DNA of 64,000 nucleotides, taken from positions 1 through 64,000 of the forward strand of contig NZ_QYUP01000148.1 of NCBI RefSeq assembly GCF_003590855.1, written 5' to 3'. A program made the translations under genes and the position numbers. A model generated the notes under the pieces. That model searched no databases. It worked only from the letters and a program-made list of their open reading frames with translations, and was not told the DNA's origin. The stretch comes from Massilia cavernae (GTDB taxonomy: Bacteria > Pseudomonadota > Gammaproteobacteria > Burkholderiales > Burkholderiaceae_D). Position 1 is the first letter of the stretch. Each line of letters opens with the position of its first letter. Shown here in pieces: positions 1 through 64,000 of the stretch.

Positions 1-92
1 GTGACGGTCCCGGCAGTGTTGTGAACAAGCTAATGTCCAATTAAAAACATCTGCTGTCAACCTGTTAAGTTGGCTAGGCCGGGACAGTCTTG

Positions 93-995
93 TCAGGCAT
101 CGCCACTGGAAAGGGATTGGGGAAGCGAGGTGAGCTTGTCGGGGTTCCGCATTATGAACACCGCTACGATCCGGCCATCGTCGATGATGAACGACTGCGC
201 CGATTCGAGCTTGCCGCCGACATAGCGCAGCAGCCCGGGTTCGCCATTGACGCGCGCGGCGCGGTACACGACCTCGGACGGGAACTGGTGCTCCAGCGAC
301 CAGTAGACGCCGGCCACGCGGCCCGCCCCGTGTAGCACGCGGTGGAAGGACTTGACCTTGCCACCGCCGTCGGCGACCAGTTGCACATCCTCCGACATCA
401 TCGCCTTCATCGACGCACGGTCGCCGCTGGCCGCAGCCTGCATGAACTTCGCCAGCAGTTCGCGGTGCGCGTCCTTCGGCACATCGAAGCGCGGGCGCTC
501 CTGTTGCACCCTCTCCTGCGCCCTGTGCACCAGCTGGCGGCACGACGCTTCGGACTTGCCCAGCATGGCTGCGATATCGGCGTAGTCCTGGTCGAACACC
601 TGCCGCATCAGGAAGGCGGCGCGCTCGTCCGGCGATAGCCGTTCCAGCACCCACATGAAGGCCACCGACACCTCGCTTGCCTGTTCCGCCGCGCTCTCGG
701 GTGTGCGTTCATCCACTTCCACCAGCGGCTCCGGCAGCCACCAGCCGATGTAGGTTTCGCGTTCCGCCTTGCGGGTGCGCAGGCGGTCGATGGCCAGGCG
801 CGTGGTGACGGTGACCAGCCACGCCTCCATCGACTCCACCCCGGCATGGTCGCTGCCGTGCCAGCGCAGCCACGCGTCCTGGACCACGTCCTCCGCATCG
901 GCGCGCATGCCGAGCATGCGGTACGCGATGGAGAATAGGCGCGGCCGGAGTGCGGCAAAGACATCGATGTCGTCAGGGCGGGTGTGGTCGGTCAT
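93..995 (-). CDS. ECF41-family RNA polymerase sigma factor (SigJ-like)
   Basis: 300-residue ECF sigma factor with the standard sigma2 and sigma4 regions (about 15-85 and 110-165) followed by a SnoaL-like C-terminal extension of about 120 residues. Three motifs that define the ECF41 group are visible: WLPEP at 86-90 in the linker, DGGGK at 209-213, and NPDKL at 283-287. In this family the C-terminal extension replaces an anti-sigma factor and controls activity. The gene lies downstream of a carboxymuconolactone-decarboxylase-family gene on the same strand, the classical ECF41 partner, and a perfect ECF41-type promoter precedes that partner. The signal it responds to is unknown for the family. 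The stretch 1-92 downstream shows no gene. Confidence 0.93.
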   Translation of the reverse strand: MTDHTRPDDIDVFAALRPRLFSIAYRMLGMRADAEDVVQDAWLRWHGSDHAGVESMEAWLVTVTTRLAIDRLRTRKAERETYIGWWLPEPLVEVDERTPESAAEQASEVSVAFMWVLERLSPDERAAFLMRQVFDQDYADIAAMLGKSEASCRQLVHRAQERVQQERPRFDVPKDAHRELLAKFMQAAASGDRASMKAMMSEDVQLVADGGGKVKSFHRVLHGAGRVAGVYWSLEHQFPSEVVYRAARVNGEPGLLRYVGGKLESAQSFIIDDGRIVAVFIMRNPDKLTSLPQSLSSGDA

Positions 996-1073
996 GGTGT
1001 AGCAAGTGGAGACGTTGGACGGGGACGGTGACTACAGTGTAGTCCCGTCCCCGCGCGGACAGCCGGCAGCGGC

Positions 1074-1538
1074 TTACATGCCTGGAGGCGGCACTTCCGG
1101 GATCTGGTTGCGCAGGCTCAGGTTGAGCATATTCCATCCCTTGATCACGGCTACCGCGTAGCTGAGTTCCACGATTTCAGCGGGGCTGAAGTGCGGCTGC
1201 AGCTCCGCATAGGCGGCGTCCGTATCGTCGCGCTGCGGCAGCGCATTGACAGCTTCCGCCCAGCCCAGCGCGGCGCGTTCGCGGTCGCTGAAGAACGGCG
1301 CCTCGCGCCATCCCGCGATGGCGTTCAGGTGGCGCGGGTTGGCGTCGTGCTTGATCAGTTCGCGCCAGTGCATGTCGATGCAAACGCCGCAGCCATTGAT
1401 CTGCGAAACGCGCAGGTTGATGAGTTCGACCAGATGAGCGCCGATCGAGCTGTTCTTCACGGATGCCGACAGGTTGATCATCGCCTTCAGGTTGGCCGGG
1501 GCAAGCGTGTAGAAAGGGAGACGTGCAGTATGGGTCAT
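1074..1538 (-). CDS. Carboxymuconolactone decarboxylase / AhpD-family protein, ECF41 partner
   Basis: 154-residue protein of the CMD/AhpD alkylhydroperoxidase-like fold. A CGVC redox pair followed by a nearby His (CGVCIDMHW) matches the AhpD core motif, so a peroxidase or disulfide-reductase role is more likely than true decarboxylation. The start at 1538 is chosen because AAAGG sits a few bases upstream and the family alignment begins at MTHTARLPFY; a longer reading to 1682 would run across the promoter. The gene is followed by the ECF41 sigma factor with an 78-bp gap, a common genomic pairing in which the sigma factor drives its own neighbour. The substrate is unknown. Confidence 0.9.
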   Translation of the reverse strand: MTHTARLPFYTLAPANLKAMINLSASVKNSSIGAHLVELINLRVSQINGCGVCIDMHWRELIKHDANPRHLNAIAGWREAPFFSDRERAALGWAEAVNALPQRDDTDAAYAELQPHFSPAEIVELSYAVAVIKGWNMLNLSLRNQIPEVPPPGM

Positions 1539-1594
1539 GGCGTGCCTTTGACTTGAGGGCGGACGGCGCGGGATGCGCCTTCCATACCCTGTAA

Positions 1595-1621
1595 GACGGG
1601 CGGGACGCGCTGGTTGTGACA
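1595..1621 (-). promoter_or_regulatory. ECF41-type promoter (TGTCACA-N16-CGTC)
   Basis: On the minus strand TGTCACA (1615-1621) is followed after exactly 16 bases by CGTC (1595-1598). This is the consensus reported for ECF41 autoregulated promoters. It lies about 57 bp upstream of the carboxymuconolactone-decarboxylase-family start at 1538 and reads into that gene and then the sigma gene, so the pair is probably one autoregulated operon. Confidence 0.85.
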
Positions 1622-1636
1622 GCTTTGCGATCTTTT

Positions 1637-2347
1637 TTATTTGCCGAGCAGCACCAGCGACTGATTCCACTCGCCTTCCCACTCGTACAGGAAGTCATGC
1701 GCCTTGAACGCGCGCTTCAACTGGGAAATCGGCACGCGGTACACATCGTTCAGCCCAAGCGCCAGCGTAACCGGGTTCCACACCGCCTTGTTCTTGCCCT
1801 TCTTGGCGCTGGCCTTCACGCGCGAGCCGTCGTCGCCGAAGATGCCGCCGGCATCCAGCAGCGCCTGCGCGAGGTCGATCCGCACCAGCGAGCCGAAAGC
1901 CGCCAGCACCTGCTCCCGGTTGATCCCGGCCTGCGATTCCTTTGCTGATTCGGCCTTGGCGGGCTGCGGTTCGGCGTCGCGCTTCAGTTGTTTGGCCAGG
2001 CGCTCCAGGTCCTTTTTCAGGAAACGCAACTCGTGAAGTTCGCGCCGGAAGCCGGGAGCGTCGAGCTTCGCCACGATCTTGTAGGCGTCCTTGGTCATCG
2101 TGATCAGCACATCGCTGCTTCCTTCTGCCAGCCGCCTGGTGTCGCCCTCGTAGAAAATCGGCGCGGCATAGCCGCCGTTAGCGTCGCCGAACAGCTCCGG
2201 ATGGTTGGCGTCATAATCCAGCCATACATAAGGAATCAGCGCATTCTCGATCAGCCGCGCCAGTGTCCATGGCGTGCCGGTTTGCTGCGCCATCCACTCG
2301 CAAGCCTGTTCTGTGGTCGCCCGGAAGGGTAGTTCGATAATTGTCAT
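1637..2347 (-). CDS. Hypothetical protein, 236 aa
   Basis: I do not recognise a family. The protein is soluble, with no signal peptide or membrane segment. An N-terminal globular part (about 1-120) is followed by a charged helical stretch and an Ala/Glu/Lys-rich linker (about 125-145), and a C-terminal part (about 146-236) that starts INREQVLAAFGSLV. The linker suggests two domains. Codon use matches the neighbours. The gene is divergent from polB with a 119-bp gap, and its 3' end lies only 15 bp before the ECF41 promoter, so read-through into that operon is possible. Confidence 0.7.
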   Translation of the reverse strand: MTIIELPFRATTEQACEWMAQQTGTPWTLARLIENALIPYVWLDYDANHPELFGDANGGYAAPIFYEGDTRRLAEGSSDVLITMTKDAYKIVAKLDAPGFRRELHELRFLKKDLERLAKQLKRDAEPQPAKAESAKESQAGINREQVLAAFGSLVRIDLAQALLDAGGIFGDDGSRVKASAKKGKNKAVWNPVTLALGLNDVYRVPISQLKRAFKAHDFLYEWEGEWNQSLVLLGK

Positions 2348-2466
2348 TTCTCTTTTCGTTTTCGTATGCGGGCTGCCGACGGCCGTGCACAGGATTCGCG
2401 CCGTGCCTTATCATGCTGGCGGCCATGATATGTTAAACAGCCCGATCCAGGAAAAAAGGCAGCGCG

Positions 2467-4836
2467 TTGGACCAACTACAGCAAGGATTTCTCCTCACCC
2501 GGCACTGGCGCGACACGGCGGCCGGGACGGAGGTCGAGTTCTGGCTGGCGACCGACGCCGGCCCGCGCCACATCCGCCTTGCGAATCATCCATCGGTGGC
2601 TTTCATCCCGGCCGAACAGCGCGCACAGGCAGAGCAGGTCTTGCAGGCCGAACGCGGCTACGAGTTGCGCCCGCTCGCCCTCAGCGATTTCCACCACCGT
2701 CCCGTGCTCGGCTTGTATTGCACGCAGTACCGCCAGCTGCTAAAACTGTCGAAGCGCCTGCGCGAATACGGCGTCGACGTGTACGAAGCCGATATCCGTC
2801 CGCCCGAACGCTACCTGATGGAACGCTTCATCACCGCGCCCGTCGTGTTCGACGGTGCAGGCAATCCGGACGCCAAAGGCCCGCTGCTTGATGCGCTGAT
2901 GAAGCCCGCGCCCGGCTACCGACCGCAGTTGCGGCTTGTGTCGCTCGATATCGAAACCACCGCGCACGGCGAACTGTATTCCATCGCGCTGGAAGGATGC
3001 GGCCAGCGCCAGGTCTACATGCTGGGGCCTCCCAACGGCGGCAGCGAGGCGCTCGACTTCGACCTCGAATACTGCGACAGCCATTCGCGGATTCTGGAGA
3101 GGCTGAACCAGTGGATGGAAACGCACGACCCTGACGCCATCATCGGCTGGAACCTGGTGCAGTTCGACCTGCGCGTCCTGCAGCGCCACGCGGAGCGCAA
3201 CAAGATTCCGCTGCTGCTCGGGCGCGGCGGCACTCCGATGGAATGGCGCGAACACGGCAGCAAGCAGCACTTCTTCGCGGCTGCCGCGGGCCGCCTGATC
3301 ATCGACGGCATCGAGGCGCTCAAGTCGGCCACGTGGAGCTTCCCGTCGTTCAGCCTGGAGCACGTTTCGCAGGCGCTGCTCGGCGAAGGCAAGTCCATCG
3401 ACAATCCGTACCAGCGAATGGCGGAAATCGACCGCCGCTTCGCCGAGGACAAGCCGGCGCTGGCGCGCTACAACCTGAAGGACTGCGAGCTGGTGACGCG
3501 CATCTTCCACAGGACCGAGCTGCTGACCTTCCTGCTCGAACGCGCCAGCGTGACCGGGCTGGCCGCCGATCGCAGCGGCGGATCGGTCGCCGCGTTCGAG
3601 CACCTGTACATGCCGATGATGCACCGCCAAGGCTTCGTGGCGCCCAACCTCGGCGACGTCGCCGGCGAAAACAGCCCGGGCGGCTATGTGATGGATTCGC
3701 GTTCGGGCCTGTACGACTCGGTGCTGGTACTCGATTACAAAAGCCTGTACCCCTCGATCATCCGCACCTTCCTGATCGACCCGGTCGGGCTGGTCGAAGG
3801 CACGCGCACCGAAGATGGACAGGCGACGGTGGAAGGCTTCCGCGGCGCGCGCTTCTCGCGCGACAAGCACTGCCTGCCCGCGATCGTCAAGCAGATCTGG
3901 GACGGCCGCGACGCGGCCAAGCGCGACAACAACAAGCCGCTGTCGCAGGCGCTGAAGATCATCATGAACGCATTCTACGGCGTGCTCGGGTCGAGCGGTT
4001 GCCGCTTCTTCGACCCCAGGCTGGCGTCGTCGATCACGCTGCGCGGGCAGGAGATCATGCACCTCACGCGCCGGCTGATCGAGGAGCAGGGTTATGACGT
4101 GATTTACGGCGACACCGACTCCACCTTCGTCTGGCTCAAGCACGCGCATGGCGAAGAGAAGGCGGCCGAAATCGGCCGCGCGCTGGTAAAGCACGTCAAC
4201 CAGTGGCTGGTGGAACACTTGCGAACGGAATTCCGGCTTGACAGCGCGCTGGAACTTCAGTTCGAAACGCATTACCGCCGCTTCCTGATGCCGACTATCC
4301 GCGGTTCGGACGAGGGCAGCAAGAAGCGCTATGCGGGCCTGATCCGCATGCCGGATGGCAGCGAGACCATGGTGTACAAGGGCCTGGAGACGGTGCGCAG
4401 CGACTGGACGCCGCTGGCGCAGCAGTTCCAGCAGGAGCTGTACATGCGCATCTTCAAGGGCGGACCATACCAGGACTACGTGCGCGATTTCGCCGCGCGT
4501 ACCGCTGCGGGCGAGCTTGATGAACTGCTGGTGTACCGGAAGCGCCTGCGCCGCACCCTGGACGATTACGAACGCAACGTGCCACCGCACGTGCGCGCGG
4601 CGCGCATGGCCGATGAATACAACCGGAAGCACGGGCGCCCGCTGCAGTACCAGAATGGCGGGTGGATCCGGTATGTGATCACCGTGGCGGGGCCAGAGCC
4701 GCTGGAGACGCAGCGGTCACCGATCGATTATGAGCATTATTTGACGAAGCAGCTGCAGCCTGTCGCCGATGCCATATTGCCGTTTGTGGGGGATGATTTT
4801 TCGAAGTTGACGAGCCGTCAAAGGACGTTGTTTTAG
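2467..4836 (+). CDS. polB: DNA polymerase II (family B), TTG start
   Basis: 789-residue family B polymerase, close to the 783 residues of E. coli Pol II, which replicates past lesions and restarts stalled forks. The 3'-5' exonuclease site is seen at SLDIETT (catalytic D161/E163) and [10 protein letters not shown]. The polymerase site shows motif [10 protein letters not shown] (about 423), motif [13 protein letters not shown] and motif C YGDTDS (about 547-552). All catalytic acidic residues are present. The TTG start follows an AGGAAAAAAGG ribosome site and gives the conserved N terminus [15 protein letters not shown] saw no clear LexA box (CTG-N10-CAG) in the 119-bp upstream gap, although polB is SOS-controlled in E. 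coli. It converges with acs. Confidence 0.96.
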
Positions 4837-4855
4837 GCGCCCCAAAACGAATTCC

Positions 4856-4894
4856 CGTAGGGCGGACAAGCGCGAAGCGCTTGTCCGCCCTACG
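4856..4894. repeat. Palindromic REP-like element, GTAGGGCGGACAAGCG family
   Basis: A perfect 18-bp inverted repeat with a GAA loop sits between the convergent polB and acs genes. It begins cGTAGGGCGG, and the same core recurs at 9322, 45084 and 55872. The position and stem strength suggest a shared transcription stop for both genes. The GTAG lead is typical of REP sequences mobilised by RAYT transposases, but no such gene is present in the window. Confidence 0.85.
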
Positions 4895-4904
4895 TGTTAA
4901 TAGC

Positions 4905-6896
<1,992 letters not shown>

Positions 6897-7142
6897 GCCT
6901 GTCTCCCTGTAGGTTTGCGCTAGTTTGGCAAGTACATTAGACACCGTCGCTTACTGCCCCCTTACAGTGCAAAAAAGTCCACGATGCCGCTTTGTTATGG
7001 TGCGCCGCATCCGGCGCTTGCTGGCTGTGATTTTACCAACGTTTCAATCGCTGCCAAAGTCCGCACCTTGCAAAACGTCATCGCCTAGCCCGTGTAAAAT
7101 GACGCATCGCAAATTTCTGCATTCCATTGGAGCATTGACCGC

Positions 7143-7760
7143 ATGGCCGTTCCGCGCAATACGAACACCCTTCCTGCACGAATGACGCCCCTGAACCGCG
7201 TGATTTTCGCCAGCCGCTGGCTCCAGATGCCGCTATACCTTGGCCTGATCCTGGCGCAGTGCGTCTACGTGTTCCATTTCTGGGTCGAGCTGAAGGACCT
7301 GATCGGAGCGGCGATGGGCAATGTGGATTCGCTCAAGCACCTGCTCGACGCCGTCACGGTGCCGGACGCGCCGCGCCCGGATAAACTGAACGAAGCAACC
7401 ATCATGCTGGTGGTGCTCGGCCTGATCGATGTGGTGATGATTTCGAACCTCCTGATCATGGTGATCGTCGGCGGCTACGAGACCTTTGTGTCGCGCATGA
7501 ACCTGGAAGGCCATCGGGACCAGCCGGAATGGCTGTCGCATGTAAACGCCTCGGTCCTGAAGACCAAGCTGGCGATGGCGATCATCGGCATTTCTTCGAT
7601 CCACCTGCTGAAAACCTTTATCAACGCGGCCGCCTACGAACCGAAGGTGCTGATCGCGCAAACCGTGATCCACTGCGTGTTCCTGGTGTCCGCGGTTGCG
7701 ATCGCGTATACCGACCGCATCATGACGGCGACCCAAGCCGCCTCAAAAGCCAATCATTAA
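7143..7760 (+). CDS. YqhA/UPF0114 family inner-membrane protein
   Basis: 205 residues with about four hydrophobic segments (roughly 27-47, 93-118, 140-160, 170-192) and the conserved opening [22 protein letters not shown] of the UPF0114/TIGR00645 family. The N-terminal 15 residues are poorly conserved, so ATG at 7183 is an alternative start. The function of the family is not established. Class I fumarase follows after 18 bp on the same strand, so the two are probably co-transcribed. Confidence 0.9.
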
Positions 7761-7778
7761 CATCAACCGAGAATTGCC

Positions 7779-9308
7779 ATGACCGTCATCAAACAGGAAG
7801 ACCTGATCGAATCCGTCGCCGCCGCGCTTCAGTACATCAGCTATTACCACCCTGCCGATTACATCCAGCACCTTGCGCGCGCGTATGAGGCGGAACAGAG
7901 CCCGGCGGCGAAGGATGCGATCGCCCAGATCCTGACCAACTCGCGCATGTGCGCCGAAGGCAAGCGCCCAATCTGCCAGGACACCGGCATCGTCAACGTG
8001 TTCCTGAAGATCGGCATGGGCGTGCGCTTCGAAGGCTTCAGCGGCACCGTCACCGACGCGATCAACGAAGGCGTGCGCCGCGCGTACAACTTCGACGATA
8101 ACAAGCTGCGCGCCTCCATCGTGGCCGACCCGCAGTTCGACCGCAAGAACACCAAGGACAACACCCCGGCCGTGGTCCACATGGAACTGGTCGAAGGCGA
8201 CACCGTCGACGTCAAGGTCGCGGCCAAGGGCGGCGGCTCCGAGAACAAGTCGAAGTTCGTCATGCTGAACCCGTCCGACTCGCTGGTCGACTGGGTGATG
8301 AAGACCGTGCCGACCATGGGGGCGGGCTGGTGCCCGCCAGGCATGCTGGGCATCGGCATCGGCGGCACCGCCGAAAAGGCGATGCTGATGGCGAAGGAAG
8401 TCCTGATGGACGACATCGACATGTATGAGCTGAAGCAGCGCGGCCCGCAGAACAAGACCGAAGAACTGCGTATCGAACTGTGCGACAAGATCAACGCGCT
8501 GGGCATCGGCGCGCAGGGCCTGGGCGGCCTGACCACGGTGCTCGATGTGAAGATCATGATGCACCCGACCCACGCCGCATCGAAGCCGGTGGCGATGATC
8601 CCGAACTGCGCCGCTACGCGCCACGCGCACTTCGTGCTCGATGGCTCCGGACCGAGCTACATCGAACCGCCTGCGCTGTCGACCTGGCCGGAAGTGCACT
8701 GGACCCCGGACACCGAAAAATCGCGCCGCGTGAACCTCGACACCCTGACCAAGGAAGAAGTCGCATCGTGGAAGCCGGGCCAGACCCTGCTCCTGAACGG
8801 CAAGATGCTGACCGGCCGCGACGCCGCGCACAAGCGCATCCAGGACATGCTGGCCAAGGGCGAAAAGCTGCCGGTTGACTTCACCAACCGCGTGATCTAC
8901 TACGTCGGCCCGGTCGATCCGGTGCGTGACGAGGCCGTCGGCCCTGCAGGTCCGACGACCGCGACCCGCATGGACAAGTTCACCGACATGATGCTGGAGC
9001 AGACCGGCCTGATCGCGATGATCGGCAAGGCCGAGCGCGGCCCTGCGGCGATCGAATCGATCAAGAAGCACCAGTCGGCCTACCTGATGGCGGTCGGCGG
9101 TGCGGCCTACCTGGTATCAAAAGCGATCAAGAGCGCGAAAGTGCTGGGCTTCGAAGACATGGGCATGGAAGCGATCTACGAGTTCGACGTAACCGACATG
9201 CCGGTAACGGTGGCAGTCGACTCGCAAGGCACCTCGGTCCACAACACCGGCCCGAAGGAATGGGCCGCCAAGATCGAAGCGCTGAACGTCCCAATCGTCA
9301 CCGCTTGA
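7779..9308 (+). CDS. fumA: Class I fumarate hydratase, [4Fe-4S]
   Basis: 509-residue iron-sulfur fumarase catalysing the reversible hydration of fumarate to malate in the citric acid cycle. It carries both the Fe-S N-terminal half and the C-terminal beta domain in one chain. Three conserved cysteines expected to hold the cluster are visible: C66 (ICQDTG), C185 (GWCPPG) and C277 (IPNCAATRH). The start has GAGAA upstream. The enzyme class is oxygen-sensitive and unrelated in sequence to FumC. An intrinsic terminator at 9415-9458 ends the transcript. Confidence 0.95.
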   Translation: MTVIKQEDLIESVAAALQYISYYHPADYIQHLARAYEAEQSPAAKDAIAQILTNSRMCAEGKRPICQDTGIVNVFLKIGMGVRFEGFSGTVTDAINEGVRRAYNFDDNKLRASIVADPQFDRKNTKDNTPAVVHMELVEGDTVDVKVAAKGGGSENKSKFVMLNPSDSLVDWVMKTVPTMGAGWCPPGMLGIGIGGTAEKAMLMAKEVLMDDIDMYELKQRGPQNKTEELRIELCDKINALGIGAQGLGGLTTVLDVKIMMHPTHAASKPVAMIPNCAATRHAHFVLDGSGPSYIEPPALSTWPEVHWTPDTEKSRRVNLDTLTKEEVASWKPGQTLLLNGKMLTGRDAAHKRIQDMLAKGEKLPVDFTNRVIYYVGPVDPVRDEAVGPAGPTTATRMDKFTDMMLEQTGLIAMIGKAERGPAAIESIKKHQSAYLMAVGGAAYLVSKAIKSAKVLGFEDMGMEAIYEFDVTDMPVTVAVDSQGTSVHNTGPKEWAAKIEALNVPIVTA

Positions 9309-9321
9309 TTCGTTAAAATCA

Positions 9322-9443
9322 CGTAGGGCGGATAAGCGGAGCGGTGGAGCGCGGGTTTCGAATCGCGCGCGATGAGCGCGCGGAACGGTCTCCGCTTGCA
9401 GCGGAGACTCCTTTATCCGCCATTCACATGCTGAATGGCGGAT
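9322..9443. repeat. Composite REP-like element, GTAGGGCGGATAAGCG family
   Basis: Begins acGTAGGGCGGATAAGCGGA just after fumA and contains several nested inverted repeats (GCGCGC runs, TCTCCGCT/AGCGGAGA) before ending in TTATCCGCC. It shares its first 14 bases with the copies at 4856 and 45084. The distal part has been used as the fumA terminator. Confidence 0.75.
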
Positions 9444-9458
9444 GCGCTTTTTTTTTTT
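9415..9458 (+). terminator. Rho-independent terminator after fumA
   Basis: A 12-bp perfect stem ATCCGCCATTCA / TGAATGGCGGAT with a 5-base loop is followed by GCGC and 11 consecutive T residues. It separates fumA from murI. Confidence 0.85.
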
Positions 9459-9491
9459 CACTGGCCGAAAACTGCGCTACCATTCGCAAAT

Positions 9492-10334
9492 ATGACCACG
9501 ACGACGTCCCCCAACACCAGCGCCCCCATCGGCGTATTCGACTCCGGCGTGGGCGGCCTGTCGGTGCTGCGCCACATCCACGCCCAGCTCCCGCACGAAC
9601 ACCTGATGTACTTCGCCGACTCCGGCTTCGCCCCCTACGGCGACAAGCCCGAGCAAGTGGTCGCCGAACGCTCGCTCGCCATCGCCGCCTTCCTGGTCGA
9701 ACGCGGCGCCAAGGCACTGGTAGTCGCCTGCAACACCGCCACCATCGCCGCCATCCGCCTGCTGCGCGAGCACTACCCCGACTTGCCCATCGTCGGCGTC
9801 GAGCCCGGCCTGAAGCCTGCGGCGGCCGCCTCACGCAGCGGCAAGATCGGCGTGCTGGCAACCGAAAGCACCTTGGGCGGCGAGAAATTCCTGCAATTGC
9901 GCGAACAAGTCGCGCAGACCAGCAAGGTGGACTTCCTGCTGCGCGGCTGCACCGGCCTCGCCGACCAGATCGAACTGGGTGAACTGGACTCCGCCGCCAC
10001 CATGGCCATGCTCGAAGGCTACGTAGTGCCGCTGCTGAACCAGGGCGCCGATACGCTGGTGCTCGGCTGCACCCACTACCCTTTTGTGAGCGCCGCGATA
10101 GAAACCATCGCGCGCCGCAGCGGATCGAAAGACGTGACGCTGATCGACACAGGCGACGCGGTAGCGCGCCAGCTGGCCCGCCTGCTGGCTGCGGCTGAAC
10201 TTGCCAACCGGTCGCAGGCGAAAGCCGGCATCGAAGGCTTCACCACGGGCAGCGCGAGCGCCCTGTCGGTGGCATTCAGCGGCCTGCTGGGGCTGCAGGC
10301 GCCGGTCACGGAAGCCGTGCTGAGTCCCGTGTAG
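9492..10334 (+). CDS. murI: Glutamate racemase
   Basis: 280-residue racemase making D-glutamate for peptidoglycan. The two-base catalytic cysteines are C80 (VVACNTATI) and C193 (LGCTHYPF), with the N-terminal IGVFDSGVGGLSV phosphate-like motif. Length matches the family (about 265-285). The start at 9492 is preferred to the ATG at 9435, because the latter lies inside the terminator stem and T-run. Confidence 0.95.
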   Translation: MTTTTSPNTSAPIGVFDSGVGGLSVLRHIHAQLPHEHLMYFADSGFAPYGDKPEQVVAERSLAIAAFLVERGAKALVVACNTATIAAIRLLREHYPDLPIVGVEPGLKPAAAASRSGKIGVLATESTLGGEKFLQLREQVAQTSKVDFLLRGCTGLADQIELGELDSAATMAMLEGYVVPLLNQGADTLVLGCTHYPFVSAAIETIARRSGSKDVTLIDTGDAVARQLARLLAAAELANRSQAKAGIEGFTTGSASALSVAFSGLLGLQAPVTEAVLSPV

Positions 10335-10364
10335 AAGGCATTTCCGCCATCACGGCAATTAGAT

Positions 10365-10393
10365 TTGCCAATCCAAAAATAAGTTTGTATAAT
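10365..10393 (+). promoter_or_regulatory. Sigma-70 promoter of tRNA-His
   Basis: TTGCCA (10365-10370), a 17-base spacer and a consensus TATAAT (10388-10393) lie 43 bp before the tRNA. This is a near-consensus stable-RNA promoter. Confidence 0.85.
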
Positions 10394-10435
10394 CTCTAGC
10401 TGTCCCGGAAGCATCGAGACAAATGCAAGTTCAGT

Positions 10436-10512
10436 GGTGGCTGTAGCTCAGTTGGTAGAGTCCAGGATTGTGATTCCTGTTGTCGTGGGTTCGAGCCCCA
10501 TCAGCCACCCCA
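10436..10512 (+). tRNA. tRNA-His (anticodon GTG)
   Basis: Folds as a complete cloverleaf: acceptor stem GTGGCTG/CAGCCAC, anticodon stem CAGGA/TCCTG around TTGTGAT, and T-loop TTCGAGC. The G at 10436 provides the G-1 that pairs with discriminator C73, both hallmarks of tRNA-His. CCA (10510-10512) is encoded. It has its own promoter and terminator. Confidence 0.96.
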
Positions 10513-10541
10513 TTTTCTGAACGTGCAATCCAACAAACATC

Positions 10542-10564
10542 AAAGCCGCCCTGTGCGGCTTTTT
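10542..10564 (+). terminator. Rho-independent terminator of tRNA-His
   Basis: Stem AAAGCCGC/GCGGCTTT with loop CCTGT, running into a T-rich tail (TTTTTGTTTTC). Confidence 0.85.
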
Positions 10565-10601
10565 GTTTTCAGAGTCAGTTCACGCGACTTGGCTGGCATC
10601 G

Positions 10602-10928
10602 TCAGGCGACTACTACCTCGCACAAGTCCGGCGCAGGTTGCACTTGCATCGGAGCAGCCTTGAATCGCTGCTCCGCCTGCCAAATGTCATAGGCGCTTTG
10701 CTCCGCCAGCCACAAGCGGGCGTCGCCGCCACGCTCAACGCCTAGCCATGCCTCGATGCGCAATGCCATTTCAGGCGAGATTGCGGCGTGGCCATTGAGC
10801 ACGCGGGACAGCGTTACCCTACTTACGTCCAGTTGTTGCGCGGCTTGGGTTACGGACAGTCCCAGCGCGGGCAACACGTCATCGCGCAGGGTCAGGCCGG
10901 GATGCGGTGGGTTAAACATGCGTGCCAT
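10602..10928 (-). CDS. higA: HigA-family antitoxin (XRE helix-turn-helix)
   Basis: 108 residues. The opening NPPHPGLTLRDDVLPALGLSVTQAAQQLDVSRVTLSRVLNG is the VapI/HigA helix-turn-helix signature (about 8-60), followed by the usual WLAEQSAYDIWQAE segment. It neutralises HigB and represses the operon by DNA binding in characterised systems. It follows higB by 14-33 bp depending on the reading of that gene. Since higB is frameshifted here, HigA may now be an orphan regulator. Confidence 0.92.
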   Translation of the reverse strand: MARMFNPPHPGLTLRDDVLPALGLSVTQAAQQLDVSRVTLSRVLNGHAAISPEMALRIEAWLGVERGGDARLWLAEQSAYDIWQAEQRFKAAPMQVQPAPDLCEVVVA

Positions 10929-10942
10929 AGTTGGCCCCCTTC

Positions 10943-11225
10943 TTAGTGGTAATCTTGGTAATCAACCAGCACGGCATCCATGCCATCGAATTTTGAACGT
11001 CATGCGCCAGTTGCCACTAACCCATACGGAAAATTGCCCGTGGAATTCGCGCCCCTTTAAGGGGTGCAACTTCCAACCCGGCAGGTTCATGCCCTGGGGA
11101 CTCGGGCTCTCATTCAGGCGGCGCAACATGGCGCCAAGTCGCTGGGCATGGGCAGCTTGAATGCCGGCCATGCTTCCCGTCTCGAAAAACGCCTTCAGGC
11201 CCTTATGCTGAAACGATTTTATCAT
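10943..11225 (-). pseudogene. higB: HigB-family mRNA interferase toxin, frameshifted near its 3' end
   Basis: The readable frame is 87 residues and ends FKIRWHGCRAG at 10962. Removing one A from the AAAA run at 10991-10994 gives a 93-residue protein ending FDGMDAVLVDYQDYH, the normal HigB C terminus, with stop at 10943-10945. In Proteus HigB, His54, Asp90, Tyr91 and His92 are needed for mRNA cleavage. Here H54 is intact (WKLHPLKG) but the terminal DYH lies beyond the frameshift. The toxin is therefore probably inactive unless slippage on the A run restores it or the base is a sequencing error. It precedes higA, the usual higBA order. Confidence 0.85.
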
Positions 11226-11238
11226 GTCACATCGTAAC

Positions 11239-11252
11239 GCGTAACGTTACGC
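11239..11252. promoter_or_regulatory. Palindromic operator candidate of higBA
   Basis: A perfect 14-bp palindrome GCGTAACGTTACGC, preceded by another CGTAAC half (11233-11238), lies 13-26 bp upstream of the higB start. The position fits HigA autorepression; binding itself is inferred. Confidence 0.6.
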
Positions 11253-11350
11253 GCATCAATGCCATTCCATTCACCCTTTGTGCCATATCAACCCAACCGT
11301 GCGCTGCCACAATCGTGCTATAAATGTAAAAAAGACATCGGGAGATTGAC

Positions 11351-11572
11351 ATGGATCAAACGGAACGCCGCGCCGAAGACCGGCGCCACGATCATGAGAT
11401 GGCCGGCACTGTGAGCGAGGCACTCGCCTTCCAGCGCGCTTTCGGCGATGACGCGGCCCAGCGCTTCCTGAAAATGCGCGGCATCGAAGGGGAAGTCGCG
11501 CAGCAGGCGCTGCTGGACAACTACGACCGCCGCCAGGCCAACCGCCGCGCCATTGCGCGCGCCGCGATCTGA
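11351..11572 (+). CDS. Small hypothetical protein, 73 aa
   Basis: A GGGAG ribosome site lies 6-7 bases before the ATG, and third positions are GC-rich like the neighbours, so this is likely a real gene. The protein is highly charged with an Asp/Glu/Arg/His-rich N terminus and a helical middle (VSEALAFQRAFGDDAAQRFLKMRG). It has no Cys, signal peptide or membrane segment. I do not recognise a family. It converges with the SufR-like regulator, 15 bp from its end. Confidence 0.65.
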   Translation: MDQTERRAEDRRHDHEMAGTVSEALAFQRAFGDDAAQRFLKMRGIEGEVAQQALLDNYDRRQANRRAIARAAI

Positions 11573-11586
11573 CTGGCCTGTACTGC

Positions 11587-12207
11587 TCAGACGGGCTTTA
11601 TGACGTACACGCAGCGGCGCGCGCCCGACAGCAGGTGCTCGGCGCGCTCGACGCTGCAGCCCTCCCCCATCACGCGCTGGAAAATTTCCAGCTCCGATCG
11701 GCAGAAGTTCTGGCATTCGGTCGCGGCGGCACAGATCGGGCAGTGGTTCTCGATCAGCAGCACGCTGCCGTCCCCGCGCACTTCGGTGTCGGCCATGTAG
11801 CCTTCCTCGCCACGCGCATGCGCGAGCGCGGCCACACGGCCGGCGAGCTCGTGCGCCTCGTCGACCTCCTGCTTGTAATGCGCTTCAATCGCCACCTCGC
11901 GCGCCGCGATCAGGCGCTCCAGCCCCGCTTCGCCAAACACCGAGCGCACCTGCTGGATCATGTTGACCGTCAGGTCGGAATGACGGTCGGGGAAGCGCGC
12001 ATTTCCTGCCGCCGTCAGGCTCCAGCGGCGCGACGGGCGGCCTGCCTTGTCGGCCACGTCCGCGTGGGCGGCCAAGCCTTTTTCTTCGGCGGCTTCCAGC
12101 TGGCGGCGCGCACCCATCGAAGTAAGCCCTAACATAGCGGCAACCTGCTGCGCCGTCTGGGGACCGCGCGTCTTCATCAGGTAAAGAACCTTGTCGAAAG
12201 TGTTCAT
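11587..12207 (-). CDS. SufR-like Fe-S helix-turn-helix repressor (COG2345 type)
   Basis: 206 residues. A winged helix-turn-helix (about 1-75, with MLGLTSMGARRQLEAAEEKGL as recognition region) is followed by a helical sensor region and a Cys-rich tail. Six cysteines occur at 156, 159, 165, 169, 184 and 199. Four of them give C-X12-C-X14-C-X14-C, nearly the C-X12-C-X13-C-X14-C cluster ligands of cyanobacterial SufR. It therefore likely binds a [4Fe-4S] cluster and senses redox or iron. The start at 12207 overlaps the stop of the MFS gene (ATGA), so the two are translationally coupled. A candidate operator lies upstream of the transporter. No suf genes are nearby, so its regulon is probably the transporter operon. 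Confidence 0.82.
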   Translation of the reverse strand: MNTFDKVLYLMKTRGPQTAQQVAAMLGLTSMGARRQLEAAEEKGLAAHADVADKAGRPSRRWSLTAAGNARFPDRHSDLTVNMIQQVRSVFGEAGLERLIAAREVAIEAHYKQEVDEAHELAGRVAALAHARGEEGYMADTEVRGDGSVLLIENHCPICAAATECQNFCRSELEIFQRVMGEGCSVERAEHLLSGARRCVYVIKPV

Positions 12208-13421
12208 CGCGCGGCCTCGCTTGCCTGGGATGCCGCCATTTCGCCGTGCCAGCCTTGCAGGCGCCAGCTCGCCCATGCCGCCAGCAAGGCGCCCAGTCCC
12301 AGCACCAGGCGGGTGTCGACCAGCGCAAGTAGGGAGCCGGCCACCGCCATCAGGATGTTCGCGAGACAAAAGGTGGTGGACAGCAGGCCCATGACAGCGC
12401 CCTGCCCGTGGTCGCCGAAACGCTCGGCGCACCAGCCGGGTACGACCGCGTTGTAGCAGGACATCGGCACACCGAACAGGATGATGGCAGCCATGCCGAA
12501 GCTGGCATTTCCCGCGGCGACCGTGCCGACAGCGCAGGCCACGCCCATCGCATTCCACGACGCGCGGCGCAACGGCGCAATGGCGCTGGGGCGCCCGCCG
12601 AACAGCGACACGGCCGTCATCACGGCGCACATGGCAGCCGTCATCCACGCGATGCCGCGCGCGTCGTAAGCGGCCACTTCGACCAGCCAGAGCGGATAGA
12701 ACTCATAGAACGCGGTAACACCGCAGGTCAGCGCAAGCTGCACGATGAACAGGCGGCGCAGTTCGTCGTGGCGCAGCAGGTTCAGCGAGTGCTGGTCGCG
12801 CGCGACCTGCCACCATGAGGTCGTCGCCGTCGATGCCGCTTCGCGCGGCAGCGCCAGAGCCACCAACAGCGCGGACAGCAGCAGCGCGGCGGCGGCGGTC
12901 CAGAACGGGACGGTCAGGCCGAAGCCGAGCGTCGCCGCGGCCATTAGCGGGCCGACCAGCCAGCCAAGGTAGAAGGCGCCGTTCAGCCACGACATCGCGC
13001 GCAGGCGCAGCTGGCCGCTCAGGTGGTCGGCCAGCAGCGCGCGCGCCACGGCGCTGCGCCCTTCCAGCAGGCCGGTGGCGAAGCGCGCGAACAGGAACAG
13101 CGGATAGGATTCGGCCACCAGCGCCAGCGCCGACAACCCGTGGCCGCAGGCGGCGCCGAGCGAGGCCAGCACCATCATCGGACGGCGGCCGAAGCGGTCG
13201 GACAACGGGCCGAGAACGGCGGAGCCGATCAGCAGGCCGAGCGGGTTGATCGCCAGCGCCACGCCCAGCAGCGACTTGGGCGGCAAGTCCATGAAGGAAT
13301 TGAGTCCGTTGGCGACGCCCGAGGCGAACAACGGCGGCAGGATTGGATATGGCAGCGCGGCGCCGACCGTGGACAGCAGGGCCATCAGGCAAGCGGCGGC
13401 GATCAGGAGAGCATGTTGCAT
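12204..13421 (-). CDS. MFS transporter
   Basis: 405 residues with about 12 hydrophobic segments and the MFS signature between helices 2 and 3 (GPLSDRFGRRPMM, about residue 67), indicating an inner-membrane proton-linked carrier. The substrate is not evident. The start at 13421 is chosen at MQHALLIAAACLMALLS, where the first helix begins; an upstream in-frame ATG at 13460 is possible, and neither has a strong ribosome site. The gene overlaps the SufR-like regulator by 4 bp and shares its promoter region, so the substrate may be tied to redox or metal stress (inference). Confidence 0.88.
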   Translation of the reverse strand: MQHALLIAAACLMALLSTVGAALPYPILPPLFASGVANGLNSFMDLPPKSLLGVALAINPLGLLIGSAVLGPLSDRFGRRPMMVLASLGAACGHGLSALALVAESYPLFLFARFATGLLEGRSAVARALLADHLSGQLRLRAMSWLNGAFYLGWLVGPLMAAATLGFGLTVPFWTAAAALLLSALLVALALPREAASTATTSWWQVARDQHSLNLLRHDELRRLFIVQLALTCGVTAFYEFYPLWLVEVAAYDARGIAWMTAAMCAVMTAVSLFGGRPSAIAPLRRASWNAMGVACAVGTVAAGNASFGMAAIILFGVPMSCYNAVVPGWCAERFGDHGQGAVMGLLSTTFCLANILMAVAGSLLALVDTRLVLGLGALLAAWASWRLQGWHGEMAASQASEAAR

Positions 13422-13470
13422 GGGTTGCCAGGAACATTCGGAAGAAGCGAATGCTATCATGGGCCGGCCA

Positions 13471-13496
13471 GTAAGTAAACCAAAATGTTTATTTAC
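13471..13496. promoter_or_regulatory. Candidate SufR-type operator (GTAAGTAAAC-N6-GTTTATTTAC)
   Basis: A 10-bp inverted repeat with one mismatch and a 6-base spacer (CAAAAT) lies 50-75 bp upstream of the MFS start. Its core AAAC-N6-GTTT has the same spacing as the CAAC-N6-GTTG sites bound by cyanobacterial SufR. Local AT richness contrasts with the surrounding high GC. Confidence 0.6.
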
Positions 13497-13635
13497 TGCA
13501 CCTACCTGCGCTGGATCGGACACGCCTCCACCGGCTTGCGCGCCGCATCGAGCCCAGGCGGACCAGATGACAACAGGGCGAGGGTAACAGCGAACGCACG
13601 CAGCGCAGCGCGCGGGTGGGAACAAATGGGGAGGG

Positions 13636-13666
13636 GTAAAACAACAGCGGCCCCGAAGGGCCGCTG
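13636..13666 (-). terminator. Rho-independent terminator downstream of the TonB-C pair
   Basis: On the minus strand a 9-bp stem CAGCGGCCC/GGGCCGCTG with a TTCG loop is followed by TTGTTTTA. It lies 14 bp after the stop of the second TonB-C gene. Confidence 0.8.
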
Positions 13667-13679
13667 CATAAAGCCTCGA

Positions 13680-14030
13680 TTAGTCGAGCTTCCAGGCGTA
13701 GTCGACCTTGGTCCAGGTCTGCGCCGGGGCGCCGTCCTTGGTACCCGGCTTGAACTTGCAGGCGCTGATCGACTTGATCGCCGCCTTGTCCAGGTTCTTG
13801 AAGCCGCTGGTCTTGTCCAGCTTGGAATCGGCCACGCTGCCGTCGGCGTTCACCAGGAACGACATCGACACGGTGCCCTGCTCTTCGTTCATCAACGACG
13901 CTTTTGGATACTCGGCCTTGCAGTTTTTGGAATCGAAGCTTGCCGGAACTTCAGCAGCTACAACAGCAAAGCTTACGCCCGTCAGTACCAGGGCGGCGAC
14001 AACACGAAGACAACGCTTATTTGTAGACAT
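13680..14030 (-). CDS. Secreted stand-alone TonB C-terminal-domain protein (copy 2)
   Basis: 116 residues with a Sec signal peptide (about 1-25, VVAALVLTGVSFAVVAAE) and then a TonB_C-type domain with GTVSMSFLVNADGSV and the K-A-A-I...CKFKPG ending typical of the fold. Two cysteines (KNCKAEYP and SACKFKPG) may form a disulfide. It lacks the N-terminal membrane anchor and proline-rich span of true TonB, so it is a periplasmic protein of unknown role. It is a tandem duplicate of the gene at 14070-14408, 39 bp downstream of it, and a terminator follows. Confidence 0.85.
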   Translation of the reverse strand: MSTNKRCLRVVAALVLTGVSFAVVAAEVPASFDSKNCKAEYPKASLMNEEQGTVSMSFLVNADGSVADSKLDKTSGFKNLDKAAIKSISACKFKPGTKDGAPAQTWTKVDYAWKLD

Positions 14031-14069
14031 GATTCTCTCCCAAAAATTTTTTGTTCTGCTATCTAAGAA

Positions 14070-14408
14070 TTACAGCGACCAAACGTAGTCGACCTTGGTC
14101 CAGGTCTGGGCAACCGCACCATCCTTGGTACCTGGCTTGAACTTGCATGCGGAAATCGCTTTTACCGCTGCCTTGTCCAGGTTCTTGAAGCCCGAGCTCT
14201 TTTCGATCTTCGATTCGACAACCTTGCCGTCGGCCGACACCAGGAAGGCCATCGTGACGGCGCCCTGCTCTTCGTTCATCAGCGAAGTCTTTGGATATTC
14301 AGCCTTGCAGTTCTTTGCGTCGAAACTTGCCGGTACTTCTGCTGCGAAACTGGTGCTGCTGACAGCGGCGAAAGACAGGGCGGCGATGATGCTGGTACGC
14401 TTGTTCAT
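14070..14408 (-). CDS. Secreted stand-alone TonB C-terminal-domain protein (copy 1)
   Basis: 112 residues: signal peptide (about 1-22, ending SSTSFAAE) plus a TonB_C domain. It is closely similar to the neighbouring copy along its whole length (shared VPASFD.KNCKAEYPK.SLMNEEQG and SGFKNLDKAA.K.ISACKFKPGTKDG), showing a recent tandem duplication. The two Cys are conserved. Without a transmembrane anchor it cannot act as a classical energy transducer; envelope protein binding is a guess. Confidence 0.85.
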   Translation of the reverse strand: MNKRTSIIAALSFAAVSSTSFAAEVPASFDAKNCKAEYPKTSLMNEEQGAVTMAFLVSADGKVVESKIEKSSGFKNLDKAAVKAISACKFKPGTKDGAVAQTWTKVDYVWSL

Positions 14409-14464
14409 GTTATTTAAAATCCCAAATCGTTAAAAATTCAAAACCCACTCAATACTGCGAACCC

Positions 14465-16201
14465 TTAGAATTCTTCCCACTCGTCATTGCCGGCCGCGGC
14501 AGTGATCTTGCGCGGGGCAGGCGTTGCCGCCGCAGGGGCCGGACGCTTGAGCGCCGGCTTGGCTTTGGCGACGACGGCCGGGGCCTTGGCCACCGGGGCA
14601 GGCGCCGCCGGAGGCGCGTCTACCTGGACCAGCTCGCCTTCAACCAGCTTGAAGATGCTGACCACGCGCGCCAGTTCGCCGGCCTGGTCTTGCAGGCTCT
14701 GCGCTGCAGCAGCCGCTTCTTCCACCAGCGCCGCGTTCTGCTGGGTCATGCTGTCCATCTCGATGATCGACAGGTTGACCTGCTCGATGCCTGCCGACTG
14801 TTCCTGGCTTGCATTGGCGATCTCGCTCATGATGTCGGTCACGCGCTTGACGCTGGCAACCACTTCGTCCATCGTTACGCCGGCCTGGCCGACCAGCTTG
14901 CTGCCGCGCTCGACCTTCTCGACGGAGTCGCCGATCAGGGTCTTGATTTCTTTCGCTGCCGCTGCCGAACGCTGCGCCAGGTTGCGCACTTCCGACGCCA
15001 CCACCGCGAAACCGCGGCCCTGTTCGCCGGCACGTGCCGCTTCCACCGCGGCGTTCAGCGCCAGGATGTTGGTCTGGAAGGCGATGCCATCGATCACGCC
15101 GATGATGTCGACGATCTTGTTGGCCGAAGTGTTGATCGAACCCATGGTGTCGACAACCTGCGCCACCACGTCGCCGCCCTTGCGCGCCACGTCCGATGCG
15201 GTCGCCGCCAGCAGGTTGGCTTCACGGGCATTGTCGGCGTTCTGCTTGACGGTCGAAGTCAGTTCTTCCATCGCCGACGCGGTCTTTTCCAGTGCGCTGG
15301 CTTGCAGTTCGGTACGCGACGACAGGTCGATGTTGCCGGCTGCGATTTCACGCGAGGCGGTGCCGATGGTTTCGGTGCCGCCGCGGACCTGGCCGACGAT
15401 GCCTTTCAGGCTGTTGCGCATTTCGCGCACTTCCATCAGCAGGCTGCCTTCGTAGGCTTGCGCGGTGTCGATGCGGACCGACAGGTCGCCGGCGGCGATG
15501 CTGCTGGCGATCTTGGCGGTGTAGTCAGGCTCGCCGCCCAGCTGCTTGAGCAGGCCGCGGGTGATGAACCATGCCAGCAGCAGGCCGATGGCGCCAGCTG
15601 CGAGGCCGAGGATGATCATGGTGTTGCGTGCGTTGTTGAAGCCACCTTCCGCTTCGAGCTGCGCCTGTGCGCTCATCTTCACTTCGAGTGCGGCCAGCTG
15701 GTCCAGGGTGTCGATCCACTTCTTCTGTGGCGGACGGATTTCCTTGATCAGCACGCGGGTCGCGCCCAGCGCGTCGTTGGCCAGCCACAGTTCCGACGCC
15801 TTGGCGATCGCGGGCATGGCCAGCGCTTCGGCTTCCTTGATTTGCGCCAGCAGCGCTTTTTCCTGCGGCGAACCTTCGCGGGCGAACTTGTCGCTCAGCT
15901 TCTTCTGGTCGTCGGCGTACTTGTCGGCCTGGTCCTTGATGGCCTTCATTTCCGGTTCCATGTCGGCCGGATCGGTCATCATGGTCAGGACCTTCAGCGA
16001 TGAAATGCGGGTGTTGACGTTGTTGCGCATGTCGACCACGAGACGCGAGACGACGTTGTTGACGCTGACCACACGGTCAAGGCGGTCCTGGATCTCGGCC
16101 ATGCGGAAGATGCCGACGATGGTGACAGCCACCATGAAGAACAAAACTACTGCGAAACCAAGGCCAAGGCGGGTCCCGACCTTCATGCTGGATAAATTCA
16201 T
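14465..16201 (-). CDS. Methyl-accepting chemotaxis protein
   Basis: 578-residue chemoreceptor: TM1 (about 10-32), a periplasmic four-helix-bundle sensor domain (about 33-190), TM2 (about 190-213), HAMP (about 215-270) and a cytoplasmic signalling hairpin with the conserved tip [33 protein letters not shown] shortened here to its core motif [19 protein letters not shown]. The last residues EWEEF resemble the xWxxF tether that docks CheR/CheB in long receptors, after an Ala/Pro/Lys-rich linker. The ligand is unknown. No other chemotaxis genes are adjacent and I saw no clear sigma-28 promoter upstream. Confidence 0.93.
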
Positions 16202-16616
16202 CTCGTGTCTTTTCTATGTTTCGTATTGATCGAAATCGCTTGGATCATTGCAGCGCAGGCGCCGCGGAACTGCTGCTGACTGCCACGCAATGAACCTCAA
16301 CGTGTTTCCGTCAGGATAAATCAAATAAATGACTGCGCATGCAAAAAAACTTTACGCAGGCACATATTGTTTCGATAGAACAACAGTTGTAACAATCCGT
16401 GTGCAGATGTTGCCGGGGAGCAGGTATTGAATTATAGATTCGAATCTTGCCTTTAAGCAAGCAAAACTGAAGATTTAACAAGGAATGCGCGCGCTGTCAA
16501 TACGCCGATGAAAGCGTGCGAGTTTGCGCTATCCCAGAGTGCGACGGAGGGTAAAACGGCACCCTGGACGGGCGCCTGTACGGGGCCGGGATGGCCCCGT
16601 GTGTTGCATTTGCGCG
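16202..16616. other. Intergenic region between dusA and the chemoreceptor gene
   Basis: 415 bp without a convincing gene. The part next to the chemoreceptor start is AT-rich and should hold its promoter. Near dusA a GC-rich hairpin ACGGGGCC/GGCCCCGT (16580-16600) could slow transcription after dusA but lacks a T-run. Confidence 0.5.
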
Positions 16617-17654
16617 TCAGGCGCCTGCCATGTGCGCGCAGGCGTCCAGCAGGAGGTGGGCATCGCCTTTCGACAGCCTGGACGGGTCGGACATGGCCTG
16701 CCGGAACCCGCGAGCACCTGGCAGTCCGGCCATGATGCCCAGCATGTGGCGGGTGATGGTATTGAGCTTCAAGCCGTGGGCGCCATGGGCGGCGAGCTGG
16801 GCCTGGATGTAGGGAATCATCGCTTCCAGCACCTGGACGCGGGTTTTGACTGCGGAGTCGTCGCCGTAGAAGCGCGCATCGTACTCGGCCATCGCGTAGG
16901 GATTGTGGTAGGCCTCGCGGCCAAGCATCACGCCGTCGACATGCTGCAGGTGGCTGGCCACCTCGTCGCCGCTCTTGATGCCGCCATTGATGATGATTTC
17001 CAGGTCCGGGAATTCGCGCTTGAGCTGGTAGGCGACTTCATAGCGCAGCGGAGGAATCTCGCGGTTTTCCTTCGGCGACAAGCCCTTCAGGACGGCGTTG
17101 CGGGCGTGCACGATGAAGGTTTTGCAACCCGCATCGGCGATGGTGCCGACGAAGTCGCGCACGAAGCCGTATTCCTCGTTGCGGTCGATGCCGATGCGGT
17201 GCTTGACAGTGACGTCGATGCTCACCGCATCGCGCATCGCCTTGACGCAGTCGGCCACCAGCTGCGGCTCGGCCATCAGGCAGGCGCCGAAGGCGCCCTT
17301 CTGCACCCGCTCGGACGGGCAGCCGCAGTTCAGGTTGACCTCGTCGTAACCCCACTCCTCGCCCAGCTTTGCGCTTTTGGCAAGGTCGGCCGGGTCGCTG
17401 CCGCCCAGCTGCAGGGCGACCGGATGCTCTTCCTCGTTGAAGCGCAGGTGGCGCCCGATGTCGCCGTAGACCAGCGCGCCGGTGGTGACCATCTCGGTGT
17501 ACAGCCAGGTGTGGCGCGTGATCTGGCGATGGAATACGCGGCAGTGGCGGTCGGTCCAGTCCATCATCGGGGCGACGCTCAGCCTGCGCCCGCCAATGGC
17601 GCCCGGCTTTTGTTGCTCATTATTGATTGGACTGACGCTATTACTCATCTGCAA
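16617..17654 (-). CDS. dusA: tRNA-dihydrouridine(20/20a) synthase
   Basis: 345-residue FMN-dependent TIM-barrel enzyme that reduces uridines 20/20a in the tRNA D-loop. The N-terminal SVAPMMDWTDRHCRVFHRQ and EMVTTGALVYGD are DusA-type signatures, and the catalytic cysteine is in LNCGCPSERVQ. Length fits DusA (about 330-345). Two starts six bases apart (17654 and 17648) cannot be separated. It stands alone with 213 bp to the furan operon. Confidence 0.94.
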   Translation of the reverse strand: MQMSNSVSPINNEQQKPGAIGGRRLSVAPMMDWTDRHCRVFHRQITRHTWLYTEMVTTGALVYGDIGRHLRFNEEEHPVALQLGGSDPADLAKSAKLGEEWGYDEVNLNCGCPSERVQKGAFGACLMAEPQLVADCVKAMRDAVSIDVTVKHRIGIDRNEEYGFVRDFVGTIADAGCKTFIVHARNAVLKGLSPKENREIPPLRYEVAYQLKREFPDLEIIINGGIKSGDEVASHLQHVDGVMLGREAYHNPYAMAEYDARFYGDDSAVKTRVQVLEAMIPYIQAQLAAHGAHGLKLNTITRHMLGIMAGLPGARGFRQAMSDPSRLSKGDAHLLLDACAHMAGA

Positions 17655-17867
17655 CTTTCAATTGGATAGGCCGCGCGCGTGGCTGTTCCCGGACCCTGCC
17701 TATATATAGATAGCAAACATGCCACGATGTCGCCCTTGTGGCGGCGGCAGATATGGAGGGAGTTGGAACAGGACGGTGCTGTAGGCGCAGTGCGGCGCGC
17801 GCGATGTACTGGAGCAGCATTTTACCGTCGTTCCGCCAACGGCGCACGAAAAGGACTCGCAGACCGG

Positions 17868-18674
17868 TCAGCCGCCCCCAGCCAGGCTGCGCGCCAGGAA
17901 ACCGCTCACTGCCGCGATCACGGCCTCGGGATGCTCCTCGTACGGCACATGCCGGCAGTCTTCCAGCACCATCAACTCAGCGTGCGGAACGCGCCGCTGT
18001 ATTTCGTATAACTGATCCAGTGTCCCGTATTGGTCCTGCCTGCCCTGCACCGCCAGCAGCGGGCTCGCGATGCTTTCGATCGCCCCGGCCACGTTCCAGC
18101 CGCTGAACGCGGGCGACAGCCAGCACCTGCTCCAGCCATTGAACACGCCAGCCGGGTCATCGTGCAGCCGCGCGAGATGGGCCGCCATGCGTCCGTCGTC
18201 CCAGGTGACCTGCAGCCGCGCGATGCGCTCGCGCGCCACCTGTTCGACAAACACATGCGGGGCAAGCACCACCACTGGGCCGGCACGCTCCGGGAAGGCC
18301 GCCGCATACAGCAGCGCGATGGTCGCGCCGTCGCTGTGCCCGAAGATAACCGGGCGTTCGCGCGCCGCGTCGATGCCGAGCGCCTGGAACAGTGCCGGCA
18401 GGTTCTCGCGCGCCTCGCGCTCCAGGTAATCCAGCGGCCAGCCTTGCCCGGATCCGGGCCGCGTGTCCGAATGCCCGTAGCCGTAGCGCGAAAACACCAG
18501 GCCGCGGCAACCGGTTGCTTCGCACAAGCTGCGCGGCCAGCCGCCCCACATCGCGGCCGAACCGAGGCCTTCGTGCAGGAACACGATCAGCGGCGCATCT
18601 TTCCGGCCACTGGCGATCCATTCGTATTCAAGCGTGACGGGCTGCCCGTCGATGGCGATCGATGTGCGCTGCAA
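17868..18674 (-). CDS. Alpha/beta hydrolase, last gene of the furan-acid operon (TTG start)
   Basis: 268-residue alpha/beta-fold hydrolase. The nucleophile elbow is GHSDGA, with a later Asp in QGRQDQYG and the catalytic His in CRHVPYEEHPE, so the triad is complete. FLHEGLGS supplies the oxyanion region. The TTG start at 18674 is chosen because AAAGGA lies 7-8 bases upstream; an ATG at 18731 would overlap the preceding gene by 43 bp. It is 14 bp after the ALDH-like gene. In the Hmf pathway the tautomer of 5-hydroxy-2-furoyl-CoA is a lactone, so a lactonase role is a reasonable but untested idea; an esterase acting on a furoate ester is another. Confidence 0.85.
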   Translation of the reverse strand: MQRTSIAIDGQPVTLEYEWIASGRKDAPLIVFLHEGLGSAAMWGGWPRSLCEATGCRGLVFSRYGYGHSDTRPGSGQGWPLDYLEREARENLPALFQALGIDAARERPVIFGHSDGATIALLYAAAFPERAGPVVVLAPHVFVEQVARERIARLQVTWDDGRMAAHLARLHDDPAGVFNGWSRCWLSPAFSGWNVAGAIESIASPLLAVQGRQDQYGTLDQLYEIQRRVPHAELMVLEDCRHVPYEEHPEAVIAAVSGFLARSLAGGG

Positions 18675-18688
18675 AGGCGGTTCCTTTT

Positions 18689-20128
18689 CTATTGGCGCGG
18701 CGTGGCCAGGAAATCGGCCAGGCTGCCGCATCCCTGGCGGCCGCGATGCGCCATGCTATCACCACCGCGCTCCGCGCTGCCCGGCGCCAGCCAGTCGTGC
18801 CGGTTGACCAGCACGCTGTCGTTGCGCAGCGCGCGAGCCAGCCGCTGCACCCGCGCCGGGTCGCCGGTCCATACGCTGACCGAACGCGCCATGCGCATCG
18901 CGTTGGCGCACGCGACCGCCTCGCCGTCTTCCTCGAACCGGCCGATCGAGACGAACGGCCCGTAGATATCCTCCAGCGCGGAGGCGCCAGTGCAATCGCT
19001 CTCCGCCACCAGCGTCGGCGACAGGAAGTAGCCGTCGGCCAGATCGCCGCCGGCGCGGCGGCCGTGCAGCAGCACCTCGTCGCAGCGGGCCAGTGCCTGC
19101 TCGGTGCGCACGCCCACCGCGACCAGCGCCGATGCATCGATCAGCGGTCCCATGCCGCACCCGGCCCGGTCCCCTGCCCCGACGACCACCTGCTCCAGCG
19201 CCCGTTTCAGCGCCGCCCTGGCTTCGCCGAAGCGCGACGCGTGCACCAGGATGCGGCGCGGTGCGCCATTGTGCTGGCCGGCGGCGACCAGCGCCGCTGC
19301 CGCCAGCTGTCCGGCCACTGCCTGCATATCGATGTCCGCAAACACCAGGCTGCACGACTTTCGGGTCAGGTCGAACAGCAGCCGCTTGGCGCTGGGCGCC
19401 GCGGCCTGCGCCATCTTGCGTCCGGTCTCCTGCGAGCCAGTGAAGCACAGCACGTCGACGCCGCGCGAGGCGACCAGCTCGCGCGCCACCTCCTGTCCCG
19501 TCTCCGACACCAGGTTGACCACGCCGGCCGGCAGGCCTTCGACTGCCGCCAGCTCGCCAATGACGGCCGCGGTGACCTGCGCACTTTGCCGCGCCGGCTT
19601 GACCACGGCGCAGCAGCCGGCCGCCAGCGCCGGTGCCAGCGACGCCACGAGCAGCGCCACCGGCGCATGCCAGGGCACCAGGATGGCGACCACGCCCGCC
19701 GCCGGCGCGGCACCGCTGGCCGCTGCGGGCTGCAACAGCTGCCCGGCGTGATGGCGCACGCACGCAATCGCAGTGGCGATCTCGTGGCGCGACTGCGCCA
19801 GCACCTTGCCGTTTTCAAGCGTCAGCAGGTGCGCCAGGTCGCCGCGCTTTTCCAGGCGTTCGGCCCAACGCAGCAGCAGCTCCGCGCGCCTGGCCGGGTC
19901 GTGCGACAGGCCGCCGCGCTCGAACGCAAGCCGCGCCGCATCGGTGGCCTGCCGCGCATCGGCCGCCGCGCCCGCGGCGAAGCCGCCGATCTCGCGGCCG
20001 TTGGCAGGGTTGATGCTGTCGCCCTCGCGCGCGCCGCCGGCAGGCTGCCACTGGCCGCCGACCAGGTTCTGCGCGCGCAAGCGATGCACCTCGGGTTTTA
20101 TCGCTCTTGCTTCCATGGCAGTATCCAT
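18689..20128 (-). CDS. Aldehyde-dehydrogenase-fold protein lacking catalytic residues
   Basis: 479 residues aligning over the full ALDH superfamily length. Cofactor features remain: VVKPA at about 175, FTGSQETG (229-236), EDIYGPF. The three catalytic positions are changed. The Asn of PWN is His (PWHAP, H154), the general-base Glu of ELGGKS is Asp in FDLTRKS (D253), and the nucleophile Cys of GQxC is Asn (GQHNGAP, N287). It is therefore probably not a working aldehyde dehydrogenase; a binding, scaffold or altered catalytic role is possible. The gene overlaps the permease by 31 bp; an internal ATG at 20116 is an alternative start. Reading frame and codon use look intact, so it is not simply decaying. 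Confidence 0.85.
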   Translation of the reverse strand: MDTAMEARAIKPEVHRLRAQNLVGGQWQPAGGAREGDSINPANGREIGGFAAGAAADARQATDAARLAFERGGLSHDPARRAELLLRWAERLEKRGDLAHLLTLENGKVLAQSRHEIATAIACVRHHAGQLLQPAAASGAAPAAGVVAILVPWHAPVALLVASLAPALAAGCCAVVKPARQSAQVTAAVIGELAAVEGLPAGVVNLVSETGQEVARELVASRGVDVLCFTGSQETGRKMAQAAAPSAKRLLFDLTRKSCSLVFADIDMQAVAGQLAAAALVAAGQHNGAPRRILVHASRFGEARAALKRALEQVVVGAGDRAGCGMGPLIDASALVAVGVRTEQALARCDEVLLHGRRAGGDLADGYFLSPTLVAESDCTGASALEDIYGPFVSIGRFEEDGEAVACANAMRMARSVSVWTGDPARVQRLARALRNDSVLVNRHDWLAPGSAERGGDSMAHRGRQGCGSLADFLATPRQ

Positions 20129-20865
20129 CCCTCGATTTCATTCAGGATGAGCGTCAACAGGAAGCCCAGGACGGAAATGACGATCAGGCCGACGTACATG
20201 GTTTCGACCGACAGGATCTGCCACGCGTCCCAGATCATGAAGCCGATGCCGTTCTTGGCGCCGACCATTTCCGCGATCGCGATCAGGATCAGCCCCATGC
20301 CGATGCCAAGCTTGATGCCCGCCATGATCGACGGCAGCGCACCTGGCAGGGCCACGGTGCGGAAGGTCTGCCAGCGGCTGGCGCGGAAGTTCTTGCCGAC
20401 GTCGAGGTAGATCTTGTCGATCTGGAGCACGCCGGTGATGGTGTTGATCAGCACCGGGAAGAACACGCCCAGCGCCACCATCACGATCTTGGACGCCTCG
20501 CCGAGGCCGAAGATGAGCAGGATCAGCGGCAGGATCGCGCTTTTCGGCACCGGGTAGGTAGCCGAGATCAGCGGATCGATGGCGGCGCGGATCGGCCGGT
20601 ACAGGCCCATCGCGATGCCGAGCAAAAGCGCCGGGATGCCGCCGAGGAGCGAGCCCCACAGCAGGCGCTGCAGGCTGGCCGACAGATGACCCCACAGTTC
20701 GCCCGATCCGGTCAGCTCGACGGCCTGCTTGACGATGCTGGTCGGGGCCGGGAAGAAGCGCGTGTCGACCACGCCGGCGCGGGCGCTGATCTCCCACAGC
20801 AGCAGGAGCGCCAGCGGCGAAGCGATGCCCAGCAGGCGGTCGCGGACCTTGTCGTTCATTTTCAT
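20098..20865 (-). CDS. NitT/TauT-type ABC transporter permease
   Basis: 255 residues with about six membrane segments and the permease EAA loop around DVGKNFRASRWQTFRTVALPGALPSIMAG, as in SsuC/TauC. The start at 20865 has GAGGAGG 8 bases upstream and overlaps the ATPase stop (ATGA). With the next two genes it forms a complete importer of the sulfonate/nitrate/taurine class, many members of which carry aromatic carboxylates or sulfonates. Its place in the furan operon suggests uptake of a furan acid or related compound (inference). Confidence 0.9.
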   Translation of the reverse strand: MKMNDKVRDRLLGIASPLALLLLWEISARAGVVDTRFFPAPTSIVKQAVELTGSGELWGHLSASLQRLLWGSLLGGIPALLLGIAMGLYRPIRAAIDPLISATYPVPKSAILPLILLIFGLGEASKIVMVALGVFFPVLINTITGVLQIDKIYLDVGKNFRASRWQTFRTVALPGALPSIMAGIKLGIGMGLILIAIAEMVGAKNGIGFMIWDAWQILSVETMYVGLIVISVLGFLLTLILNEIEGWILPWKQER

Positions 20866-21683
20866 GTGCGTGCCTCCTCTTGCGCCTTGGCGCGCTGCAC
20901 TTCCTCGCGCAGGTGTCCCCATATGTTGTAGACCATCTCGCCGTAGGCCGGCTGCGAACGCAGCTCCAGCACGTTGCGCGGGCGCGCGAACGGCACGTCG
21001 ATGATCGCTTTCACGTTACCCGGATGGGCCGACATCACCATGATCTTGTCCCCCAGGGTCACCGCCTCGTCGACGCTGTGGGTGATGAACACCACGGTCT
21101 TCTTGTCGGCTTCCCAGATGCGCAGTACTTCTTCCTGCAGCAGGGTCTTGTTCTGCTCGTCGAGCGCCGAAAACGGCTCGTCCATCAGCAGGATTTCCGG
21201 GTCGTTGGCGAAGGCGCGCGCGATCGACACGCGCTGCTTCATCCCGCCCGACAGCTGGTGCGGGTAATGCCTGGCGAATTTGGTCAGGCCGGTCTTGTCG
21301 AGGTAGTGGCCGACCGTCTCTTTCACTTCCGCTTCCGGCAGGCCGCGCAGCTTCAGGCCGTAGGCGGCGTTGTCCCACACGGTCATCCACGGAAAGATCG
21401 AGTCGCCCTGGAACACCATCGAGTTGCTGGGACGGCCCGGGCGGTCTGCCCGCACTTCGACCGTGCCGCTGCTTGGCTTCTCGAGTTCGGCCAGGATGCG
21501 CAGCAGCGTGGTCTTGCCGCAGCCGCTGGGGCCGACGATGACGAAGAAGGTGCCCGGCGCGATGTCGAGCGAGATGTTGTCGATCGCGGTGAAGGTGCCG
21601 CCCCTGGCGGCGAACTGCTTGGTCAGGTTGGCGATGCGGATCTTGGGCGCCGCCAGGCCTGGTATGTTCTCAGCCAGTTTCAT
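20862..21683 (-). CDS. NitT/TauT-type ABC transporter ATP-binding protein
   Basis: 273 residues. Walker A GPSGCGKTT, signature LSGGMKQR, Walker B LLMDEPFSALDEQ and the switch His in VFITHSVDEA are all present, matching SsuB/TauB. The start at 21683 follows GGGAGCGACC. Thirteen bases separate it from the binding-protein gene. Confidence 0.93.
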   Translation of the reverse strand: MKLAENIPGLAAPKIRIANLTKQFAARGGTFTAIDNISLDIAPGTFFVIVGPSGCGKTTLLRILAELEKPSSGTVEVRADRPGRPSNSMVFQGDSIFPWMTVWDNAAYGLKLRGLPEAEVKETVGHYLDKTGLTKFARHYPHQLSGGMKQRVSIARAFANDPEILLMDEPFSALDEQNKTLLQEEVLRIWEADKKTVVFITHSVDEAVTLGDKIMVMSAHPGNVKAIIDVPFARPRNVLELRSQPAYGEMVYNIWGHLREEVQRAKAQEEART

Positions 21684-21696
21684 GGTCGCTCCCATC

Positions 21697-22782
21697 TTAT
21701 TGCTTCGGCTGGTAGGGGCCCAGCGCCTTGACCGCGGCATTCACGAACGAGGTGTCGACCACCTGTTCCATCTTCACGCTGCCATCCACGTACTTCTGCT
21801 CCTTGTAGAACTGATAGTCGCGCGCCAGGCTTGCCTCGTTGATCTTGCCGTCCGGGTGGATGCCATTCGGCGTCATCTTCTTGTACAGCGCCGGGTCCTT
21901 GACGTTGCTGTCCGCGGCCAGGATGGCGATGACTTCGGCCGCGTTCGGGCCGGCGAACTTGCCGTCCTTGAGCGCGTCGTTGTAGAAGCGTGCGCCCTTC
22001 AGGTAGGCGATCATGAACTTCTGCGCGAGCTGCGGCTGCTTCTTAATGAAATCGCCGCCGTACAGCAGCACCGCGATCTGCTGGTTCGGATACGGATCGG
22101 TGTTCGTCAGGCGCACCGCCGCGCCACGTTCGATGGCCTGGGTGGCCGACGGCTCGGTGGTGACGCTGGCGTCGATCGCGCCGTTCATCAGCGCCGCCAC
22201 ATGCTGCGGGTAGCCGATGTATTCGTGCTCGGTGTCCTTGTACGACAGGCCGCCGCTCTTGAGCGCTTCGTTCAGCTTCGAGCCGGGCGAGCCTCCCTTG
22301 GCAGCTTCCGCCACCTTCAGGCCCTTGAGGTCCTTGTAGCTCTTGACCTTGCCGCTGTCGACCAGCGCCTTGCGCACCAGGATCGGCATGTAGTCGTACT
22401 GCGGCGGGGTGGAGCCCTTGTCGGCCACCACCTTGATGTTGATGTCGCGCGCGGCGGCGTTGTACAGGCCGGCCGACATGGCGCCGGCCGCCACGTCCAG
22501 CTGGCCGGTTCCCAGCGGCGCAATCATCTTCGGTCCCGCGTCGAACGGCACGAACACCACCTTGATTCCCTGCTCGGTGAAATAGCCCTTCTTGTTGGCG
22601 ATGAAGAACGGGGCATCGCTGACCACATTGTTGACGCCGATGCGGACCTCGGCCGGTGCGGCGGCGGCGGCAGGCATGCCGCATGCCCATGCCGCAGCCA
22701 GCACGGCAGCGCCGGCGGCGAGCCGGCGGCGCTGTTGGCCGCTCGCGACTGCCGCGGCGGTGGTACGTTTTGCGTTCTTCAT
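21697..22782 (-). CDS. NitT/TauT-type ABC transporter substrate-binding protein
   Basis: 361 residues with a long cleaved export signal: basic QQRRRLAAGA (possible twin-arginine type) followed by an Ala-rich hydrophobic stretch ending AAAAAPAEV. The mature part starts VRIGVNNVVSDAPFFIANKKGYF, the SsuA/NMT1 signature. The start at 22782 is preferred because GGAG lies 9 bases upstream. It is the periplasmic receptor of the second importer in this operon; ligand unknown. Confidence 0.92.
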   Translation of the reverse strand: MKNAKRTTAAAVASGQQRRRLAAGAAVLAAAWACGMPAAAAAPAEVRIGVNNVVSDAPFFIANKKGYFTEQGIKVVFVPFDAGPKMIAPLGTGQLDVAAGAMSAGLYNAAARDINIKVVADKGSTPPQYDYMPILVRKALVDSGKVKSYKDLKGLKVAEAAKGGSPGSKLNEALKSGGLSYKDTEHEYIGYPQHVAALMNGAIDASVTTEPSATQAIERGAAVRLTNTDPYPNQQIAVLLYGGDFIKKQPQLAQKFMIAYLKGARFYNDALKDGKFAGPNAAEVIAILAADSNVKDPALYKKMTPNGIHPDGKINEASLARDYQFYKEQKYVDGSVKMEQVVDTSFVNAAVKALGPYQPKQ

Positions 22783-22834
22783 TTTGTCTGTCTCCAAGCT
22801 GTTATGGGGATGGTGCTGCGTCCTGCGGCTTTGC

Positions 22835-23641
22835 TCAACTTCCTTTGAAATCAGGTTTGCGCTTCTGGTGGAAGGCTTCGACGCCCTCGCGGAAGTCGTC
22901 GGACGAACGCAGGCGGCTGTAGCAGTGGCCTTCCAGTTCGATCGCGATGGCCAGGGTCGAGTCCTCGGTATCGTTCAACAGCTTCTTGGCGGTGCGTTGC
23001 GCGATCGGTGAGAACGCGCGCAGTTCCTCGACCAGCGCATCGGTGGCTTTTTCCAGGTCGCCGTCCGGGACGCACATGGTGGCGATGCCCCAGTCGTATG
23101 CCTGCTGGCCCGGGACCCGACGCGAACGCATCACCACGTCCTTGGTGCGCGTGATGCCGACCATTTTCTGCAGGCGCGCGGAGCCGCCCGAACCCGGAAT
23201 CTGGCCCAGTTTCTGTTCCGGCAGCGCGTACTGCGAGGTCTCGGATACGATGCGGAAGTCGCACGCCAGCGAGATCTCGAAGCCGACGCCGAAGCAGAAG
23301 CCGCGGTTGGCTGCGATCACCGGCTTGCTGCAGCGTGCAGGCGCGGCGATGTTCCATGCCAGCTTGGAAACGTGTTCCGGCGTCGCGTCGAGGAAGCCGC
23401 GGATATCGCCGCCGCTGGAGAAATGTTCGCCAACCGCGCGCAGCACGATCACGCGCACCGCGGGGTTCTCGTCGAGCGATTCGAACACCAGGCGCAGCTG
23501 GTCGCGCTGGGCCATCGAAATGATGTTGAACGGAGGACGTTCGAGCACGATGTCGGCGCGCTCGCGTTCGGCGTCGATGATCACCGAAAAGCCGTCGAGC
23601 TTTTCGAGCAGGGTGTGCGCTGGATGGGAAAGATGGGACAT
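22835..23641 (-). CDS. hmfE: Crotonase-fold hydrolase, HmfE-like (2-oxoglutaryl-CoA hydrolase candidate)
   Basis: 268 residues of the enoyl-CoA hydratase/isomerase superfamily. The oxyanion-hole strand is FSSGGDI, and acidic residues sit at the usual active-site places (GVGFEISLACD and ALPEQKLGQIPGSGG). In the known furfural pathway HmfE is a crotonase-family protein that hydrolyses 2-oxoglutaroyl-CoA to 2-oxoglutarate and CoA. The assignment rests mainly on the company of hmfABCD and hmfFG homologues here; a simple enoyl-CoA hydratase is the alternative. It lies between livF and the second importer, with gaps of 28 and 52 bp. Confidence 0.78.
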   Translation of the reverse strand: MSHLSHPAHTLLEKLDGFSVIIDAERERADIVLERPPFNIISMAQRDQLRLVFESLDENPAVRVIVLRAVGEHFSSGGDIRGFLDATPEHVSKLAWNIAAPARCSKPVIAANRGFCFGVGFEISLACDFRIVSETSQYALPEQKLGQIPGSGGSARLQKMVGITRTKDVVMRSRRVPGQQAYDWGIATMCVPDGDLEKATDALVEELRAFSPIAQRTAKKLLNDTEDSTLAIAIELEGHCYSRLRSSDDFREGVEAFHQKRKPDFKGS

Positions 23642-23669
23642 GTTGTTTCCTTTTGTATGAGTTGGAAAG

Positions 23670-24377
23670 TTAAACCGCGATCGCTTCTTGCAGGCTGCTG
23701 CGGGCGCTGCTCGAGGCGGCGTCGCCGGCCAGGATCACCTGGCCGCGTTCGAGCGCGTAGAAGCGGTCGGCGACATCGAGCGCCCGCTGGACGTTCTGTT
23801 CCACCAGCAGGATGGGAATGCCGTCATCGCGCAGGCGCTCGATAATGGCGAATATCTCGTCGACGATGATCGGGGCCAGGCCCTCGGTCGGTTCGTCGAT
23901 CAGCAGCAGCTTGGGCGCGCCTACCAGCACGCGCGCCATGGCCAGCATCTGCTGCTCGCCGCCCGACAGCGACGTGCCCAGCTGCGGCCGGCGTTCCTTC
24001 AGGCGCGGGAAGCGCTCGTAGGCCTGCTCCAGCACCGCGCGCGATTCGGCCTTGCTGCGGCCCGGGCACTGCAGGAAGCCGAGCTTCAGGTTTTCCTCGA
24101 CCGTCAGGCCGGGGAAGATGCGGCGGTCTTCCGGCACCAGGCCAATGCCCAGGCGGCAGATGCGGTCCGGCGCCAGCGGCCCGATCTCGGCGCCGTTGAA
24201 ACGCACCGATCCCGCGCTCGGCTTGACCCAGCCGGCGATAGTTTTCATCACGGTGGTCTTGCCGACGCCGTTGCGGCCGCACAGCACCACCACTTCGCCG
24301 GCGCCGACGGTCAGCGACACGCCTTGCAGCACATGGCTCAGGCCATAGTGGGTGTGGACCTTGTCAAGTTCAAGCAT
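23670..24377 (-). CDS. livF: Branched-chain-amino-acid-type ABC transporter ATPase (LivF-like)
   Basis: 235 residues, Walker A GRNGVGKTT, signature LSGGEQQM, Walker B LLIDEPTEGLAP. Length and the LSGGEQQ form are typical of LivF. It overlaps livG by 8 bp. The Liv family also transports aromatic acids such as benzoates in several soil bacteria, and this operon position suggests an organic acid rather than an amino acid. Confidence 0.93.
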   Translation of the reverse strand: MLELDKVHTHYGLSHVLQGVSLTVGAGEVVVLCGRNGVGKTTVMKTIAGWVKPSAGSVRFNGAEIGPLAPDRICRLGIGLVPEDRRIFPGLTVEENLKLGFLQCPGRSKAESRAVLEQAYERFPRLKERRPQLGTSLSGGEQQMLAMARVLVGAPKLLLIDEPTEGLAPIIVDEIFAIIERLRDDGIPILLVEQNVQRALDVADRFYALERGQVILAGDAASSSARSSLQEAIAV

Positions 24378-25134
24378 GGTGCCCTCCCTGTCCGAAATAT
24401 GCGGCTTGCACCGCTGGGTTGGCGCGCACGGCGGACGGCAGGCCCTCGGCCAGCTTGGCGCCCTGCGTCATGACGACCACGTGGTCGGACAGGTTCATCA
24501 CCAGCCCGACGTCGTGCTCGACCAGCAGGATCGACAGCTCGCCCGCCAGCGACTTGATCATCTCGCCGGTTTCCTCGGTGTCGGCGTGCGACATGCCCTG
24601 GGTCGGCTCGTCCAGCAGCAGCATCCTGGGCTTGCAGGCCAGTGCCACCGCGATCTCGAGCCGGCGCTGCTCGCCGTGCGACAGGTAGCCGGCCAGTTCG
24701 TGCGCCTTGGCCGACAGACCGAACTGGGCAATCAGTTCCTCGGCGCGGGCCAAAGCGATGCCGCTGCGGCGAACCGGCAGCCACGCGTGGATGGCCGGTT
24801 CCAGCGCCTGTGCGGCAAGGCGCAGGTTCTCGAACACCGACAGCTCGAAGAACAGGTTGGTGATCTGGAACGAGCGCGCCAGGCCCGCCTTCACCAAGTG
24901 GTCCGGGCCGCGCGCGGTGACGTCCTGGCCGTTGAAACTGACCTTGCCGCTGCTCGGGCGGATGGCGCCGCTGATCAGGTTGAACAAGGTGCTCTTGCCG
25001 GCGCCGTTCGGGCCGATCACCGAGGTGATGTGGCCGCGTTTCGCGTCGAAGCTGACGTTATTCACCGCGGTGAGCGCGCCGAAGCGCACCGACAGCCCGC
25101 GTACCGACAGCACGTTCTGGTCTGGCTGGTTCAT
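24370..25134 (-). CDS. livG: Branched-chain-amino-acid-type ABC transporter ATPase (LivG-like)
   Basis: 254 residues, Walker A GPNGAGKST, signature LSHGEQRR, Walker B LLLDEPTQGMSH. The start at 25134 has AAAGGAG upstream and overlaps the livM stop (ATGA). The N-terminal LSVRFGALTAVNNVSF is typical of LivG. Confidence 0.93.
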   Translation of the reverse strand: MNQPDQNVLSVRGLSVRFGALTAVNNVSFDAKRGHITSVIGPNGAGKSTLFNLISGAIRPSSGKVSFNGQDVTARGPDHLVKAGLARSFQITNLFFELSVFENLRLAAQALEPAIHAWLPVRRSGIALARAEELIAQFGLSAKAHELAGYLSHGEQRRLEIAVALACKPRMLLLDEPTQGMSHADTEETGEMIKSLAGELSILLVEHDVGLVMNLSDHVVVMTQGAKLAEGLPSAVRANPAVQAAYFGQGGHHA

Positions 25135-26189
25135 CGCTGCTCCTTTCGCGACAGCCACGCTTCGAGGCGCGGGCGCAGGTAGCCGATCAGGCCCTTGGGG
25201 AAGAAGATCACGGAAATCATGAACAGCACGCCGATGATGATCAGGTGGTGTTCGGTGTACGAGCCGACCACCGATTTCAGTGCGCTCAGGATCACGCTGC
25301 CGTACAGCGGGCCGATCAGGGTGCCGACGCCGCCCAGGATCACGGTGATCACGGCATTCCCGGACGCCTGGAAGAACATCAGCTCGGGCGATACGAAACC
25401 GCGCAGCATCGGGTACAGCGAGCCTGCCATGGCAGTGACGTTGGCGGCCAGGATGAAGGCCAGCAGCTTGTAGCGCTGCGCGCTGAAGCCGAGGAAGGGC
25501 ACGCGGTGCTCGTTGGCCTTGATCGCCACCACCAACCGCCCGGCTGGCGTCTGCAGCAGGGCTTCCAGCGCGAAGTACATGGCCATGACCAGCGCCAGCA
25601 CCAGCAGGAAAAAGCTGGCCGCGTTGCTGCTGTCGACCGTGAATAACAGGAAGTCGGCCTGCACCACGGGGATGCCGATAATGCCGTCCGAACCGCCAAG
25701 TTCACGCGTGTTGAACACCACCTTGGACACCACTTCGGCCAGGCCGAAGGTAATCAGCGCAAAGTAGACGCCGCGCGCCCGGATCGCGATGATCCCGGCG
25801 ACGGCGCCGGCCACGGTGGATGCGGCCAGGGTCACGCCCAGCGCGAGCCAGAACGAGGCCGTCCATTCCTTCAGCACCAGCCCCGAGACATAGGCGCCAA
25901 GCCCGAAGAACAGCGCATGGCCGAGCGACAGCAGGCCGGCGAAGCCGAGCAGCAGGTCGACGCCCATGGCGAAACCGCCATAGATCAGCGCCTCGGTGGC
26001 GAGGCGGAAGAAGAATACATCCTGCAGCACCGCGGCGATGGCGGCAAACACCAGCGCCAGCGCGATGAACAGGAAGGCGAAGTAGCGCACCGCATTGCGG
26101 GCGATGCGCTCGCGGCGGGCGACCGCGCCCAGCACCGGCGCCAGGGCAGGCGCGGGCGCGCTGCGGATTGGGGTGACGTTATCAAGCAT
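25131..26189 (-). CDS. livM: Branched-chain-type ABC transporter permease (LivM-like)
   Basis: 352 residues with about nine hydrophobic segments and the LivM motif GFAGLLSLGHALFFGLGAY. The N-terminal 35 residues are hydrophilic and variable. It overlaps livH by 8 bp and livG by 4 bp. Confidence 0.93.
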   Translation of the reverse strand: MLDNVTPIRSAPAPALAPVLGAVARRERIARNAVRYFAFLFIALALVFAAIAAVLQDVFFFRLATEALIYGGFAMGVDLLLGFAGLLSLGHALFFGLGAYVSGLVLKEWTASFWLALGVTLAASTVAGAVAGIIAIRARGVYFALITFGLAEVVSKVVFNTRELGGSDGIIGIPVVQADFLLFTVDSSNAASFFLLVLALVMAMYFALEALLQTPAGRLVVAIKANEHRVPFLGFSAQRYKLLAFILAANVTAMAGSLYPMLRGFVSPELMFFQASGNAVITVILGGVGTLIGPLYGSVILSALKSVVGSYTEHHLIIIGVLFMISVIFFPKGLIGYLRPRLEAWLSRKEQR

Positions 26190-27075
26190 GGCCGAGCCTC
26201 CCGAACAGTCCTTGCGGGCGCACCATCAGCACCGCCACCATGATGGCGAATACCAGCGGGTCGGTCCACGAAGGCGACATGTACAAACTGGCGATGGCCT
26301 GGATCTGGGTCAGCACTAGTCCCGCGATCACCGCGCCCTTGATGCTGCCAAGGCCGCCGACGATGACGACGCTGAACGCCATCAGGATGAAGTCCTTGCC
26401 CATCGTCGGGAATACCGAGTACACGGGGGCGAGCAGCACGCCCGCCAGTGCGGCCAGCGCCACGCCGAACGCGAAGGTGCCGGCGTAGACGTGCGAGACC
26501 GGCACGCCCAGCGACGATGCCATGTTCTTGTCGAACGCGGCGGCGCGCACCATGGCGCCGAGGCTGGTGCGGTAGACCACCAGCCAGACGGTGACGATGA
26601 TCGCGCTGCCGACCGCCATCAGGAACAGGCGGTAGTTGGGGAAGAACATGCCTGCGATCTCGCTGGCGCCCTCGATCGGGGGGGCGGCGGTCAGCGCCTG
26701 CGGGCCGTAGAACACCTTGAACAGGTCTTCCATGATGATCGCCAGGCCAAAGGTGAGCAGCAGCGTCAGGATATGGCGGTCCTTGTGGTGGAACACGCGC
26801 TGGATCAGCATCCGTTCGAAGGCATAGCCGAGTGGCGCCATGATCAGCGGTACCAGCAGCAGCATCAGCCAGAAATTGACGCCTGCCGCGGCCAGGCTCA
26901 CGCCCAGGTAGGCGCCGAGCGCGTAGAACTCGCCGTGCGCCATGTTGATCACGTCGAGCAGGCCGAAAATGATCGTCAGCCCGAGCGCCATCAGGATCAC
27001 AGCCACGCCGATCGACAGTCCGTTGACGACCTGTGGAGCCAGCACGAACTGCAGTGTGTCGATGAAGCCACCCAT
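26182..27075 (-). CDS. livH: Branched-chain-type ABC transporter permease (LivH-like)
   Basis: 297 residues with about eight membrane segments and the LivH motifs GLLDVINMAHGEFYALGAY and GGLGSIKGAVIAGL. The start at 27075 is chosen because TGAGG is correctly spaced; an ATG at 27084 is the alternative. Eleven bases separate it from the binding-protein gene. Confidence 0.93.
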   Translation of the reverse strand: MGGFIDTLQFVLAPQVVNGLSIGVAVILMALGLTIIFGLLDVINMAHGEFYALGAYLGVSLAAAGVNFWLMLLLVPLIMAPLGYAFERMLIQRVFHHKDRHILTLLLTFGLAIIMEDLFKVFYGPQALTAAPPIEGASEIAGMFFPNYRLFLMAVGSAIIVTVWLVVYRTSLGAMVRAAAFDKNMASSLGVPVSHVYAGTFAFGVALAALAGVLLAPVYSVFPTMGKDFILMAFSVVIVGGLGSIKGAVIAGLVLTQIQAIASLYMSPSWTDPLVFAIMVAVLMVRPQGLFGRLGHA

Positions 27076-27086
27076 GATCGCCATCC

Positions 27087-28265
27087 TCAGAACCTGGTGC
27101 AGGTGTCGGGGCCTATCGCGGCGGCGCCAGCCACCTTGCTCAGGACCTTGAACTTACCGTTGCTCATCTGGGTCGCGTACATGTCCTGGACAGCCTGGTG
27201 GTCGCCCGCGCGCATGGTCTTCCTGCCTTGCGGGGTCATCCATTCGAGACCGCGCATCGCGGCGCGCACCTTGTCGGTGTCGGTGCTCTTCGCCTTTTCC
27301 ACCGCCGCCTTGTAGAAGTACATCACGCCATACGAGTCGGCGCCGTACAGGTCGGGAGCCGCCTTGGCATGCTGCTGGAAGGCCTGCACGAATTTCCTGT
27401 TCTCGGGGAGGTCGATCTCGACCGAGTAGCCGACGCCGGTGACGAAGCCTTCGCCGGCCTTGCCGACCGCCGCCAGGTTCTGCGAGGTCAGCGTGCCGGA
27501 TGCGCCCACCACGGTCATGTTCTTCAGCAGGCCGTACTGGGCCATCTGGTTAAACAGGCGCACCGTGTCGTTGCCGGCCACCGAGGTGTACATCACGTCG
27601 GGACGCGCCGCACGCACCTGGCCGAAGAACGGCGAGTAGTCCTTGTTGTCGAGCGGTGCGAACACTTCGCCGACCGTCTTCGCGTTCTTCTGCTCGGCCG
27701 CGCTCTTGAACGCGGCCACGGTGCTGCGGCCCATCTCGTAGTCGGGGCCGAGATAGAAAACCTTGGCATTCGGCTTGGCCTTGCTCAGCCACTCGGCCAG
27801 CGCGGCCGACTGCTGGCCGGCCTTGGCGTTCACGCGGAATACGTTGGGCGAGCACTTCTCGCCGGTGATGGTGTCCGAAAACGAGACGGTGGTGGCGATC
27901 AGGCGGTTGTTGCGCTCGGCCAGCTGGCCGACCGCCAAGGTCGATGCCGAATTGACGGTACCGGTAAGGAAGTCGACCTTCGATACCTGGAACAGCTTTT
28001 CGGCTTTCGGCGTGGCGACCGACGGATTGGCCTCCTCGTCCTCGAACAGCAGTTCGACTTTGCGGCCCATGATGCCGCCGGAAGCGTTGATTTCCTTGGT
28101 CGCGAGCTCGATACCCCACTTGACCTGCTGGCCCAGCGCGGAATAGGTGCCCGACAGCGGCGTCACGACGCCGATGCGGATCGGGCCGTCCTGGGCCGAG
28201 GCGCCGCCGCCAAAACCGGCGATCACCGCCGCGGCCATCAACTTGTATGCGAATGCTGTTTTCAT
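27087..28265 (-). CDS. livK: Liv-type ABC transporter substrate-binding protein
   Basis: 392 residues with an N-terminal signal peptide (about 1-24, cleaved near GGASAQD) and a type I periplasmic binding fold starting PIRIGVVTPLSGTYSALGQQVKWG. Members of this subgroup often bind aromatic or hydroxy acids. It is the first gene of the Liv set, 33 bp after the CoA synthetase gene. Confidence 0.92.
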   Translation of the reverse strand: MKTAFAYKLMAAAVIAGFGGGASAQDGPIRIGVVTPLSGTYSALGQQVKWGIELATKEINASGGIMGRKVELLFEDEEANPSVATPKAEKLFQVSKVDFLTGTVNSASTLAVGQLAERNNRLIATTVSFSDTITGEKCSPNVFRVNAKAGQQSAALAEWLSKAKPNAKVFYLGPDYEMGRSTVAAFKSAAEQKNAKTVGEVFAPLDNKDYSPFFGQVRAARPDVMYTSVAGNDTVRLFNQMAQYGLLKNMTVVGASGTLTSQNLAAVGKAGEGFVTGVGYSVEIDLPENRKFVQAFQQHAKAAPDLYGADSYGVMYFYKAAVEKAKSTDTDKVRAAMRGLEWMTPQGRKTMRAGDHQAVQDMYATQMSNGKFKVLSKVAGAAAIGPDTCTRF

Positions 28266-28298
28266 GTTTGTCTCCTGCGTTTTTAGGAATGGATTGAA

Positions 28299-29828
28299 TC
28301 ACTGCTGTGCTTCTGCTTCGTACTCATTGGCGACCAGCTTGCGGCGCAACAGCTTGCCGACCGGGGAGCGCGGCACTTCGACCACGAAGACATAGGAGCG
28401 CGGCCGCTTGAAGTTGGCCAGGCCCGAAGTGCGGCAATGCGTGTCGAGTTCCTCGCTGGTGACCGCCGCGCGGCGCTTGACGAAGGCCGTGACGCTCTGG
28501 CCCCAGCGCGCGTCGGCCAGCCCGACCACCGCCACTTCGTCGACTGCCGGGTGGAGCGACAGCAGGCTCTCGATTTCGACCGGCGAGATGTTTTCGCCGC
28601 CGCTGATGATCATGTCGTCGGTGCGCCCAGACACGAACAGGTCGCCGTCGCGGTCCAGGTAGCCGGTGTCGCCGGTGAAGTACCAGCCGCCGCGCAGCGC
28701 CTTGGCGTTGGCGTCGGGCCGGTTCCAGTAGCCCTCGAAGGCTTCGTCGCCGCACAGGTCGACGATGATCTCGCCCTCCTCGTAGCGTTCGGCCGCCATG
28801 TCCGGGTTGCCGCTGTCGAGCCGTACCACGCGCAGGCGCTGGTTGATGCCGGCCCGCCCGGCGCTGCCGGGCTTCTTCACGGCGTCCTGGTCGATGCTGA
28901 AGGTGTACACCTCGGACGAGCCGTAGTGGTTGACGAACAGCTCGGGATGGAACAGCGCGTCGAGCTTCTTCAGCAGCGCCTCGTTCATCGACGCGCCCGC
29001 GAAGCCCAGCTTGCGCACCGAGGACAGGTCGGTGGCGGCGCAGTTCGGGTGGGCGATCACGTCGTGGTAAAGGGTCGGCACCAGGTACAGGTTGGTGATG
29101 CGCTCTGCTTCGATCGCCGCCAGCACCGCCACCGGGTCGAACTTCGGCACGCACACGAAGCAGCCGTCGACCAGCGCCATCGCCAGCAGCGAACGCACGC
29201 CCATGGTGTGATACAGCGGCATCACGCCGAGCGTTCGCTCGTGGCGGCCGTACTGGTTCTGGGCGACGTGCGCCAGCGCGGCCGCCCGTTCGTGGCGGTG
29301 GCGGCGCGGCACGCCTTTCGGCTTGCCGGTGGTGCCGGAGGTGTACAGCATCAGCGACCAGTCATCGGCGCCGGCGTTCAGCAGCGGGACTGGCGGCTGG
29401 GCCGCCAGCAGCTGTTCGAACTGCAGCGTGGCGCCCGCTGCGGCGCCGACCGCGATGCGCGGCAGGCGTTGCGCCACCACGGAGTCACGCACAGCGTCGG
29501 CCGACACGTCCTGGAACACGATGGCGCGCGCATCGGCGTCGCCGGCGCAGTAGTCGATCTCGTCCAGCTTGGCGCGCCAGTTGAGCGGCGTGACGATGAT
29601 GCCGGCGAACTGGCAGGCCCAGTGCAGGGTAGCCATCTCCCAGCGGTTCTGCAGCAGCGCGACCAGGTGGTCGCCGCGCTGCAGGCCGATCCCTTGCAGG
29701 CCTCCGGCCACCGCGGCCACGCGGTCGAACCACTGGCCGTAGGTCAGGCGCAGGCCGCCGTCCACCAGCGCCAGCTGGTCGGGACTGCGTTCTACCGATG
29801 CGAGGAAACTGCGGCCCAGATCAAGCAT
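28299..29828 (-). CDS. hmfD: AMP-forming acyl-CoA synthetase, HmfD-like (2-furoate-CoA ligase candidate)
   Basis: 509 residues of the ANL superfamily. The P-loop is LMLYTSGTTGKPKGVPRRH, the core motif YGSSEVYTF, the hinge FTGDTGYLDRDGDLFVSGRTDDMI, and the catalytic Lys is in SPVGKLLRRKL. The start at 29828 is preferred (GGGAG 8 bases upstream) over ATGs at 29843 and 29870. The start overlaps the 2Fe-2S subunit stop by 8 bp, so translation is coupled to the hydroxylase that would act on its product. Activation of 2-furoate to 2-furoyl-CoA is inferred from the gene set; another aromatic acid is possible. Confidence 0.82.
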   Translation of the reverse strand: MLDLGRSFLASVERSPDQLALVDGGLRLTYGQWFDRVAAVAGGLQGIGLQRGDHLVALLQNRWEMATLHWACQFAGIIVTPLNWRAKLDEIDYCAGDADARAIVFQDVSADAVRDSVVAQRLPRIAVGAAAGATLQFEQLLAAQPPVPLLNAGADDWSLMLYTSGTTGKPKGVPRRHRHERAAALAHVAQNQYGRHERTLGVMPLYHTMGVRSLLAMALVDGCFVCVPKFDPVAVLAAIEAERITNLYLVPTLYHDVIAHPNCAATDLSSVRKLGFAGASMNEALLKKLDALFHPELFVNHYGSSEVYTFSIDQDAVKKPGSAGRAGINQRLRVVRLDSGNPDMAAERYEEGEIIVDLCGDEAFEGYWNRPDANAKALRGGWYFTGDTGYLDRDGDLFVSGRTDDMIISGGENISPVEIESLLSLHPAVDEVAVVGLADARWGQSVTAFVKRRAAVTSEELDTHCRTSGLANFKRPRSYVFVVEVPRSPVGKLLRRKLVANEYEAEAQQ

Positions 29829-30345
29829 GTTCTTTACTCCCATGAATGGCGGCCTGGCGTTGCGCTGCAACGTCGAGCACGGCGTTGACGATATTTGTAT
29901 AACCGGTACAGCGGCACAGGTGGCCGGACAGCATGTCGCGCACCTGTTCTTCGCTCGGCGCGGGGACGCGCTCGAGGAAATGGCTGCATGACATCAGGAT
30001 GCCGGCGGTGCAGAAGCCGCACTGCAGCGCGTGGTGGCGCTTGAAGGCGGCCTGCAGGTCGCCCAGTTCGGCGCCGGCGCCCTTATTAAGACCCTCGACG
30101 GTGTCGACACAGCGCCCGTCGGCCTGCACCGCCAGCTGCATGCACGAGCGCTGGGCCACGCCGTCGACGCGCACGGTGCAGGCGCCGCAGATGCCGTGCT
30201 CGCAGCCGACGTGGGTACCGGTCGCACCCAGCTTGTGGCGCAGGAAGTCCGACAGCAGCATGCGCGCTTCGGCCGGCGCGGTGCGCGCCACGCCGTTCAG
30301 CGTGATGGTCACCGGGTATTCCATGTTCTTTTCGTAGTGTTTCAT
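29821..30345 (-). CDS. hmfC: Molybdenum hydroxylase 2Fe-2S subunit, HmfC-like
   Basis: 174 residues with two [2Fe-2S] domains. The N-terminal plant-ferredoxin-type cluster is GCEHGICGACTVR with a later CMQ, and the helical C-terminal cluster uses QCGFCTAGILMS and LCRCTGY. It passes electrons from the molybdenum centre to FAD. The start at 30345 overlaps the FAD-subunit stop (ATGA). Confidence 0.88.
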   Translation of the reverse strand: MKHYEKNMEYPVTITLNGVARTAPAEARMLLSDFLRHKLGATGTHVGCEHGICGACTVRVDGVAQRSCMQLAVQADGRCVDTVEGLNKGAGAELGDLQAAFKRHHALQCGFCTAGILMSCSHFLERVPAPSEEQVRDMLSGHLCRCTGYTNIVNAVLDVAAQRQAAIHGSKEHA

Positions 30346-31160
30346 ATGCTTGCCTTCACTATCAGTTGACGGCCCAGCTGGCGCACCAGGTGGCGCCGAT
30401 ACTCGGCGCTGGCGTGTGCGTCGCCCTGGGCTTCGAGTTCCCATGCGAAGTCGTTGAGTGCGGCATCCAGGTCGTCGCCGTCGATGCGCGCCCAGCGCCT
30501 GCGGATCGGGCGGTCGGCCACGCCGCCGACGGTCAGTTCGATGGCGCCGCTGGTGACCACAGCGGCCAGCGCCACGATGGCGAAGTCGCCGTGCCGCATC
30601 GAGACTTCGCGGAAGGCGTAGCGCGCGCCCTGCCGGCGCAGCGGGAAGCGCACTTCCTCGACGATTTCTCCGGGGCGCACCGCTGTCATCAGCATCCCCT
30701 GGAAGAAGTCGCCGGCCTTCAACACGCGCCGGCCCGACTGCGAGCGCAGCACCACTTCGCCCTGCAGCGCGGTCAGGCACAGCGGCAACTCGGCGCTCGG
30801 GTCGGCATGGGCGACCGAGCCGCACACGGTGCCGCGGTTGCGGATCTGGAAGTGCGATATCCACGGGAAGGCCATGCCGAGGAGCGGCACTTCCGAGCCC
30901 AGGGTGGCGCGCGTTTCGACGCTGGCCTGGGTGGCTGCGGCACCCACCGCCAAGTTGCCGTTCTCGACGCGCACGTAGTCCAGGTCCTGGCAGCGCGAGA
31001 TATCGACCAGCATCGCCGGCTGCGCCAGGCGGATGTTCAGCATCGCCATCAGCGACTGGCCGCCGGCCAGGATCTTGGCGTCCTCGCCGTGGCGGGCAAG
31101 CAGGCCCACCGTCTCTTGCGCGCTGTCGGCGCGAATGTAATCGAATGCGGCCGGCTTCAT
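30342..31160 (-). CDS. hmfB: Molybdenum hydroxylase FAD-binding subunit, HmfB-like
   Basis: 272 residues of the CO-dehydrogenase medium-subunit family. FAD-binding motifs ILAGGQSLMAMLNIR (about 32) and RNRGTVCGSVAHADPSAELPL (about 105) are present, followed by the CO_deh_flav C-terminal domain. The start at 31160 has GGGAG about 8 bases upstream and overlaps the large-subunit stop by 4 bp. Confidence 0.88.
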   Translation of the reverse strand: MKPAAFDYIRADSAQETVGLLARHGEDAKILAGGQSLMAMLNIRLAQPAMLVDISRCQDLDYVRVENGNLAVGAAATQASVETRATLGSEVPLLGMAFPWISHFQIRNRGTVCGSVAHADPSAELPLCLTALQGEVVLRSQSGRRVLKAGDFFQGMLMTAVRPGEIVEEVRFPLRRQGARYAFREVSMRHGDFAIVALAAVVTSGAIELTVGGVADRPIRRRWARIDGDDLDAALNDFAWELEAQGDAHASAEYRRHLVRQLGRQLIVKASI

Positions 31161-34100
31161 TTGGATACTCCCAGTGCGTGCAGGATGCGCTGCCACAGTG
31201 AGCGCTTCTGCAAGGCTGCGCCGCCCCCGGCCTGGCGCCCCAGTTGTTCGAACAGCTGGCGCAGCACGATCTTGGCGGCGCCCTCCAGCATGCGGCCGCC
31301 CACGGCCGCGACCTTGCCGCTGACGGCGGCGCTGTAGTCGTAGGTCAGCAAGGTCCCCGGACCCGCCGGTTCGAGGCGGATGCGGCCAGCGCCTTCGGCC
31401 GAGCCGAGCGAGCTGACGCCCTTGCCGCCCAGCGCGAGGCCGTGCGGCGGATCGAGGTCGGACAGGCGAATCTCGGCGGCGTAGCGCGCCTTGACCAGGC
31501 CGATGCCGATGGTGACGTCGGCGCGGTAGTGATTCTCGCCGGCCTTGTCCAGCGCGTGGCAGCCGGGGATGACCTTGACCAGCGCGTCCGGGTCGAGCAG
31601 CACCGCGTACACCTGCTCCGGCGTGGCCGGCAGTTCGACCGAGCCTGACATCGACAGCGCGTGGCCGCCTTGCGGCGCCTTGACCGGCGCGGCGCCGCGC
31701 GGCTTGCTCGGCGCCGGGTCGTCCACGCCGAGCAGCGCATGGATCTTCGACGGCGTCAGCGGCAAGCGCAGGTCGGCCACGCCCAGCGCATCGGCCACCG
31801 CATTGGCGATGCACACAGGAGTGCTCATGTTGTTGCCTTCGCCAAGGCCCTTGGCGCCCAGCGGCGTGAACGGCGACAGCGTTTCCATGTGGACGATCAC
31901 CGGCTCCGGCACCTCGCAGGCGGTCGGCACCAGGTAATCGGCAAAGGTGCCGGACTTGAAGCTGCCGTCGCTGCCGTAGTCGAATTCCTCCATCAGCGCC
32001 GCGCCCAGCCCCTGCGCGAAGGCGCCGCGGATCTGGCCGTCGGCCAGCGCCGGGTTGAGGATGCGGCCGGCGTCGTGCGAGGTGACGTAGCGGTCGATGC
32101 GTACCTGCCCGGTGATCTTGTCGACTTCGACCGCGCAGATGTCGAACACGAAACCGTAGGCGGCCGAGCTGTTGATCACGTCGTTTTCGTCCGGCGCCTG
32201 CAGCTGCGCCGGCGTCCAGAACACGGTTTCGCGCACGCCCGATGCCATCCCTTCCGGCAGGCTCGCCGGCGACCAGTGGGCGCCGCCCGCCACGCGGTGG
32301 AACGGGAGCTTGCCGGCCGGATTGGCGCGCGCGTACACCTTGCGGCCTTCGAACACGATGTCGGAGGCCGGGACATCGAGGATGGACGCGGCGATCAGGG
32401 CCAGCTTGTCGCGCACCCTGACCGCAGCCAGGTGCACGGTGCCCGCCACCGCGCCGGCGAAGCGGCTCGAGTAGTTGCCCGCGGCGATGGACCAGCCGTC
32501 CTTTTGCGTATCGAGTTCGGCGTTGACCAGCACGTCCGACGGCTCCAGCCCCAGCACGTCGGCCACCACCTGCGCCACCACCGTGCGGTGGCCCTGCCCC
32601 TGCGGCACGGAATCGATCATCACGCTGACGCTGCCGAGCGCATCGACGGCAACGGTGGCGCTGGTGTTGGCGCCGTTCTTCGGGCCCGCCTTGGCGCGTT
32701 CTGCCGGCGTGAGCGCGGTGGTGATGTAGCCCATATTGGAAATCGACGGCTCGACCACGGCGGCGTAGCCGATGCCATACAGGCGGCCTTCGGCGCGGGC
32801 CTGGTCGCGGCGCGCCCTCAGTTCGGCCAGTCCGCCGCGTTCGGCCGCCATCGCCATCGACAGCTGGTAGTTGCCGGAGTCGTAGAGCGAGCCGGCCGGC
32901 GCGCGGTAGGGAAAGGCATCCGGCGTGATCATGTTGCGTGCGATGACGTCGAACGGATCGAGGTCCAGCTCGACCGCGATACGCTGCATCAGGCGCTCCA
33001 GCGCGAAGTACACCTGCGGGCCGCCGAAGCCGCGCACCAGGCCGGACGGGGTTTTGTTGGTCAGGACCACCTGGTTGTGAACCTGGAGGTGGCGCAACTT
33101 GTAGGCGCCGGTCAGCATGCCGTGCATGCGGTAGAAGGTGGCCGGCTCCGGCGCGCGCAGGTAGGCGCCGCAGTCGTCGATCTGGTGGTAGCGCAATGCG
33201 ATGACGTCGCCTTCAGGCGTCACAGCGGCTTCGATGGTGGTGACGCGGTTGGTCGACGAGACCGAAGCTTGCAGGTGTTCGAGGCGGTCCTCGATCCACT
33301 TGACCGGCGCGCCGGCCTTGCGCGAAGCGAGGCACAGCAGCACGATGTAGGTCGACACGGCCTGCTTGGTGCCGAAGCTGCCGCCGGAATCGCGCGGCGC
33401 GCGCAGGCGCAGCCGGGTGCCGGAAACCTTGAGCGAGCGCGCCATCACAGGATGCAGCGCGAACGGTCCCTGGAAGTTCGACAGGACGTCGTAGCCTTCG
33501 TCACCGGCAAGGTATTCGGCGACGACGGCGAAGCATTCGATCGGAGTGCAGGAATTGCGCGGGTAGTGGACCTTGAGCTTGACCGTGCGCCCGGCGGCGG
33601 CGAAGGCGGCTTCCGGCTCGCCGTACGAGAAATGGCGGTCGTTGACCAGGTTGGCGCCCACGGCCGGATGCAGCACCGGCGCGCCCTCCTCCAGCGCGGC
33701 TTCGGGGTCGACCACCGCCTTCAGCTGGCGGTACTCGACCTTGACCAGTTCCAGCGCGTCTTCAGCCAGGTAGCGGCTTTCGGCCATCACCACCGCGACC
33801 GGCTCGCCGACGTAGCGGGCGCGTTCGATTGCGATCGACCAGTGCTCCATCGGCTGCTTGACGCCGACCGCGAATGGGGTCGACCAGGCGGCGACGTCGG
33901 CGCCGGTCAGCACCGCGCGCACGCCGGGCAGCGCCAGCGCCGCGCTGCTGTCGATCGCGAGGATCTCGGCGTGGCCGTGCGGGGAGCGGAGGATGGCTGC
34001 GTGCAGCGTGCCTGGCTTGACGCCGATGTCGTCGGCGTAGCTGCCGCGCCCTGTCAGCAGGGCGGCGTCTTCGAAGCGGGGCAGCGCCTTGCCGACATGG

Positions 34101-34165
34101 CCGCTGGGCGCGGCGTCGGCCGCGGCGGCAAAACCCTCGGCAGGCACTGGGGAAATCTGGTTCAC
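31157..34165 (-). CDS. hmfA: Molybdenum hydroxylase large subunit fused to a CoxG/SRPBCC domain, HmfA-like
   Basis: 1002 residues with a GTG start preceded by AAGGG. Residues about 25-785 form the Moco-binding subunit of the xanthine-dehydrogenase family, with GGSFGTKQA, RGFGGPQ (about 376) and the catalytic Glu in KGLGEGN (about 770). After a Pro/Ala linker, residues about 838-985 form a CoxG-type SRPBCC domain (SGSVELPATPEQVYAVLLDPDALVKVIPGCHAL). In the Hmf pathway the enzyme hydroxylates 2-furoyl-CoA at C5 using water. CoxG is usually a separate protein, so the fusion is notable. It is the first gene of the 15-gene run, 119 bp downstream of the AraC gene. Confidence 0.85.
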   Translation of the reverse strand: MNQISPVPAEGFAAAADAAPSGHVGKALPRFEDAALLTGRGSYADDIGVKPGTLHAAILRSPHGHAEILAIDSSAALALPGVRAVLTGADVAAWSTPFAVGVKQPMEHWSIAIERARYVGEPVAVVMAESRYLAEDALELVKVEYRQLKAVVDPEAALEEGAPVLHPAVGANLVNDRHFSYGEPEAAFAAAGRTVKLKVHYPRNSCTPIECFAVVAEYLAGDEGYDVLSNFQGPFALHPVMARSLKVSGTRLRLRAPRDSGGSFGTKQAVSTYIVLLCLASRKAGAPVKWIEDRLEHLQASVSSTNRVTTIEAAVTPEGDVIALRYHQIDDCGAYLRAPEPATFYRMHGMLTGAYKLRHLQVHNQVVLTNKTPSGLVRGFGGPQVYFALERLMQRIAVELDLDPFDVIARNMITPDAFPYRAPAGSLYDSGNYQLSMAMAAERGGLAELRARRDQARAEGRLYGIGYAAVVEPSISNMGYITTALTPAERAKAGPKNGANTSATVAVDALGSVSVMIDSVPQGQGHRTVVAQVVADVLGLEPSDVLVNAELDTQKDGWSIAAGNYSSRFAGAVAGTVHLAAVRVRDKLALIAASILDVPASDIVFEGRKVYARANPAGKLPFHRVAGGAHWSPASLPEGMASGVRETVFWTPAQLQAPDENDVINSSAAYGFVFDICAVEVDKITGQVRIDRYVTSHDAGRILNPALADGQIRGAFAQGLGAALMEEFDYGSDGSFKSGTFADYLVPTACEVPEPVIVHMETLSPFTPLGAKGLGEGNNMSTPVCIANAVADALGVADLRLPLTPSKIHALLGVDDPAPSKPRGAAPVKAPQGGHALSMSGSVELPATPEQVYAVLLDPDALVKVIPGCHALDKAGENHYRADVTIGIGLVKARYAAEIRLSDLDPPHGLALGGKGVSSLGSAEGAGRIRLEPAGPGTLLTYDYSAAVSGKVAAVGGRMLEGAAKIVLRQLFEQLGRQAGGGAALQKRSLWQRILHALGVSK

Positions 34166-34284
34166 TGTGTGGCCCTTTTCGCAGCATTACTGTTGCAAAA
34201 AGTGTAGGCCTGTGTGTCCCGAAAGCTGTTACCCGAGGGTGTGTGGATTTACCGTACAGTCTTTTTTTTTACGCGCTTGCGATG

Positions 34285-35139
34285 TCAATGGTGGTCGTAA
34301 ACATCGACCACCTTGCGGTATTGGCTCGGCACCGCGCCCAGGTGCTGCTGGAAGAATCGGGTGAAGTGGCTCTGCGCGCTGAACCCCAGGCTATCGGACA
34401 AACTGACCAGCGGGACCCGGCTTTGCGTCAGGCCCTCGATCGCCTTTTCCATGCGCAGCACGTTGACGTACAGGGTAGGCGTCAGGCTGGTGTCCTGCTG
34501 GAACAGCTTGAAGAAGTGGGCGCGCGACAGGCAGGCTTCGGACGCCATCCTGTCGATATCGAGTTCGGCGCCGACGTTGCTGCGCATGTAGCTGATGGCG
34601 CGGCGGATGCGCGGATCGGGAATGCGCGGCAGTTCGGCCTTGCGCATGTCATTGAAGTTGCGCCATTCCGAAAACGCGTCGACCACCGCGATCATCAGGT
34701 TCGACAGCTGTATCTCGAGCTGCTGCGCGCTCAGCTGGTCGCCATACAGCATCTGCATCGCCAGCTGGTTCGACAGGTTGCGGATCGGCTTGGAGATCTC
34801 GACGCAGGGTTGCGGGAAGAAGCCCGGCTGGCCGCTGGAGATCAGGGCCTTCTCGATCTCGCCCAGCCACAGCGGCTCGATGTACAGCGCCAGGATGATG
34901 GTGCCCGGCGCGTCCGGATCGTGGTGGGTGTAGGCGTGCGGCTCCCACGAATTGATCAGCACCGCGGTCTGGTCGGTCAGCGGATAGGACTTGTCGCGCA
35001 CGGTGAACGACGTGTCTTCGCCGCTGACCTTGATCAGCACGTGGCACTGCGAATGGCCGTGGGTGACCAGCGGACGGTCCATATCCAGCAGGCAGACCCG
35101 CCCGAACTTACCTTGCAAAACACGTACAGCAGCTGACAT
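34285..35139 (-). CDS. AraC-family transcriptional regulator of the furan-acid locus
   Basis: 284 residues: a cupin-like N-terminal effector domain (about 15-110, with VTHGHSQCHVLIKVSG) and two C-terminal AraC helix-turn-helix motifs (about 180-280, ending SLGFSAQSHFTRFFQQHLGAVPSQYR). The start at 35139 follows GGAGACAGGC. It lies between the catabolic operon (same strand, 119 bp downstream) and the divergent ubiD-type gene, so it may control both. Known hmf clusters also carry local regulators. The effector could be the furan acid or its CoA ester. Confidence 0.88.
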   Translation of the reverse strand: MSAAVRVLQGKFGRVCLLDMDRPLVTHGHSQCHVLIKVSGEDTSFTVRDKSYPLTDQTAVLINSWEPHAYTHHDPDAPGTIILALYIEPLWLGEIEKALISSGQPGFFPQPCVEISKPIRNLSNQLAMQMLYGDQLSAQQLEIQLSNLMIAVVDAFSEWRNFNDMRKAELPRIPDPRIRRAISYMRSNVGAELDIDRMASEACLSRAHFFKLFQQDTSLTPTLYVNVLRMEKAIEGLTQSRVPLVSLSDSLGFSAQSHFTRFFQQHLGAVPSQYRKVVDVYDHH

Positions 35140-35338
35140 GCCTGTCTCCTTGCGGGGCGTTTCGCAGCGCCGGATCGGGATCCTGGCGGTAGCACGCTCT
35201 AATGGTTGTCCATGGTGGCTTGCTCTTGCGCGGCGCAATTCATGCATGCTGCATGACGCCGGGCCGGCAAATTGCGCTAATCATGCACGAAAAACGCGCA
35301 CCGCGCACGTCGACCCGCAATTTTGCGATCATTAATTA

Positions 35339-35353
35339 TGATATTAAATATCA
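35339..35353. promoter_or_regulatory. Inverted repeat TGATATT-A-AATATCA upstream of hmfF
   Basis: A perfect 7+1+7 palindrome in the AT-rich 278-bp divergent region between the AraC gene and hmfF. It sits 11 bp upstream of the predicted -35 box, a normal place for an activator site. Either the AraC or the LysR regulator could bind; which one cannot be told from sequence. Confidence 0.55.
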
Positions 35354-35364
35354 AAATTTATTAT

Positions 35365-35394
35365 TTGAAGTTATATATCACCACTCCCTATACT
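35365..35394 (+). promoter_or_regulatory. Predicted sigma-70 promoter of hmfFG
   Basis: TTGAAG (35365-35370), an 18-base spacer and TATACT (35389-35394) lie 24 bp before the hmfF GTG start. Confidence 0.6.
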
Positions 35395-35417
35395 GGATTC
35401 ACAACGAGGAGACCGAA

Positions 35418-36875
35418 GTGAATTCAAACAATTTCGAGCAAGGGCCGGCCAGCGACCTGCGTACATGGCTGGCCCACCTGGGCGCCAGCGGGCGGGTCGC
35501 CGTCGTGCGCGAGGGCGTGCGGCTGAAGCACCAACTGGCGGCGATCGCCAAGCGGCTGGACGGCAAGCAGGCCGCCTTTTTCCCGCATCCGGACGGGTAC
35601 GCGATTCCGGTGGTATCGGGCTTCATGTCGCGCCGCGCCTGGATCGCGGAAGCAATGGGCGTGACCGAGACGGAGCTGCTTGCGGCCTACCGCAATGCCT
35701 CCGACAACCCGCTGCCCTGGCAGGAAGTGGCCGCCAACGATGCGCCCTGCCAGCAGGTGGTCAAGCGCGATGTCGACCTGCTCGCCGCACTGCCGATCCC
35801 GACCCACAGCGAGCACGATAACGGTCCCTACATCACGGCGGGCCTGGTGATCGCGCGCAATCCCGTCACCGGTATCCAGAACGTCTCGATCAACCGCATC
35901 CAGGTGCATGCGAGGGACCGCATGGCGATCCTGATGCTGCCGCGCCACCTGCATGCTTTCTACCAGGCCGCGGAAGCGCGCGGCGCGGCGCTCGACGTGG
36001 CGGTGGTGATCGGCGCCGACCCGCTTACCCTGCTCGCCTCGCAGGCGATCTCGCCGATCGACCACGACGAACTGGAAATCGCCGGCGCCCTGCATGGCGC
36101 GCCGCTACCGGTGGTCAAATGCGTAAGCAGCGATGTGCGCGTGCCGGCCCGCGCCGAAATCGTCATCGAGGGCAAGCTGCTGCCGAAGGTGCGCGAACCC
36201 GAAGGCCCATTCGGCGAGTTCCCAAAGTACTACAGCGCGCGCGAAGACCGCGAGGTGATCCAGGTAAGCGCCATCACGCACCGCGAATCGCCGCTGTTCC
36301 ACACCATCGTGCCGGCCGAAATGGAGCACCTGCTGCTGGGCGCGATCCCGCGCGAAGCGACCTTGCTGGCTCTGCTGCAGCGCAGCCACCCCGGCGTCAG
36401 CGACGTCCACCTGTCGATCGGCGGCGTCGGGCGCTACCACCTGCACGTCAGGTTCAGGAAGAAGCGCGAAGGCGAAGCCAAGAACGTCATCCTGTGCGCG
36501 TTCGGCGCCCACTATGACCTCAAGCAGGTGACCGTGGTCGACGACGACGTCGACGTGCACGATCCGCTGCAGGTCGAATGGGCGGTGGCCACGCGCTTCC
36601 AGGCCGACCGCGACCTGGTCGTCATCGCGGGCGCGCAAGGCTCGGTGCTCGACCCCTCCACCACGGTCGGCATTGAGATGCCCGGCGGCGCACCGCCGCC
36701 GCCCCACATGCAGGGCATCAGCGCCAAGATGGGCATCGACGCGACCCGGCCGGTGGTCTACCACGAGCACGTATTCACCAAGGTGAAGGTGCCGGGCGAA
36801 GACACGGTCGACCTGGCGACCGAAGTCAGCGCCGGCGCGACGGTCGACTGGTCCTGCATGCAGGTATTGCGATGA
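35418..36875 (+). CDS. hmfF: UbiD-family prFMN-dependent decarboxylase, HmfF-like (2,5-furandicarboxylate decarboxylase candidate)
   Basis: 485 residues with a GTG start 8 bases after GAGGAG. The UbiD fold is clear: the prFMN/metal region around NVSINRIQVH (active-site Arg) and the EPEGPFGEFPKY segment with the conserved acidic residues of the Glu-Arg-Glu set. In the Hmf pathway HmfF removes one carboxylate from 2,5-furandicarboxylate to give 2-furoate, needing prenylated FMN from a UbiX partner. The UbiX-type gene follows with an ATGA overlap. Assignment to furandicarboxylate rests on the neighbouring hmfABCDE-like operon; other hydroxyaryl acids are possible. Confidence 0.85.
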   Translation: MNSNNFEQGPASDLRTWLAHLGASGRVAVVREGVRLKHQLAAIAKRLDGKQAAFFPHPDGYAIPVVSGFMSRRAWIAEAMGVTETELLAAYRNASDNPLPWQEVAANDAPCQQVVKRDVDLLAALPIPTHSEHDNGPYITAGLVIARNPVTGIQNVSINRIQVHARDRMAILMLPRHLHAFYQAAEARGAALDVAVVIGADPLTLLASQAISPIDHDELEIAGALHGAPLPVVKCVSSDVRVPARAEIVIEGKLLPKVREPEGPFGEFPKYYSAREDREVIQVSAITHRESPLFHTIVPAEMEHLLLGAIPREATLLALLQRSHPGVSDVHLSIGGVGRYHLHVRFRKKREGEAKNVILCAFGAHYDLKQVTVVDDDVDVHDPLQVEWAVATRFQADRDLVVIAGAQGSVLDPSTTVGIEMPGGAPPPPHMQGISAKMGIDATRPVVYHEHVFTKVKVPGEDTVDLATEVSAGATVDWSCMQVLR

Positions 36876-37474
36876 ACGCGCGTCCGCGCCTCGTGGTGGC
36901 CATCACGGGCGCCAGCGGCGTGATCTACGGCGTGCGCCTGCTGGAGCAGCTGCGTGCCAGCGGCGCGGTGGAATCGCACCTGGTCATGTCGCCGTCGGGC
37001 GCGCTGACCGCGTCGCAGGAACTCGACATGAAGCGCAGCGATATCGAAGGCCTGGCCGATGTGGTGCACAACGCCAAGGACGTCGGCGCCACCATCGCCA
37101 GCGGCTCGTTCCGTTCGCTGGGCATGGTCATCGCGCCCTGCTCGATGAAGACCCTGGCCAGCATCGCGCACGGGCTGGCCGACAACCTGGTCAGCCGCGC
37201 AGCCGACGTCATGCTCAAGGAAAGGCGCCGGCTGGTGCTGATGGCACGCGAGACGCCGCTCAACCTGGCGCACCTGCGCAATATGACCAGCGTGACTGAA
37301 ATGGGCGGCATCGTCCTGCCGCCGGTGCCGGCCTTCTACACCCGGCCGGAAACGGTGGACGACATCGTCAACCACACCGTCGGCCGCGTGCTCGACCTGT
37401 TCGATATCGAACACGAGGGACTGGTCAAGCGCTGGGACGGCATCACGAAGCGGGGACTGGAAACTGTGTCTTGA
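36872..37474 (+). CDS. hmfG: UbiX-family flavin prenyltransferase, HmfG-like
   Basis: 200-residue flavoprotein with the N-terminal VVAITGASGVIYGVRLLEQLR nucleotide motif shared by UbiX/Pad1, the SGSFRSLGMVIAPCSMKTL core and the LMARETPLNLAHLRNM segment. UbiX enzymes join dimethylallyl phosphate to reduced FMN to make prFMN for UbiD partners. It is translationally coupled to hmfF. Its 3' end overlaps that of the convergent LysR gene by 32 bp. Confidence 0.92.
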   Translation: MNARPRLVVAITGASGVIYGVRLLEQLRASGAVESHLVMSPSGALTASQELDMKRSDIEGLADVVHNAKDVGATIASGSFRSLGMVIAPCSMKTLASIAHGLADNLVSRAADVMLKERRRLVLMARETPLNLAHLRNMTSVTEMGGIVLPPVPAFYTRPETVDDIVNHTVGRVLDLFDIEHEGLVKRWDGITKRGLETVS

Positions 37475-38363
37475 GCAGGATCTGCGCCTTCAGGATGGCG
37501 ACGAAGGCCGCGCTGGCCGGGCTGAGCGGCCGGCGCGGATGCGACACCAGCACCACCTGGCGCGTCAGGCGCGGCGATACCACCGTGTGCAGCTGCAGCG
37601 CGCCCGCCTCCACCCGTTCGTTCACCACGATGCGCGGCAGGATGGTGGCCAGCTGGGTCGACTCGACCAGCCGCGTCATTGTCACCAGCGAATCGACTTC
37701 ATAGACCGGGGCCAGCTCGACGTCCTCGTTGTGGGCGAAGCTGTCGATCACGTCGCGCAGGCCGTGGTTGCGGGTCGGGAGCACCAGGGCGATGCCCAGC
37801 TGGGCGACCTGCTGCAGGGTCAGGCGCGCGGGCGGCGGCGACAGGTGGCCGGCAGCCGTCACCAGCACCAGGTCCTCGTCGATGATGTGCTCGACCTTCA
37901 GCTGGCCGTGGCGGCGCACGCCGTTGACCACCGCCGCTTCGATCTGCCCGCCGGTTACCCAGTCCGACAGCGTGGTGCTGTAGCCGTCGGCGATCGTGAC
38001 GCCGACCTTGGGGTAGCGCGCCGAGAACGCCGACAGTGTGTCGGCCAGCACGCCGGCGGTGATCGATGCGATCAGGCCGATGTTCACATGGCCCGTGAGT
38101 TCGCCATCGCTGCACATGACCTGTTCGCGCGCGCGCGCGAAGTCCTGCAGGATCGGCAGGAACAGGCGGTACATCTGGCGCGCCGCGGCTGTCGGCACCA
38201 TGCCTTGGCTGTTCCGCTCGAACAGCTTCTGCCCGAGGTCATCCTCCAGCCGCGCCAGCTGCATGCTGAGCGCCGGCTGCACGATGCTCAGGCGGCGCGC
38301 GGCGCGCGTGACGCTGCCCTCCTCGTACAGGCATATGAAGTACTGAATCTGGCGCAGGTCCAT
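37443..38363 (-). CDS. LysR-type transcriptional regulator
   Basis: 306 residues. The N-terminal winged helix-turn-helix is MDLRQIQYFICLYEEGSVTRAARRLSIVQPALSMQLARLEDDLGQKLFER, here described by its start (DLRQIQYF) and end (LGQKLFER), and a LysR substrate domain follows from about residue 90. The start at 38363 has GAGGGGA upstream; an ATG at 38420 would add 19 non-conserved residues. Closest subgroup by eye is NAC/CynR-like. It overlaps hmfG tail to tail by 32 bp, so the two transcripts are antisense to each other there. A role in controlling the furan genes is likely from position. Confidence 0.88.
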   Translation of the reverse strand: MDLRQIQYFICLYEEGSVTRAARRLSIVQPALSMQLARLEDDLGQKLFERNSQGMVPTAAARQMYRLFLPILQDFARAREQVMCSDGELTGHVNIGLIASITAGVLADTLSAFSARYPKVGVTIADGYSTTLSDWVTGGQIEAAVVNGVRRHGQLKVEHIIDEDLVLVTAAGHLSPPPARLTLQQVAQLGIALVLPTRNHGLRDVIDSFAHNEDVELAPVYEVDSLVTMTRLVESTQLATILPRIVVNERVEAGALQLHTVVSPRLTRQVVLVSHPRRPLSPASAAFVAILKAQILLKTQFPVPAS

Positions 38364-38455
38364 CCGCTGTCCCCTCAAGAATGAACCGATGGTATCACCA
38401 ACGCTGATGCTTGAGGCCATTCGCTATTCGATGAATGCTCGCAAGCGCCCGGGAC

Positions 38456-41410
38456 TTATAGCTGGCCTCCCACAACCACGCCATAGCGACGCGGTTCCAG
38501 CACAAAGATGTTGGTAGAGGTGCCAGCCGCCTGGGTGGAGATGAAGCGTCCCGTCGTGGCGTCGTTGCCAGTCAGGTTTTGTACGTAAGTACGCACGAAC
38601 CACTGCTTCTCGGGACCAGACAGCTGGACCTGGGCATTGACGTTTGCGTAGCCCTTGAGGCGGTCGTGTGGCTTGTTGAATGCGCTGGAAAATGTCCTTC
38701 CCGTGAAATGCGCGTCTATCCGCGGTACGAGGAGCATGCCATCGCCGAGATTGAAGGTGTATTCGGCGCCGGACGACAGCTTGAAACGCGGCGATAGCGG
38801 CAATTCGTTCCCCGCGAGGTTTACCTCGACGCCGTTGGCCACCGTGTACTGCGATCCCCCGGCTGCCCTGAGCGCATCGCATATGCTGAAAGCGCCGGCC
38901 GCACTGGTTCCGGGCAGCGGAACCGGCGCCCTCAGGCCCAGTTGCGCATTCACGGCTGCCACCAGTTCGTTGGCCCCAGCGTCACTTCCTCCCGCCGCCG
39001 GGATGACGGCGCAGTTCGAACCGTTCGCTATATCCTTGATCACCACGACGTCGGTGCGCCCGCCGGACGGGTCGCGCGGATCGATGATCGACAACTCCTT
39101 CAGTTTCGTCTTGAGGAAGCTGGCCGACAAATTCACCCTGAAGCCGCGCACGGGAATCAGTACCGACTCCAGCTCTGCCCCATGGATATCCGCGTCGGCG
39201 TTATCGTTCACGGCCGAACGCGCCACCAGGCGGCTGATCTGCAAATCGTTGTAGCGGACGGCAAAGGCGCTCGTGCTCAGGCTGAGCTTTCCACCCAGTA
39301 GCGTATTCCTGGCGCCCAGCTCAAAGGCATCCAGCGTTTCCTTCTTGAAATCGGAAGAAGCCTGGAACTCCACCGGGGTAGCCGGGTTGATGCCGCCCGC
39401 CTTGTAGCCGCGCGAGTAGGAAGCGAAGTAGAGCGTGTCCTTGTCCGGCCGATAGTCGGCCACGAAGCGGCCGGTGACGGCGCTGGACTTGGTCCGCTGG
39501 TGCGCGTAAAGCTGGCTGCCCTCCAGGGATGCATCCGCATCATAGGCGCTGGTGTACGGAGACTCGAACGCGTCCGGTATGCCGAAAGGAACGGGGAACG
39601 AGAGCAGCACGGCGCGCTGGTGTTGCCGTTTCTCGTCGCTTGAATAGCGCAGCCCGCCCGTCAACTTCAGCTTCTTGCTGACGTCGTAGTAAGCCTCGCC
39701 AAACACCCCGTAGCTCTCCAGTGTCAGCTCGGGCAGCTCCGAATCGTAGAACCCGGGGCCAAGAAATACGTTCGGATAAGCCAGGTTGCCTGCGGCGCGC
39801 TGGCCGAGGGTGGTGAGTCCACCCAATACCGCCGCGCTGTAGTCCAGCGCGAACAGGTTCACAAAATAATCATTGTCGCGTCTGGAATCGAGGTAGATGG
39901 CGCCGACGAGGAAATTCAAAGGGCCATCGAATTTGCTGTCGACGTGCGCCTCGACCATGCGCTGCCTGGTCTTGTCCCTCCAGCGCTCGAATTCAGCGCC
40001 GCGCGGCGAGCAGACACTGACGTGGCCACCATAGACGCCGGTGTACTGGCGGTTCGGTTCCGAGGTGCACACGCCTCCTGCCAGGCCATTCGGGAACAAG
40101 GCCTGTGCCGCCGGCGTGAAGGGATTGACGCCACCGGGAAAGCCGGATCCCGGAGCGCCTGCCAGGGCTGCGAAGTTCAGCAGGCCGGGGTTCGCGGTCA
40201 ATGGATTCGCGGCCGCCAGGTTGAAGTCGGTACGCTGGTCGCTCTGATCACGAACGTAGCCCCCGGTAATCGTCAGCGCGTAACGATCGCCGAGTTTTTG
40301 CTCGAGGCGCAGGATCAGGTGGGCGTTGTCGGCACGGTAAGACGGCTGCATGTCGGAACTCACCTCGCGAACGTCCGCGGGCGAAGGCACCCCGCCGTAC
40401 ACAGGGTCCGGGCCGTACACGCTCGACAATCCCAGGCCGGCGATCATGGGATTGCCTCCGCTCGCAATGGCAAACAGCTCGCGCGATACCAATGCGCCTG
40501 CGACGATGCCGTGGAAGTTGGGCGTGTCGGTCCCGAGCCGGTCCGCCCGGCAGCCCATGATGCCGACCTCGTCGCGGGCGCACAGCTGCTTGGTGAAGCG
40601 GGTACGATTGTCGTCCTCGCGGAACCAGGAGCCGATCACGTCCAGGGTGGTCGACTTTCCGGCCATGATGCGCAGCGTCGTGCGCAGCGCATACAGATCG
40701 CGTCCATCGATGCGGCTGTTATCGAACAGATTCCTGGTGTACCCGTTTCTCTTCAGATACGTTCCCGCCAGGCGCAGGCCGACGGTATCGTTGAAAGGGA
40801 CATTGAGCATGCCGGTCACCCGGCGCGTGTCGTAGCTGCCGGCTTCGACCTGGATGCTGCCATGTTTTTTATCGAAGGTCGGCCGGGCCGTGATGAAGTT
40901 GATGACGCCGGCTGTCGCATTCCGGCCGTACAGCGTTCCCTGCGGCCCACGCAGCACTTCAATGCGCTGCAGGTCGAAAAATTCGGTTTCAAAGATACGC
41001 GACTGCAGCACAGGCATGTCGTTGATATGGATGGCGGTCGCCGGGTCGCAGGAAAGGCCCGTGCACAGCTCGCCCACGCCGCGAATAGTGAAGGTCGCGC
41101 CATCGAATTGTGCCTTAGTGAAGGTCAGGTTCGGAACGCTGTACTGCAGGTCGAGTGCGTTGTTGATCTGGCGCGATGCCAGGTCGGATGCCGTCAACGC
41201 GGTGACGGCCATCGGCACATCCTGCAGCAACTGGAACTGGCGCTGCGCTGTCACGTAGACCTTTTGCACGACTTCGGCTTCAGCTGGCGGCGCCTGCTCG
41301 ACACCGGACACTTGCGCCACTTGGGCAACAGCGTGCCCCGCTGCCATCCCAAGGACGAAGAACGAGGCTGCGGAGCTGATAGCAGACCTGTGGCATCTTC
41401 CAATACGCAT
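38456..41410 (-). CDS. TonB-dependent outer-membrane receptor
   Basis: 984 residues: signal peptide (about 1-29), plug domain (about 55-175, with LQDVPMAVTALTASDLASR and LRGPQGTLYGRNATAGVINF) and a 22-strand barrel. The region just after the signal is short and has no FecA-type signalling extension. An AGGAG ribosome site is well placed. It lies between the LysR gene and typA and is the nearest outer-membrane transporter to the furan locus, so it may bring the substrate across the outer membrane (inference). Receptors of this class are also common for siderophores and plant oligomers. Confidence 0.9.
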   Translation of the reverse strand: MRIGRCHRSAISSAASFFVLGMAAGHAVAQVAQVSGVEQAPPAEAEVVQKVYVTAQRQFQLLQDVPMAVTALTASDLASRQINNALDLQYSVPNLTFTKAQFDGATFTIRGVGELCTGLSCDPATAIHINDMPVLQSRIFETEFFDLQRIEVLRGPQGTLYGRNATAGVINFITARPTFDKKHGSIQVEAGSYDTRRVTGMLNVPFNDTVGLRLAGTYLKRNGYTRNLFDNSRIDGRDLYALRTTLRIMAGKSTTLDVIGSWFREDDNRTRFTKQLCARDEVGIMGCRADRLGTDTPNFHGIVAGALVSRELFAIASGGNPMIAGLGLSSVYGPDPVYGGVPSPADVREVSSDMQPSYRADNAHLILRLEQKLGDRYALTITGGYVRDQSDQRTDFNLAAANPLTANPGLLNFAALAGAPGSGFPGGVNPFTPAAQALFPNGLAGGVCTSEPNRQYTGVYGGHVSVCSPRGAEFERWRDKTRQRMVEAHVDSKFDGPLNFLVGAIYLDSRRDNDYFVNLFALDYSAAVLGGLTTLGQRAAGNLAYPNVFLGPGFYDSELPELTLESYGVFGEAYYDVSKKLKLTGGLRYSSDEKRQHQRAVLLSFPVPFGIPDAFESPYTSAYDADASLEGSQLYAHQRTKSSAVTGRFVADYRPDKDTLYFASYSRGYKAGGINPATPVEFQASSDFKKETLDAFELGARNTLLGGKLSLSTSAFAVRYNDLQISRLVARSAVNDNADADIHGAELESVLIPVRGFRVNLSASFLKTKLKELSIIDPRDPSGGRTDVVVIKDIANGSNCAVIPAAGGSDAGANELVAAVNAQLGLRAPVPLPGTSAAGAFSICDALRAAGGSQYTVANGVEVNLAGNELPLSPRFKLSSGAEYTFNLGDGMLLVPRIDAHFTGRTFSSAFNKPHDRLKGYANVNAQVQLSGPEKQWFVRTYVQNLTGNDATTGRFISTQAAGTSTNIFVLEPRRYGVVVGGQL

Positions 41411-41505
41411 GACGATGTCTCCTGATGCGGAACAGAAACAGGAAAGCCTGCTGCGGGTGCTACTTACCGACCACCGACCACGATATCATGAGCGCCACAA
41501 GAACC

Positions 41506-41547
41506 AAAAAAAACCGCAGGACCGTTTCCGGCGCCTGCGGTTTTTTT
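41506..41547. terminator. Bidirectional Rho-independent terminator after typA
   Basis: AAAAAAAA-CCGCAGG (41506-41520), a 13-base loop, then CCTGCGG-TTTTTTT (41534-41547). On the minus strand it ends the typA transcript 33 bp after its stop and isolates it from the receptor gene downstream. Confidence 0.88.
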
Positions 41548-41579
41548 GCAACCCGGGACGCGAAGTCCCGAACGCGTGA

Positions 41580-43415
<1,836 letters not shown>

Positions 43416-43480
43416 GGTCGTAATGAGAATGTACGTGGCGTACGGAGGTGTACGGATGCTGCGGATTACTGGAACCCACT

Positions 43481-43508
43481 AGTATAGCACGTGCTGCGAC
43501 GCACTAAA
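43481..43508 (-). promoter_or_regulatory. Possible sigma-70 promoter of typA
   Basis: On the minus strand TTTAGT, a 16-base spacer and TATACT lie about 66 bp before the typA start. The -10 box is good and the -35 box weak. Confidence 0.4.
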
Positions 43509-43598
43509 CTAAAAAGGCGTGTTATTTCAAGGGCTTGCTAATTTTTTCGACAAAGTAGCAGGCAGGAACGGAATCGCCCTTCGATTCCGGAATCGGGA

Positions 43599-44516
43599 CT
43601 ATTGCTTCGCGGCGATCAAGCGTTCCGGCGCGAGGATCGCATATTCGTGCAGGATGCCGGTGCCGAGCAACTTGCTGTCGTGGTAAACACGCACCCTGCC
43701 CTGCTCCTGCGGCACTTCGACCGCTTCCTTGCCGAGCGCCAGGCGCTGTCCCTGCAGGAAGCGCCGCGCCAGCTCTTCAGTGAGCCGAACCTCGGGGAAC
43801 GACGAGAGCAGCGCATCCACCGGCGCCAGCAAACTCAAGGGTTCGGCATGCGCCTGCAGCGCTTCCAGCGTGATCATGCCCTCGGCCGTCAGCGCCCCAA
43901 CCTGCACGCGCCGCAGCGCATTCAGGTGCGCGCCGCAGCCGAGCTCCTTGCCGATGTCCTCGCCCAGCACCCGGATATACGTGCCCTTGCTGCAGGTAAC
44001 CAGCAGCTTGAGCATCGGCGCTTCGTAGGCAATGAATTCCAGCTTGTGGATCGTCACCGGCCGCGCCTCGCGTTCCAGTGTGATGCCTTCGCGCGCGTAC
44101 TCGTAGTAGGCCTTGCCGTCGCGCTTGAGCGCCGAGTACATCGGCGGCACTTGCAGGATCGGGCCGCGGAACTTCGCCAGCGCCGCCTGGATCTGCTCCA
44201 CCGTCACGTCGACCGGGCGTGTATCGATGGCTTCGCCTTCGGTGTCGCCGGTGTTGGTCGTGATGCCCAGGTGAACCGTGGTCTCGTAGGTCTTGTCCGC
44301 TTCCAGCAGATCCTGCGAGAACTTGGTCGCCTCGCCGAAGCACAGCGGCAGCAGGCCGGTGGCGAAGGGGTCGAGCGTGCCGGTATGTCCCGCCTTCTTG
44401 GCGTTGAGCACGCGCTTGGCCTTGATCAGGGCGTCGTTCGACGACAGGCCGACCGGCTTGTCGAGCAGCAGCACGCCGTCGACCAGGTCGCGGACTTTCT
44501 TGATGTGTTGTTTCAT
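43599..44516 (-). CDS. truB: tRNA pseudouridine(55) synthase
   Basis: 305 residues. GVLLLDKPVGLSSNDAL and the catalytic Asp in KKAGHTGTLDPFATGLLPLC are TruB hallmarks, and a C-terminal PUA-like region (about 240-300) is present. It makes pseudouridine 55 in the T-loop of tRNAs. The start at 44516, 10 bp after the rbfA stop, is preferred to an ATG at 44564 inside rbfA. Confidence 0.95.
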   Translation of the reverse strand: MKQHIKKVRDLVDGVLLLDKPVGLSSNDALIKAKRVLNAKKAGHTGTLDPFATGLLPLCFGEATKFSQDLLEADKTYETTVHLGITTNTGDTEGEAIDTRPVDVTVEQIQAALAKFRGPILQVPPMYSALKRDGKAYYEYAREGITLEREARPVTIHKLEFIAYEAPMLKLLVTCSKGTYIRVLGEDIGKELGCGAHLNALRRVQVGALTAEGMITLEALQAHAEPLSLLAPVDALLSSFPEVRLTEELARRFLQGQRLALGKEAVEVPQEQGRVRVYHDSKLLGTGILHEYAILAPERLIAAKQ

Positions 44517-44526
44517 GACGCCGGGT

Positions 44527-44937
44527 TTATTCAGCGTCTGGTTTCGGTGCGTCCGGCTCGGCATCGGCCGCGCGGGTGGCGTTGGCCTGGTCGATCAGCA
44601 GCGACATTTCCATGCCGCGTGCGGTCGAGATGTCGTGGATGAAGTGCAACTGCGGCAGGGTGTGGATGTGCAGGCGCTTGCCCAGCAGGTTGCGCATGTA
44701 GCCGGCGCCCTTGGACAGGCCGTCGAGCGTGTTCTTGACCGATTCCTTGTCGTCCTTGAGCTGGGTGAAGAACACCTTCGCATGGGCGTAATCCGGGGTC
44801 AGCTGGACTTCGGAGATCGTGACCATGCCCACGCGCGGATCTTTCAACTCGTACGCGATGATCTCGGACAGGTCGCGCTGGATCTGGTCGGCCACGCGGA
44901 CGCCGCGCACTGGAATGGATTTGCTGTGTTTTGCCAT
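44527..44937 (-). CDS. rbfA: 30S ribosome-binding factor RbfA
   Basis: 136 residues with the KH-type core ([31 protein letters not shown]) and the conserved [22 protein letters not shown]-like segment, here [18 protein letters not shown]. It matures the 16S 5' end and aids cold adaptation. It has an acidic disordered tail. It normally follows infB directly, but here 260 bp of repeats intervene. Confidence 0.95.
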
Positions 44938-44988
44938 GTTCTTACTTTACTACTAAAGGGAAATCGTTGACGCGATATCGCGCTCGCC

Positions 44989-45072
44989 AAATTCGGGGTC
45001 AGACCCCGAATTTGGGGTCTGTCCCCGAATTTGGGGTCTGACCCCGAATCTGGGGTCTGACCCCGATTCTGG
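44989..45072. repeat. Tandem palindromic array GGGGTCAGACCCCGAATTTG
   Basis: About four alternating copies of CCCCGAAT(T/C)TGGGGTCTG(A/T)C, roughly 19-20 bp each. Every unit is itself self-complementary, so the array can fold in several registers. A related GGGGACAGACC/GGGGTCTGTCC array occurs at 61345-61476. Confidence 0.85.
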
Positions 45073-45083
45073 TGCTGGAAAAA

Positions 45084-45182
45084 CGTAGGGCGGATAAACT
45101 GGCTGTCGCCAAGTCCCCATCGCGCCATTCCAATGGAATGTCGGATGCGGCCTCGGCGGCAGCCACGCTTATCCGCCCTACG
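45084..45182. repeat. REP-like bracketed element, GTAGGGCGGATAA family
   Basis: cGTAGGGCGGATAA (45084-45097) is matched by its exact complement TTATCCGCCCTACg (45169-45182), enclosing 71 bp with a smaller CATTCC/GGAATG palindrome. Same family as 4856 and 9322. With the adjacent array it fills the infB-rbfA gap. Confidence 0.8.
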
Positions 45183-45197
45183 GGTTACTGCAACTGA

Positions 45198-48020
45198 TTA
45201 CAGCGTACGTGCAATCTCTTGAACTTCGAACACTTCCAGGGTGTCGCCAACCTGGATGTCGTTGTAGTTCTTGAGCGACAGGCCGCACTCGAGGCCGGCG
45301 CGTACTTCTTTTGCGTCGTCCTTGAAGCGCTTGAGCGAGTCGATTTCGCCAGACCATACCACGATGTTGTTGCGCAGCAGGCGTACCGACGAGGAACGCT
45401 TGACCACGCCATCGGTGACCAGGCAACCCGCAACCGCGCCAACCTTCGAGACCAGGATAACCTGGCGAATCTCGACCTGGCCGGTAACGGTCTCGCGCTT
45501 CTCCGGCGCCAGCATGCCCGACAGCGCTGCTTTTACTTCGTCGATCGCATCGTAAATGATGTTGTAGTAGCGGATGTCCACGCCGTTCGACTCGGCCAGC
45601 TTGCGCGCCTGTGCATCGGCACGGGCGTTGAAGCCGATGATGACCGCCTTCGACGCCACCGCGAGGTTGACGTCCGATTCGGTGATGCCACCAACCGCCG
45701 AGTGCACAACCTGCACGCGCACTTCCGAGGTCGACAGCTTCTGCAGCGAGCCGACCAGCGCTTCCATCGAACCCTGTACGTCGGTCTTGATGATGAGCGG
45801 CAGGTTCTTGACTTCGCCTTCGGCCATCTGGTCGAACATGTTTTCCAGCTTCGCTGCCTGCTGGCGGGCCAGCTTGACGTCGCGGAACTTACCTTGACGG
45901 AACAGGCCGATTTCGCGCGCCTTGCGCTCGTCAGCCATGACCATGACTTCTTCACCGGCGACCGGCACTTCGGTCAGGCCCTGGATTTCGACCGGGATCG
46001 AAGGACCGGCTTCCGAGATCGGCTTGCCGTTCTCGTCCAGCATCGCGCGGACGCGGCCGTACGAGGAACCAGCAAGGATCACGTCGCCACGCTTCAAGGT
46101 ACCGGACTGGACCAGGATGGTTGCAACCGGGCCCTTGCCCTTGTCGAGGCGGCCTTCGACCACCAGGCCGCGCGCCGGCGCTTCGACCGGCGCCTTCAGT
46201 TCCAGCACTTCGGCCTGCAGCAGCACTTGCTCCAGCAGGTCGTCGATGCCCTGGCCGGTTTTCGCCGACACCGGGACGAATGGCGACTCGCCACCGTATT
46301 CTTCAGGCACGACCTGTTCGGCCACCAGTTCCTGGGTGACGCGGTCGACGTTGCCGCCCGGTTTGTCGATTTTGTTGATCGCCACAACCAGCGGTACGCC
46401 TGCAGCTTTCGCGTGGGCGATCGCTTCCTTCGTTTGCGGCATCACGCCGTCGTCGGCTGCGACAACCAGGATGACGATGTCGGTTGCCTTGGCGCCGCGG
46501 GCACGCATCGCGGTAAACGCTTCGTGGCCCGGGGTGTCGAGGAAGGTGATCATGCCGCGTGGCGTATCGACGTGGTATGCGCCGATGTGCTGCGTAATGC
46601 CGCCTGCTTCGCCCGACGCCACTTTGGCGCGGCGGATGTAGTCCAGCAGCGAGGTTTTACCGTGGTCGACGTGACCCATGACGGTAACAACCGGCGCGCG
46701 CGGCATCGCTTCGAAGTGCGCGTGTTCGCCCTGGTCTGCCAGCAGTGCCTCAGGATCGTCGAGTTCAGCCGCGAATGCCTTGTGGCCCATCTCTTCGACC
46801 AGGATCATGGCGGTTTCCTGGTCCAGCACCTGGTTAATGGTGCACATCTGGCCCAGCTTCATCAGCTGCTTGATCACCTCGGATGCCTTGACGGACATCT
46901 TGTGCGCCAGCTCGGCGACGGTGATGGTTTCAGGTACGTGCACGTCCTTGACCACTGCTTCGGTCGGAACCTGGAAGTTGGTTTCGCGGTCGTCGCTGTG
47001 CGACGAACGGCGGCCGCCGCCACGTGCGCCGCCACGCCAGCCGTCACGGCCGCCTGGCGCGCCGACGTTACCGCGTGGCTTGATCGAACCAGGCGCGCCA
47101 CGCTTCTTGGCGTCGTCCGACCAGGTCGAGGATACGTTGGCCGATTTGATCGACTTCTTGTCGGCCGGTTTCTTGTCCGCTGCCTTTTCGCCCGGCTTTT
47201 TATCGGCCGGCTTGTGCAGCGTGCCTTCGGCAGCGACTTTCGGCTTGATGGCGGCAACCGGCGCAGGCGCAGGTTCAGGCGCCTTGATCACGCGGCGCGG
47301 CGCGTTCATCATGGCCTTGATCTGGGCGACTTCGTCGGCGACTGCCTTGCGTGCACGCTCGTTGGCGGCAGCGCGTTCGGCTACTTCCTTGGCGGCTGCG
47401 TCGGCCTTGGCCTTGGCTTCCGCGTCGGCGGCCTTGCGGCTGTCGTCGGTCGCGGCTTCGCCGGCTGCGGCCTTGGCTGCAGCCGCGCGCTTGGCTTGTT
47501 CTTCGGCTTCGCGCTTGGCGTCGGCTTCGGCCTGCTTGGCCTGGGCTTCTTTTTCGGCGTCGAGCTTGGCGAGGCGTTCCTGTTTTTCGCGCAGTTCCGC
47601 TTCCTGGCGTGCGATCAGCTCCGACTGGCGGCGCGCTTCTTCGGCGCGGCGCGCCACTTCGGCTTCGTCGACCACTGGTACGGCAGGCGCCGCCACGGGC
47701 GCCGCTGCTACCGGCTCATCGCGCTGGACGAAGGTGCGTACTTTCTTGACCGCTACTTGGATGGTGCGCGATTTTCCGGAGGCGTCAGCCTGCTTGATCT
47801 CGGTGGTTTCCTTGCGGGTCAGCGTGATCTTCTTCTTTTCGGTGTCGCCGGCTGCACCGTGGGTACGGCGCAGGTGGTTCAACAGCTTATCCTTATCATC
47901 TTTCGACAATGGATCTGACGTCGAACTTTTTTCGACGCCAGCAGAACGCAGCTGCGTCAGCAGCAAATCTGCCGGCATCTTCAGTTCGGTGGCAAATTGG
48001 GCTACGTTGTTACTCGCCAT
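45198..48020 (-). CDS. infB: Translation initiation factor IF-2
   Basis: 940 residues. IF2N domain (about 1-55), a long Ala/Glu/Lys-rich charged helix (about 110-260), a Gly/Arg-rich stretch, a second IF2N, then the GTPase with [16 protein letters not shown] (about 448), DTPGHEAF and NKIDKP, and domains II-IV. It brings initiator tRNA to the 30S subunit. It is 46 bp downstream of nusA in the usual order. Confidence 0.97.
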
Positions 48021-48066
48021 TCAGTCCTCTTTTCTATGTGTCGCGGAGATGATAAAGATACTCAAA

Positions 48067-50117
<2,051 letters not shown>

Positions 50118-50170
50118 ACAATTTCTCCAGATCACAGGTCCAAGTAAAGGACCACTAAAAACAATTTACC

Positions 50171-50195
50171 AAAAAAAAAATGGGCACATGCCCAT
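50171..50195 (-). terminator. Intrinsic terminator inside the rimP leader
   Basis: On the minus strand ATGGGCA-TG-TGCCCAT is followed by ten T residues. It lies between the rimP promoter (50266-50294) and the rimP start (50117), so it would stop about 85-90-nt transcripts unless bypassed. Confidence 0.82.
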
Positions 50196-50265
50196 CTTCT
50201 TAAATTCCTGACCAGATGAAAGCACTTGCACAAAAACCCTGTGAAGAACTTTTATTAGTCGGAGG

Positions 50266-50294
50266 ATTATAGCGCATTGGCCCTTGCGTCGCAA
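50266..50294 (-). promoter_or_regulatory. Sigma-70 promoter of rimP-nusA-infB
   Basis: On the minus strand TTGCGA (50289-50294), 17 bases and consensus TATAAT (50266-50271). Transcription should begin near 50258 and give a leader of about 140 nt containing the terminator at 50171-50195. Confidence 0.82.
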
Positions 50295-50392
50295 TCCGTC
50301 GTACGGTAAATAAGCAAGCATACAACAGTGCTGCGCAGCAACAATTGCTAAGGGAACACACCGTTCGCACGTCGTTCCCACCACTGGCGGAA

Positions 50393-50523
50393 ACGACTTC
50401 CCGCGCAGGCCTCGGCGGCCCCGCGGGAACCTATGCTGAGCGAGAGTAAGCACTAACCCAGGCAGTACTGCGAGCTCAGCATGGATTACCGCGGGGCCGC
50501 CGGGGCTTTCGCGGGAATGACGT
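50393..50523. repeat. Large fold-back repeat, TTCCCGCG...GCTCAGCAT family
   Basis: Two arms of about 49 bp (50393-50441 and 50474-50523) are imperfect reverse complements sharing CGGCGGCCCCGCGG and ATGCTGAGC, with outer TTCCCGCG/CGCGGGAA. It resembles the common interspersed TCATTCCCGCG-type repeats of proteobacteria. It begins 24 bp after the rluB stop and may act as its transcription stop. Confidence 0.75.
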
Positions 50524-50546
50524 GCTGACGCCGTTTGCGAGTTCAC

Positions 50547-52442
50547 TTACCCGCGACGTCCACGGCGCGGCGCACCATGCCCCGCGCCACGCGGCCCCTG
50601 CGAACGCTGCGCGCCGCTCGCATTACCAAATCCAAACGTGGTCTGCAGCGGGTCCGGCTGGCGCGGACGGCCCGAACCGGCGCCTGCACCTGCCGGCTTG
50701 CCGCGGCCGCCCTGACCTCCACCCTGGCCCTGGCCTTGACCCTGGCGCGGCCCCTGCCCTTGGCGAGGACCCTGTCCTTGCCCCTGGCCCTGGCCAAACC
50801 CGCCTGCGCCGAACCCGCCCTGCCCGCGCGGCGCACCGCCCGGGCGGCCGCTGCGCGGCTTTTGCGGGAAAGGATCCGCATTGCGGTTTGCGTCTGCACG
50901 ATCCATGCGGTTGCCATCCGCTTCGCGCGGCTTCTGCTCGCCACGGCCCTGCGGACCACGCGGCTCGGCCTTGCCACCCTTTTTCTCGACGCCGAACGCA
51001 GCCAGCAAATCGCGCACGGTGTTCTCTTCCAGCTCTTCCCAACGCCCGCGTTTCAGCCCGCTTGGCAAGGTCATGATGCCGTAGCGGGTACGGATCAGGC
51101 GCGACACGGTCAGGCCGACCGCTTCGAACATCCGGCGCACTTCGCGGTTGCGGCCTTCGCCGATCACCACGCGGTACCACTTGTTGATGCCCTCACCGCC
51201 ACCGTCGGCGATCTTGGTGAACGACGCCATGCCGTCTTCCAGCTCGACGCCGGCCAGCAGCTTCTGGCGCATGCCCTCTTCCAGCTCGCCCAGCGTACGC
51301 ACCGCGTATTCGCGGTCGATGTTGTAACGCGGGTGCATCAGGCGGTTGGCCAGGTCGCCCGAGGTCGTGAACAGCAGCAGGCCCTCGGTGTTGAAGTCGA
51401 GGCGGCCCACGGCCAGCCATTTGCCGGCCTTCATGGTCGGCAGGCGGTCGAATACCGACGGACGGCCTTCAGGATCGTCGTGGCTGACGATTTCGCCGGC
51501 CGGCTTGTGGTACACCAGCACGCGCGGCGGCTTGTTGCTGACCTTGCGCTGGATAAGCTTGCCGTTGATGCGGACCGCATCGGTCGGCAGGATGCGCTGG
51601 CCGATGTGGGCCGGCTCGCCGTTGACCGACACGCGGCCGGCGACGATCAGGTCTTCCATGTCGCGGCGCGAACCGAGGCCCGCTTCCGCCAGCACCTTGT
51701 GCAGCTTCGGCGCATCGTCGTCCGAAGTCAGGTCGCGGCGCACTGGCTTGGCAGGCTGCGAACGTCCGCCTTCGTTGGCATCGAAGGCTTCCGACGTGAC
51801 GAACGAGAACGCCGCATCGGCGTCGTTCTGGCGCGGCTTCTTGTGATGCTGGAGGCCGGGATTGCCCTTCTTGTTCTTCTTCTGACGAGGCTGACCATCG
51901 GCACGCGGTTCGCGCGGACCGCGCTCCGGACGTGGGCCGCGCTCGGCCGCAACGACCGCCTCGGCGCCTGCTTCGGCGACCGGCGCCGCTGCCGCTTCGC
52001 CTTCAGGACGCGGCTTGCGCGCTTCGCGCTGGCCGCGCTGCTCGCGCATCTGGCGCGGGCCGCGCGGTGGACGCTGGCCGCGCTCCTGGCGCGCTTCGCC
52101 TCCAACCGCAGGCGCTTCGGCCTGGACCGCGGGAGCTGGAGCCGGAGCTGCCTGCGCTGGCGCCGCTGCCTGCGCAGGCGCTTCGGCCGCTACCGATTCG
52201 GCCGCCACCACTTTGGCAGCGCGTGGCTTGCGCGCTTTCGGCGCGGTTTCCGCAGCCGCCTCGACTGGCGCTTCGCCTTCGGCCGCTACGGCCTTCTTCG
52301 CGGCGCGCTTTTTCGGCGCTTCGACGCCGGCGGCCGCGTCGGCTTCGATCTGTGCCTTGGTGCGGCGCTTTGCCTTCACCGGTGCGTCGGTGGATGCTGG
52401 CGTTGCGCCGGCTGGAGTCTCTGGAGTATCAGTTGGATTCAT
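50547..52442 (-). CDS. rluB: 23S rRNA pseudouridine synthase RluB with long disordered tails
   Basis: 631 residues, about twice E. coli RluB (291). The S4 domain ([29 protein letters not shown], about 225) and the catalytic Asp in [14 protein letters not shown] (about 346) are intact, so modification of 23S U2605 is expected. The N-terminal 200 residues are Ala/Glu/Lys-rich with AAKK-type repeats, and the last 130 are Gly/Gln/Arg-rich (GQGQGQ runs). Such tails may bind RNA or aid liquid-like behaviour (inference). Start uncertain: ATG at 52442 or 52460; both overlap the scpB end. Confidence 0.92.
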
Positions 52443-53235
52443 TTTTCGTTTCTTGGTCATGCTGACCTGGCGCTTCTTCTACAGGTGTTTCTGGCGCAGG
52501 GTCGGAAATGGGGACTTCAACAGGTGAAGTGTCGGCGCCGGCTGCCTGCTGTACGTCGCCAGGAATCTCCTGCGCGTCACCGCTGCCTTCACCATCGTTG
52601 TTGGCCGCCGTCGTCGCGGCAGCCGCTTTCTCAAAATTCTCCTGCAGGGCCGCCTCCAGTTCTTCCATCGCGGAGGAACCGCCCTGCATGCTGCTGATCT
52701 CCTGCAGCGGCGGCAGCTGGGACAGCGAGTTCAATCCCAGGTCATCCAGGAACTGCTTGGTCGTGCCGAGCAGCGCCGGGCGCCCGATTACTTCGCGGTG
52801 GCCGATCACGTCGACCCAGCCGCGGTCTTCCAGCATCTTGATGGTCTGCGAATTCACCGCGACGCCGCGGATCTCTTCGATGTCGCCGCGCGTCACAGGC
52901 TGGCGGTAGGCGATGATCGCCAGCGTCTCCAGCGTGGCGCGCGAATACTTCTGCGGCTTTTCCGGGTTCAGGCGCTCGAGGTACTGCTTCATCTCGGGGC
53001 GGCTCTGGAAGCGCCATCCGCTCGACAGGCCCACCACCTCGATGCCGCGGTCGCGCCAGTCGTGGCGCAGCTCTTCCAGCAGCAGCTTGATGGTGTCGGC
53101 GCCGACCCCGGTGCCCATCGGCCTGCCGTTGTCGTCCACGTCGACGAACAGCTTTTTCATCGAATGGATGGACATCGGCTCGCGCGCGCACAGCAAAGCG
53201 GTTTCGAGGACTAGCTTGGCCTCATCAGTATTCAT
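52429..53235 (-). CDS. scpB: Segregation and condensation protein ScpB
   Basis: 268 residues. Two winged helices (about 1-165) match ScpB ([20 protein letters not shown] and [29 protein letters not shown]), which works with ScpA and SMC in chromosome condensation. A Glu/Ala/Pro-rich acidic tail (about 190-268) follows. The start at 53235 matches the family; an ATG at 53271 is possible. scpA is not adjacent in the window. Confidence 0.93.
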
Positions 53236-53627
53236 AACGATGTCGTATGCGGATAGTGCAAGGTAGTGCAAATAAGCTGCGAGACGCTGCGTGAAAACAG
53301 ACCAGTCGAACGAATGACAGCGGAAAGCCGCAGGAAAGCGGCGTTGGCGGAGACACGTTAAAACTGGATTCCATCGCCCGGGCTGGTGCGCGCTGGGCGG
53401 AATATTTCTGTGGCGAGAGCTGACCCGCTCACCCGGCCGCCATATTCAGTCTGGGCGCAAACCGTTGATTCTTCAAGTGAAACGCTGGTTCGACGCAGCG
53501 GCAAGGAGGCTGGCTCCGGCATGCGCGCTACATGGTCGATCGACATCGTTCCCTTCAACTGGACCCAATTGTACCCGATAAAATGCGGGCGCGGACAAAA
53601 GCCCCGGTGCGCACCCGCCGCAGGCGT
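53236..53627. other. Intergenic region between glk and scpB
   Basis: 392 bp with no convincing gene on either strand: short open frames here lack ribosome sites and typical codon use. It should hold the scpB-rluB promoter, but I see no clear consensus boxes. Confidence 0.5.
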
Positions 53628-54656
53628 TCAGCCCGAAAGCTTCTCCGACAGGATGGCGGACACGCCGAGGAAGGCGGGATATTCGGCGGTAATGACGTAA
53701 GTGGGCACCTGCGCCAGGTAGTTGACGAAGCGCCCCTTCTGCTCGAAACGCGTGCGGAACGGCGACTGCGCGAAGCGTTCGCCCAGGCGGGGAACGATGC
53801 CGCCGCCTATATAAATACCGCCCTGCGCGCCCAGCGTGACCGCCAGGTTGCCGGCCACTGTGCCCAGCATGCCGCAGAAAGTATCGATGACCTGCGTGCA
53901 CAGCGGGCAGTCGCCGGCCAGCGCGCCGCGCGAAATATCGGGCGCCGTCAGGCCTTCGTCCGGCAGCCCGGTGATATGGGCCAGCGCGCGGTACATCAGC
54001 TCGAGCCCGTCGCCGGACAGCAGGCGTTCGGCCGACACGTGCTCGTACTCGCGCCATGCGAATTGAAGGATCTTTACTTCGGTTTCATTCGCCGGCGAGA
54101 AAGTGACGTGACCGCCCTCGCTCAGCAGCGCGGTCCAGCCTTCGCCGGCCGGGACCAGGCCGGACACGCCGAGGCCGGTTCCGGCGCCAAGCAGGCCGAT
54201 CGGGCTGCCTTTGCGCGCAACACCGCCGCCGACCTGCACCTTTTGCAGCTCGGACAGATGCGGCAGGGAGCAGGCCAGCGCAGTGAAGTCATTGACCGCC
54301 AGCAGCGTGTCGAAGCCGCACTCGATGCGCATCGCCTCGACCGAAAATTCCCAGTGATGGTTGGTCATCCGCACCAGGTCGCCCGTGATCGGATTGGCGA
54401 TCGCGACTGCGGCGTGGCGGATGCCGGCGATGCCAGCCGCCACCACGTTCGGCGACGCCAGGTAGGCGCGCAGTGCGGCGGACAGGGTCGGATAGTCCTT
54501 GCACGGAAGTACGTCGATCAGTTCGATCCTGCCTGGCGCTGTCTCCAGTGCGAAACGGGCGTTGGTGCCGCCTATGTCGGCGAGCAGGCGCGGTCCGTCG
54601 GCGAAGCTGGCAGGCTGGGCAATTTGAGGCGGCAGGGAATGTTGCTGATCTGTCAT
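53628..54656 (-). CDS. glk: Glucokinase
   Basis: 342-residue hexokinase-fold glucokinase of the bacterial ROK-distinct Glk family. [14 protein letters not shown] binds the ATP phosphates, [11 protein letters not shown] holds the catalytic Asp, and [13 protein letters not shown] and [12 protein letters not shown] are conserved. It phosphorylates glucose to glucose-6-phosphate. The N-terminal 20 residues before the motif are non-conserved, so the true start may be slightly later. Single gene. Confidence 0.94.
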
Positions 54657-54820
54657 GGCATGAAATCGGTTAGGACTTCAAAGCTTAATGGATCAGGCGG
54701 CGGAAATGCAAGCTTTCTTTGTAGTTTTAGTACATTAACTGTTGCGTAAGTCGCTGACGGACGTGCATATGCCTCTCGCATCGCGGTGCGGGGCTTCGGC
54801 CGATTCGGCGCGTAGTCTTG

Positions 54821-55786
54821 CTACCTGACGCAGGGATTGGGTTCGGAGGGGTCGGGGCGTTCGGCGACCAGATGCCCGTGATGGGCGTTCCAGGAATCGA
54901 GGCCGCCGTGCAGCGGGCGGGTGCGATGGAAGCCATTGGCGAGGAACTGCATCGCAAGTTGAGCAGCGGTTACATCGTTAGGGCAACTACAGTAAACGAC
55001 GATGTGGCGGTCCTTGTCGAGCGTGGCCATCAGCTTGCCAGGGTCGCAGTCGCCGTAGATCACGGCGCCGGGGATGGCGGCCTCGAGCTGGCGCGCGGTG
55101 GCGCTGCGGGCATCGACGATGACCGGATCCATGCCCTCTTCCATCAGGTGCAGCAGTTCGCCCACGCCGATGCGTTCGACCTGGACGCCGCGCAGGAAGC
55201 GGCGGCGCTCGACATACTTGAAGGCGATGAACAGGGCCAGTAGCGCAAGCAGCACCAGCAGCGAAGTCGTGCCGGCCTCGCTGATGAGGTCCAGCACTTG
55301 GTCGACGCTCGTGTGGAACCAGGCGCCAATGGCGATGCCGGCGCTGCTCCACAGCAGGCTGCCCGTGATGCTGAACGCGAGGAAACGCCTGGTGGGCACG
55401 CCGAGGGCGCCGGACATCGGCGAGGCGATGATGTTAAAGCCCGGAATGAATTTGGAGACGATCAGCGACTTGGCGCCGTAGCGGCGGAACTTGTCCTCGG
55501 TTTGGCTGACGCAGTAGTCGGGCGAAAGCGAGATGCGGCACAGCAGGTTGAGGATGCGCTTGCCGTAGAAGCGGCCGGCGCGGAACCAGAAGATGTCGCT
55601 TATCAGGCAGGCGCCTACCGCGACGGCGACTGCCGCGGCCCAGCTGATATCGCCGTCGACAGCCAGCGCACCGGCCACGATCAGGATGGGAAACGCCGGA
55701 ATCGGCGCGCCGGCCTGCTCCACAAGCACGATGGAGAAGACGATGAGGACACCGTAGGTTTGCAGCAGGGCGATCAGGTCGGGCAT
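54821..55786 (-). CDS. DedA-family membrane protein fused to a rhodanese domain
   Basis: 321 residues. The first 205 are a DedA/SNARE-associated membrane domain (VEQAGAPIPAFPILIVAGAL, FRRYGAKSLIVSKFIPGFNIIASPMSGALG). After a basic linker a rhodanese domain (about 215-310) carries the catalytic Cys in VVYCSCPND. DedA proteins handle lipid-carrier or proton-linked membrane functions; the rhodanese part would face the cytoplasm and may transfer sulfur or sense redox. The same fusion is known in other betaproteobacteria by my recollection. Single gene. Confidence 0.9.
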   Translation of the reverse strand: MPDLIALLQTYGVLIVFSIVLVEQAGAPIPAFPILIVAGALAVDGDISWAAAVAVAVGACLISDIFWFRAGRFYGKRILNLLCRISLSPDYCVSQTEDKFRRYGAKSLIVSKFIPGFNIIASPMSGALGVPTRRFLAFSITGSLLWSSAGIAIGAWFHTSVDQVLDLISEAGTTSLLVLLALLALFIAFKYVERRRFLRGVQVERIGVGELLHLMEEGMDPVIVDARSATARQLEAAIPGAVIYGDCDPGKLMATLDKDRHIVVYCSCPNDVTAAQLAMQFLANGFHRTRPLHGGLDSWNAHHGHLVAERPDPSEPNPCVR

Positions 55787-55871
55787 CCGATCATGTTAGC
55801 TGAAATCCGTTTTGTGCATTCGGGACGCCGCTGAAATCCGCTTGCCTGTGGCGCGGAAGACGCATTCAGAT

Positions 55872-56000
55872 GTAGGGTGGGAAAGCGCGCAGCGCGCCTA
55901 CCGCCAGGCATCCCGCTGACGCCGGCACGCGGATGCGGGCATTGCCCTTATCCGCCCTACCATGTCAATCCACCCCGTAGGGCGGGTAAGGGCAGGCGGA
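55872..56000. repeat. REP-like cluster, GTAGGGCGG(G/A)TAAG family
   Basis: Contains GTAGGGTGGGAAAGCGC (55872), TTATCCGCCCTAC (55948-55960) and GTAGGGCGGGTAAGGGC (55977), in mixed orientation with GC-rich stems between. It fills the gap between the DedA fusion and the downstream end of the peptide ABC operon. Confidence 0.75.
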
Positions 56001-56016
56001 CCCGCGAGCTTTCGCT

Positions 56017-57711
56017 TCAGACGCCCCTCGGCTCATCGCGCTCCAGCAAAGTCTTCGTATAAGCATGCTGCGGATTCCTGTACAGCTCATCCGAATTCGC
56101 CATCTCCACCACACTGCCCTGGTGCATCACCATCACCTGGTCGGCCATGTACTTCACCACCGAAAGGTCATGCGAGATGAAGATATAGCTCATCCCGAAT
56201 TCATCCTGCAAATCCTGCAGCAGGTTCAGCACCTGCGCCTGCACCGACACGTCCAGCGCCGACACCGACTCGTCGCACACCAGGATCTCCGGCTTCATGG
56301 TCAGGCAACGCGCGATCGCGATGCGCTGCCGCTGGCCGCCCGAAAACTCGTGCGGGTAGCGGTGGAAGACCTGCGCCGGCAGGCCCACCCGGTCGAGCAG
56401 CCGCATGGCTTCACGCTGGCGTTCGGCATCGTTGGCGCCGATCGCATGGATGCGCATCGGCTCCATCAGGATCTGCCCGACGGTAAAGCGCGGGTTCAGC
56501 GACGCATACGGATTCTGGAAGATGATCTGGATGCGCCGCTTGTAGGCCATGTAATCGCGGTCGCTCATCGAGACCAGGTCGCGCCCTTCGAACATCGCGG
56601 TGCCGCCGGTCGCCTTGTGCAGCCGCAGCAGCGTCAGCCCCACCGTGGTCTTGCCCGATCCCGACTCGCCCACCACGCCCAGCGTCTTGCCGCGCGGGAG
56701 GGTGAACGACACGTCCTTCACCGCGCGGAATTCGCGCTTGCCGAACAGCCCTTCGCGGAACCAGAAGCTCTTGGACAGGTTGCGCACTTCCAGCACGTTC
56801 GTATCGCCCGGCGCATAGCCGCGCGTGCGCTGCGGGATATCGATCGACGGCGCGGCACGGCCAGCGATGTAGTCGTCGATGACCGGGAGCCGGATCGGAC
56901 GCTGGTCCAGCTTCGGGCGGCAGTGCAGCAGCGCGCGCGTATACGAATCCTGCGGGTCGTCCAGCACCTGGCGCGCCTCGCCCTCTTCCCTCACCTCGCC
57001 GTGGCGCATGACGATCACGCGGTCGGCGATCTCGCCCACCAGCCCCAGGTCGTGGGTAATGAACAGTACCGACATCTCGCGCTTGCGCTGCAGGCTCGCA
57101 AGCAGGTCCATGATCTGCTTCTGGATCGTGACGTCGAGCGCTGTCGTTGGCTCGTCCGCGATCAGCAGTTTCGGTTCGCAGGCGATCGCCATCGCGATCA
57201 TCACGCGCTGCTGCTGGCCGCCCGACATCTGGCTCGGGTATGCGTCGATCTTCCTGGCCGGGTCGGGAATGCCGACCTCACCCAGCAGATCGAGCGTGCG
57301 CGCACGCGCCTGGCGCGCGTTCATGCCCATGTGCCGGCGCAGCACTTCGCCGATCTGGTAGCCCACCGTGAACACCGGGTTCAGCGACGACATCGGCTCC
57401 TGGAAGATCATCGAGATCTCCTTGCCGCACAGCGCGCGCCGTTCGGCCGGCGCCATCGACAGCAGGTCGCGGCCGTCGAACACCAGCTTCGATTGCGGAT
57501 CGATCATCGTGGTCTCGGGCGGCAGCAGGCCCATGACGGCGAGCGAGCTGACCGACTTGCCGCTGCCCGATTCGCCCACCAGCGCCACCGTGCTGTTCCT
57601 CGGAACGCTGAACGAAATGCATTTCACCGCTTCGACGCTGTTCTTCTTGTCGACGCGGAAGCGCACGCGCAGGTCGCGTACTTCGAGGAGCATATTGGAA
57701 TCGCTATTCAT
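56017..57711 (-). CDS. Fused double-ATPase subunit of a peptide/nickel-type ABC transporter
   Basis: 564 residues holding two full nucleotide-binding domains (DppD- then DppF-like, as in YejF). Domain 1: GESGSGKS (about 48), SGGQQQR, ADEPTTALDVT. Domain 2: GESGSGKTT (about 353), SGGQRQR, CDESVSALDVS. Both lengths are normal. It would power uptake of peptides or similar solutes through the two permeases upstream. The start is 10 bp after the permease stop. Confidence 0.93.
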   Translation of the reverse strand: MNSDSNMLLEVRDLRVRFRVDKKNSVEAVKCISFSVPRNSTVALVGESGSGKSVSSLAVMGLLPPETTMIDPQSKLVFDGRDLLSMAPAERRALCGKEISMIFQEPMSSLNPVFTVGYQIGEVLRRHMGMNARQARARTLDLLGEVGIPDPARKIDAYPSQMSGGQQQRVMIAMAIACEPKLLIADEPTTALDVTIQKQIMDLLASLQRKREMSVLFITHDLGLVGEIADRVIVMRHGEVREEGEARQVLDDPQDSYTRALLHCRPKLDQRPIRLPVIDDYIAGRAAPSIDIPQRTRGYAPGDTNVLEVRNLSKSFWFREGLFGKREFRAVKDVSFTLPRGKTLGVVGESGSGKTTVGLTLLRLHKATGGTAMFEGRDLVSMSDRDYMAYKRRIQIIFQNPYASLNPRFTVGQILMEPMRIHAIGANDAERQREAMRLLDRVGLPAQVFHRYPHEFSGGQRQRIAIARCLTMKPEILVCDESVSALDVSVQAQVLNLLQDLQDEFGMSYIFISHDLSVVKYMADQVMVMHQGSVVEMANSDELYRNPQHAYTKTLLERDEPRGV

Positions 57712-57721
57712 TCGCCCGCCC

Positions 57722-58741
57722 TCATTTCAGTTTCGGGTCGAGCGCATCGCGCAGCGCATCGGTAAACAGCGAGAAGGCCGTCACCAGCAGCGCCATCGCG
57801 GCGGCGGCCGCGGTCAGCTGCCACCACTTGCCGAGAATGAGCTCGTTCTGCGCCTCGTTGAGCATGCTGCCCCACGAGACCACTCCCACCGGCACGCCGA
57901 AGCCGAGGAAGGACAAGATCACTTCGGCCTTGATGAAGCCCACCACCAAAATCGACATCTGCACCAGCGCCACGTGGCTCACGTTGGGGAAGATATGCGA
58001 GAACATCTTGCGCGTGTGCGAAGCGCCGATGGCGTCGGCGGCCATTACGTATTCGCGCGCCTTGTGCTTGATGTACTCGGCGCGCATCAGGCGGTACGGC
58101 CCGGTCCAGCCGGTCAGGCCGAGGATCAGCACAATGGTCGTCACGCCGCGCTGCTGCAGCACGGCGGCCACCGTCAGGATCATCAGGATCGACGGGATCG
58201 ACGTGAAAATGCTGTAGAACCAGTTGAACACGTCGTCCACCGCGCCGCCGAAGTAGCCCGATACGGCGCCGAACAGGGTGCCCAGCGACACCGCGAGCAG
58301 CGCCGCCACCAGGCCCACCACGATCGAGGTTTCGCCGCCCTTGATGGTTTTCTTGATGATGTCATGGCCCCATTTGTCGGCGCCGAACGGCAGCGTTTCG
58401 CGGCGCGGTTCGGGCGCCAGCGCGGCGCCGGCCTGCGCGCGCAACTGGGCGATGTCCGCGGCCAGCGGATCGTATTCGTTGGCGGGCGGCGGCAGCACAG
58501 CGCGGCCGTCGGCGCCGGCAAGGAAGGATTCCTGCGCACCGACGAAGGACGGCGGCGCATAGTTGACGCCCACTTCCTTTTCCCAGTCGGCCGCAACCAG
58601 GCCCGCCGAGGACAAGGCCAGCATCGCGAGGAACAGCCCAACCACCGCCAGCGCGGCCATCGCCACGCGGTCGGCGCGAAGGCGGCGCCACGCGAGCGCC
58701 CACAGGCCGGGCGAATTTGCTTGATTTGTTTGATTCGTCAT
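57722..58741 (-). CDS. Peptide-type ABC transporter permease (DppC/YejE-like)
   Basis: 339 residues with an N-terminal membrane anchor, a periplasmic insert (about 45-125, with LPFGADKWGHDIIKKTIKGG) and five further membrane segments. The EAA loop is EYVMAADAIGASHTRKMFSHIFPN. The YejE-like length comes from the insert. Eight bp from the partner permease. Confidence 0.92.
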   Translation of the reverse strand: MTNQTNQANSPGLWALAWRRLRADRVAMAALAVVGLFLAMLALSSAGLVAADWEKEVGVNYAPPSFVGAQESFLAGADGRAVLPPPANEYDPLAADIAQLRAQAGAALAPEPRRETLPFGADKWGHDIIKKTIKGGETSIVVGLVAALLAVSLGTLFGAVSGYFGGAVDDVFNWFYSIFTSIPSILMILTVAAVLQQRGVTTIVLILGLTGWTGPYRLMRAEYIKHKAREYVMAADAIGASHTRKMFSHIFPNVSHVALVQMSILVVGFIKAEVILSFLGFGVPVGVVSWGSMLNEAQNELILGKWWQLTAAAAAMALLVTAFSLFTDALRDALDPKLK

Positions 58742-58749
58742 GCGTGGCC

Positions 58750-59688
58750 TTACTTGAGTTGTACGCGCGGATCGACTGCCTGGTACAGCAGGTCGGTCAG
58801 CAGGTTGAAGATCATGGTGGCGGCGGCGACGTACACCGTGACCGCCTTAATCACCGGGAAGTCGCTGCGCTCGACCGCGAGGATCACTTCGCGCCCGATG
58901 CCGGGAATGCCGAAGAAGCGTTCGAGCAGGAAGGCGCCGATCAGCAGCGCCGGCAGGTTGGCCATGACGTGGGTGATGATCGGGATGGCGGCGTTGCGCA
59001 GCACGTGCACCCACATGATGCGGCGCTCGGGCAGTCCCTTGGCGCGCGCGGTGCGTACGTAGTCCTGGTTGACTTCATCGAGCACGAAGCTGCGGTACAG
59101 GCGCAGCGTGGGCGCGATCGACACCGCCAGGCCGATCAGGATCGGCAGCGTGGCGTAGCGCAGCAGGTTTTCCGCCAGGCTGCCGCCCCAACCCTGCACC
59201 GGGAACAGCCCCAGCTTGTAGGCGAGGCCGTACTGGAACACGATGATGTAGACCAGGATGCTGATCGACATGCCGACGGTGCAGGCCACCATCACCGCGC
59301 GGTCGGTCAGCGAGCCGCGCACGAAGGCGATCGCCAGCGCCAGCCCGATGCCGAACAGGGTTTCCAGGATCGTCAGCGGGATCAGCACCGTCAGCGAGGG
59401 GCCCAGGCGGCTCGACATGATGTGCGATACCGCCTCGCCGGTGGCCCAGGAATTGCCGAAGTCGAAGGTCAGGATCTGCTTGACGAAAATCCACAGCTGG
59501 ACATGGTAGGGCTGGTCGACACCCAGCTGGCGCCGGATGTTGGCGATCGCCTCGGCGTCGGACATCTTGCCGGCCAGGAGGTAGGCCGGATCGCCGCCCA
59601 CCCAGTTGAACAGGATGAACACCAGCAGGATGACGCCCGCCATGGTCGGCAGCATTTGCCATAACCGGCGGAGGATGAATGCAAGCAT
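58750..59688 (-). CDS. Peptide-type ABC transporter permease (DppB/OppB-like)
   Basis: 312 residues with six membrane segments. The N terminus FILRRLWQMLPTMAGVILLVFILF and the EAA loop DYVRTARAKGLPERRIMWVHVLRNA are typical of DppB. It is the first gene of a permease-permease-ATPase operon. No periplasmic binding-protein gene precedes it: the 265-bp upstream gap to 59954 carries no gene and should hold the promoter. Confidence 0.92.
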   Translation of the reverse strand: MLAFILRRLWQMLPTMAGVILLVFILFNWVGGDPAYLLAGKMSDAEAIANIRRQLGVDQPYHVQLWIFVKQILTFDFGNSWATGEAVSHIMSSRLGPSLTVLIPLTILETLFGIGLALAIAFVRGSLTDRAVMVACTVGMSISILVYIIVFQYGLAYKLGLFPVQGWGGSLAENLLRYATLPILIGLAVSIAPTLRLYRSFVLDEVNQDYVRTARAKGLPERRIMWVHVLRNAAIPIITHVMANLPALLIGAFLLERFFGIPGIGREVILAVERSDFPVIKAVTVYVAAATMIFNLLTDLLYQAVDPRVQLK

Positions 59689-59953
59689 GTCTCAGTTCTT
59701 ATGCAAGTGGTTCTCGTTGCGGCGCGGATGTGTCCGCGGAGAAAGGCGTAACGATAGCGCAAAACTTTGCTTCGAGGGGAGCTTTGATGAGAGGTCGAAA
59801 ATCCTCAAAGTGGCAGGACTGTCAAACAGTTACTTCATTGCGCGCCATCGCGCCGCCGCTTCCAGGCCTGGTCCGAGGTGACAAGCGCTTGCATATTGCC
59901 CCCGCCCTTCCTATCCTGAAGATTTGTCAACTAACAAAATGCGGAGGTGCATG

Positions 59954-61342
59954 ATGAGTACCGTCGGGGGTATGGAAATCGAAGAGCTCCAACGCAATAT
60001 CCGGGGCGCCCTTCTTCTGCCGGGTGAACCGGAATACGACGAAGCCCGCAAGATCTGGAACGCGATGATCGACAAGCGCCCGGCCATGATCGTGCGTTGC
60101 GCCGGTTCGGCGGACGTACGGGCTGCGGTCAACTTCGCACGCGATCATGGGCTGCAACTGGCGGTTCGCGGCGGCGGCCACAACATCGCCGGCAGCGCCC
60201 TGGTCAACGACGGATTGGTGATCGACCTGAGCAGGATGCGCTCGGTGCAGGTAGCCCCGCACGAAATGCGGGCCTGGGTCGAGGGCGGCGCGACCTTGGG
60301 CGACGTCGACCACGAGGCACAGTCGTATGGCCTGGCGACGCCATTCGGCATCAATTCGACCACCGGCGTGGGCGGCCTCACACTCGGCGGAGGCTTCGGC
60401 TGGCTGACGCGCATGTACGGTCTGGCGATCGACAACCTGGTGTCGGCCGATATCGTCATCGCCAATGGCGAGCGGCTGCACATTGACGCCGACAGCCATC
60501 CCGACTTGTTCTGGGCAATTCGCGGCGGCGGCGGCAACTTCGGCGTCGTGACGACATTCGAATTCGCGCTCCACGCGGTCGGTCCGATGGTCACCGCCGG
60601 CTTGATTGTTTTCCCGTTTGCGCAGGCCAGCTCGGTGCTCAGGAAGTACCGCGACTACGTCGAGGCGCTGGACGACAACCTTTCGCTTTGGGCCGTGCTG
60701 CGCAAGGCCCCGCCTCTGCCGTTCTTGCCGGCGGCGGTGCACGGGACTGACGTAGTGGCGCTCTCCTTCTTTTCGCCACGGCCATCGGAAGAAGTGCACG
60801 CCGCCATCGCCGAAGTGCGCGCTTTCGGCGAGCCGGTGGGCGAACAGGTCGGCGCCGTGCCTTACACCGCGTGGCAGCAAGCCTTCGACCCCCTGCTGGT
60901 GCCGCCGGCACGCAATTACTGGAAGTCCCACAACTTCAACAAGCTGAGCGACGCCGCCATTGACGTGGTGATCGCGTATTCCGGCAAGCTGCCTTCCGAC
61001 CAGAGCGAGATTTTCCTCGGACTGCTCGGCGGCGCGGCCAATACCCACGCCCCGGACGAGATGGCCTACCCGCACCGCCACGCACTGTACGCGATGAACG
61101 TGCACACCCGCTGGCTCGACCCGGACGAAGATGCCAAGTGCCTGGCCTGGGCGCGCGAATTCTTCAAGGCGGCGGCGCCCCACGCGGCAGGCGGCGTGTA
61201 CATCAACTTCCTCAATGAGGACGAATCCGACCGGATAGCCGACGCCTACGGGCCGAACTACCGCCGGCTCAAGGAGATCAAGGCGAAGTACGACGGCGAC
61301 AACCTGTTCCGCAGCAACCAGAACATCCGACCCAGCCCGTGA
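59954..61342 (+). CDS. BBE-type FAD-linked oxidoreductase
   Basis: 462 residues of the berberine-bridge/PCMH family. The FAD domain has RGGGHNIAG (His expected to carry 8-alpha-linked FAD) and GVGGLTLGGGFGWLTRMYG; the position that is Cys in doubly linked relatives reads Ser/Thr (NSTTGVGG), so a single covalent link is likely. A C-terminal BBE segment (GPNYRRLKEIKAKYDGDNLF) closes the protein. GGAGG at 59943-59947 is spaced 6 bases from ATG 59954, which decides this start over 59951 and 59924. Substrates are often sugars or phenolics; none can be named here. Confidence 0.9.
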   Translation: MSTVGGMEIEELQRNIRGALLLPGEPEYDEARKIWNAMIDKRPAMIVRCAGSADVRAAVNFARDHGLQLAVRGGGHNIAGSALVNDGLVIDLSRMRSVQVAPHEMRAWVEGGATLGDVDHEAQSYGLATPFGINSTTGVGGLTLGGGFGWLTRMYGLAIDNLVSADIVIANGERLHIDADSHPDLFWAIRGGGGNFGVVTTFEFALHAVGPMVTAGLIVFPFAQASSVLRKYRDYVEALDDNLSLWAVLRKAPPLPFLPAAVHGTDVVALSFFSPRPSEEVHAAIAEVRAFGEPVGEQVGAVPYTAWQQAFDPLLVPPARNYWKSHNFNKLSDAAIDVVIAYSGKLPSDQSEIFLGLLGGAANTHAPDEMAYPHRHALYAMNVHTRWLDPDEDAKCLAWAREFFKAAAPHAAGGVYINFLNEDESDRIADAYGPNYRRLKEIKAKYDGDNLFRSNQNIRPSP

Positions 61343-61344
61343 GA

Positions 61345-61476
61345 CCATCCAAGTTCGGGGACAGACCACCATCTATAAGTTCGGCGATAAGTTCGGGGAC
61401 AGACCACCATCCAGGTCGAGATCGGGGTCTGTCCCTGGGTCTGTCCCGGGTCTGTCCCTGGGTCTGTCCCCGATCT
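61345..61476. repeat. GGGGACAGACC / GGTCTGTCCC repeat array
   Basis: Starts just after the flavoprotein stop. A 23-bp unit beginning AAGTTCGGGGACAGACC occurs at 61351 and 61389, followed by at least four GGTCTGTCCC copies in the opposite sense (about 61426-61470). Related to the array at 44989-45072. Confidence 0.8.
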
Positions 61477-61944
61477 GCTGAACGCAAGCAGAACCGCCCT
61501 GTTCCACCCCTCAAAACCCCGCCGCAATGCAGCAATTCTTAACAATATTAACAAATATTTACGTCCGTAAATATGACGAAAACACGACATTTTCGCTGTA
61601 CGTATAGTCAATTTTCTCGTCGTTTTGTGCACCGCAATATAACGTGCGATCTTGACACAATGTTGCAGGCACGATGCGCGCACGATGTCTGCAACTTATG
61701 GGAACTTGTTGCATAAGCACATGCTGCGCCGCAGCAATAAAACTGTTAAAAACTGAACAAACCGTCAAAATATCGTTAAATTCTACAAGTCTACAAACTT
61801 TACACATTGAAACACTAGTTACGCAGTGATTTCATTAGGCCGTTCGCAACACGAACCATTTTTTCGTCGGTTGACGTGTAAAGACGCGTCGCCGCCAAGA
61901 AGAAAAAACTTGCAAGCCCAATGAATTCACAAGGGAGTAACACA
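61477..61944. other. AT-rich upstream region of the terminal TonB-dependent receptor gene
   Basis: 468 bp without a gene, clearly more AT-rich than the rest of the window. It contains a perfect 9+2+9 inverted repeat ATATTTACG-TC-CGTAAATAT at 61555-61574, a candidate regulator site, and several A/T tracts. I see no convincing promoter boxes that can be fixed uniquely. Confidence 0.5.
61555..61574. promoter_or_regulatory. Perfect inverted repeat, candidate operator
   Basis: ATATTTACG, TC, CGTAAATAT. Located 371 bp upstream of the receptor start and 213 bp after the flavoprotein stop. Protein and function unknown. Confidence 0.4.
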
Positions 61945-64000
61945 ATGTTGGAAAAAGCCTTATCCCGTTCGATCCGCCTGATCTGCCTGGGTGGCGTCAC
62001 CCTCGGCATGTCGGCCGCGTTCGCGCAAACCGCCCAGGAACCAATCGCCAAGGTCACCGTGACCGGCTCGCGCATCTCGTCGCCAAACGCCGAGTCGCCA
62101 TCGCCGCTGCAAGTGCTGAGCTCGGCGGACATCGCCCAGTCCGGCGCGACCAACCTGCAGGAATGCTGCTGGAAAACCCAACCATGGGTACCCCGGCCAT
62201 CAGCCGCACCAACTCGAACTTCTCGACCGCCAGCGCGGGCGTAGCCACCGTCGACCTGCGTAACCTGGGCACCTCGCGTACCCTGGTGCTGGTCAATGGC
62301 CGCCGCGTGGTATCGGGCGTTCCAGGCGACAGCGCGGTCGACCTGAACACCATCCCTACCGACTTCATCGAGCGCGTCGAACTGCTGACCGGCGGCGCAT
62401 CGGCAACCTATGGTTCCGACGCGGTTGCGGGCGTGGTCAACATCATCCTGAAGAAAAATTTCAACGGCCTGCTGGCTGACGCCTCGGTTGGCGGCAGCGA
62501 ACAGGGCGACGACGCCAAGCGCAAGCTGTCGCTGACCTTCGGCACCACCAGCGCCGACGGCGCCAGCAACATCATGGGTCACTTCGGCTACTCGCGCCAG
62601 GGCGCGGTGTACTCGAAAGACCGCGACGCATCGGCGATCGACCAGTACTCCGAAGGCGCACTAACCGGCAAGGCGGAAGACCTGTTCAAGCCACGCCGTC
62701 CGTTCTTCTCGAGCTACGCTCCGCAGGGCGTATTCTTCCACGATACGGGCAGCTATACCTACGACGCGGCGGGCAACCCGATCCCGGCGTCGACCAACGG
62801 TAGCGCAACCCAGGCGCCGACCGGCTATAACCGTTCCGAGTTCCGCACCATCGCAGTGCCGACCGAACGCTACAACTTCGCCACCAGCGGCAACCTGGCA
62901 CTGGGCGAAAACCACAGCGCCTTCTTCGAAGGTAACTACGCGTCGACCAAGGTCACCACCAAGCTGGAGCCGTTCGCGCTGGGGTCCGACGACATCTACG
63001 CGGCCAGCGGCCAGGTTCCTGCCGAATCGTTCGTCAACGGCGCTGTCGTGCGCAACCCGCTGGTTCCTCAATACCTGTACGACCGCATCAGCGACACCGA
63101 CGGCGACGGCCTGCGCGACTACTTCTTCACCCGCCGCATCTCGGAAGTGGGCAACCGCGGCAGCACCGCACAGCGCGACACCTTCCGCCTGGCGACCGGC
63201 CTGAAGGGAACCGTCAAGGACTGGAACTACGAAGTGTACGGCGTGTACGGTTCGACCAAGGAAGCCCAGAACTCGGGCGGCCAGGTCAACGTGCTGAACT
63301 TCCGCAACGCGCTGGAAGCGATCCCGGGCGCCGACGGCACCCCGATCTGCCGTGACGCGAACGCACGCCTGCAGGGCTGCGTACCGATCAACGTGTTCGG
63401 CTTCAACACCATCTCGCCGGCGGCACTGAAGTATGTCAACGCACCGGGCTCGCTGGAAACCTCGACCACCCAGAAACTGCTGGGCGGCTCGATCAGCGGC
63501 GAACCGTTCGAACTGCCGGCCGGCCCATTGGGCATCGCCGCGGGCTACGAATGGCGCAAGGAATTCTCGAGCAGCATTCCTGACGCACTGACCCAGGCTG
63601 GCCTGAACGCGGGCAATGCAACGCCTCCGACCGAAGGCGAGTTCGAAGTCAAGGAAGCCTTCCTGGAAACCCGCATCCCTATCCTGAAGGACAAGGCATT
63701 CGCCAAGAGCCTGAGCTTCCTGGGCGCGGTACGCTTGGGCGACTACTCGACCGTCGGCAACACCACCAGCTGGAACGCAGGCTTCGAGTGGGCGCCGGTA
63801 GCCGACGTCAAGCTGCGCGCGACCCGCGCACTGTCGACCCGTGCTCCGAACATCAACGAACTGTTCTCGCCACCGTCGCAGGACTTCCCATCGGGCCTGG
63901 CTGATCCATGCGAAGGCGTGACCGCCACCTCGGCCGGCGCACGCGACGCGGCATGCCGCGCAGCACCTGGCGTGATGGCGAACATCAACGCCAACGGCAG
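61945..64000 (+). pseudogene. TonB-dependent receptor, frameshifted near residue 73 and cut by the window end
   Basis: The start at 61945 follows GGGAG and gives a signal peptide (LICLGGVTLGMSAAFAQ) and a TonB-dependent-receptor opening (KVTVTGSRISSPNAESPSPLQVLSS). After GAA at 62161-62163 the frame is lost and stops at 62244. One missing base there restores ...LQE-xLLENPTMGTPAISRTNS, and the new frame is open to 64000 with plug motifs LVLVNGRRVVSG and ELLTGGASATYGSDAVAGVVNIIL and many barrel strands. The rest of the gene shows no decay, so a very recent mutation or a sequencing error is likely. Substrate unknown. Confidence 0.85.

Follow-up and report, generated by a model that had tools for sequence, protein, structure and literature searches.

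The catalysis of aldehyde dehydrogenases (ALDHs) relies on an oxyanion Asn, a general-base Glu and a nucleophile Cys, and their dimers and tetramers are built by an oligomerisation hairpin and a C-terminal strand and tail. In bacteria, the ALDH-like domain of PutA is non-catalytic and serves assembly and channelling, and Luo et al. in 2016 reportedly described an ALDH-superfamily domain of unknown function in PutA. As a kind, ALDH pseudoenzymes are already known from human ALDH16A1, which lacks the whole triad and for which there is evidence of an interaction with another protein (PMC10650815). Among enzymes of comparable genomic setting, the FFCA dehydrogenase PsfA belongs to the hmf clusters of Pseudomonas umsongensis GO16, in which its deletion showed it to be required for growth on HMF, HMFCA and FFCA, being needed for growth on 5-formyl-2-furoate and dispensable for growth on FDCA or furoate (PMC12064950).

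The protein described here shares something with each of these systems and departs from each of them. It resembles the PutA domain in being bacterial and ALDH-like, but that non-catalytic domain is part of a larger enzyme, whereas ours is free-standing and has shortened oligomerisation elements. It has an ALDH fold without the catalytic triad, as ALDH16A1 has; that loss is a separate, human one, whereas the loss here is seen in three bacterial species and within a catabolic operon, and comes with a clear intact sister clade and shortened assembly elements. Like PsfA, ALDHs that are orthologues or close matches of its intact relatives stand beside hmfABCDE/hmfF-type genes; unlike PsfA, it has no catalytic triad. 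No published report of this bacterial case was found among open-licence PubMed Central papers.

The gene lies in the window, by which we mean the whole stretch of 64,000 nucleotides of Massilia cavernae DNA that was analysed, among the following features:

17868..18731, minus strand, alpha/beta hydrolase (Pfam Abhydrolase_1, 1.9e-18), overlapping the 3' end of the ALDH gene
18689..20128, minus strand, ALDH homologue with altered triad (479 amino acids, Pfam Aldedh match)
20098..20922, minus strand, TauC/SsuC-type ABC permease, overlapping the start of the ALDH gene
20862..21740, minus strand, ABC ATPase, TauB-type
21697..22797, minus strand, ABC substrate-binding protein, SsuA family
22835..23641, minus strand, enoyl-CoA hydratase/isomerase-family (ECH-type) protein, HmfE-like (2-oxoglutaroyl-CoA hydrolase) by analogy with the hmf genes listed in PMC12064950
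23670..28265, minus strand, branched-chain-type ABC importer of five genes (substrate-binding protein by profile, the other four from their translations; orthologues seen)
28299..29870, minus strand, acyl-CoA ligase (Pfam AMP-binding, 5.8e-69), furoyl-CoA synthetase HmfD by analogy
29821..34165, minus strand, three-subunit molybdenum hydroxylase, furoyl-CoA dehydrogenase HmfABC by analogy
34285..35247, minus strand, AraC-family regulator
35202..36875, plus strand, UbiD-family decarboxylase, HmfF-like (best PDB match 6h6v, 1.7e-123, from residue 85 on)
36872..37474, plus strand, UbiX-family flavin prenyltransferase

We take 6h6v to be the structure of HmfF, and the true start of the UbiD-family gene probably lies further downstream. 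The order in the operon is molybdenum hydroxylase, ligase, branched-chain-type importer, ECH-type protein, TauABC-type importer, ALDH and hydrolase, with UbiD and UbiX divergent. The gene types of an hmf (furoate/2,5-furandicarboxylate) cluster, namely molybdenum hydroxylase, ligase, ECH-type HmfE and UbiD/UbiX, are all present, and by this analogy the operon is of the hmf (furoate/FDCA) type; its genes are of the same kinds as the hmf genes listed for P. umsongensis GO16 (PMC12064950). Table 2 of that paper lists 'hyd' as a putative 5-hydroxy-2-furoyl-CoA hydrolase of hmf clusters, and the hydrolase at 17868..18731 is a possible counterpart of it, by type only. This hydrolase, 75% identical to its M. 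agrisoli and 69% to its M. soli counterpart, evolves about as fast as the altered ALDH and has an open frame in all three species. The large subunit of the molybdenum hydroxylase (31157-34165) carries a CoxG domain fused at its C-terminus (residues 841-978).

The ALDH gene occupies exactly positions 18689-20128 of the minus strand as an intact frame of 479 codons without internal stops, as the original prediction had it. Both its sequence and its predicted fold place the protein in the ALDH superfamily: Pfam Aldedh matches residues 30-466 at 2e-90 (304 bits, against a cut-off of 23), the AlphaFold2 model has the ALDH fold (mean pLDDT 82.7, pTM 0.85), and the 50 matches listed by Foldseek in the PDB with this model are ALDH-superfamily entries with TM scores (query) of 0.78-0.87. 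The best 25 of 40 NCBIfam matches are all under their curated cut-offs. The alignment to E. coli SSADH (3jz4) is ungapped at the motifs, pairing PWH with PWN, FDLTRKS with LELGGNA and GQHN with GQTC, so that the protein has H154 in the place of the oxyanion Asn, D253 in that of the general-base Glu and N287 in that of the nucleophile Cys. The replacement of all three residues had been foreseen, down to their numbering, and the residues read from the homologue columns agree with it. An error of sequencing or assembly was rejected as its source, three separate genome records being in agreement. A catalytic Cys displaced within the active site, which would have told against the prediction, is likewise rejected, since the motif alignments are ungapped and no replacement Cys appeared at the nucleophile position in the sequence alignments, which have Asn or Ser there; other Cys residues are present elsewhere in the protein.

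A scan of genome contigs yielded 40 homologous loci, and scans of 17 genomes of the genus and 392 of the family (the latter a sample) yielded matches at 1e-90 or better in 3 of the 17 and 19 of the 392. Massilia agrisoli and Massilia soli have the same gene in the same operon, and the triad is replaced there as well (His, Asp and Ser in M. agrisoli; Gln, Asp and Ser in M. soli), position 287 thus being Asn, Ser and Ser across the three species and position 154 His, His and Gln. Asn, Glu and Cys are all kept in the 49 homologue rows outside these species, of which 42 belong to near relatives (at 43-54% identity) and 7 lie further off (at 36-38%), one row (L052) being partial (excluded: L054, another ALDH at 25% identity, four identical proteins, L011-L014, the last being 36-38% identical, from another ALDH group of the genus and read as GQFC). 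In the tree the three altered proteins group as one clade with support 100/100. The stem leading to it measures 1.37 changes per column, and the clade is itself nested, at 100/93, with same-family enzymes whose triad is intact. With every other row intact and a single clade nested among intact-triad enzymes, the triad loss is, on this sequence comparison, derived and common to one three-species clade. Two rows were retained in the tree and in the count of 49 but excluded from the codon model and the column counts, as the extracted stretch of one (L063) ran through stops before reaching its open frame and that of the other (L039) contained one stop.

The genome of the window has 38 Pfam ALDH matches, some of them fragments, of which 30 were read; leaving aside the query and two rows that apparently landed on a neighbouring ALDH gene, all 27 others have the nucleophile Cys, while two of the 27 lack the general-base Glu and one partial row is unreadable at that column. 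A second, intact orthologue in this genome was rejected, the next best ALDH being only 36% identical. On another contig of the same genome (C147, 13039-14222) there is an ALDH gene that appears to be broken into two pieces, one of which contains a TGA and a TAG.

Seven regions around intact-triad relatives were compared for gene order. In three Massilia genomes (G311, G240 and G266) the intact-triad ALDH comes right after molybdenum hydroxylase, ligase, UbiD, UbiX and ECH genes; in G048, G056 and G175 UbiD and UbiX are close to it; and in G062 hmf-type genes are absent within about 20 kb of it. An annotated plasmid of Burkholderia aenigmatica has the same kinds of genes, together with a LysR gene and a similar ALDH. 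Tree, synteny and this similar annotated cluster agree in relating the altered protein to the ALDHs of hmf clusters, and its intact orthologues would resemble PsfA, a kinship drawn from operon position. Among the 17 genomes of the genus, the large subunit of the molybdenum hydroxylase occurs in three, the same three that hold the altered ALDH. M. soli keeps the altered ALDH with no close UbiD orthologue in its genome (best 36%) and, at the locus itself, no TauABC genes beside it; dependence of the gene on UbiD was rejected for the first reason and, as far as this locus goes, dependence on the TauABC importer for the second. Beside the AraC gene of M. soli (L073, 5699-6061) there is only a match to UbiX residues 10-132, UbiD being absent there, and this species appears from its sequence to have dropped FDCA decarboxylation. 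In G056 a TauABC-type importer 78-92% identical to that of the window lies between UbiX and the intact-triad ALDH (L086, 10219-16665); because it stands directly beside an intact-triad gene, importer and ALDH may have adjoined before the triad was lost.

Pairwise codon likelihood among the three species yielded dN/dS values of 0.102-0.140 for the altered gene (2dlnL of 174-241 against a ratio of 1). In the same pairwise comparisons most operon neighbours had values of 0.015-0.082, the exceptions being the hydrolase in one pair (0.162) and the comparisons with the UbiX remnant of M. soli (0.120-0.147); two M. agrisoli matches, those to AraC and to the hydrolase, were left out because of an internal stop, which for the hydrolase was its own end. 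Orthologues with an intact triad gave 0.042-0.045 in the three closest Massilia pairs and 0.040-0.091 over six pairs. In a branch model of 11 sequences and 441 codons the background value was 0.080 and that of the clade 0.117; fixing the clade at 1 worsened the fit by 2dlnL = 354, and giving it the background value did so by 7.6 (354 and 7.1, respectively, under an alternative topology). The stem branch, with dN/dS of 0.18-0.22 over 4.0-4.9 model units, is synonymously saturated and was given no weight. When neutral evolution was crudely simulated with 0.45 substitutions per site, 1998 of 2000 runs acquired a stop, against frames that are open in all three species. Because its dN/dS exceeds that of the intact pairs and neutrality is rejected, the gene is somewhat relaxed yet far from neutral, and a neutral pseudogene is rejected both by the likelihood difference of 354 and by the simulations. 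Catalytic residues have gone while selection keeps the gene, and the earlier proposal of a maintained pseudoenzyme is supported to the extent that the sequences point to a loss common to the three species followed by purifying selection.

The constraint is unevenly distributed along the protein. We compared segments between three clade pairs and six intact-triad pairs, each estimate resting on three clade sequences and 30-120 codons. Residues 121-150 and 381-479, the strictest segments in the intact pairs, had dN/dS of 0.32-0.43 and 0.105-0.169 in the clade against 0-0.04 and 0.008-0.029 in the intact pairs, and residues 1-120 had 0.18-0.31 against 0.06-0.25. The ranges overlapped for residues 151-270 (0.036-0.060 against 0.030-0.059) and 271-380 (0.035-0.101 against 0.018-0.112). 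Because dS estimated by segment varied widely in the clade (0.5 to 3.4), the comparison was repeated with one whole-gene dS, which gave 0.20-0.38 in the clade against 0-0.03 in the intact pairs for 121-150, 0.16-0.21 against 0.013-0.039 for 381-479, 0.066-0.085 against 0.023-0.059 for 151-270, 0.059-0.117 against 0.036-0.138 for 271-380, and 0.066-0.088 against 0.037-0.092 for 151-380 combined. The core of residues 151-380, which is the second half of the nucleotide-binding domain plus the catalytic domain, is about as constrained as in the intact relatives, slightly relaxed in 151-270. Constraint has shifted: 121-150 and 381-479, with the hairpin and the C-terminal tail, are freed several-fold.

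The same elements are reduced in length. The alignment shows the oligomerisation hairpin (around residues 131-142) to be 6-12 residues shorter in the clade and the C-terminal tail about 7 residues shorter. Strands 121-126, 129-137 and 468-474 in the model of an intact orthologue, predicted at modest confidence (block means of 59-79 in the hairpin), have no counterpart in the model of the window protein; both are monomer models built from 30-row alignments, and the 442-456 loop of the control is as poor as the 447-467 loop of the window protein. The hairpin and C-terminal strand of catalytic ALDHs are thus missing from the predicted structure, and the protein is probably non-oligomeric. Because the oligomerisation elements are lost, alignment and models argue against a plain subunit of an ALDH tetramer.

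Persistence of the cofactor motifs, which the original prediction had also claimed, held in part. The Ser of GSxxxG (Ser232), presumably the contact to the cofactor phosphate, is kept in two of the three species and is Leu in M. soli. EDIYGPF is not fully intact: at its second acidic position, which we take to be the Glu of the cofactor ribose, the window has Asp387 and the other two species have Glu, and Tyr389 replaces the Phe throughout the clade. Among the residues that we assume to bind the cofactor (K177, FTG, Ser232, E387 and F389), K177 and the FTG strand are kept in all three species; on the nicotinamide side most residues have changed. Together with the Leu that M. soli has in the place of Ser232, this means that binding of NAD(P) may be gone. 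In 40 intact-triad orthologues 175 columns are near-invariant; at least one of the three species departs from them at 70 columns and all three do so at 51, with the same new residue at 26; D253, T255, H286, P290 and Y389 are among the new residues identical throughout the clade. Within the clade, the lost near-invariant columns are identical less often than the others (37% against 60%).

We tentatively favour, at not quite an even chance, a non-oligomeric pseudoenzyme derived from a PsfA-type enzyme, whose core still binds a ligand (a nucleotide or a CoA ester) or a partner. The gene would descend from the operon's own PsfA-type ALDH, a furan-aldehyde oxidiser in hmf clusters. Sequence, tree and models show that in the ancestor of the three Massilia species the protein lost all three triad residues (oxyanion Asn, general-base Glu, nucleophile Cys) as well as parts of the hairpin and the C-terminal end; on this reading, catalytic residues and assembly elements went once the gene was no longer required for oxidising aldehydes. 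Selection has since held residues 151-380 about as tightly as in the intact relatives, with slight relaxation in 151-270. The product may no longer oxidise aldehydes, and its core may bind a ligand in the old cofactor and substrate cleft, in all likelihood the ADP portion either of NAD(P) or of a thioester of the furoyl-CoA pathway, in a binding, delivering or regulating role in the lower furoate pathway with the hydrolase of the overlapping gene as likely partner. A binding function is favoured because the core is constrained; that a nucleotide or CoA ester is bound, perhaps with the hydrolase, is our best guess from core conservation and gene position.

Slow decay is unlikely. Catalysis would have become dispensable with the loss of the upper pathway, the one that oxidises aldehydes, leaving the open frame as a remnant with fading constraint, as the very long stem, the 51 columns changed in all three species, the lower identity of lost columns within the clade and a whole-gene dN/dS above those of most neighbours and of the six intact-triad pairs might lead one to expect; however, a dN/dS of 0.12 with neutrality rejected, a core held about as tightly as that of intact relatives and open frames in all three species, where simulated neutral genes nearly always gained a stop, speak against fading. 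A wider proposal, that in one small Massilia lineage an ALDH was rebuilt within its own operon into a protein that does not oligomerise and that either handles CoA esters or is a non-redox catalyst, with a new fixed Asp-His pair where the active site used to be, we regard as doubtful. Its strictly catalytic form is improbable; here the pocket would serve non-redox catalysis, such as hydrolysis or tautomerisation of the lactone derived from furoyl-CoA, with D253 and H286 taking over from the Glu-Cys machinery. Such chemistry is conceivable because these two residues are fixed in all three species; the pocket segments are also about as constrained as in intact-triad relatives, and the excerpted text of PMC6678421 assigns no gene to the lactone step of furoate breakdown. 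Yet the variation at positions 154 and 287 within the clade speaks against a single precise catalytic site, the loop 284-287 is of low confidence in the AlphaFold2 model, PMC12064950 lists the putative ring-cleaving hydrolase 'hyd', and an alpha/beta hydrolase adjoins the gene here.

ALDHs usually oligomerise. Together with the many other ALDH genes of the genome, this might suggest a regulatory or scaffold subunit that forms a hetero-oligomer with an active ALDH encoded elsewhere; the shortening of the very elements that serve ALDH assembly, and an identity of only 36% to the best other ALDH of the genome, make this quite improbable. That the protein is still a working ALDH by way of a displaced Cys or of unusual residues, as its intact fold and its other Cys residues would allow, is hardly credible, given that the ungapped motifs put Asn or Ser at the nucleophile position and that Glu and Asn are gone too.

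Many pseudoenzymes come to notice only long after their origin. In this case an intact sister clade, the loss itself and a shift of selection away from the assembly elements are all readable in a defined catabolic operon of soil bacteria, and the role of a dead enzyme that has been kept is therefore directly testable. There may be a bearing on the ring- or lactone-opening step of the pathway, which has no assigned gene in the excerpted text of PMC6678421 and only a putative one in that of PMC12064950. The near-intact constraint on the core after the loss of the triad suggests, as far as sequences can tell, a new job for the enzyme.
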